Positions 1 to 64,000 of a DNA stretch of 64,000 nt are shown here, piece by piece. Both the position numbers and the translations under genes were made by a program. The notes under the pieces were generated by a model that was not told the DNA's origin, searched no databases, and was given only the letters and a program-made list of their open reading frames with translations. Location of the stretch: the NCBI RefSeq assembly GCF_030034735.1, contig NZ_CP125370.1, forward strand, positions 5,689,001-5,753,000, written 5' to 3'. Position 1 is the first letter of the stretch. Every line of letters starts with the position of its first letter. The stretch is from Paenibacillus sp. RC334 (GTDB lineage: Bacteria > Bacillota > Bacilli > Paenibacillales > Paenibacillaceae).

Positions 1-1
1 T

Positions 2-487
2 CTGTATCAGTTAAAGAGTGGCTTGTTAAAAATCATCCGAGTCCATGAGGATGGCTCACAAATTTTAGTCAACGTTATTGTGCCCGATGAAATTATCCCG
101 CACCACTCCCTAATCAGCCCCAATCCTTATTATGGTACAGCGGTGGCGCTGGTAACCTCTGAGGTTGAGGTTCTGTCGCAAAAAGAATGGTATCAGGCGC
201 TGGAGCAGGACCCGGCTCAATGTCGGGCTATCGCTTTGCAGCTACAGGACAAGTTGCGCATGATGCAGCAACGAATTGACCAGCTCACCGAGGTGTCACC
301 TGCCGAGAAGCTTCGGAAGCTTCAACGCTGGTTCCACTCCTATATCGCCCCCGCCACGTTAACGGACGTGCTGACGCAGGAGGAAATCGGCCAGTTCATC
401 GGGCTGCGCCGGGAGACGATTAACCGGCTATTGCGCGCTTCAAGCGCTCCTTCTGCAAAAGATGATGGCGATAATGCATCTCGATAA
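2..487 (+). CDS. Crp/Fnr family transcriptional regulator, 5' end outside window
   Basis: The reading frame is open to the left edge of the window, so the gene start is missing. The visible TTG at 23 is internal, because in-frame residues before it (LYQLKSGL) fit the end of a cyclic-nucleotide-binding-like beta-barrel. The C-terminal half carries a Crp-type winged helix-turn-helix around the segment LTQEEIGQFIGLRRETINRL. Such regulators bind DNA as dimers. The gene converges on and overlaps the last 68 bases of the downstream DinB-like gene. The effector is not predictable from what is visible. Confidence 0.85.
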   Translation: MYQLKSGLLKIIRVHEDGSQILVNVIVPDEIIPHHSLISPNPYYGTAVALVTSEVEVLSQKEWYQALEQDPAQCRAIALQLQDKLRMMQQRIDQLTEVSPAEKLRKLQRWFHSYIAPATLTDVLTQEEIGQFIGLRRETINRLLRASSAPSAKDDGDNASR

Positions 488-944
488 GCGTAAACCACTC
501 TCCAGCGTTCAACGCGCCGAATCTGGGATGAGAAACGGTAGACTTCCCTGCTGTTTCCCCAACGTTCGGCTCAATCTCTCTCATTTTGCCAATTACAACG
601 TTTAATCCCTCCACAATTTCTTCTTTGCCAGTCGGTTGCGGGGGAGTGTACTGCGGGGATGGCGGGACCTGGATACGCACGGGCGGAAAGCCTCCCAGAT
701 CAAAAATGGCCGTGCCTGCCTCCGTTTTAGTCCCTATCTCTCCATCTGGCTTTAGACAAAGATCAATGTTCTTCAGATGCATATAAAGAGCAGAGTTCAC
801 CAAATGAAGGTACATTTTTCCAAGCGACCATTCGCCCTCCTGCGGTGTGTACTGCAATTGCTCCAAGCTAAAGTGGTCCAATTCAAGAAGATAATGTTGT
901 ACCGTTTGTTCAAAACGCTGCAATGTTTCGGTTGTTGTATTCAT
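420..944 (-). CDS. DinB-like four-helix bundle protein
   Basis: 174 residues, a normal length for the DinB/YfiT-like superfamily. The N-terminal helix and the pattern EWSLGKMYLHLVNSALY match the family, whose members use three histidines to bind a metal. H47 (YLHL) and the HYRHH cluster near the C-terminus are candidate ligands. Many family members act as bacillithiol-dependent or other thiol transferases; the substrate here is unknown. The ATG at 944 is preceded by AAGGAGAGGGG. The 3' end overlaps the convergent Crp-type regulator gene, so read-through of either gene would produce antisense RNA for the other. Confidence 0.8.
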   Translation of the reverse strand: MNTTTETLQRFEQTVQHYLLELDHFSLEQLQYTPQEGEWSLGKMYLHLVNSALYMHLKNIDLCLKPDGEIGTKTEAGTAIFDLGGFPPVRIQVPPSPQYTPPQPTGKEEIVEGLNVVIGKMREIEPNVGETAGKSTVSHPRFGALNAGEWFTLIEMHYRHHLLQKERLKRAIAG

Positions 945-990
945 ATACTATTAACTGCCCCTCTCCTTCAAGTAGCTTTACTATACAAAA

Positions 991-1020
991 ATGCTACTGA
1001 CAGCCTTATGTCAGTAGCAT
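991..1020 (-). terminator. Hairpin overlapping the stop of the WYL regulator gene
   Basis: A perfect 12-bp stem (ATGCTACTGACA / TGTCAGTAGCAT) with a 6-base loop. The TGA stop of the regulator lies inside the stem, and a TTTTG run follows on the minus strand. It separates this gene from the DinB-like gene downstream. Confidence 0.7.
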
Positions 1021-1955
1021 TTCAACATTTTTTCGACTTCCGATCGTACCCGATCCCGGAGCGATTCAGGCTCCAGCACGACCATATCTGCACCCCACCC
1101 GAGTATCCATTGTAGTAATTCCTCTGGCTGCCTGACGCGGAAAAGTACATGCAGTCCATCCGCACGCTCCTCTACAGCCTCCATGTAAAAATTGTTCGCT
1201 TCCTTCACTTTATCAGCGATATCCGAACGGGCTAATATACGAACACGTACATGGCGATCATCGGTTTGCTTATAATCCTGCAAATTAAAATCGATGGGGA
1301 ACTGAAACCTTTCTTCCAGCACGATAAGCTCGTCCATCCGGGACAAGCGGAAATGGCGAAGTTGCTGCCGCAATTCGCATTGCCCAATCAACATCCACGA
1401 ACCACGAATCAGCACAAGCCCATAGGGGGCGACCACACGCACACTTTGACGATTCCCGTCAGCCTCTGGCATTCTTTTGGAATAGCCGAACCGTACCTTC
1501 CGTTTTCCCAATATAGCGAGACGCAACGTTTCCAAACAGGTTTTCTCTTTAAGGTTTGCCCCTTCACCCACCGCGAGCAGTCTGATGGTCGTACGCACCC
1601 GGGAAACTTCCCTGTGAACACTCTCCGGTAGAATAGCTTCAATCTTTCTGCGAGAAGCCTGCGCCTTAATGCCGTAATCTGCATCAAATTTTTGTTCAAC
1701 AAAATCTGTCCCGATTAGCAACGCTACGGCTTCTTCCACGCTAAAGCTCACCGGGGGCAAAAAATATCCCTCCATCAGGGAATATCCAATGCCGGGTGCA
1801 CCTATAATCGGCACACCCGATTCGCTTAGTGCCTGAATATCCCGATAGATGGTTCTCACACTTGTTTCGAATATGGCCGCCAAATCCTCGGCTCGTAAAA
1901 TATCTTTACGTTGCAATTCTAGCAAGATAGCTAGCAGGCGGTCTGTTTTGTTCAT
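1011..1955 (-). CDS. YafY-type transcriptional regulator (HTH + WYL domain)
   Basis: 314 residues from the ATG at 1955, which has an AGAGGG ribosome binding site. A longer in-frame start at 2021 would lie inside the neighbouring terminator hairpin and is rejected. The N-terminus (residues 1-60) is a DeoR-like winged helix (TDRLLAILLELQRKDILRAEDLA), followed by a WYL effector domain around residues 130-220 (SVRVVAPYGLVLIRGSWMLI) and a C-terminal WCX extension. WYL regulators sense small ligands or nucleic acids; the target is not evident. Confidence 0.88.
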   Translation of the reverse strand: MNKTDRLLAILLELQRKDILRAEDLAAIFETSVRTIYRDIQALSESGVPIIGAPGIGYSLMEGYFLPPVSFSVEEAVALLIGTDFVEQKFDADYGIKAQASRRKIEAILPESVHREVSRVRTTIRLLAVGEGANLKEKTCLETLRLAILGKRKVRFGYSKRMPEADGNRQSVRVVAPYGLVLIRGSWMLIGQCELRQQLRHFRLSRMDELIVLEERFQFPIDFNLQDYKQTDDRHVRVRILARSDIADKVKEANNFYMEAVEERADGLHVLFRVRQPEELLQWILGWGADMVVLEPESLRDRVRSEVEKMLKCY

Positions 1956-2000
1956 ACCACGGCACCCTCTCTGGAAGGATCTAAAATACAGTAATACAAA

Positions 2001-2047
2001 AGAGCAATAAGGGCAGTACAATCACTGCAACTTATTGCTCTTTTTTT
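2001..2047. terminator. Bidirectional terminator, member of a repeated intergenic element
   Basis: An 11-bp stem (AGAGCAATAAG / CTTATTGCTCT) with an inner GCAGT/ACTGC stem is followed by a T-run on the plus strand and TTTTG on the minus strand. About 80 bases including this hairpin and the last codons of the GIY-YIG gene recur at 9211-9292. Confidence 0.75.
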
Positions 2048-2065
2048 CATACGAAAGTTACTTCA

Positions 2066-2422
2066 TTACTTGAAAAACACTTTTTCGACGTTATATTTAG
2101 CCTTTTGTAAGTTGATGATGTAGGTTTCATAGATTTCTCGCTCCACCGCATCTTCTACAATACAAACCTCAATAATCGCCACTTCGTTGCGATTCGCCTT
2201 AATCGGCGATACGGTATCTTCAAAATGCTTTTTGATTCTTTGTCTCAGCTTTCTTGCTTTACCAACGAACAATAATTCCTCCTGCGCGTTGTAAAACATA
2301 AAAATACCACTCTTATCTCTGGGAATCAGGTGGAAATCTGTAAATCCGTAAATATGGCTCAGTTCAGGGTTAGCCTGTTTGGTAATCGTGATGTCCGGGG
2401 TTGGAATCGTTATGTTTATCAC
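2066..2422 (-). CDS. GIY-YIG nuclease-family protein
   Basis: 118 residues, GTG start at 2422 behind GGAAGTG. The GIY-YIG core is visible in variant form: SGIFMFYN for GIY and LLFVGKA for YIG, followed by the helix arginine in LRQRIKKHF and a C-terminal acidic site (EREIYETYI) that would coordinate the metal. The domain normally cleaves DNA. Stand-alone single-domain members of this size are common, and their cellular role is poorly defined. Nothing in the neighbourhood specifies one. Confidence 0.85.
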   Translation of the reverse strand: MINITIPTPDITITKQANPELSHIYGFTDFHLIPRDKSGIFMFYNAQEELLFVGKARKLRQRIKKHFEDTVSPIKANRNEVAIIEVCIVEDAVEREIYETYIINLQKAKYNVEKVFFK

Positions 2423-2492
2423 TATGTCACTTCCTCATTCTATATAGGTGTAAATACTATCACAAATCCCGACGTAACACCATTCAAGATAG

Positions 2493-3161
2493 TCAGAGAG
2501 CGTCCTCCGGGACAGGCTTCGTCGTTTTCCCCGCCATTCTTTCCAGTACCCAGACAAGAACCCCCACTGCAAGGCTGGCGATGACCGCCATGATCGCGGA
2601 TCCGCCAGCATGTAGCAGCAATACGGGAACCCAAAGCAATCCCAGCAAACGATGTACGGTCCGCATCCACTTGTTACGCACTTTGTTAATGAAGAAGCCA
2701 TACCCGGCGATCGCCAGCAGAATGGCAAAGCCCGCAAGCCCGGTGTAGGTTTTGTGATCTTGAAGCTTGGTAATCAAGAAATAGATACCGTGAACAGCAA
2801 TCAGGATCAAGGTCGCCCAACCCAGCAGCTTATGCAGGGAATGTAACAACTTCCCGGCTTTTCTGACCCATATCGATGGCGATCTTAGCTTCTTCTTAAA
2901 CCAGAACCAAGAAAAAGCGGCCGCGCCAAGGAATACGGAGATCGTACCCAAAGTCTTGAATATTTCCCCATTGCCCCCACCTTCTCCACCGGGACGTCTG
3001 CCCACAGGCCCTGTAGGCAGGTTACTTACGCCGCCTTCTGGCGGTCGCGGACCAGGTCCGCCGCCGGAAACCGAAGACATGTAGTAATAGTAGATTACGA
3101 GCAGAGCTGCTGCCGTCACTGCGATTATTGCTGGAATCCAAACGGTCTTTTTCGTTTTCAT
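2493..3161 (-). CDS. Membrane protein with ferric-reductase/cytochrome b561-like histidines
   Basis: 222 residues. An N-terminal membrane anchor is followed by a Gly/Pro-rich linker (residues about 30-65) and four more hydrophobic helices. Histidines sit in consecutive helices (LLHSLHKLLGWATLILIAVHG and TVHRLLGLLWVPVLLLHAGG), the spacing expected for heme ligation in ferric reductase-like transmembrane domains or DUF4405-type proteins. The ATG at 3161 follows GGGAGG. It is probably an inner-membrane electron carrier, but no flavodoxin-reductase partner is adjacent, so the role is inference. Confidence 0.7.
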   Translation of the reverse strand: MKTKKTVWIPAIIAVTAAALLVIYYYYMSSVSGGGPGPRPPEGGVSNLPTGPVGRRPGGEGGGNGEIFKTLGTISVFLGAAAFSWFWFKKKLRSPSIWVRKAGKLLHSLHKLLGWATLILIAVHGIYFLITKLQDHKTYTGLAGFAILLAIAGYGFFINKVRNKWMRTVHRLLGLLWVPVLLLHAGGSAIMAVIASLAVGVLVWVLERMAGKTTKPVPEDAL

Positions 3162-3354
3162 TCGTTATGTGTCCTCCCAAGGAAAATTGCCTTGATTGTA
3201 CCCAGTCAAGCTGAAAATAAAATTAAAGCAAGCTGAAAGTTAGTGGCTCTGTAATTTTATTGTAGTAAAGACTTGAAATAAAACCCATTTTAACCGATAT
3301 ATTAAGGGTAATTATGTAATTGTTTCAACAATCTTGTTAGGAGGAGTGTTTACA

Positions 3355-4557
3355 ATGTCTAGTATTTTTAATCGCAAGGGCAGGCTCAGCTTATTGCTGG
3401 TAGCTGTCATTGCACTCGTTATTCAAGGCTCTATAGGAGGAAGCCCACATGTGGCCCAAGCAGCCGACAACGTGATTAATGCCAAGGATTTTGGCGTTAA
3501 ACCCAACTCGAATTCCTCACAATCCAGGGAAATCCAAAATGCGTTGAAGTATTTTTATGATCGTGGTACAGAGGGAACCGTATACTTCCCGGCAGGTACA
3601 TATCTGGTCGACGAATCGATTCGTTTATACGCCGGAGTTAGTCTGAACGGTGACGGAATGGGCAAAACGATTTTCAAAAAAACAGGGTCTAAAAACCAAT
3701 ACGTGATTGGGAATCCGATTCTACGAAACAATTCTGACCGACTAGACGTGAAGCTATCGAATCTCACCATTGACGCAGACCGTGCGAACCGTGAAGCTCG
3801 TGGCGAAAGTCAGGTAGGCGGTATGATTATAGATGTGGCCGTCTCGCACCTCACGCTGGATCGCGTGGAGATTAGCGATACCACAATCGGAGCCCTTCTT
3901 CGCAGAACGAGAGATTCAGAGATTACCAACAGCCGCTTTGACCAGAATAATGGACATGCCATTGCCACCGGACATGAAAGCTATCCGGCAGGCGAGTTCC
4001 GTAACGTCAAAATTACGAATAACCAAATTACCAATTCGGGCGGCGGCAGTGGAATCAATCTGTCACGCGCAACCTACACAACGGTCACCGGAAACCAAAT
4101 TATTAACAAAACCCATCAATCCGACGGATATGCTGGCATTCGTATCCCTAATAACGGTGCCCACAACACCGTCAACAATAATGTAATTGAAAATTATCCT
4201 CGGGGAATCTTTGTACTGACTGGAGCAACAGACAATAATGTATACAAAAATACGATAAAAAATGCATCCCTGCAAGGTCTTCTGGTTCAATCGGACGGCA
4301 ATACTTTTACAGACAATGAGTTTTTTCAAACCAATTCTTCACTTAATCCTGACACAATCATTCGCCTTGCTAACGCAAACAACAACAAAATTATTGGTAA
4401 CGAAATGACCACGTACTCCGGATTTTCCAACATAGGAATACGTGTCACCGATTCCAGCTCCAATGAAATTAAGGACAACATCACAGATACTTCAGGCAAA
4501 TCAGTCAGTATTGAGGGTGGGAGCAATAATGTGAATAAAGGCAACCGCAATCGGTAG
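3355..4557 (+). CDS. Secreted right-handed parallel beta-helix protein
   Basis: 400 residues from the ATG at 3355, which has AGGAGGAG eight bases upstream; the in-frame TTG at 3334 precedes this ribosome binding site. A signal peptide ends near AQAADNVINAKDFG. The start of the mature protein (AKDFGVKPN...GTVYFPAGTYLV) is the pectate-lyase-3/GH55-type entry strand. Many Asn-rich coils follow (ITNNQIT, VTGNQII, NNNVIENYPRGIFV, DNEFF, IIGNEM). This architecture is shared by polysaccharide lyases, epimerases and glycosidases. Catalytic residues cannot be assigned by eye. Confidence 0.85.
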   Translation: MSSIFNRKGRLSLLLVAVIALVIQGSIGGSPHVAQAADNVINAKDFGVKPNSNSSQSREIQNALKYFYDRGTEGTVYFPAGTYLVDESIRLYAGVSLNGDGMGKTIFKKTGSKNQYVIGNPILRNNSDRLDVKLSNLTIDADRANREARGESQVGGMIIDVAVSHLTLDRVEISDTTIGALLRRTRDSEITNSRFDQNNGHAIATGHESYPAGEFRNVKITNNQITNSGGGSGINLSRATYTTVTGNQIINKTHQSDGYAGIRIPNNGAHNTVNNNVIENYPRGIFVLTGATDNNVYKNTIKNASLQGLLVQSDGNTFTDNEFFQTNSSLNPDTIIRLANANNNKIIGNEMTTYSGFSNIGIRVTDSSSNEIKDNITDTSGKSVSIEGGSNNVNKGNRNR

Positions 4558-4668
4558 CAGAATTATGTACTATGCTAGTTCCTCTGTTTCCGTTACAATA
4601 TGTCAGTGTGATTCTGGCATCGGCAGATTGACGCGTACTTGAACATTATTGGAGGCTTCTATTTTTTC

Positions 4669-5292
4669 ATGCAAAACGAATCTCATTCTAACGTAAAAAT
4701 CGTAACGGCCGATCCGAGCGCGATCGGTCTGTTTGGCTTGGCTATTGTAACGCTTGTCGCTTCATCCCAAAAGCTCGGTCTCACTGAGGGCTTGAGCTTC
4801 ATCATCCCTTGGGCTATCTTCCTTGGTGCCTTTGCACAGCTGTTTGCCTGCATTCAGGATGCAAAGCATAACAACACCTTTGGCATGACGGCTTTTGGTG
4901 CTTACGCCTTCTTCTGGTTAGCCGTAGCCAGTAGCTGGATGATCAAAATGGGCGTATTCGGCCCTGAGCTGGCGTCTGCTGTAGACGGTAAGCAGCTCGG
5001 CTTTGCCTTTGCCGGCTACCTCATCTTCACGCTGTTCATGACCATTGGAGCGATGGAGACGCATAAGGTCCTATTCTTTATCTTTGTCCTGATTGATTTT
5101 CTGTTCCTCGGTCTTAGCTTTGATGCATTCGGCGTTGCACCAGAGATTTTCCATACCATCGCCGCTTATGCTGAAATGGGTATTGGTCTACTCTCGCTAT
5201 ACGGTACAGGAGCCGCTGTTCTGAATGCACATTTTGGCCGTACGTTCCTGCCTGTAGGACGTCCCTTCGGTATTTTCAAACCACGACCATAG
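4669..5292 (+). CDS. satP: Acetate uptake transporter, SatP/GPR1/YaaH family
   Basis: 207 residues, ATG at 4669 with GGAGG 13 bases upstream; an in-frame TTG at 4639 is less likely. The N-terminal family motif is present as ADPSAIGLFGLAIVTL (usually NPAPLGL), and six hydrophobic helices follow. Family members are proton-coupled acetate/succinate transporters or channels in the cytoplasmic membrane. It is monocistronic, with a terminator at 5312-5353. Confidence 0.9.
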   Translation: MQNESHSNVKIVTADPSAIGLFGLAIVTLVASSQKLGLTEGLSFIIPWAIFLGAFAQLFACIQDAKHNNTFGMTAFGAYAFFWLAVASSWMIKMGVFGPELASAVDGKQLGFAFAGYLIFTLFMTIGAMETHKVLFFIFVLIDFLFLGLSFDAFGVAPEIFHTIAAYAEMGIGLLSLYGTGAAVLNAHFGRTFLPVGRPFGIFKPRP

Positions 5293-5311
5293 CTGTATAT
5301 GTAAGCCCCGC

Positions 5312-5353
5312 AAAGCCGCCTTTCGCGCCGATCCGCGTTAAGGACGGCTTTTT
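5312..5353. terminator. Terminator between satP and aldo/keto reductase
   Basis: Stem AAAGCCGCCTT / AAGGACGGCTTT with small mismatches, followed by TTTTTGGG on the plus strand. The two flanking genes converge here. Confidence 0.6.
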
Positions 5354-5370
5354 GGGTTATAAAGCTGGAA

Positions 5371-6357
5371 TTATTCTGCTTGCCAATTCGGCATCCGCTC
5401 TGCCGCATAACGAAGGCCAGCTGCCATTCCTTTGGGAATGATCTCGTTAATATTTTCCATTTCCTCCGTAGATAAAGAGATATCGACTCCCCCCGCATTT
5501 TCCTCTAAATAAGTAACCCGCTTGGTGCCTGGAATCGGTACAATTCCCTCTTGCGCAAGTAGCCATGCCAAGGCCAGTTGAGAAGGCTTGACCCCTTTTT
5601 GAGCAGCGAGGTCCTTAATATGCTGTACGAGATCGAGATTTTTCTGGAAATTCTCAGGCTGAAAGCGTGGCACGGTACGACGGAAATCATCTTCTGCAAA
5701 ATCATCAAACTTCTGAATTTGCCCGCTCAAAAAACCGCGTCCCAGCGGACTGTACGCTACAAACTCAATTCCCAGCTCCTTGCAAGCGGGTATAACCTCA
5801 TCTTCCGCTTCCCGGCTCCATAAGGAGTATTCCGTTTGCAGGGCTGTGATCGGGTGCACCTTGTGGGCGCGTCGAATGAGCGCAGGAGAAGCTTCGGACA
5901 GTCCCAAATAGCGGACTTTACCCGCCTGAACCAGGTCACTCATCGCGCCGACCGTTTCCTCGATAGGTACATTCGGATCGACACGGTGCTGGTAGTACAA
6001 ATCAATGACATCTACACCCAGCCTTTGAAGACTGCGGTCACACGCTTCCTTCACATATTCAGGACGGCCGTTTACACCCAAGAATCCCCCATCCTCTCCG
6101 CGCATAATGGAGAATTTGGTAGCCAATACCACCTCATCCCGGTGGCTCCGCAGGACTTGACTGATCAATTTTTCATTTTCTCCTACACCATAGACATCTG
6201 CTGTATCCCAGAAGTTGATCCCCAATTCCAACGCACGATGAAGCGTTTTGATCGACTCCTGATCATTCAACTCGCCATAATATTCGGACATTCCCATGCA
6301 GCCCAGACCCAGTGCAGATACTTTAAGGTCACTTTTACCCAGTTGTTTCTTTTTCAA
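5371..6357 (-). CDS. Aldo/keto reductase
   Basis: 328 residues, full length for the AKR13-like group. The catalytic tetrad is visible as D51, Y56 ([10 protein letters not shown]), K81 (LATKFS) and H124 (YYQHR). The (beta/alpha)8 barrel ends with the NADPH-binding signature PIPGTKR. It would reduce aldehydes or ketones using NADPH in the cytoplasm. The promoter just upstream has the 19-bp spacer and palindrome of a MerR-family activated promoter, which suggests induction by reactive aldehydes or quinones. Confidence 0.93.
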
Positions 6358-6425
6358 TTCCCATCAACTCCTATATTGAAAGAATAGTCATCGGCCTTTC
6401 TAATCACCATCACGTTACATCCAGT

Positions 6426-6456
6426 ATGTTACTACTTAAAGTTAACTTTAAGTCAA
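6426..6456 (-). promoter_or_regulatory. MerR-type promoter of the aldo/keto reductase gene
   Basis: On the minus strand a -35 TTGACT (6456-6451) and -10 TAACAT (6431-6426) are separated by 19 bp. The 20-bp perfect palindrome ACTTAAAGTTAACTTTAAGT (6434-6453) lies across the spacer. Overlong spacers with a centred palindrome are the hallmark of MerR-family operators, and the sequence resembles those of AdhR/NmlR-like aldehyde sensors. No intact merR gene is adjacent; a MerR C-terminal relic lies at 29141-29323. Confidence 0.75.
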
Positions 6457-6605
6457 GCATTGTCTCAGTACACGCTATATCAAATATTTTTAGAAAAATT
6501 TGATTTCCAGGTTGTAAGAGACGGCTGTAAATTTCCTATATATATGAGAAACGAATTATCGCGCGAGATTCGGTTTCAAAATACTTCACCCGGAGGTTGC
6601 CCATA

Positions 6606-7313
6606 ATGCCAACAAACTACTCTTATACCAAAACGTCCGATGGTTTTCATGTGATCATTACGCCAGCTTCGAATATTCAAAATAAAAATATTAGAAGCCG
6701 GATCACACAGCAAACCGACTATGGGATTAATGGGGGCTTCTTCAACCCCATCAGCACAACAAAGCCGCCGACGGATTGCCTATCCATTGCGGTCACACCC
6801 AATAATACCCATGACAGCAAGGCGAATGCCAAAGGGAATAGCCGGGGTACAGCATTTGTGTACACGGAGAGCAACAAAACAAAAATGGGGATTACCCGTG
6901 CTTCAAGTGTGACGGATCTCAAAAAACAAATGGGGACTTCGATTACGTATAAGTCTATTATTAGCGGCGGCAGCCTGTCGCTGAAGATGGAGGAAAAAGA
7001 ATGGCTTGAGGCTTTAAAAGATATTGAAAAATTCGATTTGAATGGAACCTTGCGATACACCGACTCCACCGGGCGAACTGGCCTAGGCTTCAAAGTCGTG
7101 AATAATATTTGGCAGGTCTACCTGGTTGTTCATGAAAATGCGACTCTGAAACAGCTTCGCAATTATTTTATCCAACAGGATTGCTTTGAAGCCATTCTTC
7201 TTGATGGTGGAGGCTCGTCCGGTATTCAAGTTAAAAATTCTGCAGGCACTATGGTGAAGTATGAGCAAACACGTTATATCTACAACATGGTAAAGCTCAT
7301 TAATATCACCTAA
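6606..7313 (+). CDS. Phosphodiester glycosidase (NAGPA-domain) family protein
   Basis: 235 residues from the ATG at 6606, with GGAGG nine bases upstream. The family landmarks are present: YGINGGFFN near the N-terminus and the glycine-rich LLDGGGSSGIQV near the C-terminus. The domain is named for the enzyme that uncovers mannose-6-phosphate and occurs in bacterial exopolysaccharide and phage-derived proteins. No signal peptide is visible, unlike most bacterial homologues, so a cytoplasmic or phage-like origin is possible. Substrate unknown. Confidence 0.8.
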   Translation: MPTNYSYTKTSDGFHVIITPASNIQNKNIRSRITQQTDYGINGGFFNPISTTKPPTDCLSIAVTPNNTHDSKANAKGNSRGTAFVYTESNKTKMGITRASSVTDLKKQMGTSITYKSIISGGSLSLKMEEKEWLEALKDIEKFDLNGTLRYTDSTGRTGLGFKVVNNIWQVYLVVHENATLKQLRNYFIQQDCFEAILLDGGGSSGIQVKNSAGTMVKYEQTRYIYNMVKLINIT

Positions 7314-7339
7314 GGATTATGATGCGCTTCCATAGGAGC

Positions 7340-7362
7340 AGGAGGCCTTACCAGCCTCCTTT
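7340..7362. terminator. Bidirectional terminator
   Basis: Perfect 7-bp stem AGGAGGC / GCCTCCT between the convergent NAGPA-type and lipoprotein genes. Confidence 0.6.
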
Positions 7363-7363
7363 A

Positions 7364-7852
7364 TCATTCATCCAGCACGATGATTTCCAATGCCAGGAAA
7401 ACAGGTGTTACAGGGTACACATAAGAGACTTCAATGGGTTCCCCCACCTGTAATTCTGCTGGATTGATTAATTGCCTGCGCTGATCATCCATCTGCTTAT
7501 AAATATGTGTATCTGGAACAGATATATACACCGACTGGATAGGCTTTTCGGTTGGATCATCACTTTTGGGCAGTCCTTTAGCAAATTGAACAGGCTGTTC
7601 AAATCGGATCAAATAGTCCATGGTGGGGGCAGCTAATGGTTGTTCTACTTCTTTTTCAATCTTTTCAATACTTTCGATTTTAGCACGCCCCGTGTATACT
7701 GTTGTGCTTTCCAGACGATCTAAATCAAAAATAGATTGAGCTACCGATTCGTTAGATTCGTTAACCAACGTAACCGATTCTGTTTTAGAACATGCCGACA
7801 ATAATGCTGCTGCAAGCAAGATAAGGGCAAGGGCAGAAACTCTATTTTTCAT
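7364..7852 (-). CDS. Lipoprotein of unknown function
   Basis: 162 residues. A lipoprotein signal peptide with lipobox LLSAC places the acylated cysteine at position 21. The mature part is short and mostly beta-prone, with no motif I recognise. The C-terminal half (LQVGEPIEVSYVYPVTPVF) resembles small DUF-type exported proteins that bind calcium or interact with the envelope. The gene is monocistronic and convergent with the NAGPA-family gene. Confidence 0.75.
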   Translation of the reverse strand: MKNRVSALALILLAAALLSACSKTESVTLVNESNESVAQSIFDLDRLESTTVYTGRAKIESIEKIEKEVEQPLAAPTMDYLIRFEQPVQFAKGLPKSDDPTEKPIQSVYISVPDTHIYKQMDDQRRQLINPAELQVGEPIEVSYVYPVTPVFLALEIIVLDE

Positions 7853-7975
7853 AAGTGATCCTCCCTAATCTGGTTTATAAAATACGATTCACTATTAAGA
7901 CGTGGGCAGGAACAATTTGGTTGCTGTAATCATGTCAGTATTATCCATTATATTTCGAAAGGTGTGTTTAGTAAT

Positions 7976-9160
7976 ATGTTAAAAAAACTAGGTTTCGCAG
8001 CTCTCGCCGCATCCACACTTCTGATGGGAAGTTCCATTACAGCAAGCGCTGATTCTACTGTAAATTACGATCATTTGCTCTCGGCAGGGACAACTAATGC
8101 TTTCCTGGCCATGGAAGATGGATCTTCATTTTATGCAACGGGAAGTAACAGTAATGGCAAACTCGGCGTAGGCGCTGGTGGAGGAAATAATAAAACAAGT
8201 CCGATGCAAGCGGCTGTATCTGATATCGCTATGATTGATGCTGGTGATTTGCATTCAACCTTGCTCAAAAAAGACGGAACCATCTGGTCCTGGGGTTTTG
8301 CAAGTTACGGCGAGCTGGGCACTGGAAATAAGAGGGATACGGCAAGAGAGCCTGTTAAGAACAAATATATTAATGATGTTAAGGAAGTGAGAGCAGGAGG
8401 TCAATTCACACTGGCCTTAAAAAATGACGGAACCGTATGGGCCTACGGAGAAAATAACTTTGGGCAACTCGGTATTGGCACAAAAGGGGTTTCCGCCTTT
8501 TCCGTTAAGCCTGTCCAGGTACAAGGTTTGGAGGATATTGTAGCCATTGACGCTGGCGATAGCTTTGGTGCAGCCTTAGACAAAAATAATCAGCTATGGG
8601 TATGGGGAAAAGGTTATGATGGCGCACTGGGACAGGATGATAAAGAAAACCAGCTTACCCCTGTTCAATATCGAATTGATGATATCAAAACCTTTACTGC
8701 CGGGGCTGACCGCATTTATGTTTTAACGAATAGCGGAGAAGTATACGCTTCCGGTAGCAATACTTCTGGAAAGCTTGGGGACGGAACCTCTACTTTTAGA
8801 AGATCACCCGTATTGATCAATATTTCCGATGTAAGTAGACTGAAAGCAGGCAAATCCCAAACTTTTGCCCTTAAAAATGACGGAACTCTGTGGGGATGGG
8901 GAACGAATAATGATGGGCAGGTAGGTGATGGAACCGATGTATTTTCTATTAAAGTCCCTACCCAAGTGGTAGATGAAATGAATACTCCACTTACTGATGT
9001 AGTAGCATTCAGTGCAGCAGGCAACCATTCGCACGCTTTGACAGCGGATGGAACGGTCTGGTCTTGGGGATATAACAAAAATGGCGAACTTGGAATTGGC
9101 AATACCAAGCAACAAAATGCAGCCACTAAAACGAATTTCCCCAACCCTTTTTCGGAATAA
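7976..9160 (+). CDS. Secreted RCC1-repeat beta-propeller protein
   Basis: 394 residues from the ATG at 7976, with GAAAGGTG upstream; the GTG at 7964 overlaps that site. A signal peptide ends near ITASA. About seven RCC1/ATS1 repeats follow, each with the pattern DGTxWxWGxNxxGQLG (for example NDGTVWAYGENNFGQLGIG and ADGTVWSWGYNKNGELGIG), enough for a complete seven-bladed propeller. Bacterial RCC1 proteins are extracellular and of unknown ligand. No cell-wall anchor is present. Confidence 0.9.
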   Translation: MLKKLGFAALAASTLLMGSSITASADSTVNYDHLLSAGTTNAFLAMEDGSSFYATGSNSNGKLGVGAGGGNNKTSPMQAAVSDIAMIDAGDLHSTLLKKDGTIWSWGFASYGELGTGNKRDTAREPVKNKYINDVKEVRAGGQFTLALKNDGTVWAYGENNFGQLGIGTKGVSAFSVKPVQVQGLEDIVAIDAGDSFGAALDKNNQLWVWGKGYDGALGQDDKENQLTPVQYRIDDIKTFTAGADRIYVLTNSGEVYASGSNTSGKLGDGTSTFRRSPVLINISDVSRLKAGKSQTFALKNDGTLWGWGTNNDGQVGDGTDVFSIKVPTQVVDEMNTPLTDVVAFSAAGNHSHALTADGTVWSWGYNKNGELGIGNTKQQNAATKTNFPNPFSE

Positions 9161-9210
9161 ATAACATTTTCATATATTAAGAAAGTGTTCAAGGACTATG
9201 CATGAAGAAA

Positions 9211-9256
9211 AGAGCAATAAGGGCAGTTTTAATCACTGCCACTTATTGCTCTTTAT
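9211..9256. terminator. Bidirectional terminator, second copy of a repeated element
   Basis: The same AGAGCAATAAG / CTTATTGCTCT stem as at 2001-2041, between the convergent RCC1 and HD-domain genes, with T-rich runs on both sides. Similarity to the first copy continues to about 9292, where the first copy encodes the end of the GIY-YIG protein. Confidence 0.75.
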
Positions 9257-9347
9257 TTTTATACGGGGGTTACTCCATTACTAAAAAAAACATCATTATG
9301 TATGAACAGAAGCGCTTCTGTAGCTTCTGGACGGTAAGAAAATTCAT

Positions 9348-9989
9348 TTATAGTGCTAAGGCTTCTTCCGTAATCTTTTTAATATCAATGGATGAAGGCG
9401 TTTCTTCCTTAACCATATCTGGCAAAATATTTTCCAAAAAATAATCAACGCATTTTAATCGAATATTTTTGATTTTAACGAGCGCATTACGATACATGAC
9501 TATAAATTCTTTTTCAGTATTTCCCCGCTGTAGTTCGGCAAATGCTTCGTACACCTGATCCATCTTGTCAGCAACTTCAAGGATCAAACCTTCTACTGAA
9601 TTGTCCTTGCCTTCCCGTAACTGTTTGCGGAAAATGGCTTTGAACTCCTCCGGAATGTTCTCTTCAATAAAATACTCAACCATACCTTCTTCGACCTGCT
9701 GGATTAATAACCGGAGTTCCTTGGAGGAATGCTTAACAGGCGTTTTTATGTCTCCAATAAAAATCTCCCCATAATCGTGACTACTTGTGATCTCGTAAAG
9801 CTTTTTCCAGTCAATGCTTACGCCGTTTCGCTCTTCAATATCAGCCAGCGTTTTGGCATACTGTACCACTTTCCACGAATGAGCAGATACGCTGTGTTCT
9901 TCAAATTTAAACTTGCCTGGACAGCGGATGATCCTTTCCAGCTCGTTTAGCGATCGAAAATACGTATGAATCCCCATACTTGTATCCAT
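9348..9989 (-). CDS. HD-domain phosphohydrolase, YfbR-like
   Basis: 213 residues. The N-terminal signature FEEHSVSAHSWKVVQYA and the metal-binding HD doublet in ITSSHDYGE match YfbR/YGK1-type 5'-deoxynucleotidases. A later acidic residue in EVADKMDQVYE completes the HD fold. Such enzymes dephosphorylate dNMPs or related nucleotides in the cytoplasm. Exact substrate specificity cannot be read from sequence. Transcription ends in the repeated terminator at 9211-9256. Confidence 0.88.
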   Translation of the reverse strand: MDTSMGIHTYFRSLNELERIIRCPGKFKFEEHSVSAHSWKVVQYAKTLADIEERNGVSIDWKKLYEITSSHDYGEIFIGDIKTPVKHSSKELRLLIQQVEEGMVEYFIEENIPEEFKAIFRKQLREGKDNSVEGLILEVADKMDQVYEAFAELQRGNTEKEFIVMYRNALVKIKNIRLKCVDYFLENILPDMVKEETPSSIDIKKITEEALAL

Positions 9990-10147
9990 CCTTTAGTTTA
10001 TATGATATTTGTGGATATAGATCCTACTATAGAGCTCAACTATTAACAGCAGATTAGCGCAGTATAAAGTGGAGACTTATACATATAGCACGCAAACCAA
10101 TTTTGCTATACACTTTATATAAAAATGTTAAAAGTGCGGTGAAATCG

Positions 10148-10843
10148 TTGTTTAAAATCTTGCTAATTGAAGATGATGAAACTTTATTTCATGAAGTTAA
10201 AGATAGATTAACTCAATGGGCCTATGATGTGTATGGCATCCAGGACTTTAGTAAGGTAATTCAGGAATTCACAACGATAAAGCCTGATCTGGTCGTGATT
10301 GATATTCAATTACCGAAATTTGATGGGTTTCATTGGTGTCGAATGATTCGATCCCGTTCTAACGTCCCTATCCTCTTCTTATCATCACGTGATCACCCTA
10401 CGGATATGGTGATGTCGATGCAGCTTGGAGCGGATGATTTTATCCAAAAACCGTTTCATTTTGATGTACTCATTGCAAAATTACAGGCGACACTTCGCCG
10501 CGTGTACAATTACAATACAGAACCTGTCTCCCTGAAAACATGGTGTGGAGCCACGGTCGATTACGAAAAAAATGTAGTTGCCAATGAGGCTGGCTCCATC
10601 GAATTAACCAAGAACGAAATTTATATTTTAAAGCTTCTAATTGAGCAAAAAAACAAAATTGTCTCCCGGGAGGAATTAATTAAAAGCCTTTGGGATGATG
10701 AACGTTTTGTCAGCGACAATACCCTGACCGTCAACTTGAATCGCCTGCGAAAAAAACTGGATGAGCTGGATTTGGGCCGTTTCATTGAAACGAAGGTGGG
10801 GCAAGGCTACATGGCTACAGAAGAGGCACATGCCTATGATTAA
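10148..10843 (+). CDS. OmpR-family response regulator, BceR-type
   Basis: About 231 residues if translation starts at the TTG at 10148 (M-FKILLIEDDETLF); a GTG three codons earlier (10139) is an alternative, and neither has a strong ribosome binding site. The receiver domain has the acidic pair (EDD), the phospho-acceptor aspartate in LVVIDIQLPKFDG and the conserved KPF lysine. The C-terminal winged helix ends RFIETKVGQGYMA. It overlaps the sensor kinase gene and lies upstream of a BceAB-type ABC transporter, the usual regulatory partner. Confidence 0.92.
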   Translation: MFKILLIEDDETLFHEVKDRLTQWAYDVYGIQDFSKVIQEFTTIKPDLVVIDIQLPKFDGFHWCRMIRSRSNVPILFLSSRDHPTDMVMSMQLGADDFIQKPFHFDVLIAKLQATLRRVYNYNTEPVSLKTWCGATVDYEKNVVANEAGSIELTKNEIYILKLLIEQKNKIVSREELIKSLWDDERFVSDNTLTVNLNRLRKKLDELDLGRFIETKVGQGYMATEEAHAYD

Positions 10844-11840
10844 AAAATATCTTATGGAAAGGCGAAGCTGGATTCTACTTTTTGTATGTCAGCAATTCCT
10901 TATCCTGCTCATCGCTTATGTGGATGCAGCAATCCCGTTTATGCCGATCCTTTATATTGTCTTCTTATCTATGATGGTATTCTTGGGTTTTTTAATTATC
11001 CGCTACCCTAAAGAAACCAAATTCTATAAAACACTAGAAGAATGGGAAATCCCTCTCGAATTAACGGGTATAGGCGAACCGGAGAGTCCATTTGAGCAAA
11101 TCATTGAACAAAAAATCACCGACCAGACCGAACGATTACAACAAATCATCTCGCAAAATCAATTGACACTTGAACACGAAAAAGATGAACTATTATCCTG
11201 GATTCATGAGGTAAAAACACCTTTGACCGCCATGCATTTGATGATTGAGCGATTGGACGATAAATCCCTAAAGGCTCAACTAACTTATGAATGGTTACGA
11301 ATTCACTTACTGCTGGATCAGCAGCTCCATCACAAACGCATATCTTTTATTGAAAATGATTTGTATGTGGAGCAAGTGAATTTAAAATCTCTGGTTTTTA
11401 AAGAGATTAAAACATTACAATCATGGTGCATCCAAAAAGGGATCGGTTTTGATATCCAACTTGAGCAAATGGAAGTGCTGAGTGATGCCAAATGGCTTGC
11501 TTTTATCGTTAGGCAGCTCTTAACCAATGCCATCAAATATAGCGATGCCAGTGATATTATCATTCACAGCTATGAACAAAATGATCGAATACGGCTTGAG
11601 GTCCAAGACTTTGGTCGCGGTATTGATCCGAAGGATATACCCCGTATTTTCGAGAAAGGTTTTACATCCACGACCCAACATTCTGATCATACTTCAACGG
11701 GCATGGGGTTATATTTAACGAAAAAGGCAGCAACGCCTTTGCTCATACATATAGATATGCATTCCAAACCGGACGCCGGTACAACCTTTACTTTAATTTT
11801 TCCCAAACAAAATGATTTCGTGAGTATGGTGAGCATGTGA
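10836..11840 (+). CDS. Intramembrane-sensing histidine kinase, BceS-type
   Basis: 334 residues. The ATG at 10836 overlaps the end of the regulator gene by 8 bases and has AAGAGG upstream; a longer in-frame ORF is only its overlap with the regulator. Two transmembrane helices are separated by a very short loop (residues about 12-55), so there is no extracytoplasmic sensor. The H-box is LLSWIHEVKTPLTAMH, followed by N-, G1- (VQDFGRGID) and G2-boxes (STGMGLYLTKK). Kinases of this class receive their signal from the partner ABC transporter. Confidence 0.92.
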   Translation: MIKKYLMERRSWILLFVCQQFLILLIAYVDAAIPFMPILYIVFLSMMVFLGFLIIRYPKETKFYKTLEEWEIPLELTGIGEPESPFEQIIEQKITDQTERLQQIISQNQLTLEHEKDELLSWIHEVKTPLTAMHLMIERLDDKSLKAQLTYEWLRIHLLLDQQLHHKRISFIENDLYVEQVNLKSLVFKEIKTLQSWCIQKGIGFDIQLEQMEVLSDAKWLAFIVRQLLTNAIKYSDASDIIIHSYEQNDRIRLEVQDFGRGIDPKDIPRIFEKGFTSTTQHSDHTSTGMGLYLTKKAATPLLIHIDMHSKPDAGTTFTLIFPKQNDFVSMVSM

Positions 11841-11942
11841 CAGAGATGTCACATGCTTTTATGTATTGTTCGCTCAATCAAAGGAAAAGCAGCATCCCTA
11901 TTTTTATAATAAAGTTACAAGAACAAAAAGGAGTGCATCGAA

Positions 11943-12704
11943 GTGAATATTTTAGAAGCCCATAAAATTCATAAAAGCTACGGTAATAAGTTAAATATGC
12001 AGGAGGTATTAAAGGGAATTGATATCCTTATTGAAGAAGGTGAATTTGTCAGTATTATGGGAGCCTCTGGTTCAGGTAAAACCACTCTGCTGAATGTCCT
12101 TTCCTCCATTGATCACGTGAGCCACGGGTCCATTAAAATCAATGACATCGAAATGACGAAAATGAAGGAAAAGCAACTGGCTGAATTCCGCAAAAAGCAT
12201 TTAGGGTTTATTTTTCAAGAGTATAATCTGCTGGATACGCTAACCGTGAAGGAGAACATTCTTTTACCCTTATCCATCACCAAAACGCCTAAAAAAGAGG
12301 CCAACCGAAGATTTCAGGACGTGGCTACAGAACTGGGAATTTATGAGTTGAAAGATAAGTACCCCAATGAAATCTCGGGTGGACAGAAACAGCGTACATC
12401 TGCGGCCAGAGCGTTTATTCATGAGCCCAGTATTATTTTTGCCGATGAACCTACGGGTGCGCTGGATTCCAAATCAGCTTCCGATTTATTGAACAAGCTG
12501 GGCCAGTTAAACCAGAAGCGCAAGGCAACCATCATTATGGTCACGCACGATCCCGTCGCTGCCAGCCATTGCAGTAGAGTCATTTTTATTAAGGATGGAC
12601 AAATGTATACACAGCTTCATAAAGGTGAACAAGAAAGACAAAGCTTCTTCCAAGATATCATGAGAACCCAAGGGGTCTTAGGCGGGGTCCAATATGAACA
12701 TTAA
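11943..12704 (+). CDS. ABC transporter ATP-binding protein, BceA-type
   Basis: 253 residues, GTG start at 11943 with AAGGAG eight bases upstream. Walker A (GASGSGKTT), Q-loop (FIFQEYNLL), ABC signature as [13 protein letters not shown], Walker B ([13 protein letters not shown]) and H-loop (VTHD) are all present. The order and the overlap with a large FtsX-type permease identify a peptide-antibiotic resistance transporter of the BceAB/MacB class. It supplies ATP hydrolysis at the inner face of the membrane. Confidence 0.93.
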
Positions 12705-14634
12705 TCTGCTCATTCTAAAGAATTTGAAAAAAAACCTGAAAAATTATTACCTTTATGTTTTTGCTCTCATTTTCAGTGTTGCGCTCTATTTCGCTTTTGT
12801 CACATTACAATACGATCCCTCCATGGACGAAGTGAAGGGCTCTGTTAAAGGTGCAGCTTCCATACGGGCAGCATCCGTCCTGCTGGTCGCTATTGTCTGT
12901 ATTTTCCTTTTGTATGCTAATAATATCTTTATAAAAAGACGCAGCAAAGAAATTGGCCTATTTCAATTGATCGGAATGACTAAAAACAAAATTTTTCGCA
13001 TCCTAAGTGCTGAAAACTTAATTCTATACTTCAGTTCACTATTCATTGGCATTGTGGTTGGATTCTCCTTTTCCAAATTAGTGATCATGATTTTATTTAA
13101 GACGACGGGCGTCGAAGCCATTGCCACTCTATATTTCTCTAACCAAGCACTGACTCAAACACTCATCGTTTTTGGTATCATCTACCTGTTGATCATGGTC
13201 ATGAATTATTCCTTTATCAAAAGACAGAGTATTTTGTCTTTGTTCAGAGTGACCTCAACCACCGAAGGGAAAATCAAGGAAATATCTATCTTTGAGATGA
13301 TCATTGGGATCATTGGAGTTTCATTCATCGCTTTAGGATACTATGTTTCTTCCAAATTGTTTGGTGGAGACTTTACATCCATGAATGAATTATTTATGGC
13401 TATGGTGTTTATTTTGGGCTCTGTCATCATCGGAACACTTCTTTTTTATAAAGGATCCATCCGCTTTATTTCAAATATCATCAGAAAAAGTAAAGGCGGC
13501 TATTTAAACATTAATGAGGTGCTGTCTCTCTCATCCATTATGTTCCGCATGAAATCCAATGCTTTGTTGTTGACCATTATTACGACGGTATCGGCACTTG
13601 CCATCGGTTTACTCTCCTTAAGCTATATCGCCTATTATTCTGCGGATCAAGCGGCTGAGGGCAATGTACCTTCCCATTTTGCAATGACGAATGTAGCGGA
13701 TGCGGAGAAATTCAAAACGTTACTTCAGGAGCATGACATACAGTATCGTGAAAAGAAAATTGAAGTCATTCAAGTCAGTGTGAACGCAGCGCAAATTATG
13801 GAGACCCCTCTGGAAGGATTAAATATCGGTACGAATTCCATGACGCTGCCTGTCATAAGCGATCAATCTGTGGAGGCTACGGATGTATCCCCAGGTCAAA
13901 CGATTTTAACGGGCTATAATGATCTGTTACAGAAATTTATGTCCTTGAAAAGCTTTGGCCCATTGGACTTGAAGGGGAAAAAGGAAGTCATACATCAACA
14001 ATATTTGGGTCTAAAAAAGGAATATGTTATTCCCTACTATTTTACAGCCGGCGGACTACCCACTGTCATTGTAGACGAAACCATCTTTGAGCGGTTAAAG
14101 AAAGATGCAAATCCTGAGATTCAAAAGAAATCATCCTTATATATTGGAATTGATATGATGAATAAGGACCAGATCAAAGAAGCCGATCGCCTCTTTAAAG
14201 CCGCCAATTTTAATGACCAACAAACATCACGCCTTGAAATGAGCAGCAATCAGAAGAGAGATATGGGAGTGATCATGTTTGTAGTTGGATTTTTAGGACT
14301 CACCTTTCTCATTACATCAGGCTGTATCCTTTATTTTAAGCAAATGGATGAGAGCGAAGACGAAAAAGCCAATTATACGGTGTTGAGAAAGTTAGGGTTC
14401 ACACAAGGGGACCTGCTTAGAGGCATCAAAATAAAACAAATCTTTAACTTCGGCATTCCATTAGTAATCGGCCTTTCACACAGCTATTTCGCCGTCCAAT
14501 CCGGCTGGTTCTTGTTTGGAACAGAAGTTTGGATGCCTATGATCATCGTTATGGTACTATACACCGCCTTATATTCCATTTTCGGGATACTATCCATCCT
14601 GTATTATAAAAAAGTCATTAAAGCAGCATTATAA
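12694..14634 (+). CDS. BceB-type FtsX-family ABC permease
   Basis: 646 residues. The ATG at 12694 overlaps the ATPase gene by 11 bases. There are ten predicted transmembrane helices, with a large extracytoplasmic domain of roughly 200 residues between helices 7 and 8 (around residues 315-520), the diagnostic BceB topology. This domain binds bacitracin- or lantibiotic-type targets and signals to the kinase. Together the four genes form a self-contained sensing and detoxification module. The specific peptide is not predictable. Confidence 0.92.
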
Positions 14635-14842
14635 TTGGTCAAAAGCTCCAGACGAAAGTACTGGGGGCAAAAGGTATTGATGCTAGGGTTGCTGGAAGCC
14701 CTATGGATTTTCGTCAGTCAAAATGGCTGTTGCCCATCTTTTTCGATCCGATAGATCTTAGTAAGAATCAAACCTCATTGTAGTGAGCGGGATTGTATTT
14801 AGTGTGATTTCGGGTATTTACGCGATGCTTGAAGCAAGTTAA
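14635..14842. other. Intergenic stretch with a possible short relic
   Basis: No intact gene. An in-frame hydrophobic tail ending near 14842 (IVFSVISGIYAMLEAS then stop) could be the last turn of a lost membrane protein, but it is too short to assign. No promoter for the next gene lies here because that gene is on the other strand. Confidence 0.3.
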
Positions 14843-14888
14843 AAAATCTCGCCCTTCTCTGTTACGGACAGGAAGAGCGAGACTTTTT
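14843..14888. terminator. Terminator downstream of the second aldo/keto reductase
   Basis: Stem with AAAATCTCGC / GCGAGACTTTT and inner CCTTC/GAAG pairing, T-rich on both sides, so it can serve both strands. Confidence 0.75.
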
Positions 14889-14927
14889 TATTGATGGTCC
14901 CCCCTCTACAGGGGCTCGTGTGAATGC

Positions 14928-15902
14928 TTAACGCAAAGGCTCGAACCCCTCTGCTTGCTTCAGAATCCGCTCAATTTCCGCGCATGCCTCTGGTTGAAGC
15001 GTCACCTCGACTGCTTTCACATTTTCTTCGATTTGTGTCGGTTTAGTGGCCCCAATGAGTGCAGCGCTGATACCCGGTTCTCTCAGAATCCAGGCAAGCG
15101 CGAGCTGTGACAGGGTGACACCCAAATCCTTCGCCAGCTTATCCAGCTCCTGGACACAGTTTAGAACGGTATCGTTCATGTAACTGCTGATGACATGATT
15201 GACGGAGGCATCAGCCCCGCGGCTGCCCGTCGGTAAAGGTTGTCCCGGTTTGTATTTACCCGTGAGGATACCTTGGGCCAGAGGCGAAAATACAATTTGG
15301 CCGATACCTACCTGCCCGGATACAGGGAGTACCTCATGTTCGATATAACGTTCGAACATATTATAGATCGGCTGGTTGGCAATCAGCGGACGCAGATTCA
15401 GCCTTTTTCCAATGCCATAAGCATCCGTGAGCTGGGCAGCACTCCATTCGCTTACTGCAGCATACAGGATCTTGCCTTGAGCCTGAAGGTCATCCAGAGC
15501 CCGCAGCGTCTCTTCCAAAGGGGTGTCCTGATCGTAACGGTGGCAGAAGTAAATATCGATATAATCCGTGCCAAGACGTTGAAGACTAGCCTCGCATTGC
15601 TCCATAATGTGCTTGCGGGACAGTCCCCTGTCATTAGGACCGGAATCCATTGGAAAGTAAACCTTCGTAGATAACACGTAGCTTTCTCTTCGATAAGGCT
15701 TCAAAGCCGCTCCCATAGCCTTTTCGCCCTCACCCCGATTATACGCATTGGCGGTATCAAAGAAATTGATCCCGAGTTCAAAGGCTTTGGCAATACAGGT
15801 ATGAGCTGCTTCCTGCTCGGCGGCTGTCCCGTACGTCAACCAACTGCCCAAACCGATTTCACTGATTTTAAGACCACTGTTGCCTACATTTCTGTACTTC
15901 AT
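14928..15902 (-). CDS. Aldo/keto reductase, Kv-beta-like (AKR6/YghZ type)
   Basis: 324 residues. Catalytic tetrad D49, Y54 (INFFDTANAYNRGEGE), K80 (LSTKVYF) and H121 (YFCHRYD). The length and the motif YNMFERYIE fit the voltage-gated potassium-channel beta-subunit-like branch of bacterial AKRs. It should be an NADPH-dependent aldehyde reductase in the cytosol. It is monocistronic. Unlike the first AKR of the window, its upstream region does not show the MerR-type palindrome. Confidence 0.92.
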   Translation of the reverse strand: MKYRNVGNSGLKISEIGLGSWLTYGTAAEQEAAHTCIAKAFELGINFFDTANAYNRGEGEKAMGAALKPYRRESYVLSTKVYFPMDSGPNDRGLSRKHIMEQCEASLQRLGTDYIDIYFCHRYDQDTPLEETLRALDDLQAQGKILYAAVSEWSAAQLTDAYGIGKRLNLRPLIANQPIYNMFERYIEHEVLPVSGQVGIGQIVFSPLAQGILTGKYKPGQPLPTGSRGADASVNHVISSYMNDTVLNCVQELDKLAKDLGVTLSQLALAWILREPGISAALIGATKPTQIEENVKAVEVTLQPEACAEIERILKQAEGFEPLR

Positions 15903-16050
15903 ATCTGTTCCTTCTTTCGTAAGAGGATAGCCTTCTTATATTCTAGCATGTAAACCCTTTCACGAAAACGAATTCCATAGAAATCAGGTAGTTGCCTCAT
16001 TTCACTTTTACGCATTGTAAATCCTGATGGAATTGTGATCAAATATATAA

Positions 16051-16090
16051 TAAAAAATAGCAAGGATGCTGTAACATCCCTGCTATTTAG
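16051..16090 (-). terminator. Intrinsic terminator of the radical SAM gene
   Basis: On the minus strand a 14-bp stem (AAATAGCAGGGATG pairing CATCCTTGCTATTT) is followed by TTTTATTATAT. Confidence 0.8.
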
Positions 16091-16140
16091 CAATAGCCGC
16101 TTTTAAGGGCAATCACTCCGTTATTTACATCTTTCCTCTC

Positions 16141-17100
16141 TTATATCCCATTCGGAAAAAGTGCATCGTATGCAGGACAAGGCAGTTTGTCGAGAAAATC
16201 CTGAAGCGGCTTGGGTTTATGGGTGTAAATATCTTTTAAGGAAGTTCCGTTGTAAATGTTGCCTATGACCACAGGATGGCACAGCTCGCAGATCAGAATA
16301 TCGCCATTCCCGTGAAGATGAAGCTGCTTCTTACCATCCACGCAGTTGGAAAAATAAACACCTGGCTGCTCCTTGAAGCCCAGTGCTTCTGCAAAACGAT
16401 CCATACAGGTGAAATACAGCACGGTATCGTCCTTTTTATGTGCGATCAAGTCATGAACGGAACGAACAAGTGCTTCCTTGGTAGAGATAGCGTTCCAGTT
16501 GGTATGATCCATCACGATGCTATTTTGGATTTCATGAATTCGTACACCGAGTTCATATACTTTCTCGCTGATCGCTGGCATGTTGTTCTGCGTCTCGGCA
16601 AATAGCAAGGTCTCCAGCACCGTTTCCAGCTTGGCTTCGGTACATAACCGAATATTCTGGGCGATTGTCTCATACATGCGCGGATGAACATGATAATATG
16701 CCGCATATTTTTCGGGGTCCGTGAAGTTGAAGGAGATATGGATGTTGGAAAGCCCCGCATCACGCAGCCTCTCAATTCGTTCAGGACTGAGCAAGCTGGC
16801 ATTAGTGTTGAGCTGGGTAGCGATTCCCTTGCTCGAACAGTGAGCCACAATGTCCAGACAATCCTGATACTTCAAGGTCACCTCTCCCCCGGACAGCCGC
16901 ACGCGCTTTAAGGTGGGGATTTCATCAATGATGCGTATCACTTCTTTACTGCTGATGCATTGTCCATCATTACGCTGGTATGCGCAGCAATAATCGCATT
17001 TAAAATTACAATTGGAGGTGACTCCAACCTCCAGCCCCTCCAATTCGTAGATACCTGGCTTTTCCAGTTCAAGCGCTTTATATTTGTTCTCTATACTCAC
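16141..17100 (-). CDS. Radical SAM protein with SPASM-like C-terminus
   Basis: 319 residues, GTG start at 17100 behind GGGAGG. The [4Fe-4S] cluster motif CX3CX2C is C31, C35, C38 (TSNCNFKCDYC), and the glycine motif is RLSGGEVTL. The C-terminal third contains further cysteines (SNCVDGK, ILICELCHPVVIGNI) arranged like a short SPASM/twitch domain, as in enzymes that modify peptides. It stands alone apart from a divergent 49-residue ORF that starts 79 bases upstream. Substrate unknown; peptide maturation is a reasonable guess. Confidence 0.85.
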   Translation of the reverse strand: MSIENKYKALELEKPGIYELEGLEVGVTSNCNFKCDYCCAYQRNDGQCISSKEVIRIIDEIPTLKRVRLSGGEVTLKYQDCLDIVAHCSSKGIATQLNTNASLLSPERIERLRDAGLSNIHISFNFTDPEKYAAYYHVHPRMYETIAQNIRLCTEAKLETVLETLLFAETQNNMPAISEKVYELGVRIHEIQNSIVMDHTNWNAISTKEALVRSVHDLIAHKKDDTVLYFTCMDRFAEALGFKEQPGVYFSNCVDGKKQLHLHGNGDILICELCHPVVIGNIYNGTSLKDIYTHKPKPLQDFLDKLPCPAYDALFPNGI

Positions 17101-17178
17101 TTTCTCATGATCCTCCCGATCTCAGGCTTGTGTCTTGAATTCCCTTGAGATTATACAGAATGAGGATGGCTTGGAGAT

Positions 17179-17328
17179 ATGACATTGGTAACGGTCACTC
17201 TAAATGAATGGTATGGAATACACGCATATAACCGAGAAGACATGGCTTTATCCGGTCATGTATTTTACTCGCATTATGCCTATAACACCCCATACCAACC
17301 GCCCAGCAAAAATAATAGTATTCTATAA
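17179..17328 (+). CDS. Divergent 49-residue ORF beside the radical SAM gene
   Basis: ATG at 17179, TAA at 17326-17328. GAGGATGG lies about 10 bases upstream; the nearer GGAG is only two bases from the ATG. The predicted peptide starts MTLVTVTLNEWYGIHAYN, is rich in Tyr, His and Asn and contains no Cys. I recognise no family. A weak divergent promoter (TTGTGT, 18 bp, TATACA, about 17129-17158) could serve it. It may be a small protein of its own, a precursor peptide for the radical SAM enzyme, or chance. Confidence 0.35.
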   Translation: MTLVTVTLNEWYGIHAYNREDMALSGHVFYSHYAYNTPYQPPSKNNSIL

Positions 17329-17376
17329 ATCTGTAGGCTAAAAAATATACAAAACTGAATTTACACTAACCTTTAT

Positions 17377-17407
17377 GTAAGTACCTGTACTAAAAGTGCA
17401 TACTTAC
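17377..17407. promoter_or_regulatory. Candidate operator upstream of the quinone reductase gene
   Basis: Inverted repeat GTAAGTA (17377-17383) / TACTTAC (17401-17407). It is accompanied by a direct repeat AGTGCATACT (17395) and AGTGCGTACT (17416), 21 bp apart, that is two helical turns. The related ATGCATACT occurs upstream of the nearby HxlR gene (about 18509). These are plausible HxlR-family binding sites. Confidence 0.4.
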
Positions 17408-17466
17408 TTATTTGCAGTGCGTACTCTATACTCTAGAAGTAAACCATATTCAAGGAGGGCAAATCT

Positions 17467-18030
17467 TTGAAAACTCTCATTATCGTATCGCACCCAAACA
17501 TAGAAAAATCCGTGATTAACAAGCGATGGGTAGAAGAACTCAAAAAATATCCTGAAAAGTATACTGTACACGAATTGTATAACATTTACCCTGACGGAAA
17601 CATTGATGTGGAAAAAGAACAGCAATTAATTGAATCACATCGTAATCTTGTTTTACAGTTCCCGGTCTATTGGTTTAATTGTCCGCCACTTCTTAAAAAG
17701 TGGCTTGACGATGTTTTTGCTTATGGTTGGGCATATGGTTCAAATGGAGGGGATAAATTAAAGAATCGTAAAGTCGGCTTAGCTGTATCTGCCGGAATCA
17801 AAAAAGAAGATTACAGCGAAGAGGGAAGATACCGCTATACGCTTGAACATTTATTATCTCCTTTTGAAACTACATTGCTATACTGCAATGCGGATTATCG
17901 TTCGTTTTTTGCGTTTTATGGTATAGAAAGCGAACCTGGTGAAAATGAGCCTGGCAAAGAAAATGAACCGGTTACACGCCATTTGGAAAATAGCACAAAA
18001 GATTATTTGAATTTTGTGGACAACCTGTAA
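17467..18030 (+). CDS. NAD(P)H-dependent quinone oxidoreductase (flavodoxin-like)
   Basis: 187 residues, TTG start at 17467 with AAGGAGGG at about eight bases. The flavodoxin-2 fold is recognisable from the N-terminal ILIVSHP-like strand (TLIIVSHPNIEKSVINK) and the FMN-binding LVLQFPVYWFNCPPLLKKWLDDVF. It resembles YwrO/KefF/MdaB-type two-electron quinone reductases, which protect against electrophiles. The convergent HxlR-family gene at 18113-18472 is its probable regulator, a frequent pairing. Confidence 0.9.
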   Translation: MKTLIIVSHPNIEKSVINKRWVEELKKYPEKYTVHELYNIYPDGNIDVEKEQQLIESHRNLVLQFPVYWFNCPPLLKKWLDDVFAYGWAYGSNGGDKLKNRKVGLAVSAGIKKEDYSEEGRYRYTLEHLLSPFETTLLYCNADYRSFFAFYGIESEPGENEPGKENEPVTRHLENSTKDYLNFVDNL

Positions 18031-18052
18031 TAGGTAGCTTTATTAAAGCTAA

Positions 18053-18090
18053 AAAAGAAGTATTTCCTTGTTTAGGAGATACTTCTTTTT
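18053..18090. terminator. Bidirectional terminator
   Basis: Stem AAGAAGTATTTCC / GGAGATACTTCTT with A-run before and T-run after, between the convergent quinone reductase and HxlR genes. Confidence 0.8.
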
Positions 18091-18112
18091 GAATTAGACT
18101 AAATAGCTATGC

Positions 18113-18472
18113 CTACCGCTGTATAGCCTCCAGAGCTGGCGAACTGTTATTCTCTCCCCACTCGCACATCATATTTAACAATGGAATGAGAGAAAGACCG
18201 CGTTCAGATAATGAATATTCAACTTTTGGAGGGACTTGGGGAAATTCCTTGCGTATAATCAGGCCATCTGCCTCCAGTTCTTTCAACATAATGCTTAGCG
18301 TTTTAAAAGAAATGGTACCGATCCTTCGCTTCAGCTCATTATGCCGCATAACCTTATTTTCAGATAGACAATACAAAATGATCATTTTATATTTACCGCC
18401 TATTAAGGACAACGTATATCCGAACCCAGTATCTTTTAGCATCACACCAGTAGGAACACAGCTTTCACTCAT
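18113..18472 (-). CDS. HxlR-family transcriptional regulator
   Basis: 119 residues. An N-terminal cysteine (MSESCVPTG) precedes the winged helix (LIGGKYKMIILYCLSENKVMRHNELKRRIGTISFKTL, shown in part as KYKMIILYCL and RHNELKRRIG). HxlR proteins such as YodB and HypR sense diamide, quinones or aldehydes through an N-terminal Cys and control azo- and quinone reductases. The adjacent NAD(P)H quinone reductase is the likely target. Confidence 0.9.
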   Translation of the reverse strand: MSESCVPTGVMLKDTGFGYTLSLIGGKYKMIILYCLSENKVMRHNELKRRIGTISFKTLSIMLKELEADGLIIRKEFPQVPPKVEYSLSERGLSLIPLLNMMCEWGENNSSPALEAIQR

Positions 18473-18735
18473 AAGTTACACTCTCCTTTAGGTGGGTATA
18501 AGACATAAATATGCATACTGTGTATTTTATAGTGTTACTGAAAGGAGGTAAAGTAAGATCGGCTCTTCGCTATACTGCTTGGTTAAAGATACTTTTAATA
18601 AGTTGGCAAAACGATTTGATATTCATTCCTTCTTACGATAGTTGCCCTCCAATTGTGAGCGATATGTGAACTGGGCATACTTCTCATTTCCAAATCCATA
18701 CTGAATATATCTGTTGGTAATGGAGGCGGAAGGTA

Positions 18736-19212
18736 GTGGACAAAAAGATGAACCTGCTCATGTTCAGCGGGGATTACGATAAGGCGATGGCTGGACTGAT
18801 TTTGGCGAATACGGCTCGGGAATTGGACGTGGACGTGACGATGTTTTTTGCGTTCTGGGGACTATTTCTGGTTCGTGATCCTGATAAAATGACGCTTGAG
18901 GACAAGACGATTTATGAAAAAATTATGGGCTGGATGACTCCAAAAGGACCTGAGCAGCTGCCGTTGTCCAAAATGAATTTTAGCGGTCTCGGCAAGCTGA
19001 TGCTGACAGAAATGATCGAAGATAACGAAGCCCCGAAGCTGATTCATTTCTTGAAGGGGGCACGGAAAAAGAACGTCAAATTTTATGCCTGCAAGCTATC
19101 GGTGGACATTATGGGTTTTAAACCCGAAGAATTCATACCTGAACTAGAAATTATCGAGGCCAAAACGTATCTCAAAGATGCGCTCGTATCCGATATGCAG
19201 CTGTTCATATAA
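18736..19212 (+). CDS. DsrE/DsrF-like sulfur relay family protein
   Basis: 158 residues, GTG start at 18736 behind GGAGG and GGAAGG. The fold signature MNLLMFSGDYDKAMAGLILANTA and the later FYACKLSVDIMGF with a conserved Cys match the DsrE/F/H-like group (COG2210 type), small proteins that carry persulfides or use a reactive Cys. The next gene on the same strand encodes a cysteine-desulfurase-like enzyme, although a terminator lies between them. Function inferred from fold and context only. Confidence 0.82.
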   Translation: MDKKMNLLMFSGDYDKAMAGLILANTARELDVDVTMFFAFWGLFLVRDPDKMTLEDKTIYEKIMGWMTPKGPEQLPLSKMNFSGLGKLMLTEMIEDNEAPKLIHFLKGARKKNVKFYACKLSVDIMGFKPEEFIPELEIIEAKTYLKDALVSDMQLFI

Positions 19213-19223
19213 GATGTACGCAC

Positions 19224-19257
19224 GCCTTGTCCGGCTTTCGGATGAGGCTTTTATTTT
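19224..19257 (+). terminator. Terminator after the DsrE-like gene
   Basis: Ten-pair stem (GCCTTGTCCG with CGGATGAGGC, two G-U pairs) and five-base loop, followed by TTTTATTTT. Confidence 0.75.
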
Positions 19258-19347
19258 GACAAAATGATGACATTCGCCTATTTTTCTTAACCCATTCGGG
19301 TCTTCCTACGTACCCTAGAACGACAGAACCACATGGGAGGCGCCCGT

Positions 19348-20856
19348 ATGCTCAAGGCTCGAATCGGAAGCAACAATAGTGCGTACCAGCCTTCTGGCGA
19401 GGCTTATTTCGCACGGTATCGGAAAGGTACGATTGGATATCGTCAAACCTTTGAATCTCCATACGGGCCAAAAAAGCTGGTGTATGCGGATTGGGCTGCC
19501 AGCGGTCGTCTGTATGGACCTATTGAGTCCAAAATAGCTAACCATTTCGGCCCTTTTGTGGCGAATACCCATACGGAGTCTAATTTGACAGGTACCCTGA
19601 TGACCCAAGCCTACGAAGAGGCAAAGCGAATCATTAAGAATCACGTTCATGCCAACGAACAAGACATCATTCTGTTTGCCGGGTCCGGTATGACAGGGGC
19701 AATAAATAAGCTTCAACGCATGCTGGGATTGAAAATACATGAAAAATTAAAGCATCACTACCCTATCGCTGAAAAAGAACGTCCCGTTATTTTTGTCACC
19801 CATATGGAGCATCACTCGAATCATATCTCCTGGGCTGAAACGATTGGAGACGTCGTGTGCATTCCTCCCGGTCCCGGTGGTACCGTTGATCCGGCAAATC
19901 TGGAACGTTTGCTGCTTCAATTCCGTCGTCGCCCTATCAAGATCGGCGCTTTTACAGCCTGTTCCAATGTTACGGGGTTTGAACCGCCGATTTATCAACT
20001 GTCCCGCAAAATGCATGAGCATGGCGGGGTGTGTTTCATTGATTTTTCCGCAAACGCCCCTTATGCCGAGATCAACATGCACCCCACAGAGCCGCTTGAA
20101 AGATTGGATGCTATTGTATTTTCTCCCCACAAATTTCTCGGCGGCCCCGGAACAAGCGGTGTTCTCATTATGGATTCGAAACTAAGCCTCAACCATGCCC
20201 CGGATCAGCCAGGAGGCGGTACGGTAAGCTGGACCAATCCTTGGGGTGGGTACGAATATAAAGACAATATCGAAGCACGCGAGGATGGGGGGACTCCTGC
20301 TTTTCTACAGGCCATACGAACGGCGCTCTGCATTCAACTGAAAGAACAGATGGGCCAAAACCGCATTTTGGAGCGCGAAAAGGAGTTAACGTCATCACTC
20401 TTAAAAGGGTTGAAAGGAATACCACACTTGCACGTTTTAGGTGGAAGAAGCCAAGAACGACTCGGAATCGTTTCTTTCGTTGTCGACCATATCCACTACA
20501 ATCTGATCGTAAAATTACTGAATGATCGGTTCGGAATTCAGGTCCGCGGCGGTTGCTCCTGTGCAGGAACGTATGGACACTATTTGCTGGGCATCGATCA
20601 ACAAACCTCTAATGAGATGTCAGACCTCATCCATGCGGGAGACTTATCGAGAAAACCCGGCTGGGTGCGCCTGTCCCTCCATCCCATGATGACGAATCAG
20701 GAAGTCTCCTATCTTACCTCTTCCATACGAGCGGTTGTAGGAAATATCATAGCGTGGCAAAAGGATTATACGTATCAGCCCGAATCCAACGAGTGGCGAT
20801 ATAGGTATGAACATAAAAAAATAGATGTCAGCAAATGGTTCAATTTTAGCGATTAA
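19348..20856 (+). CDS. Aminotransferase class V / cysteine desulfurase-like protein
   Basis: 502 residues from the ATG at 19348, seven bases after GGGAGG; an ATG at 19333 lies upstream of that site. The PLP-binding lysine is in FSPHKFLGGPGTSGVL, preceded by VCFIDFSANAPY and the SNVTG segment. A glycine- and cysteine-rich QVRGGCSCAGTYGHYLL near the C-terminus provides a candidate catalytic Cys as in SufS/IscS-like enzymes. It is longer than SufS because of N- and C-terminal extensions. It might deliver sulfur to the DsrE-like neighbour; that link is inference. Confidence 0.88.
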   Translation: MLKARIGSNNSAYQPSGEAYFARYRKGTIGYRQTFESPYGPKKLVYADWAASGRLYGPIESKIANHFGPFVANTHTESNLTGTLMTQAYEEAKRIIKNHVHANEQDIILFAGSGMTGAINKLQRMLGLKIHEKLKHHYPIAEKERPVIFVTHMEHHSNHISWAETIGDVVCIPPGPGGTVDPANLERLLLQFRRRPIKIGAFTACSNVTGFEPPIYQLSRKMHEHGGVCFIDFSANAPYAEINMHPTEPLERLDAIVFSPHKFLGGPGTSGVLIMDSKLSLNHAPDQPGGGTVSWTNPWGGYEYKDNIEAREDGGTPAFLQAIRTALCIQLKEQMGQNRILEREKELTSSLLKGLKGIPHLHVLGGRSQERLGIVSFVVDHIHYNLIVKLLNDRFGIQVRGGCSCAGTYGHYLLGIDQQTSNEMSDLIHAGDLSRKPGWVRLSLHPMMTNQEVSYLTSSIRAVVGNIIAWQKDYTYQPESNEWRYRYEHKKIDVSKWFNFSD

Positions 20857-20916
20857 GAAACCTTTGTCCAATCCCTTCTCTTAAGTGCCCTTTGTTGAAT
20901 ACTCGATAACTCTCAA

Positions 20917-20961
20917 AAAAGAAAGGAGCCACCTTGTACCAAAGGCCTGCTCCTTTCTTAT
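20917..20961. terminator. Bidirectional terminator
   Basis: Perfect 11-bp stem AAGAAAGGAGC / GCTCCTTTCTT between the convergent aminotransferase-like and LLM oxidoreductase genes. Confidence 0.8.
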
Positions 20962-20988
20962 TTATCCATCCATTTAGAAGAAAAACGT

Positions 20989-22041
20989 TTATTTACTCTC
21001 AGCTTCCCACTTGGATATCTCTTCGCGCACCCGTGGCGCTACCTCTGTTCCCAATAACTCAATGGCTCTCATGACATCCTCGTGCGGCATCGTGCCTACA
21101 GGTACGTGCAACAGAAAGCGTGTAATGCCTACCTGCTTACGCAGGTGAATGATTTTCTGAGCAACCGTATCGGGATCGCCTACATACAATGCACCTTCAA
21201 AGCTGCGTGCGGCATCGAAGCTGGAACGGGTGTAAGGACCCCATCCACGCTCACGCCCAAGGACGTTCATGCTTTGCTGGGTGGAAGGGAAAAACTTTTC
21301 CGCTGCAAGCTCGGTACTTTCCGCAATAAAACCATGCGAGTGGGATGCAACCGGAAGTAATGATGCATCATGACCTGCGTGCGTAGCGGCTTTTTTATAC
21401 AGCTCCACAAGCGGCGCAAACTGCACAGGACTACCGCCAATGATCGCCAGAACCAATGGTAACCCGAGCAAGCCCGCGCGAACCACAGATTCCTGATTGC
21501 CTCCGCTACCAATCCATACGGGCAACGGGTCCTGAACCGGACGTGGATACACGCCCAGATTATTGATCGCAGGCCGATGTCCACCTTTCCAGGTGACTTT
21601 TTCAGAATCCCGTATTTTCAATAACAGTTCGAGTTTTTCATCAAACAGTTCGTCATAGTTATCCAAATCATAGCCAAACAACGGGAACGATTCGATAAAA
21701 GAACCCCGGCCTGCCATAATCTCAGCTCGTCCATTCGAGATGCCGTCCAATGTGGCAAAATCCTGAAATACACGTACCGGATCATCCGAGGAAAGCACCG
21801 TAACCGCGCTGGTCAGCCGAATCCGCTGGGTCTGTGAAGCAGCAGCAGCTAGTATTACCGCAGGAGCAGATGCCGCATAGTCTTTACGATGATGCTCTCC
21901 CACGCCATATACATCCAGTCCTACCCGATCTGCAAGCACAATCTCCTCGACAACTTCACGTATTCGTTGTGCATGACTGATGACCTCACCCGTCTGTGTA
22001 TCCGGCGTTGTTTCTACAAATGTGCTGATACCTATCTCCAC
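20989..22041 (-). CDS. LLM-class flavin-dependent oxidoreductase
   Basis: 350 residues from the GTG at 22041, which follows AGGGGG and aligns with the start of the paralogue at 49965-51026. The luciferase-like TIM barrel is recognisable by [20 protein letters not shown] and the flavin-proximal [28 protein letters not shown] segment. Members oxidise a wide range of substrates with reduced FMN. An in-frame TTG at 22062 would add seven residues. No regulator is adjacent here, unlike the paralogue. Confidence 0.9.
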
Positions 22042-22289
22042 TTGCCCTACCCCCTGCTTCAATGTCTCGTTCTCATCGGCTGCTTTGTGAGCAAACCATT
22101 TTAAAAACCGATATCTTTATTTTGAACCTTTTCCGCGTTTTTTTCAAGCTCTGCTTTCTAAATATGGAATCGGCTTAAGAGAACCTGAGGATTTTCCGCA
22201 GGAAACGAAATCTTTCTGTCGAATATTTTATGGAATAAAAGAGATTTCAATCCTCACAGCGTGAATACAACAAGGGGGCTCATACATCC

Positions 22290-23045
22290 ATGGCTTTTGT
22301 CATCAATAACCTAAAGGATAACAGCAATGTTGCCATCGCAGACCAATTAGGTGGATTTACCGTATTGGAATACATATCGGATTTAAGCTGCACCTCGGTT
22401 GCGGCTGCGGAAGCCAATTACTATATGAGCAAAAGTAACATGCGCCGCAAGCAGCTCATGATCGAAATCAACAATAGTGAAATTATGATGAAGGCGGGCG
22501 CCATGCAATATACGGTGGGCAGTATGGAGATGACTACCGGCGTAAAAGGCGTAGGGGGCTTAATGCGAAATTTGGTGTCCGGTGCTGTAACGGGAACAAG
22601 TGCCATCAAACCTCTCTATAAAGGCACGGGTACGATTATGCTGGAACCTACTTATAGTTACATTTGGCTCATTGATGTCGATAATGATCACATTGCTATC
22701 GAAGACGGCTTATTTTTAGCTTGTGAAACTACGCTGGACATATCCGTTGTTGCCCGTAGCAACCTTTCCTCGGCCGCTCTGGGTGGAGAAGGATTATTTA
22801 ATTTAAGCGCTCGGGGAAAAGGAGTTCTTGCCCTGCAAGCGCCTATCCCTTCCGAGGAAGCGGTCGTTATAGAATTGCAAAACGATGTGCTGAAGGTGGA
22901 TGGTAACTTTGCCCTCATGTGGTCCAATACCTTACAGTTCACCGTCGAGAAATCCGGGAAAACCAAAATGGGCTCGGCTGCTTCCGGCGAAGGGCTGGTC
23001 AATGTGTACAGGGGAACCGGAACCGTTTGGCTGGCACCGCTGTAA
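22290..23045 (+). CDS. AIM24-family protein
   Basis: 251 residues. Two beta-rich halves carry glycine-rich repeats typical of the TRAP-like AIM24 fold (AMQYTVGSMEMTTGVKG, YKGTGTIMLEPTYSYIWLI, GEGLFNLSARGKGVLALQAP, YRGTGTVWLAPL). The ATG at 22290 follows AAGGGGG. Bacterial AIM24 proteins have no assigned activity; the yeast homologue affects mitochondrial inner-membrane organisation. It is monocistronic with a terminator at 23060. Confidence 0.9.
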   Translation: MAFVINNLKDNSNVAIADQLGGFTVLEYISDLSCTSVAAAEANYYMSKSNMRRKQLMIEINNSEIMMKAGAMQYTVGSMEMTTGVKGVGGLMRNLVSGAVTGTSAIKPLYKGTGTIMLEPTYSYIWLIDVDNDHIAIEDGLFLACETTLDISVVARSNLSSAALGGEGLFNLSARGKGVLALQAPIPSEEAVVIELQNDVLKVDGNFALMWSNTLQFTVEKSGKTKMGSAASGEGLVNVYRGTGTVWLAPL

Positions 23046-23059
23046 ACGATGTATAATCC

Positions 23060-23087
23060 AAGGAGAAGCGCCTAGCTTCTCCTTTTC
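23060..23087 (+). terminator. Terminator of the AIM24 gene
   Basis: Perfect 10-bp stem AAGGAGAAGC / GCTTCTCCTT with a five-base loop, then TTCT. Confidence 0.85.
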
Positions 23088-23230
23088 TAAATCCTCATTG
23101 AACTGAAAAGTGTCTCTGAAATACGTTGAGATAAACAGCATATTTCTTTTTCCAATTCAAGTTTCAGGGCTGTTGCTGTTGGTCCATCTATGACTATGAT
23201 TCTACCTCCTGAAGCTGTCCGAATATAAAG

Positions 23231-23259
23231 AAAAACCCCTCTTATATCAAAGGGTTTTT
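23231..23259 (-). terminator. Terminator of the PhnA-like gene
   Basis: AAAAACCC / GGGTTTTT stem; on the minus strand the second arm ends in a T-run. It lies 44 bases after the PhnA-like stop. Confidence 0.7.
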
Positions 23260-23302
23260 CCAGTACAAACTCCAAACTCGTTGGGTTGCATTAACATAGC
23301 TT

Positions 23303-23644
23303 TTAGTTCTTTTTCACAAACTCCGATTTTAATTTCATCGCTCCGAAGCCATCAATTTTGCAATCAATATCATGATCGCCTTCCACCAGACGGATATTCT
23401 TTACTTTTGTGCCGATTTTCAGGACGGATGAGCTTCCTTTGACTTTAAGGTCTTTAATGACGGTTACAGAATCACCGTCCTGCAGAACGTTACCATTGGC
23501 ATCTTTGATGACTTTTACATCTTCATTGTTTGCTGCTTCTGATTCGGAAGACCACTCATGAGCGCATTCCGGGCAAATGAAAAGACTCCGATCCTCGTAC
23601 GTGTATTCTGAATTACATTCCGGGCAATTTGGCAAATTAGACAT
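23303..23644 (-). CDS. phnA: PhnA/YjdM zinc-ribbon domain protein
   Basis: 113 residues from the ATG at 23644 with GGAG upstream, exactly the usual PhnA length. The N-terminal zinc ribbon has two CxxC knuckles (NCPECNSEY and [10 protein letters not shown]). The C-terminal domain carries [14 protein letters not shown] and [18 protein letters not shown], the signature of the family. Despite the name (alkylphosphonate uptake operon protein), PhnA is not required for phosphonate use, and its biochemical role is unclear. Confidence 0.92.
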
Positions 23645-23821
23645 ATTTGTATGTACTCCATTCATTATCAATTCTACACCTGTGATCGTCCTATGAAACA
23701 AACCTTGCTCCAAGCCCTCCTTGGAGTTCCTTACAAGTATATTGGATAATCAGCAACGATTCCACTAATAGAGGAAATTAGTTTAGGATTTCCCTTTCCT
23801 TTTGAAATGATTATGATGATT

Positions 23822-23860
23822 AAAAAAGGATGCCCGCCTTGTTAGGGTAGCATCCTTCAT
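23822..23860 (-). terminator. Terminator of the NmrA-like reductase gene
   Basis: AAGGATGC / GCATCCTT stem; on the minus strand the second arm runs into TTTTTTAATC. Confidence 0.75.
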
Positions 23861-23902
23861 CATGAGCAGAATCATATTTTGAAAATGTGCTCTACGGCGA
23901 TT

Positions 23903-24769
23903 TTATGCCTTTGTTTGCTCAACCAGCTCACGAATTCCTTGGCTAAGCGGCGTAAGCGGGCGTTTCAGAAGCTTCTCGAAATCGTTGCTTACAACATCCA
24001 AAGCTCCTTCACGAATCGCTTTTTGAATACCGACCACAATAGGGATTGCGGCTTCCGGTACGCCCGCACCAAGCATAATGTCGGCATACGCAGTATCGTC
24101 TACCTGCTGTACAGGCACATCCTTACCCAGCACCTCAGCAAGAATCGCCGCAAACTCTTCTTGGGTAATCGGCTTGCCTGAAAGCTCGTATATCGTATTC
24201 TCATGCCCTTCGCTGGACAAAACGACTGCCGCCGCTTGCGCATAATCTGCACGGGCAGCCCAACCTACTTTACCGGAACCTGCTGAGGTCAGCCAAGGAG
24301 CCCCGGCCAGCACGGATTGAATCGTGCCTGCTTCATTCTCAAGATACCAGTTATTACGCAGGAAGGAGTAAGGAATGCCCGATTCGCGAATGAACTCCTC
24401 CGTTATACGATGTACAGGTGCAAGGAACAGAGTGCTGTCAGCCGCATTGGCAGCGCTGGTATAAGCGATGAAGCCTACTCCCGCACGTACAGCAGCATCC
24501 ACAGCAGCCTTATGCTGGCGGATTCTCGTATCATTATCGCCGTCTGCGGATATAATCAGCAATCGGTCTACACCAGTAAACGCTTGGTCCAGCGTCTCCG
24601 GTTTATCAAAATCGCCAAGACGAACGTCAACGCCACGGGCACGCAAGTTTTCTGCTTTTTCCGGATTTCTCACGCTAACAATAAGGTCTTCTGCCGATAC
24701 GGATGCAAGCAACGCCTCTACCACGATGGAACCCAGTTGCCCGGTTGCTCCTGTTAATGCGATTTTCAT
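23903..24769 (-). CDS. NmrA-like NAD(P)-binding oxidoreductase (QOR2-type)
   Basis: 288 residues. The atypical SDR fold starts with the dinucleotide motif TGATGQLGSIVVEALL and continues with VSVRNPEKAENL (NADPH selection) and GVGFIAYTSAAN. The C-terminal half follows YtfG/QOR2, an NADPH:quinone oxidoreductase. The catalytic Tyr-Lys pair of classical SDRs is absent, as expected for this group. It is monocistronic. Confidence 0.9.
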   Translation of the reverse strand: MKIALTGATGQLGSIVVEALLASVSAEDLIVSVRNPEKAENLRARGVDVRLGDFDKPETLDQAFTGVDRLLIISADGDNDTRIRQHKAAVDAAVRAGVGFIAYTSAANAADSTLFLAPVHRITEEFIRESGIPYSFLRNNWYLENEAGTIQSVLAGAPWLTSAGSGKVGWAARADYAQAAAVVLSSEGHENTIYELSGKPITQEEFAAILAEVLGKDVPVQQVDDTAYADIMLGAGVPEAAIPIVVGIQKAIREGALDVVSNDFEKLLKRPLTPLSQGIRELVEQTKA

Positions 24770-24834
24770 ATGAAATCCTCCATTCAGATTTTATTTACCT
24801 TTCTATAGTAGCTATAAATATGATGCTTGTCTAA

Positions 24835-24936
24835 TTTGGAGTTGATGAAAACACAGCTGCTGTCAGCGAATTAAATGTTAGGCAGATTGATGCATTAAAG
24901 CGAATTGTTAAAGAGGTACGCGGGGCGTTTGAATAA
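24835..24936 (+). pseudogene. Short C-terminal gene relic
   Basis: A 33-codon stretch bounded by an in-frame TAA and a final TAA reads as coding (for example NVRQIDALKRIVKEVRGAFE) but has no start or ribosome binding site. It looks like the last helix of a lost gene; I do not recognise the family. Confidence 0.35.
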
Positions 24937-24960
24937 AAGGGGCGCTCGCGGCTCTCCAGC

Positions 24961-25503
24961 TTAGGATTGAGGCTCGTAGTCACTCAATTTTCCTTCATAA
25001 ATCAAATGCAGTCGGTCGCTTTGCCGAAAATCGTCCGGCGTAATAAGAGCGGGCAACTTGTTCCATATTTTTATGCCGGATCGCTGTAAAATTTCTGCAA
25101 CGAATTGCGAACAAAAATAGGAATTACTGAACTCGACGGGTTCTTTGAGTGCAATACCAATCAAACCCAGTAAGTTATACATATATTTTTGACGACTTCT
25201 GATAAAGACGTGTAGGACCCGTTTCATTTTCTCGACTTCACGCTCGGTTACTTGAAGCTCGTAGATGACACATGTTGTATTCGGAAATCTGCTGTATGTA
25301 CCTGTCTTAATATCCTCTTTCACGAAACCACCATCCAGAGGGTTATTAGGGGTCTTTCTCCCGAAGCTGTATAACTCCGAAAGTTCCCGGTTGAAGGAAA
25401 TGGAGGCGTGATTGTATGGTGCCCTCGTATAGCTCTTAATGACTCTCGTAAGAAACGTTCCCATATTCGTAAGTAAGATAAAGACGGATTGATCAGCTAC
25501 CAT
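24961..25503 (-). CDS. Permuted NlpC/P60-like (YiiX/YycO-type) hydrolase
   Basis: 180 residues. Catalytic residues of the circularly permuted papain-like fold are visible: His in APYNHASISF near the N-terminus and Cys in NSYFCSQFVAEIL toward the C-terminus, the order typical of YiiX/YycO-type proteins. There is no signal peptide, so the protein is probably cytoplasmic or membrane-associated. Substrates of such enzymes include lipid amides and peptide bonds. It is divergent from the CdsA-like gene. Confidence 0.78.
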   Translation of the reverse strand: MVADQSVFILLTNMGTFLTRVIKSYTRAPYNHASISFNRELSELYSFGRKTPNNPLDGGFVKEDIKTGTYSRFPNTTCVIYELQVTEREVEKMKRVLHVFIRSRQKYMYNLLGLIGIALKEPVEFSNSYFCSQFVAEILQRSGIKIWNKLPALITPDDFRQSDRLHLIYEGKLSDYEPQS

Positions 25504-25600
25504 TTACAAAATTTCTCCTTATCAAGTTTGGGTTATTCCTTCATAATAACATAGGAATCCTATAATGGACTCCTACCTCGCGATAAGTTGGTGATTGGCA

Positions 25601-26515
25601 ATGGACAGCTCGCTATTAACGTTAATCCTTATTTTCACAGCCTTATTGGCTATCCAATTGATTTATGTTGTGATCGTCAAAACACAGCCCAACAAAGACT
25701 ATGCAGCCATCGGACTTCGCATCAAAACCTGGTGGGGCATGTTCTTTATCTTTTGCTTGGCAACTCTTTTTAATCCGATTGTTTCACTGCTTTCCCTGAT
25801 GGCACTCACTTTCTTTGCGCTGAAAGAATATTTCTCCATGATCAAATCCAGAAAAGCCGATCGCAGACTTTTTTTGTGGGCGTACTTGGCGATTCCTGTG
25901 CAGTTTTATTGGATTTATATCGGGTGGTACGGGATGTTTATTGTCTTTATCCCTATTTATGTATTCTTGCTCCTGCCGCTCCCGCGATTGATTAACAAAG
26001 GAACGGTCGGTTTTCTGCGCAGTGTCAGCTCAACCCAGTGGGGGCTTATGCTGATGGTTTTCGGGCTTAGTCACTTGGCCTACTTTCAATTCGCTACACC
26101 GCAATACGGGGCGAAACTCGTACTTTTTCTAGTGGTATTGACACAACTCAATGATGTTGCACACTATCTGGCATCTCTCTATTTCGGTAAGCGGAAAGTC
26201 GTCCCAACCTCCAACCCGAATTTAACTTGGGAAGGCTTTGCATTCGCGTTTATCGTGACGATAGGAGCTTCGTATCTGATCTATCCCTACCTGACGCCAT
26301 TTGACCTGAAATTTGGAATTATTTTCGGCATGCTGATCAGCTTGAGCGGTTTCTTCGGCAGCTTAACGGTTTCCGTGCTGAAGCGGGATTTATTAATCGG
26401 CGATGATGACAAGTTCGATGCTTTGAAAAAAAGCTACTTAAGCCGGGTCGATAGTTTGACCTACACCTCGCCCGTCTTTTTTCATGTAATCCGTTATTTT
26501 TTTGACTTTATGTAG
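25601..26515 (+). CDS. CdsA-like phosphatidate cytidylyltransferase family protein
   Basis: 304 residues, probable ATG at 25601 with a weak site (TTGGTGATTGG). Eight hydrophobic helices are followed by the CTP-transferase signature region SVLKRDLLIGDDDKFDALKKSYLSRVDSLTYTSP (here in the form SVLKRDLLIGD...LSRVDSL), which parallels the classic S-x2-KR-x2-K-D-x4-PGHGG-x2-DR-x-D of CdsA but with GHGG replaced. It may activate a lipid phosphate other than phosphatidate. A chromosomal essential cdsA is expected elsewhere. Confidence 0.85.
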   Translation: MDSSLLTLILIFTALLAIQLIYVVIVKTQPNKDYAAIGLRIKTWWGMFFIFCLATLFNPIVSLLSLMALTFFALKEYFSMIKSRKADRRLFLWAYLAIPVQFYWIYIGWYGMFIVFIPIYVFLLLPLPRLINKGTVGFLRSVSSTQWGLMLMVFGLSHLAYFQFATPQYGAKLVLFLVVLTQLNDVAHYLASLYFGKRKVVPTSNPNLTWEGFAFAFIVTIGASYLIYPYLTPFDLKFGIIFGMLISLSGFFGSLTVSVLKRDLLIGDDDKFDALKKSYLSRVDSLTYTSPVFFHVIRYFFDFM

Positions 26516-26575
26516 CAATTACATTGCTCAAACCTCGTATGAATAGTGATCATGGAACACGATATCTTGCTATGA

Positions 26576-26614
26576 AAAGGGCATCCTATCCTCACTTAAG
26601 GATAGGATGCTTTT
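26576..26614. terminator. Bidirectional terminator
   Basis: Perfect 10-bp stem GCATCCTATC / GATAGGATGC, flanked by AAAAGG and CTTTTG, between convergent genes. Confidence 0.8.
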
Positions 26615-26621
26615 GCGTGTA

Positions 26622-27995
26622 CTACCGTTGCAGGGCATTCCTAATCCTGCTAACCCCTTCACGAATTTCGTTTTCCTTTAGATGCCCGTAGCCCATTAGC
26701 AGTCGGTTTCCTTCGAGCTGTGCTGCAAATACATTTTCGCTACGGAGATGTTCTAGCAGATTCTCTCGGAGTGGGAACTGAAACTCTGCTACCAAATGTA
26801 AACCAGCTGATCGGCCACATACCCGGTATTGCCCTGTAAAATGCTGCTCCAGGCTATCAAGCAGGACCTGACGACGCTTGGCGTACACTTTTTTCATCTT
26901 ATGTACATGCTTATGAAGGAGTCGCTTCCTGATATACCGACTCAACACAATTTGCTCCAAGCTCGCCGTCTGGTAATCCGCCAGTTGCTTTAAACGGATA
27001 AAATCAGCGACTCGTGATGGGGGAAGAACAATATAGCCGATCCGCAGTGCGGGGAACAAAATTTTGCTAAACGTCCCGACATATAGCACCCGGTCTGGGT
27101 CCAGACTCTGCAAGGAGTGGACAGGCGCCCCATCATACCGGAACTCACTGTCATAATCATCTTCGAGCAGAAGGCATCCTGTCCGGGCTGCATACTGGAT
27201 AAGCTCGATCCGCCTTTGGATCGGCAAGATACCTCCCAGCGGGAACTGGTGCGAGGGTGTAAGATATGCCAGCTTGGGGTGTTTCTTTTGCGGCAGATCG
27301 GCTGTTATAACTCCCGAATCATCAACAGGCATGCTCCGCAGTGTGGCCCCTGTAGCCGACAGAATGCTTTTTAAATCTTCATTTGTCGGTTCCTCTACCA
27401 GAGCTTCGTCCCCAACTGACAGCAACAGACGGGTGACAAGCTGAATCGCTTGTACTGCTCCGCTAGTGATTACAATATGTTCCGGTCTGGCTTTCACTCC
27501 CCTGGTGTGAACCAAATAGTCGGCCAGCTCCCTTCGTAACTCAGGCTCTCCAGCAGGGTCGCCATAACCCAGTGCCAGATCAGGAGCCTCTTTGCATACG
27601 CTCTGAAGCAAGTCGGCCCATGATTTGCGCGGAAATAATTCCAATGCGGGGAGGCCTGTCCGGAAGGAAATTACCGACACCTCATTTGAATATGGAGTAT
27701 CCATTGCAGACACAGACGCCTCGATAGGCGGTGCGGATACATAACCTGGAAGAACGGCCCCCTCGGCTACATAGGTACCTGAACCCGGGCGCGCAATGGC
27801 TAAGCCTTCGGCTAGCAGCATTTCATAAGCTTCGAGAATAACATTCCGGGAAACGTTCAACTGTAAGGCCAGCACCCGGGTCGAAGGAAGTTTATATCCT
27901 GCTTGCAGTTCTCCGGCTAAAATACGGTCCCGTATCGCTTGATACACCTGACGCAGCATCGGAACTGTCACATTCTTATCGATAGATACCCACAT
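26622..27995 (-). CDS. MocR/PdxR-family transcriptional regulator
   Basis: 457 residues from the ATG at 27995 behind GAGGGGG; an in-frame start at 28010 lies upstream of that site. The N-terminal GntR winged helix (LAGELQAGYKLPSTRVLALQLNVSRNVILEAYEML) is joined by a linker to a fold-type I aminotransferase domain with the PLP lysine in VLYVGTFSKILFPALRIGY. Such proteins regulate divergent genes through PLP or amino-acid ligands. The divergent EamA exporter 110 bp away is the likely target. Confidence 0.92.
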   Translation of the reverse strand: MWVSIDKNVTVPMLRQVYQAIRDRILAGELQAGYKLPSTRVLALQLNVSRNVILEAYEMLLAEGLAIARPGSGTYVAEGAVLPGYVSAPPIEASVSAMDTPYSNEVSVISFRTGLPALELFPRKSWADLLQSVCKEAPDLALGYGDPAGEPELRRELADYLVHTRGVKARPEHIVITSGAVQAIQLVTRLLLSVGDEALVEEPTNEDLKSILSATGATLRSMPVDDSGVITADLPQKKHPKLAYLTPSHQFPLGGILPIQRRIELIQYAARTGCLLLEDDYDSEFRYDGAPVHSLQSLDPDRVLYVGTFSKILFPALRIGYIVLPPSRVADFIRLKQLADYQTASLEQIVLSRYIRKRLLHKHVHKMKKVYAKRRQVLLDSLEQHFTGQYRVCGRSAGLHLVAEFQFPLRENLLEHLRSENVFAAQLEGNRLLMGYGHLKENEIREGVSRIRNALQR

Positions 27996-28064
27996 AGGCT
28001 GCCCCCTCAAGCGGTACTGTCAAAAACCTCTTCAACTGGATCTACAAGTGCCCAGTTTCTATTG

Positions 28065-28089
28065 GTACAGTATATATCAATATCTGTAC
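28065..28089. promoter_or_regulatory. Candidate MocR operator
   Basis: Inverted repeat GTACAG (28065-28070) / CTGTAC (28084-28089) centred in the 109-bp divergent region between the MocR-type regulator and the EamA exporter. Confidence 0.5.
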
Positions 28090-28104
28090 AAGAGGTGAGA
28101 TGAA

Positions 28105-29004
28105 ATGAACAAACCAACCTTTTCGACTTACATGGAATTAGTGATCGCAACCTCCATTGTCGGCAGTTCTGTGGTAGTCGGTAAACTGGTCGTGATGCGG
28201 CTGCCTGTTTTTTTATCGCAATCTGCCAGTCTGGCCGTTGCCCTTCTGTTCTTGATACCCATTGTATTCATCAAGAAATATTCACTAAGGATCAGCAAAC
28301 GGGATGCATTAATCCTGTTCATTCAGGCTCTGATCGGCATGTTTCTCTTCCGCGTCCTAATGCTGTACGGGCTGGCCTACGCCTCTGCTTCCGAAAGTGG
28401 AATTTTAACAAGCTTGACCCCAGCTATCGTTGCACTTCTTTCGTATGTACTGCTGAGAGAAAAGATTACGCTACGCCCCGGTCTCGGGATCGCCTGTTCA
28501 CTGCTCGGTGTTTTGGCACTGCAAGTACCTCACATATCGGCGCTCTGGTTCAATGCTCCCAACGCAACCTCGTTCATTGGCCTGCTGCTTGTTCTGTCTG
28601 CTGTGTTTGGAGAAGCGGCACTGACAGTGTTACGCAAGATGCTATCCAGCCATGTCTCTTCCCTGCTTGGAACCATGTATATAACACTCTTTTCATTCTT
28701 CATGTTTCTGGCTTGTTCCTTTGGGGAGGCCCAACAGTTCAACTTTAACCACGTTGGTGCAGGGGAGATTGGGCTAGTCTTATATTATGGTATCTTTGTC
28801 ACAGCATTAGCCTACGTATTATGGTTTCGGGGCGTGTCAAGAGTACCGGCTAGTACAGCAGCTGTATACACGGGTTGTATTCCCGTCAGCACACTGCTGC
28901 TGTCCTATATCATCCTCCGTGAATCCTTCTCATTTGCTCATCTAGCTGGTGCAGGCTTTGTATTTCTGGGCATCATGCTCATGTCACGCGGTGAACGCCG
29001 CTGA
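28105..29004 (+). CDS. EamA/DMT-family exporter
   Basis: 299 residues with ten hydrophobic helices in two EamA repeats (ends ILTSLTPAIVALLSYVLLREKITLRP and AAVYTGCIPVSTLLLSYIILRESF-type segments). The ATG at 28105 follows AGAGGTGAG. Drug/metabolite transporters of this class export amino acids or small metabolites. The pairing with a divergent MocR regulator suggests an amino-acid- or pyridoxal-responsive exporter. Confidence 0.9.
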   Translation: MNKPTFSTYMELVIATSIVGSSVVVGKLVVMRLPVFLSQSASLAVALLFLIPIVFIKKYSLRISKRDALILFIQALIGMFLFRVLMLYGLAYASASESGILTSLTPAIVALLSYVLLREKITLRPGLGIACSLLGVLALQVPHISALWFNAPNATSFIGLLLVLSAVFGEAALTVLRKMLSSHVSSLLGTMYITLFSFFMFLACSFGEAQQFNFNHVGAGEIGLVLYYGIFVTALAYVLWFRGVSRVPASTAAVYTGCIPVSTLLLSYIILRESFSFAHLAGAGFVFLGIMLMSRGERR

Positions 29005-29023
29005 CTCACGCAATGACCTTCTC

Positions 29024-29064
29024 AAAAAAGAGGCTCCCGACTGAAACTTCGGGAGTCTCTCTTC
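29024..29064 (+). terminator. Terminator of the EamA gene
   Basis: Stem GAGGCTCCCGA / TCGGGAGTCTC with an A-run before and CTTCTTT after. Confidence 0.8.
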
Positions 29065-29140
29065 TTTGATTCAAGTTCTTAGCGCATTGAATTAATGCAC
29101 CTGATCCAGCAATTGATATACTTCTTCCTTCGTTGTAGCT
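29065..29140 (-). pseudogene. Possible C-terminal relic on the minus strand
   Basis: Read on the minus strand, about 29150 to 29095 gives ESLLAATTKEEVYQLLDQVH followed by a stop, preceded by a stop a few codons upstream. It looks like the tail of a lost gene, not recognised. Confidence 0.3.
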
Positions 29141-29323
29141 GCCAGAAGCGACTCCTTACTTGAAAAACATAATCAGAAGATTCAACAAGAAATTTCCAGG
29201 CTTATGGAAACCCAAAAAATTATTGAATATAAGCTCAACCATTATCGTGACATCTCTGCAAATCCCGATCTTGGCGACACGAATTGCACCCCTACAACAC
29301 CCAGCACCAATCCCCTTTTTTAA
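29141..29323 (+). pseudogene. MerR-family regulator, C-terminal relic
   Basis: Sixty codons, stop at 29321-29323, no start codon with a ribosome binding site. The reading LLEKHNQKIQQEISRLMETQ followed by KIIEYKLNHYRDI is the coiled-coil dimerisation helix and tail of MerR regulators of the AdhR/NmlR/YraB type. The DNA-binding domain is gone. Such regulators typically control aldo/keto reductases through the palindrome seen at 6434-6453, but the two loci are 23 kb apart and the link is inference. Confidence 0.6.
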
Positions 29324-29335
29324 GGGGTTATTTTC
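29309..29335 (+). terminator. Terminator of the lost MerR-type gene
   Basis: AATCCCC / GGGGTT arms around the stop codon of the relic, followed by ATTTTCATTTT. Confidence 0.55.
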
Positions 29336-29414
29336 ATTTTCAGTGGGAGATTGATGGAGCCCCCTTAATTCCCTATAATCCAAATATAGCATGAATTTCT
29401 AGGGGGGAATAACG

Positions 29415-30041
29415 GTGATCACCTATATGAGATGCAATGACGTCAGCATGGAACACATTTTTCAAGCATTTTCGCTTGGGTTCTCGGATTATTCCATTCG
29501 CCTGACCACGGATCAGGACGATTTCGCAGCACGTTTTTTTGGTCCAGAGGGTAATAAACGGAATCACTCTTTCCTTGCCATGGATGAGGATCAACCGATC
29601 GGCTTAATTCTCGGCGGTGTCCGGCAGTTCGACGGGTACAAGACCATGCGTTGCGGCACGCTATGCATCGCTCCGGCTTATCGTGGTCAGGGGATTAGCA
29701 ACAAGTTGCTGGAATTACATAAACAAACAGGCATCTCCGCGGACTGCCAGCAGCTATGGCTCGAAGTCATCAAGGATAATCATCGGGCAGTCAAATTATA
29801 TGAAAAGCAAGGCTACCAGGCACGCTATACGCTGAAATACTACAACGGCACTCTGCCCTCCACCCCAGCCGCTGCCCCCTCATCTTCGTATATTCTTAAG
29901 GAAGTTACATTTGATGACGTCGCAGCTTTTCGTAAGACCCTCACCGACTGTCACATCCATTGGCAAAGTGACACACCTTATTACGCCACCAGTACACAGG
30001 AAGCTTTTCTTGGCATCTACGAAGTGAATCAAACGTGCCTC
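29415..30041 (+). pseudogene. Two-domain GNAT acetyltransferase, 5' part, split by insertion
   Basis: GTG start at 29415 after AGGGGGG. Residues 1-145 form a complete GNAT domain with acetyl-CoA loop APAYRGQGISNKLL and EVIKDNHRAVKLYEKQGY. A second GNAT domain begins near residue 160 (YILKEVTFDDVAAF) but is cut at about residue 209, where the IS element starts; the ORF then runs 17 codons into IS sequence. The missing C-terminal half is found at 35830-36076. The first domain might still be translated as a truncated enzyme. Confidence 0.85.
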
Positions 30042-30117
30042 CTATTTAGCCCCTATTTGAACTTGGACAGTACACCCCTTACTCCGATACAATAATATTG
30101 AGGCGGAGGGGAACGAA

Positions 30118-30438
30118 ATGAAGAAGAAACAGTATGATCTAAATTTCAAGAAGATGGTGGTTGCCAAGGGGAAGGAAATCGGCAACATGACCGCTATATC
30201 AAGACAACATGAGCTTGATCCAAAGATGGTATTGCGATGGGCCAGAGAATTAAATCGTAAGGATCTAGATACACTGGATGGTTCTAGTATTAAGCAAGCG
30301 AAATTTGTACCGACTTCAGAAGATTATGCAGAGCTTGTGAAAGAGAATGAGAAACTTAAGAAGCTCTTTGCAGAGCAAGCCTTAGAGAGGGATATTCTCA
30401 AAGACCTACTAAAAAAACGAACCCGTACTTGCGGATAA
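30118..30438 (+). CDS. IS3-family transposase OrfA
   Basis: 106 residues, ATG at 30118 behind GGCGGAGGGG. The N-terminal helix-turn-helix (FKKMVVAKGKEIGNMTAISRQHELDPKMVLRWARE, seen as NMTAISRQHELDPKMVLRW) is followed by a leucine zipper (YAELVKENEKLKKLFAEQAL) used for dimerisation. It recognises the element's ends. The last codons overlap an A7 tract (30411-30417) just before the orfB frame, the probable site of frameshifting or slippage. Confidence 0.9.
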   Translation: MKKKQYDLNFKKMVVAKGKEIGNMTAISRQHELDPKMVLRWARELNRKDLDTLDGSSIKQAKFVPTSEDYAELVKENEKLKKLFAEQALERDILKDLLKKRTRTCG

Positions 30439-31372
30439 AATAGAAATCGCCCAGAAGTATATTACACGAGGGCATAGCATCAGCTTTGTACTGCGTGTGC
30501 TAGAGGTAGAACGCTCAACGTATTATGCATACGTGAATAGGCCAGAGCAAGCCCAAGAAACAATCCACAGGGCCGGTCGCCCTGCACCTGGTTTATCTTA
30601 TACACAAGATGGTGAGCCAATCAGTGATGAGCAGATTTGTGAATGGATCATGGAGTTCTTAGCAGGCGAAGGCGCGAACTACGGCTATCGTAAACTGACC
30701 GTGCTTTTAAGCCGCCGCCATCAACTGAAAATTAACAAGAAGAAAGTTTACCGTCTATGCAAGCGGATGGATGTGCTTCGTCCACAGCGGAAACTCAAGA
30801 TTAAGCATCCCAAGCGACTTGCCAACAATCGCGTCATAACGGCCTCTAATCAACTGTGGGAGACTGACATTAAGTATGGATGGGTCCAAGGCGAGCAACG
30901 GTTCTTCTTCCTAATGAGCATCTTAGATGTGTTTGATCGCGCCGTAGTTACTTATCACATTGGATTGACGTGCGAAGCGAAGCATCTCGTTCAGATCATG
31001 CAGGAAGCACTGATGAAACGTCAGCTCTTTGACAAGGCAGAAAAGCCCGTCATTCGTTCGGACAATGGTCCGCAATTTATTAGCAACCTGTTTGAGGAAG
31101 CTTGTAACGAGTTTGTCATGATTCACGAGCGCATCCCGCCAAAAACGCCGAATAAAAACGCGCATATCGAATCGTATCATTCGATCATAGAGGCGGAGTG
31201 CTATCAGCGGCATGAGTTTGAAACATATCCACAGGCCTATGAAGTCGTAAGTCAGTTTATACAAGATTATAATCGTATCCGCATCCACGGCAGCATTTAC
31301 GATTTGTCCCCGTATGAATATATGGAAGCGGTGAAACAAGGCACTGTGAAGCCAAAGCAGATTAAGGTTTAA
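30413..31372 (+). CDS. IS3-family transposase OrfB (DDE integrase core)
   Basis: The frame is open from 30413; the first usable start codon in it is around 30497. An HTH_21 region is followed by the rve integrase core with the catalytic triad: D in WETDIKYGW, D in RSDNGPQF and E in NAHIESYHSIIEAE. It is normally made as an OrfAB fusion. Here orfB lies +1 relative to orfA, not the usual -1; loss of one A from the A7 tract in the transcript would fuse them. It catalyses cut-and-copy transposition. Confidence 0.9.
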   Translation, partial: KNEPVLADKIEIAQKYITRGHSISFVLRVLEVERSTYYAYVNRPEQAQETIHRAGRPAPGLSYTQDGEPISDEQICEWIMEFLAGEGANYGYRKLTVLLSRRHQLKINKKKVYRLCKRMDVLRPQRKLKIKHPKRLANNRVITASNQLWETDIKYGWVQGEQRFFFLMSILDVFDRAVVTYHIGLTCEAKHLVQIMQEALMKRQLFDKAEKPVIRSDNGPQFISNLFEEACNEFVMIHERIPPKTPNKNAHIESYHSIIEAECYQRHEFETYPQAYEVVSQFIQDYNRIRIHGSIYDLSPYEYMEAVKQGTVKPKQIKV

Positions 31373-31409
31373 TCTTAAGCCGCTATAAGTAAAGAAAGGA
31401 GCAACACGC

Positions 31410-31568
31410 ATGAACGAGTACAGCCAACAACTACAAGACGGAATCGACGAGATGGAAGCAACCATCGAACGTCTGCGTGAAGAGATTCAACACCTTAAAG
31501 AGCAACGCGATGCCCTAGAGAAGGGCAATTTAGAACTTTATCGAAATCTAACCGAGCCTGACTTTTGA
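31410..31568 (+). CDS. Third small ORF of the IS: 52-residue coiled-coil protein
   Basis: ATG at 31410 with AAAGGAG about ten bases upstream. The peptide is almost wholly a heptad coiled coil (MEATIERLREEIQHLKEQRD) and ends EPDF. It lies inside the element, after orfB and before the right terminal repeat. Standard IS3 elements have no such gene. It could oligomerise with the OrfA leucine zipper and regulate transposition; no such function is shown. The second IS copy has lost it. Confidence 0.7.
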   Translation: MNEYSQQLQDGIDEMEATIERLREEIQHLKEQRDALEKGNLELYRNLTEPDF

Positions 31569-31674
31569 TTGCGGGTCTCCCCCGAAGTGTGGAGAAGAAC
31601 GTCAATTCGGGCGAAAAACAAAGCAAATTAACGAAATTCTACATCTGATATCGAATAAGAGGTGTATTGTCCTG

Positions 31675-31887
31675 TCCAGCCTGTCCATAGCGATGGCGAA
31701 ACCAGGAGGGGCCACAATTGTCGCGAAGTCCGATTTCTGAGTTTCTCTGCCGCGCGGTGATTCGGCTGTGACCGTCTTCCGTCTTTCCCCATCTCTCCTT
31801 AGGCATGTCCGAGTCATCCTGAGCGAGAGCCTTTATAAACGGCCAGCTCGCTGAGATGATAGCGATTCCCATCACCAGGCCACGCAT
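31675..31887 (-). pseudogene. Small exported protein, 3' end cut by the IS
   Basis: ATG at 31887 with AGGAG six bases upstream. The N-terminus MRGLVMGIAIISASWPFIKA followed by LAQDDSD looks like a signal peptide and early mature sequence; the frame then enters the IS terminal repeat, where the last 12 codons are IS-derived (stop at 31639). GC-rich like the DNA to its right. Family not recognised. Confidence 0.5.
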
Positions 31888-32297
31888 CATTTTCTCCTGA
31901 AGTCGGCAGGGCACAAATGCTGGCGCGAGCTATCTATGCAGAATCGGAGCGCTCTCGCTTGCTGTACGTTAGGTGAGGCTCCGTCACAACGCAATCCCGC
32001 GCCTTGTGTCGCGCGCGCCAATGTCCCGTCCGGGTCCGACAGCGGCTATGGGCGGGCTTCGCAAGTTTCCGACAGAAATGTAATCCAGTGTAACTGTTAC
32101 GCAACAGTTTAGCCTAGGCGACATGCTGAGCCGACTTTCGCCCCCGATGTGAAGGCGAGCTTCCGGTGTCGGCCAGGAGCGGCCAATCGATCGAGTGCGG
32201 TAATGACCTTCGAGTGTCGGCTCCAGTCAGCTTTCCGCCGTCTGGTTCGAATCCCCGGGGCTTCCCTGGTAGGAAAGTATGCGTCGGCAAATCTGAT
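31888..32297. other. GC-rich noncoding or decayed stretch
   Basis: No ORF with a credible start or family. It contains an inverted pair GTAACTGTTACGCAACAGTT around 32090-32110 that may be a promoter-region operator. Composition matches the GC-rich cargo, not the host chromosome. Confidence 0.4.
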
Positions 32298-32876
32298 TCA
32301 ACACGTTGCCTTCTTGACACCGTTGCTAGGCCGATTTATCAGGATGGCGCTCGTAATAACGTGAAAGAGATGATCCCCCCGTGGCGCGAATCCGGGCTGG
32401 CCGACGAGCCAGCCGAGCGCCGACATCAGGGCGAACAGGTCGACCCCATCCATATCGGCGCGCGCAGTTCCCTCGGCCTGAGCGCGGAGCAGTAGTCGCG
32501 CGCCCGCTGACCGCACCGCTGAGCTTGAAGCGTGAAGCGCGGAGTCCGGGTCCGCGTGGGCGCTCGCCAACAAGGCGCAAACGCCGCTATAGCTATGAAC
32601 GAATGCCACCCCTTCGCGAAACCAGGACACCAGCGCTTCGTCAGGTGGATTCGACGTTTCGAGTTCGGCTGCCTGCTGCATCAGTGCGTCCACATTCATA
32701 CGCAGCAACGCTTCGAACAAGGCTTCTCGCGTCGGGAAATGGCGAAGCAGTGTGGCCAACCCGACGTCGGCCCGGCGGGCGATATCTCGCATGGACGCGT
32801 CGGCACCATGCTCGGTGACGACGTCACGCGCGACTGCAAGTAGATGGCTGTAATTTTTTCTGGCGTCGGCTCGCAT
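32298..32876 (-). CDS. TetR-family regulator (GC-rich cargo)
   Basis: 192 residues from the ATG at 32876. The start MRADARKNYSHLLAVARDVV is the canonical N-terminus of this TetR subfamily, followed by the HTH (MRDIARRADVGLATLLRHFPTREALFEALL) and a ligand-binding half. It is the natural repressor candidate for the SDR gene at 33463, whose promoter has TetR-type palindromes. The same frame is open further upstream and joins an XRE domain (see the fusion ORF). GC-rich codon usage unlike the flanking chromosome. Confidence 0.85.
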   Translation of the reverse strand: MRADARKNYSHLLAVARDVVTEHGADASMRDIARRADVGLATLLRHFPTREALFEALLRMNVDALMQQAAELETSNPPDEALVSWFREGVAFVHSYSGVCALLASAHADPDSALHASSSAVRSAGARLLLRAQAEGTARADMDGVDLFALMSALGWLVGQPGFAPRGDHLFHVITSAILINRPSNGVKKATC

Positions 32877-33197
32877 AAATCGCCTTGACAATGGCTGCTC
32901 GGTAATCTCGCCCAGTGGGCCGGCTTCGCCCGTGACAGCGCTCGCTCGGAAATATTTTCTAGAATCTGAGTACTGGCCGCTGTATTCTTCGTTAATGCGA
33001 CCTAATAAAAAGTCTATAGAAACCCCAAAAAGAGTGGCAATCTTATCGATCGTTTCCTTCCTTGGTGTTCTGCCTTTTTTGTCAGACTCGTATCCAGCTA
33101 TGGTAGATCTAGATATTTTCAATCGTTCTGCAGCTTGCTCCTGCGTCCATCCTCGCTCTTCACGAAGCATTTTAAATCTCTCGGCGAATGTAGCCAC
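32298..33197 (-). CDS. In-frame XRE-TetR fusion ORF
   Basis: 299 codons from a GTG at 33197 behind AGGGGTG. Residues 1-65 are an XRE helix-turn-helix (FKMLREERGWTQEQAAERLK) of AT-rich, Firmicutes-like DNA. Residues about 85-107 are translated from an inverted scrap of the SDR gene (TGEAGPLGEI, also seen in the SDR). From residue 108 the whole TetR protein follows. Two DNA-binding domains of different origin would therefore be joined. Whether the long form, the TetR alone, or both are made cannot be told from sequence. Confidence 0.7.
   Translation of the reverse strand: MATFAERFKMLREERGWTQEQAAERLKISRSTIAGYESDKKGRTPRKETIDKIATLFGVSIDFLLGRINEEYSGQYSDSRKYFRASAVTGEAGPLGEITEQPLSRRFMRADARKNYSHLLAVARDVVTEHGADASMRDIARRADVGLATLLRHFPTREALFEALLRMNVDALMQQAAELETSNPPDEALVSWFREGVAFVHSYSGVCALLASAHADPDSALHASSSAVRSAGARLLLRAQAEGTARADMDGVDLFALMSALGWLVGQPGFAPRGDHLFHVITSAILINRPSNGVKKATC
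32887..32942 (-). repeat. Inverted duplicate of part of the SDR gene
   Basis: About 55 bases matching SDR positions 33718-33772 in opposite orientation, with two or three mismatches. It forms the linker of the XRE-TetR fusion. Confidence 0.8.
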
Positions 33198-33229
33198 CTA
33201 AATCACCCCTATTAATATATTACATTATA

Positions 33230-33250
33230 AATGTTCCTTTTGGAAACATT
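33230..33250. promoter_or_regulatory. Candidate XRE operator 1
   Basis: Near-perfect 21-bp palindrome with arms AATGTTCC / GGAAACATT, 33 bases upstream of the XRE start and next to TATAAT on the minus strand; probably autoregulatory. Confidence 0.55.
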
Positions 33251-33268
33251 CTATCAAATATTATTGCT

Positions 33269-33288
33269 AATGTTCCGAAAGGGAACTA
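33269..33288. promoter_or_regulatory. Candidate XRE operator 2
   Basis: AATGTTCCGAAAGGGAACTA, sharing the TGTTCC / GGAAC arms with the site at 33230 and lying 39 bp away. Confidence 0.5.
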
Positions 33289-33296
33289 TAATCAAA

Positions 33297-33329
33297 TTGG
33301 ATGTAATTTTTTATGGCGTAGTCTCGCAT
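33297..33329 (-). pseudogene. 5' relic of a second TetR gene copy
   Basis: The bases up to the ATG at 33329 read MRDYAIKNY, matching the first codons of the TetR gene at 32876 with few changes, and are preceded by the same CATTGTCAAGGCGATTT. This marks the original TetR-SDR divergent junction; the gene is cut off by AT-rich DNA after about ten codons. Confidence 0.65.
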
Positions 33330-33337
33330 AAATCGCC

Positions 33338-33393
33338 TTGACAATGGATCACTGATCCATATATGATGAACCTGTATCTGAATCAGTGATCCA
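33338..33393 (+). promoter_or_regulatory. SDR promoter with TetR-type operators
   Basis: TTGACA (33338-33343) and TATGAT (33362-33367) are separated by 18 bp. The spacer contains the perfect palindrome TGGATCACTGATCCA (33345-33359), and a second partial copy ATCAGTGATCCA lies at 33382-33393 just past the expected start of transcription. This is a standard arrangement for repression by a divergent TetR protein. Confidence 0.75.
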
Positions 33394-33462
33394 CAAGATA
33401 CAGCACATTTGTGCAAATGGGAACCGAGACACTGTCGGACATCACGAAAGGGGAAAGAAGTC

Positions 33463-34197
33463 ATGGGAAAACTTGAAGGTAAGGTTGCAGTCATCACGGG
33501 TGGATCGAGCGGCATGGCGCTGGCGAGCGCCATGCGGTTCGTTGAAGAAGGCGCCTATGTTTTCATCACGGGCCGGAGGCAGGAGGCGCTCGACGAGGCC
33601 GTCAAGCTGATTGGCCGGAACGTGACCGGCGTGCGCGGCGACTCGGCCAATCTCGACGACCTCGACCGCCTGTTCGATACAGTAAAGCGGGAAAAGGGCA
33701 AGATCGATGTCCTATTCGCGAGCGCTGGCACGGGCGAAGCCGGCCCACTGGGCGAGATTAGCGAGCAGCACTTCGATGCGACCTTCGGCCTGAATACGCG
33801 CGGAACGCTGTTTGCGGTCCAGAAGGCGTTGCCGCTGTTCAACGATGGCGGATCGATCATCATGACCGGGTCAGTTACTTCGGTGAAAGGTTTTCCTGGT
33901 TTCGGCGTGTATGCGGCGAGCAAGGCGGCGTTGCGCTCATTCGCACGCACTTGGCTCAACGAACTGAAGGGCAGGAATATCCGGGTGAACGTGCTGAGCC
34001 CGGGGCCGATCGCCACACCGATGCAGGACCAAGCTATCGACGAGGAGACGAAGCGGATGTTCGAATCCCTGATCCCGCGGGGAAAGATGGGCCGTCCTGA
34101 GGAAATTGCGACGGCCGCGCTGTTTCTTGCTTCAGACGATTCGAGCTTCGTGAATGGGGTGGATTTGTCTGTCGACGGCGGCTTATCAGCCATCTGA
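33463..34197 (+). CDS. SDR-family oxidoreductase (GC-rich cargo)
   Basis: 244 residues from the ATG at 33463 behind GAAAGGGGAAAG. Classical SDR with N111, S137, Y150 and K154 (GVYAASKAALRSF) and C-terminal VNGVDLSVDGGLSAI. The cofactor motif is altered: T12-G-G-S-S-G17-M-A19, where A19 replaces the third glycine of TGxxxGxG. It is likely an NADP-dependent ketoreductase. GC-rich with proteobacterial codon use; acquired with the TetR and the F420-reductase-like genes. Confidence 0.92.
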   Translation: MGKLEGKVAVITGGSSGMALASAMRFVEEGAYVFITGRRQEALDEAVKLIGRNVTGVRGDSANLDDLDRLFDTVKREKGKIDVLFASAGTGEAGPLGEISEQHFDATFGLNTRGTLFAVQKALPLFNDGGSIIMTGSVTSVKGFPGFGVYAASKAALRSFARTWLNELKGRNIRVNVLSPGPIATPMQDQAIDEETKRMFESLIPRGKMGRPEEIATAALFLASDDSSFVNGVDLSVDGGLSAI

Positions 34198-34418
34198 GAT
34201 CACGCCGAAAAGCGTGTGGGGGGTCTGTCAACTTGACGAAGATGATCCGAGTTGTGTCGATAAGTATGGAATCCTGATTAATAAGCGGGATTTATTTCGG
34301 TGATTGTCCAGCGGGTATTGTCTCGCGTGGCGCATCGCGGGCAACGGTCCCTCACGCCCGGTTACCAATTAACATGGGTCCGTGGTTGATCAAAACGTCC
34401 CCTGAATGGAGAGTTAAC
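34198..34418. other. Intergenic region in the GC-rich cargo
   Basis: No gene. Contains mixed composition and no clear terminator or promoter; the next gene has its own ribosome binding site. Confidence 0.4.
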
Positions 34419-35015
34419 ATGAGCTATTCGATTATTGGCTTTGGCGCGGTAGGCCAAGCACTCGCCCGAGCATTTGCAAGAAAGAACATCGATGTGACCG
34501 TCGCCAGCCGGCGCCCTCCCGTGACGTTGATACAGCAGGCACGAGCGATCGGCCCCACCGTTGTCCCTAGGACGCTGCAGGATGCAATCGCGTCCGACAC
34601 GATCTTCCTGGCGATTCCGTTTTGGGAACATCGCGAAGTCGCGAAGCAGATCACAACCTGGCAGGGCAAGACGATCATCGACGCGACAAATACAAATGCT
34701 CCCGTTGAAGACCTGGATGGTCAGCCGTCGTCCGCAGTTGTCGCCAAAGCGTTTACCGGCGCCAGGTTCGTAAAGGGCTTTAACCATCTGCCCGCTGCCG
34801 TTCTGGCCGCTGATCCGAGCGTGAATGGCGGCAGCCGCGTCGTGTTTTTGTCAAGCGACGACGAAAATGCGGTGGCGCCGGTCGCGGTTCTGGCCGAACA
34901 ACTCGGTTTCGCGCCGATTGCGCTAGGACCGCTCAAGGATGGCGGCTCGCTCGTCCAGGCCAGGGGCAATACCTGGGCTGAACTGATCTTCCAGGATCTC
35001 GTCAAGTTCAAATAG
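34419..35015 (+). CDS. NADPH-dependent F420 reductase-like / NAD(P)-binding protein
   Basis: 198 residues from the ATG at 34419 behind GGAGAG. The Rossmann motif is IIGFGAVGQALARAFA, followed by TVASRRPP (NADPH phosphate binding), FLAIPFWEHREVAKQ, IIDATNTNAP and a C-terminal LGFAPIALGPLKDGGSLVQA. This is the COG2085 fold shared by F420H2:NADP oxidoreductase and proteobacterial homologues that lack F420; here the partner is unknown. Likely cotransported with the SDR. Confidence 0.88.
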   Translation: MSYSIIGFGAVGQALARAFARKNIDVTVASRRPPVTLIQQARAIGPTVVPRTLQDAIASDTIFLAIPFWEHREVAKQITTWQGKTIIDATNTNAPVEDLDGQPSSAVVAKAFTGARFVKGFNHLPAAVLAADPSVNGGSRVVFLSSDDENAVAPVAVLAEQLGFAPIALGPLKDGGSLVQARGNTWAELIFQDLVKFK

Positions 35016-35319
35016 CGGCGCGTAACAACAAAGTCACAGCCGCCACGCGCATAGCCAAACGCGTGCTGGTGATCTGACCGAGATTCAGTTAGTGCTTCTG
35101 CGCGGGTGCATCATGGCCGCTAGACTCGCCGGATACCACTCGAAATATGTATCATGTAATAATGCTTAACGATTGTTCGTTCAACATGAAGGACTATTCA
35201 ATGACAATAGGTGCATAAAAAGGCGTGCCATTAAGCCAATGTCATTAAGTATGGCGCAAGGCTAAAAATCAAGAAAAAGAGCAGGTTATCGAAAAGATAG
35301 CCCGCTCTTTTTTTGGTGT
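35016..35319. other. Transition from GC-rich cargo to AT-rich DNA
   Basis: GC-rich until about 35140, then AT-rich host-like sequence. No gene is supported. A terminator lies at 35275-35314. Confidence 0.4.
35275..35314 (+). terminator. Terminator before the second IS copy
   Basis: AAAAGAGC / GCTCTTTTTTT arms with inner GGTTATC / GATAGCC pairing and a long T-run. Confidence 0.75.
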
Positions 35320-35819
35320 CTATTTAGCCCCTATTTGAACTTGGACAGTACACCCCTTACTCCGATACAATAATATTGAGGCGGAGGGGAACGAAATGAA
35401 GAAGAAACAGTATGATCTAAATTTCAAGAAGATGATGGTTGCCAAGGGGAAGGAAATCGGCAACATGACCGCTATAGCAAGACAACATGAGCTTGATCCA
35501 AAGATGGTATTGCGATGGGCCAGAGAATTTAATCTTGAGTTTCCGCTGTGGACGAAGCACATCCATCCGCTTGCATAGACGGTAAACTTTCTTCTTGTTA
35601 ATTTTCAGTTGATGGCGGCGGCTTAAAAGCACGGTCAGTTTACGATAGCCGTAGTTCGCGCCTTCGCCTGCTAAGAACTCCATGATCCATTCACAAATCT
35701 GCTCATCACTGATTGGCTCACCATCTTGTGTATAAGATAAACCAGGTGCAGGGCGGCGAGAAACAAAGCAAATTAACGAAATTCTACATCTGATATCGAA
35801 TAAGAGGTGTATTGTCCTG
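35320..35819. mobile_element. Second, rearranged copy of the IS3-family element
   Basis: 35320-35530 matches 30042-30252 of the first copy (two or three substitutions) and includes the orfA start at 35396. From about 35534 to 35757 the sequence is the reverse complement of orfB positions about 30581-30806. 35758-35819 is the IS right end in normal orientation. The element has therefore lost most of orfA and orfB and carries an inverted internal segment. It cannot encode a transposase but retains both ends, so it could be moved in trans. Confidence 0.85.
35396..35578 (+). pseudogene. Truncated OrfA of the rearranged IS copy
   Basis: The first 44 codons match OrfA of the full copy; from codon 45 the frame reads antisense orfB sequence and stops. 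The helix-turn-helix is intact, the leucine zipper is lost. Confidence 0.8.
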
Positions 35820-36076
35820 AATTAGGGTGTTTAACCGCCTCGGCATGGTGAGCATGAGTGCTCAGGGTAAAATCAACTTTCTTTGGGTCCGATCCTAAGC
35901 ATCGCAACCAAGGATTAGGATGCACCCTCCTTCATAGAGCAGCAGAGATCCAAAAGATTGAGAAGGTGTACATTTGTCTGTCCGACAATGACTCTCTTGA
36001 AGGCTTTATCCAAAAAATAGGTCTCTCGAAAGACCCCATTGAGCAATATGAAATGTGTATGCCGCTTCAACGATAA
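35820..36076 (+). pseudogene. GNAT acetyltransferase, 3' part, frameshifted
   Basis: Continuation of the gene split at 30041. The first segment reads VFNRLGMVSMSAQGKINFLW in one frame (about 35827-35891); the next reads DPKHRNQGLGCTLLHRAAEI in another and ends EQYEMCMPLQR at 36076. Removing one C near 35890 (GGGTCCGAT) joins them into a normal second GNAT domain with its acetyl-CoA loop. So the gene is inactivated twice, by the insertion and by a +1 frameshift. Confidence 0.8.
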
Positions 36077-36097
36077 TGGTTCACCACATTTAAATCA

Positions 36098-36138
36098 AAA
36101 AGAAGGTCGATCATGTTGTACAATGACCAACCTTCTTC
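36098..36138. terminator. Bidirectional terminator
   Basis: AGAAGGT / ACCTTCT arms with inner GATCAT/CAATGA pairing, between convergent GNAT genes; A-run before, TTCTTCC after. Confidence 0.6.
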
Positions 36139-36174
36139 CTATCCATGCTCCCCCGCTTGATCCACCTACATCTA

Positions 36175-36780
36175 TCATTTCTGAGAACGATTGATATACT
36201 CTGATTTGACCAATGCGCACATGTAAAGATCATCATATTTCCCGGACGTAAATTCATATTGGGAGAGGAGCCCTTCTTGCCGAAAGCCCGTCTTTTCAAG
36301 CAAACGCAAGGATTGTGCATTCTCTGGCTCTACTAGCGCCTGAATGCGGTTCAATGAGAGGGTATTAAACCCATAGTCGATTACAGCTGCAAGTACCTCC
36401 GACATTAACCCTTGGCCCCAATAGGCTCTGGACAATTCATAGCCCATTTCTGCCCGGTGATGACGTTGATCCCAGTTATGAAATCCGCAAGAACCGATGA
36501 TTTTACCTTCATTTGTTTGAATAGCCCAGCGGATTCCCTGATCTGTCTCAAAAATCCGATCATACCAACTGATCTCATCCAGTGCATCCTGTTCAGACTC
36601 AAACGGGCTCAGTCCATAAAACTTCATAACCTGCTCATCTGAAAAGTATTCCAACATGTCCTTGCTGTCCGTCACTACCATTTTTCGTAATAAGAGACGT
36701 TCGGTCGTTATAACCGGAAACTCACCTTTCACATTCTCACCTCTTGCCGCCTTGTTCACTTTTGCCAGTTTTTCTTGCAT
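36175..36780 (-). CDS. RimJ/RimL-type GNAT N-acetyltransferase
   Basis: 201 residues. TERLLLRKMVVTDSKDMLEYF is the usual start of the Acetyltransf_3 domain, and the acetyl-CoA region is GYELSRAYWGQGLMSEVLAAVIDYGF followed by NRIQALVEPENAQSLRLLEKTGF (quoted in part as WGQGLMSEVL and ENAQSLRLLEK). It probably acetylates a protein N-terminus or a small amine. It is unrelated in sequence to the split GNAT gene next to it. Confidence 0.9.
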   Translation of the reverse strand: MQEKLAKVNKAARGENVKGEFPVITTERLLLRKMVVTDSKDMLEYFSDEQVMKFYGLSPFESEQDALDEISWYDRIFETDQGIRWAIQTNEGKIIGSCGFHNWDQRHHRAEMGYELSRAYWGQGLMSEVLAAVIDYGFNTLSLNRIQALVEPENAQSLRLLEKTGFRQEGLLSQYEFTSGKYDDLYMCALVKSEYINRSQK

Positions 36781-36952
36781 ACCTATGCTTCCTGAGTCTA
36801 TCGTTACTTTCTTCTTCCAATTATAGAGTAAATGAGAGGAAGGGATATTTATAGTGATTTCTTTGTTTATAGAATGTTTTCCTAAACATGGATTGTAAAA
36901 TGACCGTTAATATAAGGAGTATGTTTTTAATTATTAAGAAGAGGTGTATTTT

Positions 36953-38074
36953 TTGGACGAACAGCACGTATCACACAATCCGCAGGAAACTGCAAGACAG
37001 ATGTACATTCGGCATGGTCAAAATTATGGGGCAGACACCAACAGGATGGCCGAAATATCAAAAACGTACGGGAATTCTACTCTGTATAGACGGTGGGGAG
37101 CAACGGTTTTTGATTTCATATTTTTTTTATTCGGGTATATTTGTTTTTTTATTTCTGTCATTCAAATAACGGATAGATGGTTTTTGCCTTTAGCGATTGC
37201 ATCCCGTTGTATTCTCCTTATTGCTTTCTTCAGCTATTATTTGCTTTTGGAAGGTTACACAGGCTATACGCTTGGTAAGTTCGTTTTTCGTATTAAGGTG
37301 GTTAACGGGGAAGGAAAGCCTCCTGGTTTTCTTAAATCACTCATTCGTACGCTGCTCAGGCTAATAGACACCAATCCGTTGCTAATGGGTGGGATACCTG
37401 CTGGTATCAGCGTGTTAGTGACTGCATCAAGACAACGAATTGGTGATTTAGCTGCAGGTACATATGTTGTAAAGGTACGGGATTTAGAGTCGATTAGCAA
37501 AAAGACAATGAAACGTTCGCTATTTATATTTTTTACCGCAATGGTGATCTTGGGAGCCTCGTTTGTAAATGCTATTTTTATACTGGCAAATAGCTATGTG
37601 CCTCCTGAAGCCCTGGTGAGCAAGAAAGAGCAAAGCTATGTAAGTAAAGATGGACGGTTTCAAATCACGGCCCCACTGGACTGGTCAACAGACCCGGACC
37701 GTGAAGGAAAAGCAGGGATTGCGATATTCAATCCGTACATTCAAAAGTCCGTTGTGGTACTATCCCACTCAAAAAAGCAATTGGGCAATATAACTCTTCA
37801 ACAGTATGGTAAGAAAGCTGAAAATAACTTAACCAAAGAGTGGAACCTGTCCAGTGTAGGACCTGTCTCTAACACAACCATTCATGGATATCCTGCCCTT
37901 GAGTTCACGATTAAAGGCAAGAAAGATGTGGACAAATATGTCACCCATGTAGCGATTATTAAGACCGAAAAGAATTACTACCAGGTGCTTGGATATGCAC
38001 CAGCGTCTAAAGACGGCCGTTTAAAGAAAGAACTGCACGACATTACCTATAGCTTCCGCGAGGTTCATCATTAG
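36953..38074 (+). CDS. RDD-family membrane protein with C-terminal extracellular domain
   Basis: 373 residues from a TTG at 36953, nine bases after AGAGG; a GTG at 36944 is possible. Residues about 45-165 form the RDD domain (YRRWGATVFDFIFF with R and D, TLGKFVFRIKVVNGEG, RQRIGDLAAGTYVV) with three helices. A further helix (residues about 175-200) precedes a roughly 165-residue domain resembling PsbP/DcrB-like lipoprotein folds (FQITAPLDWSTDPDREG, TIHGYPALEFTIKG). RDD alone is often linked to transport of small solutes; the fused outer domain is unusual. Confidence 0.82.
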   Translation: MDEQHVSHNPQETARQMYIRHGQNYGADTNRMAEISKTYGNSTLYRRWGATVFDFIFFLFGYICFFISVIQITDRWFLPLAIASRCILLIAFFSYYLLLEGYTGYTLGKFVFRIKVVNGEGKPPGFLKSLIRTLLRLIDTNPLLMGGIPAGISVLVTASRQRIGDLAAGTYVVKVRDLESISKKTMKRSLFIFFTAMVILGASFVNAIFILANSYVPPEALVSKKEQSYVSKDGRFQITAPLDWSTDPDREGKAGIAIFNPYIQKSVVVLSHSKKQLGNITLQQYGKKAENNLTKEWNLSSVGPVSNTTIHGYPALEFTIKGKKDVDKYVTHVAIIKTEKNYYQVLGYAPASKDGRLKKELHDITYSFREVHH

Positions 38075-38106
38075 ACTGCGTGGCTGGCAATAAAAAGGGT
38101 AGGACA

Positions 38107-38145
38107 GAAAAAGCAGGTTACTCCTTAAGAGCAGCCTGCTTTTTG
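38107..38145 (+). terminator. Terminator of the RDD gene
   Basis: Perfect 10-bp stem AAAAAGCAGG / CCTGCTTTTT. Confidence 0.85.
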
Positions 38146-38232
38146 GTGCTTGTTACCTGATATATAAACTAAACTTTAAAAATCACATGGGAAACTGAGC
38201 AGGTGCGATAAGTACTGAATGAGGTTGACGTT

Positions 38233-39318
38233 TCACTTAAAATTAAAATTAAATATTGGTAATCCGTGCGCATAATCAACTTCTATAAATACACTTTCAA
38301 AATCGACTATATATTTCAAATCTTTTTTTAAGGTTTCTTTTGTTGGGCGTTCTAATTCTAATGCATAGGAGAAAAGCTCTAAAAAATCTGCATCTAAACC
38401 ATGACCATTCGATTTATATTTTATATGATCTACATCTTCCTTTTTAACAAGTATAAAATCTGAATTATTGATAGTCTCTACAATACGTTTTTTTTCTACA
38501 TGGTTAACTAAATTATCCTCATCTCCTTGAAAAGATAAAACCTGCGTATTTCCATTAAAATCTTTATAAAGCGTCTCTAAGTTTAAGTCTTGCTTATTTC
38601 GCACTATTTTCTTCGCAAAATAGTCAAATTCATAAACAAACGTTGAATTTCCCATAGTCTTATATAAAACTCTAATATCGGATAAATATGCCGGCTCTAT
38701 CCAAGCCGAGTTGTCTATCAAATATGAAAACAAAGTAGGTGCTAACCTATTGCTTAAGTGTAATAGGTATGCCCCATGAGAGTGTCCGTATCCAATAATT
38801 CTATTGGACTTAAATGTTAAACCATTTCCATTTAGTATGATTTTAACCGACTCTACAGCGCTGATAATATCTACTGCCTGCATATAACTCATATCATTAA
38901 ATTCCTCTATGCTTTCATCTATATCAGCAATCACAGAAACTAGAATATTTTTTTCAGACAATATATTTAGTAAAATAGAAGAGTCTTTATTTATTCTCTC
39001 CATTTCATCTATCGTAAGTACACTTCGTAAAATCTGAGGATTTTTAAACTTGTAGTTTACTGATGATTGCATATATGAACTACCAAAATAATTACACTGA
39101 ATCGTTACCATATTGTATTTGTCAGCAAATAGTTCCCTCATTTTCATGTAAACTTTAGAATCAATATTACCGCCGAACCCAGGGACGAAAATAATCAATC
39201 CCGTGTTTTCATTAACTCCATTTTGTGGGATAGAAAAGTCAATTCGTAGTTCTCGATTAGACTTACCTGTGTATATATTATGATGTGCTGGAATATTAAT
39301 ACTATGTTGTTCTGACAT
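38233..39318 (-). CDS. DUF2920-like alpha/beta-hydrolase protein
   Basis: 361 residues, clearly more AT-rich than its neighbours. LIIFVPGFGGNIDSKVYMKM provides an oxyanion-type loop, NRIIGYGHSHGAYLLHLSNR the nucleophile elbow (GHSHG, Ser), VLSFQGDEDNLVN an acid, and HGLDADF a late histidine. The pattern fits DUF2920, a hydrolase-like family often found in flagellin glycosylation or surface polysaccharide loci. No such locus is adjacent here. Probably acquired horizontally. Confidence 0.72.
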   Translation of the reverse strand: MSEQHSINIPAHHNIYTGKSNRELRIDFSIPQNGVNENTGLIIFVPGFGGNIDSKVYMKMRELFADKYNMVTIQCNYFGSSYMQSSVNYKFKNPQILRSVLTIDEMERINKDSSILLNILSEKNILVSVIADIDESIEEFNDMSYMQAVDIISAVESVKIILNGNGLTFKSNRIIGYGHSHGAYLLHLSNRLAPTLFSYLIDNSAWIEPAYLSDIRVLYKTMGNSTFVYEFDYFAKKIVRNKQDLNLETLYKDFNGNTQVLSFQGDEDNLVNHVEKKRIVETINNSDFILVKKEDVDHIKYKSNGHGLDADFLELFSYALELERPTKETLKKDLKYIVDFESVFIEVDYAHGLPIFNFNFK

Positions 39319-39549
39319 ACTTATTTATTCCCCCATTTAAATATTAAAGGCTCATTTCATCAAATAATTTCGACCAATAGGTACATCAGCATATCAAGAC
39401 AAAGATTTTCTGATTAAATCCCCATTTCGTATTCTTCTAATATTTTGATTAAAACACAAAAGGCCCACAAGCGGGTCATCTTTTTTTCAAAATGTCCTTT
39501 TTGTGGGCACGGTTATACTTTTGCCTACAACTATACTCTCCTCCGTAGA
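39319..39549. other. AT-rich intergenic region
   Basis: No gene seen. GCCCACAA and TTGTGGGC arms around 39473-39515 could form a long hairpin near a T-run. Confidence 0.4.
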
Positions 39550-39697
39550 TTACAACTCAATACTAAAATATATAACATCGTCTAATGGATTATCATAATA
39601 CGCTGCAATTTCACATCTATGATAAAATTGACTGACATGTTCAGCGACCTGCCTTATCATATTGTTCAGATGCACAATAAATTGGAAACCCTTTCAT
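39550..39697 (-). pseudogene. Small frameshifted gene relic
   Basis: On the minus strand an ATG at 39697 starts MKGFPIYCASEQYDK; removal of one G then gives QVAEHVSQFYHRCEIAAYYD and the tail NPLDDVIYFSIEL with stop at 39550. The continuous sense of the two frames indicates a former gene of at least 48 codons. There is no ribosome binding site and I do not recognise the family. It overlaps the upstream region of cdaR. Confidence 0.5.
39661..39678. promoter_or_regulatory. Possible CdaR site upstream of cdaR
   Basis: ATTGTTCAGATGCACAAT, an imperfect palindrome similar to ATTGTGCATTTGCACAT in front of gntP. It lies inside the small gene relic, so the match may be fortuitous. Confidence 0.3.
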
Positions 39698-39752
39698 AAA
39701 GGTAGTGTATTAAAATATACTATATCACTATAGATAAAGGAGGAATCGCAGA

Positions 39753-40793
39753 CTGTTCCAGCTCTCCGAAAAACAAGCCCAAGACATCGTAGACAAAATG
39801 ATGAAGGATATTCCATACAATATCAATATTATGAATGAACGAGGCATCATCATTGGCAGCGGCGAAAGCGAACGGGTTGGAACTGTTCACCAAGGAGCTG
39901 TTCATGCGCTCGAAACCGGGAAAATGATTGAAGTATGGCAGGACGGCCACTATGAGAAAAAGGGGACCAATGAGCCCATCGTCATTCATCATGAACGAGT
40001 CGGTGTTATTGGCATTACGGGCAATCCCGATGAAGTGCGGCCTTTTTGCAATATCGTCAAAACCACGGTATCGCTCCTGATCGAGCAGCGAATCTCTCTG
40101 GAGCATCTGGCCCACGAAGCTAACCGTAAAAAATCCGTGCTGGAAATGCTGTTGAATCATCAGGGAGCCTATACCCTAAAAATAAAAAAAGAAGCGACTC
40201 AATATCACATTGATTTGCTTCTAAAAACTTCGGCGGTATATGTAAAGTATCTTCCTGACGACCCGGCTAATTTAGCCGAACTGTCCAATATATTCATGCA
40301 GCATCCGTCCTTTCGTATGGAGGAGAACAGCTATCTCATCCTGATGCAAAATCAGGAGGTGACAGACAAGCTGCTGGAGCCGCTTGTGCGTAGCCACCCC
40401 CATGTGCTGATTGCCGTCAGCAGACAAGAGCATAACATTGCGGATTGTTATTTGCAGGCCAAGTCAGCCATGAATGTTTTACTGGCTCTGCGCCCGCCCG
40501 TGCAGATAATCTCTTTTGCAGAAGTCGAATTTTGGGTCAAACTGAGCCAATCTAACCTGACGAACACGATCCATCTGGTCACTAAACTGGAAGACACCGT
40601 GGATTTGCTGGATACGCTGCGAAGCTTTATTAACCATAACGGCAGTGTGTCCCTCACCGCAGACGAATTAAATATTCACCGGAACACGCTGCAATACCGC
40701 CTGAAGCGCATCCATACCTTAACGGGTAAAGATCCCCGAAATCTCCTTCAACTTTTTGAGCTTACGCACGGCTTATTGGCACTGTATCAATGA
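39753..40793 (+). CDS. cdaR: CdaR-family sugar-diacid regulator with a CTG start
   Basis: 346 codons. The family N-terminus (FQLSEKQAQDIVDKMMKDIP) begins directly after a CTG at 39753, nine bases behind AAGGAGG (39737-39743); there is no ATG, GTG or TTG at that place. The next ATG (39798) would delete the first 15 conserved residues. Residues about 1-135 are the diacid-recognition domain, and the C-terminal HTH_30 is LNIHRNTLQYRLKRIHTLTG. CdaR activates glycerate/glucarate genes; the glycerate kinase and GntP genes converge on it. Confidence 0.87.
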   Translation: MFQLSEKQAQDIVDKMMKDIPYNINIMNERGIIIGSGESERVGTVHQGAVHALETGKMIEVWQDGHYEKKGTNEPIVIHHERVGVIGITGNPDEVRPFCNIVKTTVSLLIEQRISLEHLAHEANRKKSVLEMLLNHQGAYTLKIKKEATQYHIDLLLKTSAVYVKYLPDDPANLAELSNIFMQHPSFRMEENSYLILMQNQEVTDKLLEPLVRSHPHVLIAVSRQEHNIADCYLQAKSAMNVLLALRPPVQIISFAEVEFWVKLSQSNLTNTIHLVTKLEDTVDLLDTLRSFINHNGSVSLTADELNIHRNTLQYRLKRIHTLTGKDPRNLLQLFELTHGLLALYQ

Positions 40794-40964
40794 ACTGCTG
40801 TATTATGCCAGATCATTTTTCGGTAAAAATAACATATTTCCGCTCGCCGTCACTCCCGAATTTCTCAGCCAATCTCCTTTGGCTAAGATCGGGATTGCAG
40901 GCGAGCACTCGTATTATATCGTATTTGTATTATGCCGTTTTATGTTACCTCGCTTATCGATTGT

Positions 40965-42110
40965 TCATTTCTCGCCGAATTGAAGCACCCTTGCGATATT
41001 CTCACACGTACGCTCTACGTTTTGCGGCCCTTCTACCAACAGCTTATCCAGCTCCGAGGCTCCCGGCACGATGCCGAACACCGCATCTATTCCTTCCTTG
41101 TACAACGTATCGATCCCTTCCCCGATATAGCCAGCGACTGCAATGACCTTTTTGCCGGATTGTTTGGCAGCCTGAGCTACCCCATATGGAGTTTTCCCGA
41201 ATTTGGTCTGAAAATCAATGCCGCCTTCCCCCGTAAAAACGATATCCGCCTTCGCCAGCTTTTGCTTTAACCCGGTGTATTCGATCACAATTTCAATGCC
41301 TTTTTGCAGCGCTGCCTGAGTAAAAATCAACAGTCCCGCACCCAATCCACCTGCTGCTCCCGCGCCAGGAAGATCGCGCACATCCTTGCCCAGCTGTCGC
41401 TTCACCACCTCCGCGTAATGAGCAAGATTGGCATCCAATTGCTGCGCCATCTCCGGTGTTGCCCCTTTTTGCGGACCGAATACATGAGATGCTCCATGCG
41501 CTCCGCACAACGGATTCGTCACATCGCAGGCTACAATCAATTGTACCTGCTGCAAGCGGTCATCCAGAGATGAAATATTAATACTGGCCAGTTCTCCCAG
41601 ACTGCCCCCGCCGCGTGGAAGAGTGTTCCCTTTTGCATCAAGAAATCTGGCACCCAGCGCTTCCGCCATTCCTGTACCGCCGTCATTCGTCGCGCTTCCA
41701 CCAATACCAATAATAATCTTTCGAATCCCCTGATTCAGACACTCACGGATTAGCTCACCCGTACCGTAAGTTGTTGTCTTTAGCGGATTTTTGTTATCCT
41801 TATTGACCAGATGAATTCCGCTGGCGGATGCCATCTCAATTGCTGCAGTGGTGCCGTCTCCCAGCAAGCCGTATGCAGCAGTTACAGGTTCTCCAAGCGG
41901 TCCGGTCACCTCGATATAACGAATCTGCCCGCCTGTCGCATCCACCAATGACTGTACCGTTCCTTCACCGCCGTCCGCCATAGGGACGTGGACATAATTT
42001 GCGGCCGGATAGACCTTGCGCAGTCCTTTTTCCATCGCGATACACACTTCTTTGGCTGTCATACTTTCTTTAAAGGAATCCGGTGCCAGCACAAATGTCT
42101 TCTCTCTCAT
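40965..42110 (-). CDS. Glycerate kinase (GarK/GlxK family)
   Basis: 381 residues, full length for class I glycerate 2-kinases. Landmarks are VLAPDSFKESMTAKEV at the N-terminus, DGGEGTVQSLVDATGG, IGIGGSATNDGGTGMAEALG and DIVFTGEGGIDFQTKFGKTPYGVA. It phosphorylates glycerate with ATP to 2-phosphoglycerate. It lies 21 bases downstream of the GntP-type permease gene, so transport and first step are in one operon. Confidence 0.94.
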   Translation of the reverse strand: MREKTFVLAPDSFKESMTAKEVCIAMEKGLRKVYPAANYVHVPMADGGEGTVQSLVDATGGQIRYIEVTGPLGEPVTAAYGLLGDGTTAAIEMASASGIHLVNKDNKNPLKTTTYGTGELIRECLNQGIRKIIIGIGGSATNDGGTGMAEALGARFLDAKGNTLPRGGGSLGELASINISSLDDRLQQVQLIVACDVTNPLCGAHGASHVFGPQKGATPEMAQQLDANLAHYAEVVKRQLGKDVRDLPGAGAAGGLGAGLLIFTQAALQKGIEIVIEYTGLKQKLAKADIVFTGEGGIDFQTKFGKTPYGVAQAAKQSGKKVIAVAGYIGEGIDTLYKEGIDAVFGIVPGASELDKLLVEGPQNVERTCENIARVLQFGEK

Positions 42111-42131
42111 CTTCTCACCTCATCATCAATG

Positions 42132-43427
42132 TTAAAGTAAAAATCCATATATCAATGTCGCCACAATCGTCATCGTTCCACCCACAATAGCTTCATAAGG
42201 GATGAGTCCCATCCGTTGTTTAATACTCATTTTCATGCTGTCTGCCGTGACGTGAAAATAGTTGCCTTGTGGCAAGGAGTCGATGACCGTAGCCCCTGTA
42301 TGCACCATCACAGCTGCGGCCAACGGGGCCGTCCCCATGTTCAGAATAGCTTCCCCAAACGAGCCTGTCGCCAAAATAACTCCCGTTGAGGTCGACGCTG
42401 TGGCAGCCGCCATCAGAATACCTGCAAGCGGTGCCAAAAATGTGCCAGAAACTCCCGAGGCTTCAATCAAGCCAACCACCTGAGTAGACAAGTTGGAAGC
42501 AGAGATCAGACCCGCAATCCCGCCTGCACCGATCAAAATCAGCACGGTCGCCGTCATTTTATTCAAACCGGAGGCCGAATATTTTAAAATATTGCGTCCT
42601 TGCCCCATTGCCAGCATACCCACAATCCCGGCAATCGGCAAAATGTACATCGCGTCCACCTTGAAACTCGACAGCGCTTCAATACCGGAAATGGAACCAA
42701 TCGGATTAATCATCAGCAAAATAACAGCTACCAACGGAGCTACAATTGCCCGTCCCAGCGCCGGGTACTTCGTAGTATCGACATCACTGTCCATCGTATC
42801 CTGGTCGGATACCTTCACACCTTTGGTTTTCAACATAGACGCAACCAGAACGGTCACGATTAAACCACATATCGCAGGAACCACATCTGCCAGCATAACA
42901 TGGCTTAAATCCAGATTGAATCCACGTGCCGCCGCAATCGTATTGGGATTCGGTGAGATGATGTTACCCGCCTTTCCGCCTCCCGATAAGGCCAGCAGGA
43001 GCGCCAGCTTGGAAATCCCCATTTTGTTCCCGACCGACAACGCAATAGGTGCCACGATCAGCACTGCGACCGGAATAAATACGCCTACCGCCGTAATAAT
43101 CATCGTTGCCAAGGCTAGTGCAAGAATTGCTTTGCTACCGCCGAACTTTTTTACAATAGCCTGCGCAATCGTCTCCGCCGCCCCGGACTCCATCATCACA
43201 CCTGCCAATACCCCTGCGGCGAGCACACGAATGACCGTCCCCATCACACTTTGCGTACCGCTAATCAACACACTAATGGTCTGCTCTAAATTGGCTCCGC
43301 CCAATAAAGCGCCTACAATGGCTCCCAAAAACAAAGCGTAAACCGGATTCAGCTTTCTTAATATCAGAATAATCGCAATAGCCAGCCCTGCCAGAGCTCC
43401 TATCCAACTAATCGTCAACCCTTCCAT
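42132..43427 (-). CDS. GntP-family permease
   Basis: 431 residues, about 12-13 hydrophobic helices. The family signatures GGGKAGNIISPNPNTIAAARGF and SGVSGTFLAPLAGILMAAATAS are present. GntP permeases import gluconate and related sugar acids by proton symport; the linked glycerate kinase suggests glycerate. The ATG at 43427 follows GGGGGGTTAGG. A -10 TATAAT without a good -35 lies near 43465, consistent with activator control. Confidence 0.92.
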   Translation of the reverse strand: MEGLTISWIGALAGLAIAIILILRKLNPVYALFLGAIVGALLGGANLEQTISVLISGTQSVMGTVIRVLAAGVLAGVMMESGAAETIAQAIVKKFGGSKAILALALATMIITAVGVFIPVAVLIVAPIALSVGNKMGISKLALLLALSGGGKAGNIISPNPNTIAAARGFNLDLSHVMLADVVPAICGLIVTVLVASMLKTKGVKVSDQDTMDSDVDTTKYPALGRAIVAPLVAVILLMINPIGSISGIEALSSFKVDAMYILPIAGIVGMLAMGQGRNILKYSASGLNKMTATVLILIGAGGIAGLISASNLSTQVVGLIEASGVSGTFLAPLAGILMAAATASTSTGVILATGSFGEAILNMGTAPLAAAVMVHTGATVIDSLPQGNYFHVTADSMKMSIKQRMGLIPYEAIVGGTMTIVATLIYGFLL

Positions 43428-43513
43428 CTGCCTAACCCCCCGGGCAATTTTTGATTACGCTTTCATTATATCGATTACGGAGGGTGAAAAATATTGAAGA
43501 ACGGACGAAATTG

Positions 43514-43530
43514 ATTGTGCATTTGCACAT
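43514..43530. promoter_or_regulatory. Candidate CdaR activator site upstream of gntP
   Basis: ATTGTGCATTTGCACAT contains the perfect palindrome TGTGCATTTGCACA-like core (TGTGCA-TT-TGCACA) about 60 bp upstream of the -10 of the permease gene, where an activator would bind. Confidence 0.55.
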
Positions 43531-43630
43531 ACAAAAAGCCCATATCCCCTTTCAGGAATCTGGACTTTGAATACCCTTCAAAAAAAGACTGGTTTGCATA
43601 TGTTCTACTTGGACCACTATATATTTTATC

Positions 43631-44002
43631 TCACTTTTGAACGATTGAGCTAACTGTTTCTGTTGTACCTTTTGCCTCACCATGTCCTGCACCAAACAGG
43701 TTCAGCACCACCACGCCAATAACAATTAAAGAAATGCCTACGATACTTCCTGTATTGATTTTTTCTTTCCAAATCAATACTGAAATAAGCGTTGTAGCAA
43801 CAGCTCCTACACCTGACCAGATTGCATAAGTCATATTTAAAGGGAGCGTTTTGAGAACCAAAGAGAGAAAAAAGAAGGAAATAAAAAACGCGACAAATGT
43901 AAATAAAGTCGGGTACAGTCTGGTAAAGCCTTCTGAAGCTTTAAGCATTGAAGTTCCAATAAGCTCACCAATAATAGAGATTACCAAGAAAAGATAGGCC
44001 AT
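43631..44002 (-). CDS. Small multidrug resistance (EmrE/SugE-type) transporter
   Basis: 123 residues with four helices. The key membrane glutamate is in LFLVISIIGELIGTSMLKAS, and the signature LPLNMTYAIWSGVGAVATTL is typical of SMR proteins. These work as antiparallel dimers exchanging protons for cationic drugs or guanidinium. It is preceded by its TetR-type regulator in the same operon. Confidence 0.93.
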   Translation of the reverse strand: MAYLFLVISIIGELIGTSMLKASEGFTRLYPTLFTFVAFFISFFFLSLVLKTLPLNMTYAIWSGVGAVATTLISVLIWKEKINTGSIVGISLIVIGVVVLNLFGAGHGEAKGTTETVSSIVQK

Positions 44003-44056
44003 TATTCATTCTCCTTTCAGCATTTTGCATCATTCGATTCCCAACGCTTATGGGAT

Positions 44057-44611
44057 TTATGCAAAATGCTCCTTTATATATGTCTTTAATTCTTCCGTAA
44101 TTTTCTTCCGTAGTTCTTCATTCGGAGGAGCTAACCCGAACATTTCCGCAAACCACAAACCGTCTATAACTAATCGGACCATTGTAGAACGAATCGGATC
44201 CAATTCATCGTTTTCGATTTTATTTTGGATATTAGCATACTCGTCCTGAAGTAGTTTTAGCATTTGAGGGTTAGTAAAATGAGCGGCAGAGAGAGCTGTA
44301 TACAGGTCACTTACGTCCCGATCTCCAGAAAATGATGAATTCATATAAGCGCGAGTCCATCTTCCTTTAGAATGCATATCACTTTCTGCTCTCTCATTAA
44401 ATTCGGTTACAAAGCTGCTCGACAGTTGCTCGACCATGCCCAGAATCAATTCATCTTTATTCGGAAAATGATAAAGTAATCCTCCCTTACTTATTCCCGC
44501 CTTCTTGGCAACCGCTTCTAAAGTTAATTTCTCTACTCCTTCTTCGTGTACAATTATGGAAGCCGCTTTAAGAATTAATTCTTTTTTTAATGCTGTTTTA
44601 GTTGTATTCAT
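44057..44611 (-). CDS. TetR-family regulator of the SMR transporter
   Basis: 184 residues from the ATG at 44611 behind GGTGGTG. HTH: LTLEAVAKKAGISKGGLLYHFPNKDELI. The C-terminal domain resembles TetR_C_8-type effector domains. It lies 54 bp upstream of the SMR gene on the same strand, and its own promoter carries a palindromic operator, so it probably represses the two-gene operon until a drug binds. Confidence 0.92.
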   Translation of the reverse strand: MNTTKTALKKELILKAASIIVHEEGVEKLTLEAVAKKAGISKGGLLYHFPNKDELILGMVEQLSSSFVTEFNERAESDMHSKGRWTRAYMNSSFSGDRDVSDLYTALSAAHFTNPQMLKLLQDEYANIQNKIENDELDPIRSTMVRLVIDGLWFAEMFGLAPPNEELRKKITEELKTYIKEHFA

Positions 44612-44635
44612 TTTTATCACCACCCATTTTATTAT

Positions 44636-44649
44636 ACCGTCCAGACGGT
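44636..44649. promoter_or_regulatory. TetR operator at the tetR-SMR promoter
   Basis: ACCGTCCAGACGGT, a 6-bp inverted repeat with two-base centre. On the minus strand it directly abuts TATAAT (44635-44630), so bound repressor would block the promoter. Confidence 0.7.
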
Positions 44650-44727
44650 TTTATTTCAATTAGATTAAAGTTTTGCATTTAGTAATAGCCAAGTTTGCTC
44701 TATGTATTCGTACATATAGGTTAAGAA

Positions 44728-44767
44728 GAAAAAAGCCTTGGGAGCACATCATTTCACCCAAGGCTTA
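44728..44767 (-). terminator. Terminator of the xylanase gene
   Basis: Perfect 10-bp stem AAGCCTTGGG / CCCAAGGCTT followed on the minus strand by TTTTTTCTTC. Confidence 0.85.
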
Positions 44768-44879
44768 AGCTTTAAAGTCGCTCAAAGCATTCTACAAAAG
44801 ACTTAGTCAAGTAAACGTCACCCCCATCCCAGACGCTCAGCAAAAGTCCCACATCTGTTTTTTTTGCATCGCCATTGGA

Positions 44880-45836
44880 CTAGCTGCCCAGATATTGTCT
44901 CAGCCATTGGAGCGCGGGACGTTCCGAACCGTTCGAGTTCAGCAGATGTGTATTCGATATCCAGGTTTGCCCCTGGATGTATCCCCAGAGCGTAACTCCC
45001 TTCACCGCGGAATGCTGCCATAATACCGGGAATTTCTCCTTGTATCTGGCAAGCTGGGTGTTGTCGTCGCCAGTCATATCCAGCTCCGACACATAGATTG
45101 GCAATCCTGTTGCCGATAGCTTGTTCAGTACAGTGTTCATCGTGTTAACTGAGACGGTGTCCATACTGAACTGGTGGCATTGAATTCCAATTCCGTCAAT
45201 TAAGCCTCTACTCTTGAGCTGATTAATAATATTGACGTATTGGTCGGTTAATGAAGGATCGTTGATAATTCCATATTCATTTATAAGTAGCTTGGCATTC
45301 GGAAAAGCTTGTCTGGCCTGTTGGAACGACCATATTACCCAATCCCATCCGGTCGACCCGTCACCACCAATGGCATTGCGGAAGGACGGCTTTTGATGCA
45401 GTGGCTCATTCACCACATCTACAAACGCCGCATTCGGATAGCGCTGACCGGCAGCTTGAATCCACTGGGTCACTTCCACCTTCTGATCAGCAGCCGACAA
45501 TCCGCCAATCCATCCTGGCTCCTGGGCGCCCCATACCAAGGTGTGAAACTTGAATGGGAAGCCATTATTACGGGCATAATTGTAGGCGGTATCCGCCTGC
45601 GACCAGTTCATATTGTTACGGCTGCCTTCAACCGAGCCCCACTTGGTTGAATTCTCCGGCGTCACCTGATTCCAGTACGTTCCGTAACTAGGAGGGACAC
45701 TCCCAGCAATGACATTCCCGAGGAATTTGCTTCCCTTCGCCAGACCAGCATCAGCCTGATTCACCAGAACAGACGATAACAACACACCTGCCAACGCCAA
45801 ACTGCTCACCAATTTGCCTGCTTTAAACCTCAACAT
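44880..45836 (-). CDS. Secreted GH10 endo-1,4-beta-xylanase
   Basis: 318 residues, ATG at 45836 with GGAGGAG seven bases upstream. The signal peptide ends at about residue 30 (VLVNQADA). Single GH10 catalytic domain: acid/base E144 in FVDVVNEPLH, nucleophile E251 in IYVSELDMTG, plus FKFHTLVWGAQEPGW and VTLWGYIQGQTWI. No carbohydrate-binding or anchoring module, so it is released free. It degrades xylan to xylo-oligosaccharides. A cre-like site upstream suggests catabolite repression. Confidence 0.95.
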   Translation of the reverse strand: MLRFKAGKLVSSLALAGVLLSSVLVNQADAGLAKGSKFLGNVIAGSVPPSYGTYWNQVTPENSTKWGSVEGSRNNMNWSQADTAYNYARNNGFPFKFHTLVWGAQEPGWIGGLSAADQKVEVTQWIQAAGQRYPNAAFVDVVNEPLHQKPSFRNAIGGDGSTGWDWVIWSFQQARQAFPNAKLLINEYGIINDPSLTDQYVNIINQLKSRGLIDGIGIQCHQFSMDTVSVNTMNTVLNKLSATGLPIYVSELDMTGDDNTQLARYKEKFPVLWQHSAVKGVTLWGYIQGQTWISNTHLLNSNGSERPALQWLRQYLGS

Positions 45837-45879
45837 CAAATCTCCTCCTTACACGTATTAGGTTTAATATCTTCAAATA

Positions 45880-45895
45880 AATAAAACGCTTACAT
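45880..45895. promoter_or_regulatory. cre-like (CcpA) site upstream of the xylanase
   Basis: AATAAAACGCTTACAT; on the minus strand ATGTAAGCGTTTTATT matches the cre consensus with one mismatch, about 50 bp upstream of the start. Confidence 0.6.
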
Positions 45896-46189
45896 TCCCA
45901 ATTATAATAATGAGTGGTTATTTTCTGCTACGTGTGAAAATAAAGACTTAACCCGAAAAACTTTACATCATTGCGGGACAGCCAAACATCTGCAATCCTT
46001 TGCTATACATCGTTTCAATTAAATCTAAGCGAAAAATTGCTTTTGTAGTCTGTAACGGCAAGATTGGGGAATATTCGATATGTATTAGAGTGAGTCTGGA
46101 TATAGAGTATACTATATAAGTATAAGTTAGATGCACGATGACATTCTATATGTATAGGTATTCCAAATACAGCGCAGAAGAGGTTGAAA
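45896..46189. other. Intergenic region between divergent xylanase and helicase genes
   Basis: AT-rich, no gene. It holds the promoters of both genes. TATACTATATAA-like sequence near 46107-46118 may be part of the helicase promoter. Confidence 0.4.
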
Positions 46190-47634
46190 ATGAGTCAGAA
46201 GCATTTTTCAGATTATCCATTAAGTGAAGAAATCGTGAGAGCGCTGGATAGTCTAGGCTATGAGACGCCAACAGAAGTTCAGACGAAAGTCATTCCAGTT
46301 GCGCTTGAGAAGAAGGATCTTGTTGCCAAATCACAAACAGGTAGCGGCAAAACAGCATCGTATGGTATTCCACTCTGTGAACTAGTAGATTGGAATGAAA
46401 ATAAGCCCCAAGCTTTAATCCTGACGCCAACCCGTGAACTCGCGCTACAGGTCACCGAAGACATCACGAATATTGGACGCTTTAAGCGGATAAAAGCAAC
46501 GCCCCTTTATGGGAAACATCCTTTTCATATACAAAAGGCCGAGTTAAAACAAAGAACACATATGGCTGTAGGTACGCCAGGACGTGTACTGGACCATATT
46601 GAACGAGGCACGCTATCGTTAGATCGGATGGCCTATCTCGTTATTGATGAGGCTGATGAAATGCTGAATATGGGCTTTATCGAGCAAGTTCAGTCGATCA
46701 TTCAGGCCCTGCCTAGTGACCGGGTTACGATGTTATTCTCCGCTACTTTTCCTGAGGATGTAGCCAGACTGTCACACAAGTATATGAACGATCCTGTTGA
46801 AATTGAAATAAAAGCAGCCGGTATAACTACAGCTACAATTGATCACTCTTTGATTCAGGTGGCGGAGGCGGACAAGCTGGTATTACTTCAAAATCTGCTC
46901 ATTGTTGAGAATCCTGAGAGCTGCATTATTTTCTGCCGTACGCAGGAAAATGTAGATAAACTATTCAGAGCCTTGGCTGATCTGGAGTATCCGTGTGATC
47001 GTATTCATGGGGGGATGGAGCAGGAGGAGCGTTTCGAGGTGATGAATGCGTTCAGAAGGGGACAATTTCGTTACTTGATTGCGACTGATGTAGCTGCTAG
47101 AGGTATTGATATCACGAATATCACCCATGTCATTAACTATGATATTCCCCTTGAGAAGGAAAGCTATGTTCATCGTACAGGACGTACGGGACGTGCAGGC
47201 AAGACGGGGAAAGCCATTACCTTAGTTACGCCTAAGGATGACAGACGATTAGCCGATATTGAAGCATACATTGGATTCGCGATTCCGAAAGTAAAGGCTC
47301 CCTCAGAAGAGGCTGTTGATCGCCGTAGAGAAGATTTTGAACAGAAGCTACATGTCAGAACTGTACTTAAAAAAGACAAGCGCGAGCAATTAAACCAACA
47401 GATTATGAAGTTGAATTTTAATGGTGGCAAAAAAAGAAACTTAGAGCCGTAGACTTTGTTGGAACCATTGCTAAGCTTGACGGGGTAACCGCAGACGATA
47501 TCGGGATCATTACGATTCTTGATCATGTAACCGATGTTGAGATTTTGAATGGTAAGGGTCCACTTGTAATGGAGATTATGAAGAATACGACCGTAAAAGG
47601 TAAACTGTTAAAGGTACGCAAGGGAAATAAGTAG
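46190..47634 (+). pseudogene. dbpA: DbpA/YxiN-type DEAD-box RNA helicase with a frameshift
   Basis: ATG at 46190 behind AGAAGAGG. The helicase core is complete: Q-motif, [22 protein letters not shown] and [14 protein letters not shown]. The frame stops at 47450-47452, but the next frame at once encodes the DbpA RNA-binding domain ([20 protein letters not shown] ... [11 protein letters not shown]) to 47634. One extra A in the A7 run near 47429 would restore a normal protein of about 481 residues. The family binds 23S rRNA hairpin 92 through that domain during ribosome assembly. Either a real lesion, slippage, or a base-call error. Confidence 0.9.
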
Positions 47635-47655
47635 AGACTACACGGTATAAAAGAG

Positions 47656-47703
47656 GGCTAGGAGAAAGGCGCTATAGACGCACCTTTCCTCTAGCCATTT
47701 TAA
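47656..47703. terminator. Bidirectional terminator
   Basis: Perfect 14-bp stem GGCTAGGAGAAAGG / CCTTTCCTCTAGCC with ATTTTAATT after. Confidence 0.85.
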
Positions 47704-47712
47704 TTAACGAGG

Positions 47713-48819
47713 TCAATTGTTCCTGCTCACGCATACCAAATATTCCCTAATTTCCTGTTCTATCCGGGATCTTATCTGATCTACAAGGTGGACATCCATC
47801 GTCGCCGCATAGATTTCCTTTAACTCATCCCGTAAGGACTTAGCTTGTGTCAGATGCTGTATGGATTGCTTCATGGCTTTAGAGTATCGCTCTTTAATGT
47901 CGGCAATAGCATCCGAATGCGCTTCATCTGTGCCGGTCTGTATACATCGCGAATACATATCAACGATTTCATCGGTGGCGTGGACGGGCTCGTACTCATG
48001 CGGTGCCGTGCTGTCGAAAATAGCAAACCCAAGCTCTCGCACGATAATCATATCGAGACTGTTCGGATCGAAGCCACAATGGTAGATTTCGATATCAAAG
48101 CCACGTTGTATTCCTTCATCCGCTAATTTCTTTAACAGAGTAGATTTACCGGACCCAGCACGGCCTTTAACCAGATACCTCTTTAAGCCCGCGGTCAAAT
48201 TAGGGACGTAATCAACAGCCCCCTTCGGCGTAGTCGCACCTAGAAAACGACGGTCTATCCGACTTACTCTCTCCAGTTTCCGATCACCATAGAGGAGTTC
48301 AATATACTCCTGGGTCAGTTCATCAGCTAATTGAAAATTCATGCTGGCTATATATATGGTTTCCCATTCGTCGTGAATACGAAGTGCTTCGGCAAAGCCG
48401 GAATAGGCTTGGTTATGTGCTTGCGTGATCTGTTCGGTCAAGCTGTCTATTTCTTGCTTTTGCAGATTTAACTGAAGCCTATCGGCTGCCTGCTCTACAT
48501 CCACGTGTACGATGACTGTCTCAGGCAGTTCGGGCTCAATGACATGTGGTGCCGTTCCATCCACGATTCCTGCTTTTAACTTGGGTATAATTACTCCGTC
48601 CAACGAATCGTTATCCGCTGCGCAATGGAGAATCCATATCTCATAGCCTTGCTGTGCCATATGCTCTCCAATTTCTCGAATAAGCCTTGATTTCCCCGTT
48701 CCAGGGCCTCCTTTTAAGACAAACAAACGTGTTAATCCTTGAAGTGACGAATTATACAGGTTAGCAAATCCTTCAGCCGTATTGCCGCTGGCATAGAAAT
48801 TAAGGATCGTTCCGTCCAT
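47713..48819 (-). CDS. PRK06851-type ATPase with two P-loops
   Basis: 368 residues from the ATG at 48819 behind AAGGTGAG. An internal duplication gives two nucleotide-binding halves: Walker A GGPGTGKS at residues 37-44 and GRAGSGKS at 219-226, each followed by a similar segment (LHCAADNDSLDGVIIPKL and YHCGFDPNSLDMIIVREL). Family members are widespread in spore-forming Firmicutes and annotated as nucleotide kinase-like; no activity is established. It is monocistronic. Confidence 0.88.
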   Translation of the reverse strand: MDGTILNFYASGNTAEGFANLYNSSLQGLTRLFVLKGGPGTGKSRLIREIGEHMAQQGYEIWILHCAADNDSLDGVIIPKLKAGIVDGTAPHVIEPELPETVIVHVDVEQAADRLQLNLQKQEIDSLTEQITQAHNQAYSGFAEALRIHDEWETIYIASMNFQLADELTQEYIELLYGDRKLERVSRIDRRFLGATTPKGAVDYVPNLTAGLKRYLVKGRAGSGKSTLLKKLADEGIQRGFDIEIYHCGFDPNSLDMIIVRELGFAIFDSTAPHEYEPVHATDEIVDMYSRCIQTGTDEAHSDAIADIKERYSKAMKQSIQHLTQAKSLRDELKEIYAATMDVHLVDQIRSRIEQEIREYLVCVSRNN

Positions 48820-49005
48820 AATCACTCACCTTTCTGGGCTAATGTCATGCTTCATGCTCCATTGTATTAATTTTCTACGGAAAAGGTGCCTTTCATTCCC
48901 TACCATCTTTGATAACTGAGGAATTTGCAAAAATCCTGAACTGTGTATTACAAAGGAGCTATCTCCCAAGTCGTTTCAGACCTTTGGAGACAGCCCCTGG
49001 ATTAT

Positions 49006-49951
49006 TTAAGGATTAAGCGCTCTTGCAATGGCGTCCACATAACTTTGGCTGGCGCGCTGGCTTACTTCCGCTTGCGGAACCATCCCTTCAAAGCTGTGGA
49101 ATGTGCCGGGATACAGATGAAATTCGACGTCTACACCCGCTTGAGCAAGACGTGCCACATATTCGATCGTCTCATCTCGGAACAGATCGAGCTGGCCTAC
49201 GCACGTATAGGTCGGCGGTAGCCCCGCCAAGCTTTCCGCTCTCGACGGGACCGCATGTGGGGACACCTCGTTATCTTCGGTACGATCGCCCAAGTACATG
49301 TTCCAGGCCGCCAAATTGTTCGTCCGGTTCCATGTTGCATTATCGGCCGTAATTTCATGGCTTGACGCCGTAATATTGCGGTCGTCGATCATCGGATACA
49401 GCGGCATTTGGAAGACGAGGGCTGGCCCGCCTTTGTCGCGAACCATTAAAGCAAGCGCTGCGGTCAAACCGCCGCCCCCGCTTGCACCGGCAATCGCGAT
49501 CCGATCCAAGTCGATGCCCAGCAGCTCAGCTTCGCCCGTCATCCACGTCAAGCCGGCATAACAGTCATCGATGGCAGCTGGGTAGGGGTGCTCGGGAGCA
49601 AGTCGATAATCGACCGATACGACGACGCATTTAGCCGCCTGCACGAAGCGTTCGCACAAAGCCGTCCATATCAGGATGCCCCATCACATAGCCTCCCCCG
49701 TGAACCCACAGCATGGCCGGAAGCTTAGCGTTAGTGCGCTGGGCAGGTTCGTAGATTTTGACCAATATTTCGCCTGCTACGCTTGGAATCATCCGGCTTG
49801 TCGTATGTACGTGCTCCGACTTCTCAATGGGAGGACTCGACAAATAGCTTCTGCTCAGTTCTAAATTTTCCTCCAGTTGAAAACCAGGAAATTGTGCTAA
49901 TATCGGCCTTAATTCTGGCAATACCCGACTTTCAAAATTCATTTGAATCAC
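49006..49951 (-). pseudogene. Alpha/beta hydrolase (HSL/Aes-type esterase), frameshifted
   Basis: N-terminal part from 49951 carries the oxyanion motif HGGGYVMGHPDMDG and ends at a premature stop near 49631. The remaining protein follows in another frame: CERFVQAAKCVVVSVDYRLA, nucleophile elbow GASGGGGLTAAL, and the final His in YPGTFHSFEGM, ending at 49006. Removal of one T in GGCTTTGTGC (about 49655-49660) restores a normal esterase of about 314 residues. All catalytic elements are intact apart from the shift. Confidence 0.88.
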
Positions 49952-49964
49952 TCCTATAATTGAA

Positions 49965-51026
49965 TTATGATCTTTTTTCTGTCTCGGCTTCCCACTTGGC
50001 TATTTCTTCCCGAACTCGGGGTGCTACCTCTGTTCCTAGCTGCTCAATGGCTCTCATCACCTCGGCATGCGGCATCGTGCTTAACGGAACATACAGCATA
50101 AAGCGTGTAACGCCTACATTTTTGCGAAGATGAATGATCTTCTGGGCAACAGTCTCGGGATCGCCAACATACAGTGCACCTTCAAAACTGCGCGCGGCAT
50201 CGTAGCTAGAACGATCATAATGTGCCCAGCCCCGCTCCTTACCCAATCTATTCATACCTGCCATGGTAGAAGGAAAAAATGTATCGGCAGCTCGTTCAGT
50301 ATTCTCTCCAACAAATCCTATCGAGTGCGATCCAACCTTAAGCCGCGATTCATCATGACCAGCGTGCGCTGCTGCTTTCTTATAAAGCTGCACAAGCGGT
50401 GCAAAATCCGTCGGTTTTCCACCAATGATCGCCAGCATCAGTGGCAGTCCTAACAGACCTGCACGGATAGCAGAATTCTGTCTGCCCCCGCTGCCAACCC
50501 ATATCGGTAACGGATTCTGAACGGGCCGTGGATACACGCCCAAATTGTTAATCGCTGGCCGATGCCCACCCTTCCAGGTTACTTTTTCGGACTCACGTAT
50601 TTTAAGGAGCAATGCCAAATGTTCTTCAAACAGCTCATCGTAGTCGTCCAAGTCATAGCCAAACAGTGGAAAAGATTCTATAAAGGAGCCCCGGCCAGCC
50701 ATAATCTCCGCACGTCCATTCGAAATACCATCCAGCGTAGCAAAATCCTGAAAAACGCGCACCGGATCAGCTGAAGAAAGCACCGTCACTGCACTGGTCA
50801 GCCGAATCCGTTTCGTCTGCGATGCAGCCGCAGACAGCACAACTGCTGGTGAAGATGCCGAATAATCCTTCCGATGATGCTCACCTACGCCAAACACATC
50901 AAGTCCTACTTGATCAGCAAGGACAATTTCCTCGACAACTTCACGCAATCGCTGTGCGTGACTCATCACTTCACCTGTCTGAACGTCCGGTTTCGTTTCT
51001 ACAAACGAAGTAATACCTATTTCCAT
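49965..51026 (-). CDS. LLM-class flavin-dependent oxidoreductase (paralogue)
   Basis: 353 residues from the ATG at 51026, with GGAGAG seven bases upstream. Close paralogue of the gene at 20989-22041 over its full length (MEIGITSFVETKPDVQTGEV vs [20 protein letters not shown]). It is a luciferase-like monooxygenase with [20 protein letters not shown]. Here a divergent TetR regulator is adjacent and the frameshifted esterase lies 14 bp downstream in the same orientation, so the two may form an operon for ester or ketone catabolism. Confidence 0.92.
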   Translation of the reverse strand: MEIGITSFVETKPDVQTGEVMSHAQRLREVVEEIVLADQVGLDVFGVGEHHRKDYSASSPAVVLSAAASQTKRIRLTSAVTVLSSADPVRVFQDFATLDGISNGRAEIMAGRGSFIESFPLFGYDLDDYDELFEEHLALLLKIRESEKVTWKGGHRPAINNLGVYPRPVQNPLPIWVGSGGRQNSAIRAGLLGLPLMLAIIGGKPTDFAPLVQLYKKAAAHAGHDESRLKVGSHSIGFVGENTERAADTFFPSTMAGMNRLGKERGWAHYDRSSYDAARSFEGALYVGDPETVAQKIIHLRKNVGVTRFMLYVPLSTMPHAEVMRAIEQLGTEVAPRVREEIAKWEAETEKRS

Positions 51027-51398
51027 GATCAATCTCTCCTATACTAATAGCTTTCTCTGTCAGCAGCTTCAAACTATTATTCCGGTTCTTTTCAAGCAGG
51101 TTGATGTGTAGCTCAGATTGATGCTGCCCCCCTATCTCCATTGATTTTAAATACGGCAAAAAATATCATACTGATCGGTACGATAATTTTCCCAGTAAAT
51201 ATAACTCATAGAAACGAATAATGTCAATAAATCAACTTCCCTTGTTAGGATAAACTAACCTTCATTTGACAATATAAACGGCTAATTATAAGATAATAAC
51301 ATACTATTTGGTACGCAAAAAAAGACTGCTGACAATTACACATGATCAGAGTCATTGAGCAATTAAAATAAAATCAAGAGTAACGAGAGGTATTGATT
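51027..51398. promoter_or_regulatory. Divergent control region of LLM and TetR genes
   Basis: 372 bp between divergent genes. It contains two related stretches ATCGGTACGATAATTTTCC (about 51175) and TTTGGTACGCAAAA (about 51307) sharing GGTACG, candidates for the TetR operator. No small gene seen. Confidence 0.4.
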
Positions 51399-51980
51399 AT
51401 GGGACGAACCCGCGAATTTGACGAAGAACAAGTATTAGATGCAGCTATGCAACTATTTTGGGAGAAGGGATATGAGGCTACCTCATTAAGTGATTTAACT
51501 TCCAGAATGGCAATTCAACGCCCCAGTATATACTCAGCTTTTGGGGGCAAAAAAGAATTGTTCGAAGTCGCGCTACGCAAATACATGATGTCCCGTGCTT
51601 CTCTGGTCCGAACCAGACTTCAAAGCAACCCATCTGTAAAAGAAGCATTTCGCACTTTTTTTGAAGGTGTGGTCGATGAGGAATATACAGGAGATCCTAG
51701 AAAAGGATGCTTTTGCATCAATACAATGGTCGAACTTGCGCCTCATGATGAGAAATTTGAAATTCTTACAAGGGAACATCAAATGTACCTATCGGTCATA
51801 TTTCAAGAAACCATTGAACGAGGTATACAATCAGGTGAACTTGAGATTGGGCTAGATGCGAAGGCTGTATCACAGGCGCTAATCGTATCGTTAATTGGAC
51901 TAACCGTAATGATGAAGTCTCGTCCAGAGCGATCATTTATTGATAATACGATAGAGGTGACACTTACATTGCTTAAATAA
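51399..51980 (+). CDS. TetR/AcrR-family regulator
   Basis: 193 residues from the ATG at 51399 behind GAGAGG. The N-terminus GRTREFDEEQVLDAAMQLFW and HTH (YEATSLSDLTSRMAIQRPSIYSAFGGKKELFE) are those of the YcdC/TetR_C_16-like group; FEGVVDEEYTGDPRKGCF is typical of the effector domain. It is divergent from the LLM oxidoreductase gene, its probable target. Confidence 0.92.
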   Translation: MGRTREFDEEQVLDAAMQLFWEKGYEATSLSDLTSRMAIQRPSIYSAFGGKKELFEVALRKYMMSRASLVRTRLQSNPSVKEAFRTFFEGVVDEEYTGDPRKGCFCINTMVELAPHDEKFEILTREHQMYLSVIFQETIERGIQSGELEIGLDAKAVSQALIVSLIGLTVMMKSRPERSFIDNTIEVTLTLLK

Positions 51981-52266
51981 TTCGGAATAAGTTCAATTTT
52001 AACGAATGGGAATCACGATTGGGTCATTCATTTATGATACGGTTCAGCTTAACTGGTTTATCGGCTAAAAACGACCTATAATTGATAGGGATTAAGCCAT
52101 CTAGGCCTGTATAAACCTATTGGAGTAAAAACAACCATCAACGACATGGAACGTCGGCAATGGTTGTTAGGATGCGCTGTCCACATTCTCACAGTACACG
52201 CCCATTTGAATATTTATACTTAATATAGTATAATAATTCAAAATTAATGAAAAAGGAGTATATCTA
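51981..52266. other. Intergenic region with hairpin
   Basis: ACAACCAT / ATGGTTGT arms (about 52131-52167) form a hairpin followed by TTTTT on the minus strand. TTTATGATACGGTT at 52031 resembles the repeats that flank the AT-rich insert at 54.1-55.9 kb. No gene seen. Confidence 0.45.
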
Positions 52267-52713
52267 ATGTCATTTGTAGTAAGAAACGCTGCGCCTGATG
52301 ATTTAAACAGTTTGACCGAGTTAATGTATGAGTACATCGTTGGTTTTTATCAAAACCCTAGGCCACCTGTCGAAAAAATTCATAATTTGATTCAAACCCT
52401 TTTTGATCAGCAAAACGGTATACAATTTGTGGCAGAACAAGATGGAAAGCTAGTCGGCTTTGCTACATTATTCTTTACATTTAGCACGATGAAAGCAGAC
52501 AAAATTACAGTTATGAACGACCTCTTTGTAATGGAACCATTTAGAGATACGGAAGTGGAATCACAGCTTTTTTTAGAATGTCAAAAATATTCACAAAATC
52601 ATGGATATGCTAGTATGACCTGGATAACTTCTACTGAGAATAAACGGGCTCAAATTTTCTTTAAAAAGATGGGAGCTGCCCAAGGGAAAGATTGGGTTCA
52701 CTTTTCATCATAA
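52267..52713 (+). CDS. GNAT N-acetyltransferase
   Basis: 148 residues, ATG at 52267 behind AAAGGAG. Single GNAT domain: VRNAAPDDLNSLTELMYEYI, IQFVAEQDGKLVGFATLFFT, ITVMNDLFVMEPFRDTEVES and NKRAQIFFKKMGA. The acetyl-CoA loop is degenerate: PFRDTEVES replaces the usual QxxGxG/A, so activity may be reduced. Substrate unknown. Confidence 0.85.
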   Translation: MSFVVRNAAPDDLNSLTELMYEYIVGFYQNPRPPVEKIHNLIQTLFDQQNGIQFVAEQDGKLVGFATLFFTFSTMKADKITVMNDLFVMEPFRDTEVESQLFLECQKYSQNHGYASMTWITSTENKRAQIFFKKMGAAQGKDWVHFSS

Positions 52714-52881
52714 CAAAGCCAGGCTTTGACGTACTTGTCTCTCGAGACTGGCTCGAATCGAGCGCATGATCATTCCCGATCTTCTCGAAGACAAGACGTC
52801 TCCTTTGACTGCCGGATCGATCCCATCGATATGATATTCAGCACACACAAATACGTTTTCTGCCAAATCTCTGATTGAAAG
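52708..52881 (-). pseudogene. C-terminal relic, possibly of an FAD-dependent oxidoreductase
   Basis: Fifty-seven sense codons on the minus strand after an in-frame stop, without a start: IRDLAENVFVCAEYHIDGID then AVKGDVLSSRRSGMIMRSIR, stop at 52708. NVFVCAEY...SSRRSG resembles the final FAD-binding segment of flavin amine oxidase-like proteins (NVYxAGE...SGRRA). Only this tail remains; it overlaps the GNAT stop region by six bases. Confidence 0.45.
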
Positions 52882-52971
52882 TTATTATAGAGTTGTAAAT
52901 TTTTCGAGAATGCGGTTCAGCGGAACGATAGCAAGGCAAAAAAAAGAGCCTGAACGAATCAGACTCCTCAT

Positions 52972-53865
52972 TTATTCTTTTTCCAGCCCGCGAATAAAGG
53001 CCTCGAAATTGGGCGCAAGCTGCGTAATCTTGTAGTTATTCTCTTTATCCACATAGACAACCTCCGGTTCGCCGTCATTGCCGGATTCACGGTAATCCAG
53101 CATGACCACCTCAGACTCGGCAGGGCAATCACAAATGACCACGCCAATTTCAGGATATCCCCCATTCTCAATTCTGAAACGGCTGCCTGATTCACCGCAC
53201 AGCGAGTGTCTCTTTTCCCGTCCAATTCCCAGAATGCCTAAAATTCTGATATGCTCTTGCGACCCGGAGACCGATCCACCTATAGAGAAGCATCTGTTCT
53301 GAGGAACTCCCCCGTTATGCAGCTTCATCATATGAATATAGAAGGCCGGCAACCTGAATACCAATTCCTCTTCTAAGGAGGCGATTAGCTCATCAGTGGG
53401 CGGATCATCCATAACATATTGTTCTAACGCATGTTCACTGTCATCCCAAAAGTCCGTGAAATCGAAATCCACAACGGTATCAACCTCGGCATTGGACACC
53501 TCCACTACCTTCTGAAGGACTTTGCTCCGAGCCAAATCCAGGAACTCCAAGGTATCCTCATCCCCAGGGTCTAACTGATCTGCGGTTTCAAATGCGCGCA
53601 AGGCCTCCTCATATTGATCTAGGTAGTAATAGGCAAAACCTATGCGGTAATGCCACAGCGGATCGCCTTTCCCCTCCTCTTCAATGGATAGGAACTGTTC
53701 AACCGCCTCTTCGTAACGCTCGAGATTGTTCAGCGCTCTGCCCAAATGACTGACCAACACATAATCCCTGTCCTCCACAGGAAACTCCATAATGGCATTT
53801 ACGATTTCTTCGAATTCATCTTCCTCGTGCCACGCTTCCAGCTGTGGCAACAGATTGTCCCGCAT
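52972..53865 (-). CDS. TPR protein with C-terminal SMI1/KNR4 (SUKH) domain
   Basis: 297 residues. Residues 1-110 contain TPR-like helices (VSHLGRALNNLERYEEAVEQ, YRIGFAYYYLDQYEEALRAFETADQLDPG). Residues about 150-295 form a SUKH fold: SLEEELVFRLPAFYIHMMKLHNGG, then strands ending FRIENGGYPEIGVVICDCPA. SUKH proteins are common immunity proteins against contact-dependent or polymorphic toxins, but also occur as housekeeping proteins. No toxin gene is visible next to it. Confidence 0.85.
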   Translation of the reverse strand: MRDNLLPQLEAWHEEDEFEEIVNAIMEFPVEDRDYVLVSHLGRALNNLERYEEAVEQFLSIEEEGKGDPLWHYRIGFAYYYLDQYEEALRAFETADQLDPGDEDTLEFLDLARSKVLQKVVEVSNAEVDTVVDFDFTDFWDDSEHALEQYVMDDPPTDELIASLEEELVFRLPAFYIHMMKLHNGGVPQNRCFSIGGSVSGSQEHIRILGILGIGREKRHSLCGESGSRFRIENGGYPEIGVVICDCPAESEVVMLDYRESGNDGEPEVVYVDKENNYKITQLAPNFEAFIRGLEKE

Positions 53866-54013
53866 CAGCTCTGCCTCCTACTTTTCGCCTTTTTTTTAAT
53901 TCTAACATTCCCAGCACCGCTCTCTCCAGCTTGCCAGACACGTACAATGGGTTACTATTATCCATCATACAATAAAATACACATGGCTATATGAATATGA
54001 TATGGAGACTCAG

Positions 54014-54085
54014 ATGTTTACACCGCCAGGAACCAATCCATTGAAGATTACTTGTGATACAGTTAACTGTAATGTGTGTAAATGA
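54014..54085 (+). CDS. Cys-rich 23-residue micro-ORF (doubtful)
   Basis: ATG at 54014 with GGAGA five bases upstream, stop at 54083-54085. The last half reads ITCDTVNCNVCK, with three Cys and two Thr, superficially like a lanthipeptide tail. The frame remains open upstream without a better start. The segment coincides with the left direct repeat of the AT-rich insert. No modification enzyme is adjacent. Chance cannot be excluded. Confidence 0.2.
   Translation: MFTPPGTNPLKITCDTVNCNVCK
54048..54064. repeat. Left direct repeat flanking the AT-rich insert
   Basis: TTACTTGTGATACAGTT, 16 of 17 bases identical to 55970-55986. A weaker match lies at 52031. Confidence 0.6.
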
Positions 54086-54108
54086 GGTTATTAATACTTA
54101 TTTGATTA

Positions 54109-55850
54109 TTAAATGATTTTATTTTTGCAAAATTCCAAAAAATCTTTAAACGAGCATATATTAACTTCGTATTCATTATCATAAGTTCCCTCTAAAAAAT
54201 GTGGAAATTTATGAGCCAAAAATAAATGAATTTCATTAAATTCTCCCCCAAGAACTTCTTCCATTAATTTTTTATTTTGATAGATTTATTTCTAAGTTTT
54301 TTTAATCTAATTAAATATTTTTTTGTATTTTTAATACTTTTACTTATTTCATGTAAATTTTTCTGAAGGTCTTTATTTTTTAATTCCATAATGTATAACT
54401 TTTTATCTTTTATAAAATAGCAGTCTATTTCTTGAGGAACTTCTTTTTTGTTCTCAAATAAATGCTTACATTTCAATTGCTGATTTAATTGATAATTAAT
54501 TTCATAATGAATGCTCCCCTTTTCAAAATTATCTCTTAGTTTTTCTATATCTATTTCATCAAAATTTTCCTTCACCAAATTCTTTGTCTTTCTGGCTAAT
54601 TTGTTATCTAATTCATTTTTAAGTATTCTATACCTAAAATAAGTTGCAGATTCTATAAGAATAAAGAATGAAATTAAAAAATAATTAGAGATTTTTATTA
54701 ATGGTGTACGGAAAAGTCTATTATCATTGCTAAAAGTTATAGTATAAATATCGTTCTCATCAATAGGTTTTAAAGATAAATCTTTCAACATATTATTTAT
54801 TGCCAGTTTAGATTGCTTAGTCTTTGAACATATATCTTCAATTAGAGCCTCTTCTTCAATTAGTGTTGCTAAAGTTCTTGTTTCTAAAAACTCTTCATCA
54901 AAGTTATACAAATACTCTTCTAATAAAAATGGAGAATACTCTCTTTTTTTCTCAAATTCATTGTAAATCTCTCTTACTTTCTCACTTTGCATGTTGATTA
55001 TATTTTCATTATTCATATTAAAATAACTATAAATCTTATCATTTAATGATCCTTCAACTAATATTTGATTATTCTCTATTTTTACCGTCCCGCCTATTCC
55101 GTATATATACGAGAGGTTTTTTCGTAATTGTTCTGTACTAATAAATAATCTAGTAACTTTTAATATTTCTTTTATTTCTCTTGTTTCATTATTTCTTTTT
55201 GAAAAATTCATTTGACTATTTAAGAGAAAATGAATTAAATACTCAAAAGATTTTTTTTCACTACCAAAAAAATTATTAACCATATTTTTGTTTTTTTCAT
55301 GTATAGTGGAAAATGTTTCTGAAATCAAGTTGATATAACTGATATTCGTCCTTGTTTCTATATTAATATTTGGTTTCCAATAATAAGCTTGGGCAGAGAT
55401 ATAACTCACAATACTAGCATTCATATAAAAGCTTTTTAACAGATCTTCTCTAGAATGAGATGAAAGTAAGTTTACTAATTCTGTTTTATATTTATTGCAG
55501 AGACTATTTAAAATAGCATACAAATTTTCTTTCATAGAACAATTTATATGTTCAGGAATAGATAAAGATTTAATCATTTTGGATTCTATCGAATTAATTT
55601 CACCTTGAAGATCAATCATTTCTAATGTATGACTACAAGTACTATATTTTTCAGCAATAAAACATATCTGAAACAAAAGCTCATTAGTTTCTCCAGAAAA
55701 ATAGAGTGCATTTGAATATAAATAATCAAAGTATTTATCTACATTGATTTTCATCGTTGAATTATATTGGTCATAATGATTTTTATTGTTAGACCATTTA
55801 ATAACTCCATCTTGAAGTTTATCAATCGATATTATAGAAGAAAAATCCAT
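54109..55850 (-). pseudogene. AT-rich PD-(D/E)XK nuclease-like protein, C-terminus frameshifted
   Basis: ORF of 528 codons (ATG at 55850, stop at 54264). Near the end D476 and E489-x-K491 (EIDCYF...LYIMELKNKDL) form a PD-(D/E)XK nuclease core as in NERD/restriction-like enzymes. The upstream 450 residues are helical and of no known family. After 54264 another frame continues sensibly (KKLMEEVLGGEFNEIHLF ... FKDFLEFCKNKII) to 54109; one extra A in the run near 54277 would join them into about 580 residues. Very AT-rich and flanked by direct repeats, so a probable recent acquisition, perhaps a defence gene. Confidence 0.7.
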
Positions 55851-55969
55851 TTTAATTCATCCTTTTGGCTAAATGCTTATAACGAAAATATTATTATAAT
55901 TAAGAACCAAATGTTTATATAAAAGAACTTTATAGATAATTACTAATAATCTTACCAAATAAACCTCAC

Positions 55970-55986
55970 TTACTTATGATACAGTT
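55970..55986. repeat. Right direct repeat flanking the AT-rich insert
   Basis: TTACTTATGATACAGTT, one mismatch to 54048-54064; composition returns to normal immediately after it. Confidence 0.6.
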
Positions 55987-56018
55987 CGCTGCGCTATCTT
56001 TAACGGCAAGTTTTAACC

Positions 56019-56048
56019 AAAAAGCCATCCCGCAAAGGACGGCTCTTT
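56019..56048 (-). terminator. Terminator of the VOC gene
   Basis: AGCCGTCC / GGATGGCT stem with one mismatch, followed on the minus strand by TTTTTGG. Confidence 0.65.
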
Positions 56049-56088
56049 CTTAGAGAAGAATTTGGCTCAATCGCGGATGAAATCTTCG

Positions 56089-56499
56089 CTATTCACCACA
56101 AATCATCAACTTGTTTCCGTCTGGATCTTTCACAACGAACCAATGATCATGTTCAATTTCTGTTACGAGTTCCACACCGATCTTTTTCATATAGTCAAGC
56201 GCACTTCTTAGATCTTCTGTCATTAGCATAAAGGCCGGAGTTTTGATAGAAGGGGCACCTCCCGGTTGGTCGCCGCCCCACTTAGGCATCGTATCAAGAA
56301 TAATTCCGGTTCCCTCCATTGGCAGATGGCATAAGTGACCATTCATGATATTGCAGTCATCTTCATTCAGCCCTAAAACCTGACAATACCAACTGCGTGA
56401 CTTCTCAATATCCTTCACGGGGACAAAAATGCTTCCGACTTTGTTCTTGATCGGACTGGCCTGAGTATTGCTTTCTTTGGCATGCTGTCGTTCGTTCAT
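56089..56499 (-). CDS. VOC-family (glyoxalase/bleomycin resistance-like) protein
   Basis: 136 residues from the ATG at 56499 with GGAGG seven bases upstream. One vicinal-oxygen-chelate domain of two beta-alpha-beta-beta-beta units: GSIFVPVKDIEKSRSWYCQVLGL and HDHWFVVKDPDGNKLMIC, ending with the usual DPDGN loop. Members include metalloenzymes and drug-binding proteins; the metal-binding pattern here is incomplete, so a binding role is possible. Confidence 0.88.
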   Translation of the reverse strand: MNERQHAKESNTQASPIKNKVGSIFVPVKDIEKSRSWYCQVLGLNEDDCNIMNGHLCHLPMEGTGIILDTMPKWGGDQPGGAPSIKTPAFMLMTEDLRSALDYMKKIGVELVTEIEHDHWFVVKDPDGNKLMICGE

Positions 56500-56532
56500 C
56501 AATCTACCTCCATTACTTCAATAGTCTTTATT

Positions 56533-57072
56533 TCAAATACCATCTAATCGCATTCTTATATAAAACTTTTTCATTAAAGCATCTGGGTTTACCGAAATAA
56601 TGGAACGGAGAGCTTGTTCTACATCAAGTTCAACCCTACCAAAGCCCGTTGCTTTGACTCTAACCCCTTTATTGACTAAAGATAGAAGAGTATTAAATCC
56701 TTCTTTTGATATACCCAAATGGTCTATCGAAACAGCAGGAAGTGTCGCCACTGTTGATGCAATTTCAGTTAAAGAAGTAGAATCAATATATAATTCTGAG
56801 TGCCAGCCTACTAACTCATAGACTCTTCTTGCGAAGTAATCTAAACTAGATATATCTTCTGAACCGCCTCGCTTGACGTTAAAACGTATAGCTCTCACAC
56901 CACAGCCATGAAGTCGTATCATTTCTTCATCTGGTGTATCATGCGGTAATTGATCATGCACATGATTTAGATAGTCTTGGCAGGTAAAAGCATTAGTCAA
57001 AAATCCTTGGTTTTCAACTAAGGGAAAGCGAGGGTCAATGATATGCAAATGAGCATCAAATACTGTACGCAT
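56533..57072 (-). pseudogene. Amidohydrolase-2 family protein, internally deleted and truncated
   Basis: N-terminus FDAHLHIIDPRFPLVENQGF carries the metal-binding HLH of TIM-barrel amidohydrolases (4-sulfomuconolactone hydrolase-like). After NHVHDQLPH the sequence jumps to PDEEMIRLHGCGVRAIRFN, where relatives have about 40 more residues, so a segment encoding the second strand-helix unit is missing. The protein ends after NPDALM, before the usual GTDxP motif. It is about 100 residues shorter than expected and unlikely to be active. Confidence 0.75.
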
Positions 57073-57237
57073 AAACTCACCTTTCTGCTATCCATAAGCT
57101 GTAGTAGCGAACACATTTCTTTCTATTCCATTAGGTGAAGCTTAGTTTCTCGTTATATATACATATTATAAACCTACCTGCCATCATTACAAAGATTGAG
57201 ATCTTCTACATCAACGAAAAGGAAGTGGAGAATCACA

Positions 57238-58503
57238 ATGATCGTAAAGTTCAGAAAAGGTTCGTATAAACTATCTGCCGCCGCAATAATTCTGGTTCTT
57301 GTCTTAAGTGGCGTAATCCTCACTATTACATTAAAGATCAGTAAGAACACCGAATCAGCTGTAGATCCAAACATAGGTTCCATGAAGGAAACTTTTTCTT
57401 CATGGAAGGTAGAACGTCTTAATGATTGGGCAAAATGGTTTCCTAATCTGGCAAGGGCAAACGACTTTTCCGGTTTTGGGTTCAAAGTACCCGATTATCT
57501 ACCTCCTGGTTATCAACTTCAAAATGTCGAAGTGCTTGAGAAATATGTCAATCGTATCGATAATCAAGTTACCATTACTTTTGTATCAAACTTTGGAAAA
57601 CCGGATGAAAAAAAATTCGAGCTGCTCGCCTCCAAGGGAAATTTACTCCAAACATACAGTCGATCGGGGGCGGGGGATGTCAGGAGTATTGCTCCGGCAG
57701 CTTGGGGGAATGCACAAGTCCGTTCCTACAAACAAGATGAGGTTACATATGCTGGCATCAAAGGCACATTAGTAACCCAAATTCAAAATTATGAACATCA
57801 TCAACCGGAAAGGGAAAAAAGCTTCGTTTGGCAGGATGAGGGAGTCTGGTATGCAATGAATTACTATAGCGAAAATCATTCCAGAGAAGGACACCCTGAG
57901 CTTTGGGCGAATATCTCGCAAGACGAGCTGGAGAAATTCTTGCTATCCTTTACATTCCCCCAACAAATCCAAAATGTCAGCTACGATGGAAAAGGAAATT
58001 CGTTTCCTCTATATGATGAAAAGGATTTGCTGGAAGCAAAAAAAATTCTGGGTTTTAAGGTGAAGTTCCCAATTGACCTGTCGAATAACCAACTTAAGCT
58101 TATTGACTCGATACTGCTCCAGGCAGGAGATCAAAACACGGGTTACGATTTTAGACCAGACGTGGATTCAATTAAAAATATATACCATGCAGAATACAAT
58201 TCTAAAATATATGAAATAAATGATGAACTCGCCCTCTATCAGAGCAAAGTTCCCATTGTTAATGCTGCAAAACTATCCGTAATTCGCACATTAGACATGA
58301 ACGGCATCGACATTTCCGTTGGTGAGGACAACAATAACGTCTACAATGAATATGGACGCGGCACAACAAACAAGAAGGACACCAGAAGTCAAACCTATTA
58401 CTTATGGAAGCAGAACGATATTTACTATACCGCCATCTTTTTGGGTTTGGACAAAAACCAGGAAGAAATGGTTAAGACATTGGTACTTGCACCCCTCCAA
58501 TAA
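57238..58503 (+). CDS. Membrane-anchored DUF4367-type protein
   Basis: 421 residues from the ATG at 57238 with GGAG nine bases upstream. One N-terminal transmembrane helix (LSAAAIILVLVLSGVILTITL), the rest outside the membrane. The segment FGFKVPDYLPPGYQLQNVEV is the DUF4367 signature; a second related module starts near residue 265 (LGFKVKFPIDLSN). Such proteins often accompany sigma/anti-sigma or sporulation genes, but none is adjacent. Function unknown. Confidence 0.8.
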   Translation: MIVKFRKGSYKLSAAAIILVLVLSGVILTITLKISKNTESAVDPNIGSMKETFSSWKVERLNDWAKWFPNLARANDFSGFGFKVPDYLPPGYQLQNVEVLEKYVNRIDNQVTITFVSNFGKPDEKKFELLASKGNLLQTYSRSGAGDVRSIAPAAWGNAQVRSYKQDEVTYAGIKGTLVTQIQNYEHHQPEREKSFVWQDEGVWYAMNYYSENHSREGHPELWANISQDELEKFLLSFTFPQQIQNVSYDGKGNSFPLYDEKDLLEAKKILGFKVKFPIDLSNNQLKLIDSILLQAGDQNTGYDFRPDVDSIKNIYHAEYNSKIYEINDELALYQSKVPIVNAAKLSVIRTLDMNGIDISVGEDNNNVYNEYGRGTTNKKDTRSQTYYLWKQNDIYYTAIFLGLDKNQEEMVKTLVLAPLQ

Positions 58504-58581
58504 ATTAGGATTATCCAAGAAGATCGGCATTACTATTTTCAGGAAATTCAAAAAATGGACCATTCTTCCTATTCCAAATTA

Positions 58582-58621
58582 TCAAGAACCTCCTCAATAA
58601 ATTTTCGAGGAGGTTCTTTAA
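58582..58621. terminator. Bidirectional terminator
   Basis: Perfect 12-bp stem AAGAACCTCCTC / GAGGAGGTTCTT. Confidence 0.85.
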
Positions 58622-58727
58622 CGGATTCTCTTGTTGCGACAGGCCAGGCCTTTTGGGGAATCACCGACCGAATGTGATCCAGACATGCAGGCAGGAAATG
58701 CAGATAAGTTTGGCTTACCAGTATATC

Positions 58728-62627
<3,900 letters not shown>

Positions 62628-62630
62628 TTA

Positions 62631-62646
62631 TGTGAAGCGCTTACAT
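62631..62646. promoter_or_regulatory. cre site upstream of the galactanase gene
   Basis: TGTGAAGCGCTTACAT fits the CcpA consensus (TGWAARCGYTWNCA) on both strands; it lies about 50 bp upstream of the start, so glucose repression is expected. Confidence 0.75.
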
Positions 62647-62729
62647 AATTACTGTGATCACTATATCAGACACCTATGATCGGAAACATGGGAGGATTGC
62701 AACATTTTGTATTCTTATGCAAGCATTTT

Positions 62730-62755
62730 AGCGGTGGGGAATATTCCCCACCGCT
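62730..62755. repeat. Perfect 26-bp palindrome
   Basis: Each half is AGCGGTGGGGAAT and its complement; neither side has a T-run. It sits between the galactanase promoter region and the end of mqo. It could be a factor-independent but U-less terminator, or an operator. Confidence 0.6.
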
Positions 62756-62869
62756 TGACGTTGTTGTTTATGCGATTTTAATACATATCGTAAGATTAAT
62801 GTGCATTTTATCAAAAAAGGTAATTCTCTCAAGTGAGTTGAGCCTGGGGCTAGGTTCTACATCCAAAAA

Positions 62870-64000
62870 TTAACCATGGATCGGTTCCTTTTCGCCCAGA
62901 CCAAGCGTCTGCGTTGTAGAATCATGAATTTCTTGGAAAAGCTCCGGGTTTTCTGCTAGTGACACACCATAAGAAGGAATCATTTCTTTTATCTTCGGTT
63001 CCCACTCTTTCATATGTTGTGGGAAACATCTTTCTAATACTTCCAGCATAACGTTAACAGCAGTAGAAGCACCCGGAGAAGCACCGAGCAATGCAGCTAC
63101 CGAGCCATCAGCGGCACTAACCACTTCCGTACCAAATTGAAGGGTTCCTTTACCAGCCTCTGTATCTTTGATCACCTGCACACGTTGGCCCGCTATCACG
63201 ATCTCCCAGTCCTCGACTTTGGCGTTCGGAATAAACTCGCGTAATTCTTCCAGACGCTTTTCATTCGATAACATCACTTGCTGGATCAGGTATTTGGTCA
63301 ATGCCATCTCTTTTGCACCTGCCGCCAACATCGTGAAGAGGTTATTGGGTTTGACAGAACAGATCAAATCCAAATTTGAACCCGTTTTCAAAAACTTTGG
63401 TGAGAAGCCGGCAAACGGTCCAAACAACAGTGCTTTTTTGTTGCCAATGTATCTTGTATCCAGATGCGGAACAGACATGGGAGGAGCACCAAGCTTAGCT
63501 TTACCGTATACTTTTGCATGATGCTGCTCGACAACTTTAGGATTGTTACATACCATAAACAGTCCACTTACCGGAAATCCTCCGATATGTTTGGACTCAG
63601 GAATACCGGTTCTTTGTAGTAAAGGCAGACTTCCGCCACCACCACCGATAAAGATAAATTTGGCAGTATGGTATTCGATTTTACCGCTTTCAAGATTATG
63701 CACTTTGACTTCCCACGAGCCGTCGCTCGTACGTTTAATATTCTTAATACTATGCTTGTATTTGATCTCGACGTTTTTACTTTGTAAATGGTCAAACAAC
63801 ATGCGTGTTAAAGCACCAAAGTTGACATCTGTTCCGGAGTCGATTTTGGTTGCCGCGATCGGTTCATTCGATGTACGACCTTCCATGATCAGCGGAATCC
63901 ATTCCTTCAGCTTTTCAGGGTCATCAGAAAATTCCATTCCTTGGAACAGAGGGACGTTTGATAGCGCTTTAAATCGCTTATTCAAAAAAGATACGTCTTG
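62870..64000 (-). CDS. mqo: Malate:quinone oxidoreductase, 5' end outside window
   Basis: 376 residues visible; the frame is open to the right edge ([13 protein letters not shown] before the apparent start at 63985), so about 120 N-terminal residues including the first FAD motif are missing. [32 protein letters not shown], and [21 protein letters not shown] identify Mqo. It is a peripheral membrane FAD enzyme that oxidises malate to oxaloacetate and reduces the quinone pool. Confidence 0.95.

Follow-up and report, generated by a model that had tools for sequence, protein, structure and literature searches.

It has long been asked how a gene that has moved between phyla comes to be properly regulated in its recipient. 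The question is raised anew by a locus of Paenibacillus sp. RC334 at which an XRE domain, a linker and a complete TetR protein (residues 108-299) follow one another in a single frame of 299 codons. The locus lies within a stretch of 64,000 nucleotides (contig NZ_CP125370.1, positions 5,689,001 to 5,753,000), referred to here as the window; its features are collected in Table 1.

Table 1. Features of the fusion locus and its mobile unit (window positions; family assignments by Pfam or family search).
Feature	Position	Strand	Remarks
Transposed unit	30041-35838		3-bp target duplications CTC at 30038-30040 and 35839-35841
Transposase: orfA with HTH_Tnp_1 (slightly under cutoff), orfB with rve and HTH_21	30118-31372	+	Pfam
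XRE-TetR fusion ORF	32298-33197	-	GTG start, 299 codons plus stop, frame open
Complete TetR	32298-32876	-	residues 108-299; own ATG at 32876
Linker	32877-32948	-	residues 84-107; SDR-derived scrap (32894-32945), then the 18 nt that natively precede TetR
ImmR/cI-type XRE DNA-binding domain	32949-33197	-	residues 1-83; HTH_3 at 9-64
Shine-Dalgarno-like AGGGGTGA	33203-33210	-	ahead of XRE GTG; identical in four copies
TATAAT, presumed -10 of XRE-TetR promoter	33224-33229	-	identical in four copies
XRE operator 1 (predicted)	33233-33247		GTTCC-N5-GGAAC type, one mismatch; motif scan
Promoter-like TTGCTA-17-TATAAT, reading towards SDR	33264-33292	+	XRE operator 2 in spacer
XRE operator 2 (predicted)	33272-33286		GTTCC-N5-GGAAC, exact; motif scan
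Relic of native TetR 5' end, decaying	33298-33347	-	direct repeat of 32845-32894
Native SDR promoter-like TTGACA-18-TATGAT	33338-33367	+	promoter scan
Presumed TetR operator 1 TGGATCACTGATCCA	33345-33359		palindrome; in spacer of TTGACA-18-TATGAT
Presumed TetR operator 2 TGAATCAGTGATCCA	33379-33393		palindrome; just downstream of TTGACA-18-TATGAT
SDR oxidoreductase	33463-34197	+	start as in relatives' MGKLEGK; family search
F420_oxidored-type NAD(P)-binding protein	34419-35015	+	family search

Three Pfam domains were found in the open frame, all above cutoff, namely HTH_3 (residues 9-64, E 2e-16, 60 bits versus a cutoff of 23), TetR_N (residues 119-164, E 3e-12, 46 bits) and the SbtR-like TetR_C_43 (residues 185-281, E 3e-18, 67 bits), which bears out the sequence-only reading of an XRE helix-turn-helix joined in frame to a TetR protein with its own start at 32876 in an ORF of 299 residues. 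This start agrees with the length of 191-192 aa and the MRADARK start of many relatives (sequences were fetched for five TetR relatives, four of them picked for an upstream extension). The best Foldseek matches of the TetR part were 2rek, 2q24 and 2qwt; the structure model, resting on a 22-row alignment, is poor outside TetR, with pLDDT below 50 for most of the XRE part and the linker. The proposed contrast between an AT-rich XRE and a GC-rich TetR holds as well, as the GC content in 200-nt windows is 32-48 % over the XRE domain and its control region versus about 57-69 % over TetR and SDR.

The join contains, again as had been proposed, an inverted scrap of the neighbouring SDR gene: 52 nt at 32894-32945 match 33718-33769 with 96 % identity, and on the fusion strand the scrap keeps the SDR reading frame (RASAVTGEAGPLGEITEQ versus FASAGTGEAGPLGEISEQ). 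The scrap and the SDR gene are consistent with descent from a common ancestral sequence, since every difference between them is confined to a single copy in a single lineage. In addition, a 50-nt direct repeat (92 %) links 32845-32894 with 33298-33347, which shows that TetR has two 5' ends, one belonging to the fused gene and the other left as a relic next to the SDR promoter. The sequence-only reading did not include this repeat, nor the transposon nature of the locus, other genomes with the fusion, the TetR operators in the shared 160-nt control region, or the parallel rearrangement of a second cassette.

The likely state before the rearrangement can be read from six Paraburkholderia/Caballeronia loci (L011-L015, L017), in which TetR, gap and SDR are contiguous (87-94 % nucleotide identity; 92-94 % for TetR) and the 52-nt piece occurs once, inside SDR. 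Since the TetR-SDR region is uninterrupted in all six, 32894-33297 represents an insert relative to the donor type. In a quick DNA tree of TetR (61 rows, with 26 of 57 inner branches open), the three fused TetRs group beside eight Paraburkholderia/Caballeronia rows (82 %), and a 14-row set with 95 % holds them; a further TetR resident in Paenibacillaceae forms a separate clade (nine rows, 100 %), which points to two transfers. The contig of L022, labelled Capsulimonas (an Armatimonadota MAG), carries two TetR copies of the family, which fall in different parts of the tree, along with TetR-type palindromes. Like the Paraburkholderia TetR/SDR cassettes (TetR_C_43, SbtR-like), the fused cassette has a complete TetR and similar palindromes ahead of the SDR and F420-reductase-like genes; in those compared, however, TetR is divergent and lies beside its operators, whereas the TetR of the fusion sits behind another HTH and is separated from its operators by the insert. 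The uninterrupted cassettes, the TetR tree and the Firmicute-type matches of the XRE head (see below) together uphold the earlier claim of recombination between parts of different origin, and the origin of the fusion, as reconstructed from these comparisons, is well supported.

The XRE head is of the ImmR/cI type, and its better matches come from Firmicutes, including phages and plasmids of this phylum. The best PDB match of residues 4-67 is 7t8i, the DNA-binding domain of ImmR from ICEBs1 (E 6e-9), which together with the HTH_3 score identifies a Cro/cI helix-turn-helix. Among the phage and plasmid matches listed, the best (identity up to 49 %) are to repressors from elements of Brevibacillus, Paenibacillus and Clostridioides, and one of these repressors adjoins an ImmA/IrrE-type protease; at the DNA level, no match was found in the phages searched. 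In a 392-genome sample of the order, the closest relatives found (L107-L110) are 59-63 % identical, and no donor emerged within the same genus, where the best match outside the fusion reaches 45 % (E up to 1e-12). Similarity to the close relatives stops at residue 68-73 (at 70-73 for L107-L109), residues 74-83 have no assigned source and the SDR-derived linker begins at 84, while L107-L109 reach 124-136 aa from the aligned start (L107 124 aa, L109 132 aa). According to PMC8960796, ImmR comprises 127 aa; residues 1-63 form its DNA-binding domain, the C-terminal part is compared with the dimerisation helices of SinR, and ImmA cuts the protein at F95-M96. The head of the fusion thus resembles ImmR and other cI-XRE repressors in its five-helix XRE DNA-binding domain and the paired palindromes of its control region, but differs from ImmR, which keeps its C-terminal half in the account given there, in that this oligomerisation region is absent and TetR stands in its place. 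No ImmA-like ORF was noticed by eye among the ORFs of the cassette.

Palindromic XRE operators had been noted earlier, and two such sites are indeed present in the head's own control region, as would be expected of a repressor; besides those at 33233 and 33272, the 64 kb of the window hold three more GTTCC-N5-GGAAC sites, each with one mismatch. The motif (up to one mismatch) also lies about 140 nt or less upstream of the XRE match in three of the four close relatives (L107, L109, L110), at a chance count of at most 0.12 per locus in single-base shuffles, although it had been refined after inspection of L107 and L109; L108 carries two one-mismatch sites far from XRE, and none of nine more distant XRE loci has the motif. 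Across the four known copies of the fusion there is no change in the start of XRE, its ribosome site, the TATAAT or either operator. A promoter scan did not pick the XRE TATAAT, for which there is no good -35. The hexamers of the promoter-like site around XRE operator 2 are altered in two other genomes (G061 and G145), and this site is therefore weak evidence for XRE control of SDR. On the TetR side, a palindrome near YGGATCANTGATCCR occurs at least once in 17 of 17 scanned sequences (up to two mismatches, no shuffle control), and the TetR-type palindromes, where aligned, fall in the TetR-SDR gap. By comparison with the donor type, the XRE block is what split TetR from its native promoter and operators. 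As the native promoter region and operators now lie beyond the insert, and the XRE start, -10 and operators are the same between genera, the suggestion of a new promoter for TetR is supported.

Of 394 family genomes, three were found to contain the fused block, namely the window genome, a second species of the genus (G061, the only one of 74 other genomes of the genus) and a member of a second genus (G145); it is absent from G060, which belongs to the same species. A second copy of 30041-35838 is situated at 3.89 Mb of the same single-contig genome and differs by eight mismatches, none of them inside the fusion, and the ORF is open over 299 codons in all four copies. That the region might be an assembly chimera had been named as the outcome that would overturn the reading. 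The join is unusual and sits in repeated DNA, but nothing else was found in favour of an artefact, and the identical joins recur in the second own copy, which has other flanks, and in G061 and G145, each of which bears substitutions of its own. With four copies spread over three separate genomes, an artefact is ruled out, and we give it practically no chance.

Searches beyond the family returned no further example. In a protein search, which scored the 7997 candidates sharing the most words, the 120 listed of 2754 matches were all TetR proteins of 186-227 aa without HTH_3. Residues 1-100 gave no match among proteins of fusion length, a weak result in that shared 5-mers are needed and the own protein was missed too. 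Among 54 loci of a species-genome collection none was listed with both parts (six short peptide patterns, so near kin may be missing), and in a 398-genome sample of the phylum, scored for at most five candidates per genome, only the window's own genome spans residues 1-299 among the matches listed. No natural XRE-TetR fusion was found in the open-access literature, among the matches listed; such architectures are nevertheless possible elsewhere.

In the window genome, the fusion travels on an IS-bounded 5.8-kb unit, both copies of which have their own 3-bp target duplication (CTC in the window, TAG at the second site). The flanks of the unit lie side by side in G060 as well as in G062 and G063 (eight genomes were searched, the other five without a flank match; the letters were read for G060 and G063). 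An rve transposase, which by its domain make-up we take to be of the IS3 family, a short target duplication and copies with other flanks characterise an IS3-type composite transposon, albeit without two intact flanking IS copies: the right one is a rearranged remnant (35320-35838) that consists of the first 220 nt in direct orientation, an inverted inner piece of 227 nt (35529-35755, identical to 30578-30804) and then the right end. The unit interrupts a gene that is GNAT-like by eye, with pieces at 29415-30040 and 35839-36090; compared with G060, the right piece is longer by one base. Position 33533 distinguishes the two copies of this genome: SDR codon 24 encodes M in the window, whereas the second copy, like G061, has K. 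In G145, the cassette match covers 32280-35315, and the 18 kb fetched contain nothing that matches the IS of the window; an ORF resembling a group II intron reverse transcriptase (by eye) is located close to it (L098:5168-6547).

A parallel rearrangement is seen in the resident cassette, whose TetR in the window genome is 83 % identical at the protein level to the fused TetR, and which apparently was transferred separately from the fused cassette, to judge by the tree. In all eight resident loci examined (L010, L039, L077-L079, L099-L101), a shortened relic of the TetR 5' end remains on the SDR-operator side, while the intact TetR gene is found at another place in the locus. In all five inspected (L010, L077, L099-L101), the intact TetR follows a leader, presumably of host origin, with a ribosome-site-like GGTGAAAACAT before its start and no protein fusion. 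As the resident cassette appears to derive from another transfer, TetR would have been parted from its native site at least twice. G062, of the same genus, and Paenibacillus terrae (L039) have identical resident TetRs. In two loci (L099:5832-5923, L100:7635-7717), the relocated resident TetR is followed directly at its 3' end by a piece resembling the SDR 5' region, a hint that this TetR may stem from a second copy of the cassette.

Comparison of the window with G145 gives a first measure of constraint. Changed sites number 2 of 249 in XRE, 2 of 90 in its control region, 4 of 72 in the linker and 12 of 579 in TetR, next to 16 of 735 in SDR, 14 of 597 in F420, 11 of 57 in the relic and 14 of 90 in the SDR promoter region. 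XRE thus differs clearly from the relic (P 2e-7), though its lower rate compared with TetR lacks significance (P 0.25). The relic (33288-33344) has diverged by 19 % in this pair versus about 3-4 % at synonymous sites of neighbouring genes, and is an imperfect neutral yardstick because it is faster than these; in G061 it has an 8-nt deletion. No indel separates the two genomes in the fusion ORF (900 nt), SDR or F420, compared with six in 681 nt of non-coding neighbours, a count that leaves out 31675-32297, where just 62 of 623 sites align. At this non-coding rate, 7.9 indels would be expected in the fusion ORF and none is observed (P 4e-4), whereas for XRE and linker alone the expectation of 2.8 against none is not significant (P 0.06). 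The frame test of the window against G061 gives P 0.03 for the whole ORF and P 0.29 for XRE and linker, and is not independent of the first, as both use the window.

Among the three genomes, XRE has one amino-acid change (S31P, a residue also present in the relatives L107 and L108) and the linker changes at two codons, while the nine changed TetR codons all lie in 166-299 and none in 108-165, the HTH region (P 0.04, with the boundary set after the changes were seen). The dN/dS ratios of the TetR part between fused copies are 0.60, 0.93 and 1.74, based on few changes, versus 0.16-0.19 in three close Paraburkholderia/Caballeronia pairs and 0.47 for L013-L017; they are also raised in SDR (0.34-0.44) and F420 (0.28-0.68) of the fused copies, all calculated on trimmed genes without the SDR rows L017, L079, L021 and L022 and the F420 rows L028 and L022, in which the start motif is missing. 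Constraint on the cassette may accordingly be weak, and the effector domain of TetR may be relaxed or adapting.

The comparisons show the following course of events. A Paraburkholderia-type TetR/SDR/F420-reductase-like cassette entered Paenibacillaceae, and one rearrangement, common to all known copies, set a Firmicute ImmR/cI-type N-terminal DNA-binding domain with its divergent control region upstream of TetR. The join runs through an inverted copy of 52 nt from the SDR gene, with the TetR 5' relic left at the native site, and the fused gene later moved on the IS-bounded unit, as is evident for the window genome. Transcription from the XRE promoter may then yield the 299-aa protein, although the internal TetR start is possibly used too. 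TetR family proteins are dimers, and the TetR dimer may replace the missing C-terminal half of XRE; the ImmR DNA-binding domain alone is, however, dimeric in the crystal according to PMC8960796, and TetR therefore need not dimerise the XRE head. The fusion would repress its own promoter via the GTTCC-N5-GGAAC sites and could still bind the TetR operators before SDR, and if it reads both operator sets, a ligand of TetR would govern the two heads together with the SDR operon.

A natural chimeric repressor of this kind, with autoregulation through the XRE operators, dimerisation through TetR and retained binding to the TetR operators before SDR, is the reading towards which we lean, with slight rather than strong confidence. 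The principal rival holds that only a promoter and leader were captured, so that the working product is TetR from the ATG at 32876 (AAGGCGATTTATG) and the XRE head a passenger leader peptide. The TetR start and the preceding AAGG are unchanged in all four copies, and in the resident cassette, apparently a separate transfer, TetR lies unfused behind a new leader with GGTGAAAACAT (five inspected of eight, with the relic in eight of eight); yet few parts of the unit are as well conserved between genera as the coding sequence, start site and operators of XRE, and a mere leader should drift like the relic. We hence consider leader capture improbable, though deserving of attention. More unlikely still is a hitch-hiking by-product of the transposon with no regulatory role, in which TetR is decaying and the resident TetR serves both loci. 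The near-unity dN/dS of TetR among fused copies speaks for it, as does the presence of the resident locus in all three fusion genomes, with similar operators in the two scanned (L010, L077); a frame of 900 nt free of indels and stops in two genera, next to flanking non-coding sequence that has indels, and two DNA-binding domains nearly without amino-acid change speak against it. That both DNA-binding domains, the TetR operators and the control region of XRE are conserved would best fit a two-headed, autoregulated repressor.

Laboratory chimeras with a DNA-binding head on a dimerising partner are familiar from lambda cI-DBD dimerisation fusions. Like the engineered chimeras of DNA-binding and ligand domains described in PMC6079105, the fusion places a foreign DNA-binding head on a ligand-binding or dimerising partner; it differs from those described there in being natural, residing on a mobile element and having a second partner that retains its own DNA-binding domain.

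Such a two-headed repressor might even be ligand-controlled and built across phyla, with a phage/ICE-type XRE head and a proteobacterial TetR dimer in a single chain; it could bridge or loop the two operator sets, which lie within about 160 bp of one control region, and so connect an autoregulatory switch of phage type with the oxidoreductase operon, along with a repeated route from a native promoter to a control region of the new host; in this full form the proposal is tentative and, on the whole, rather doubtful. For the question of how transferred genes come under control in a new host, both the before and the after are readable here, as uninterrupted donor-type cassettes on the one hand and, on the other, a fusion with promoter, operators and N terminus swapped that has been kept in two genera. 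The route of relocation may be general, because a second cassette of apparently separate origin has a displaced TetR in eight of eight loci, and the fusion protein, if made, would be a natural counterpart of laboratory repressor chimeras.
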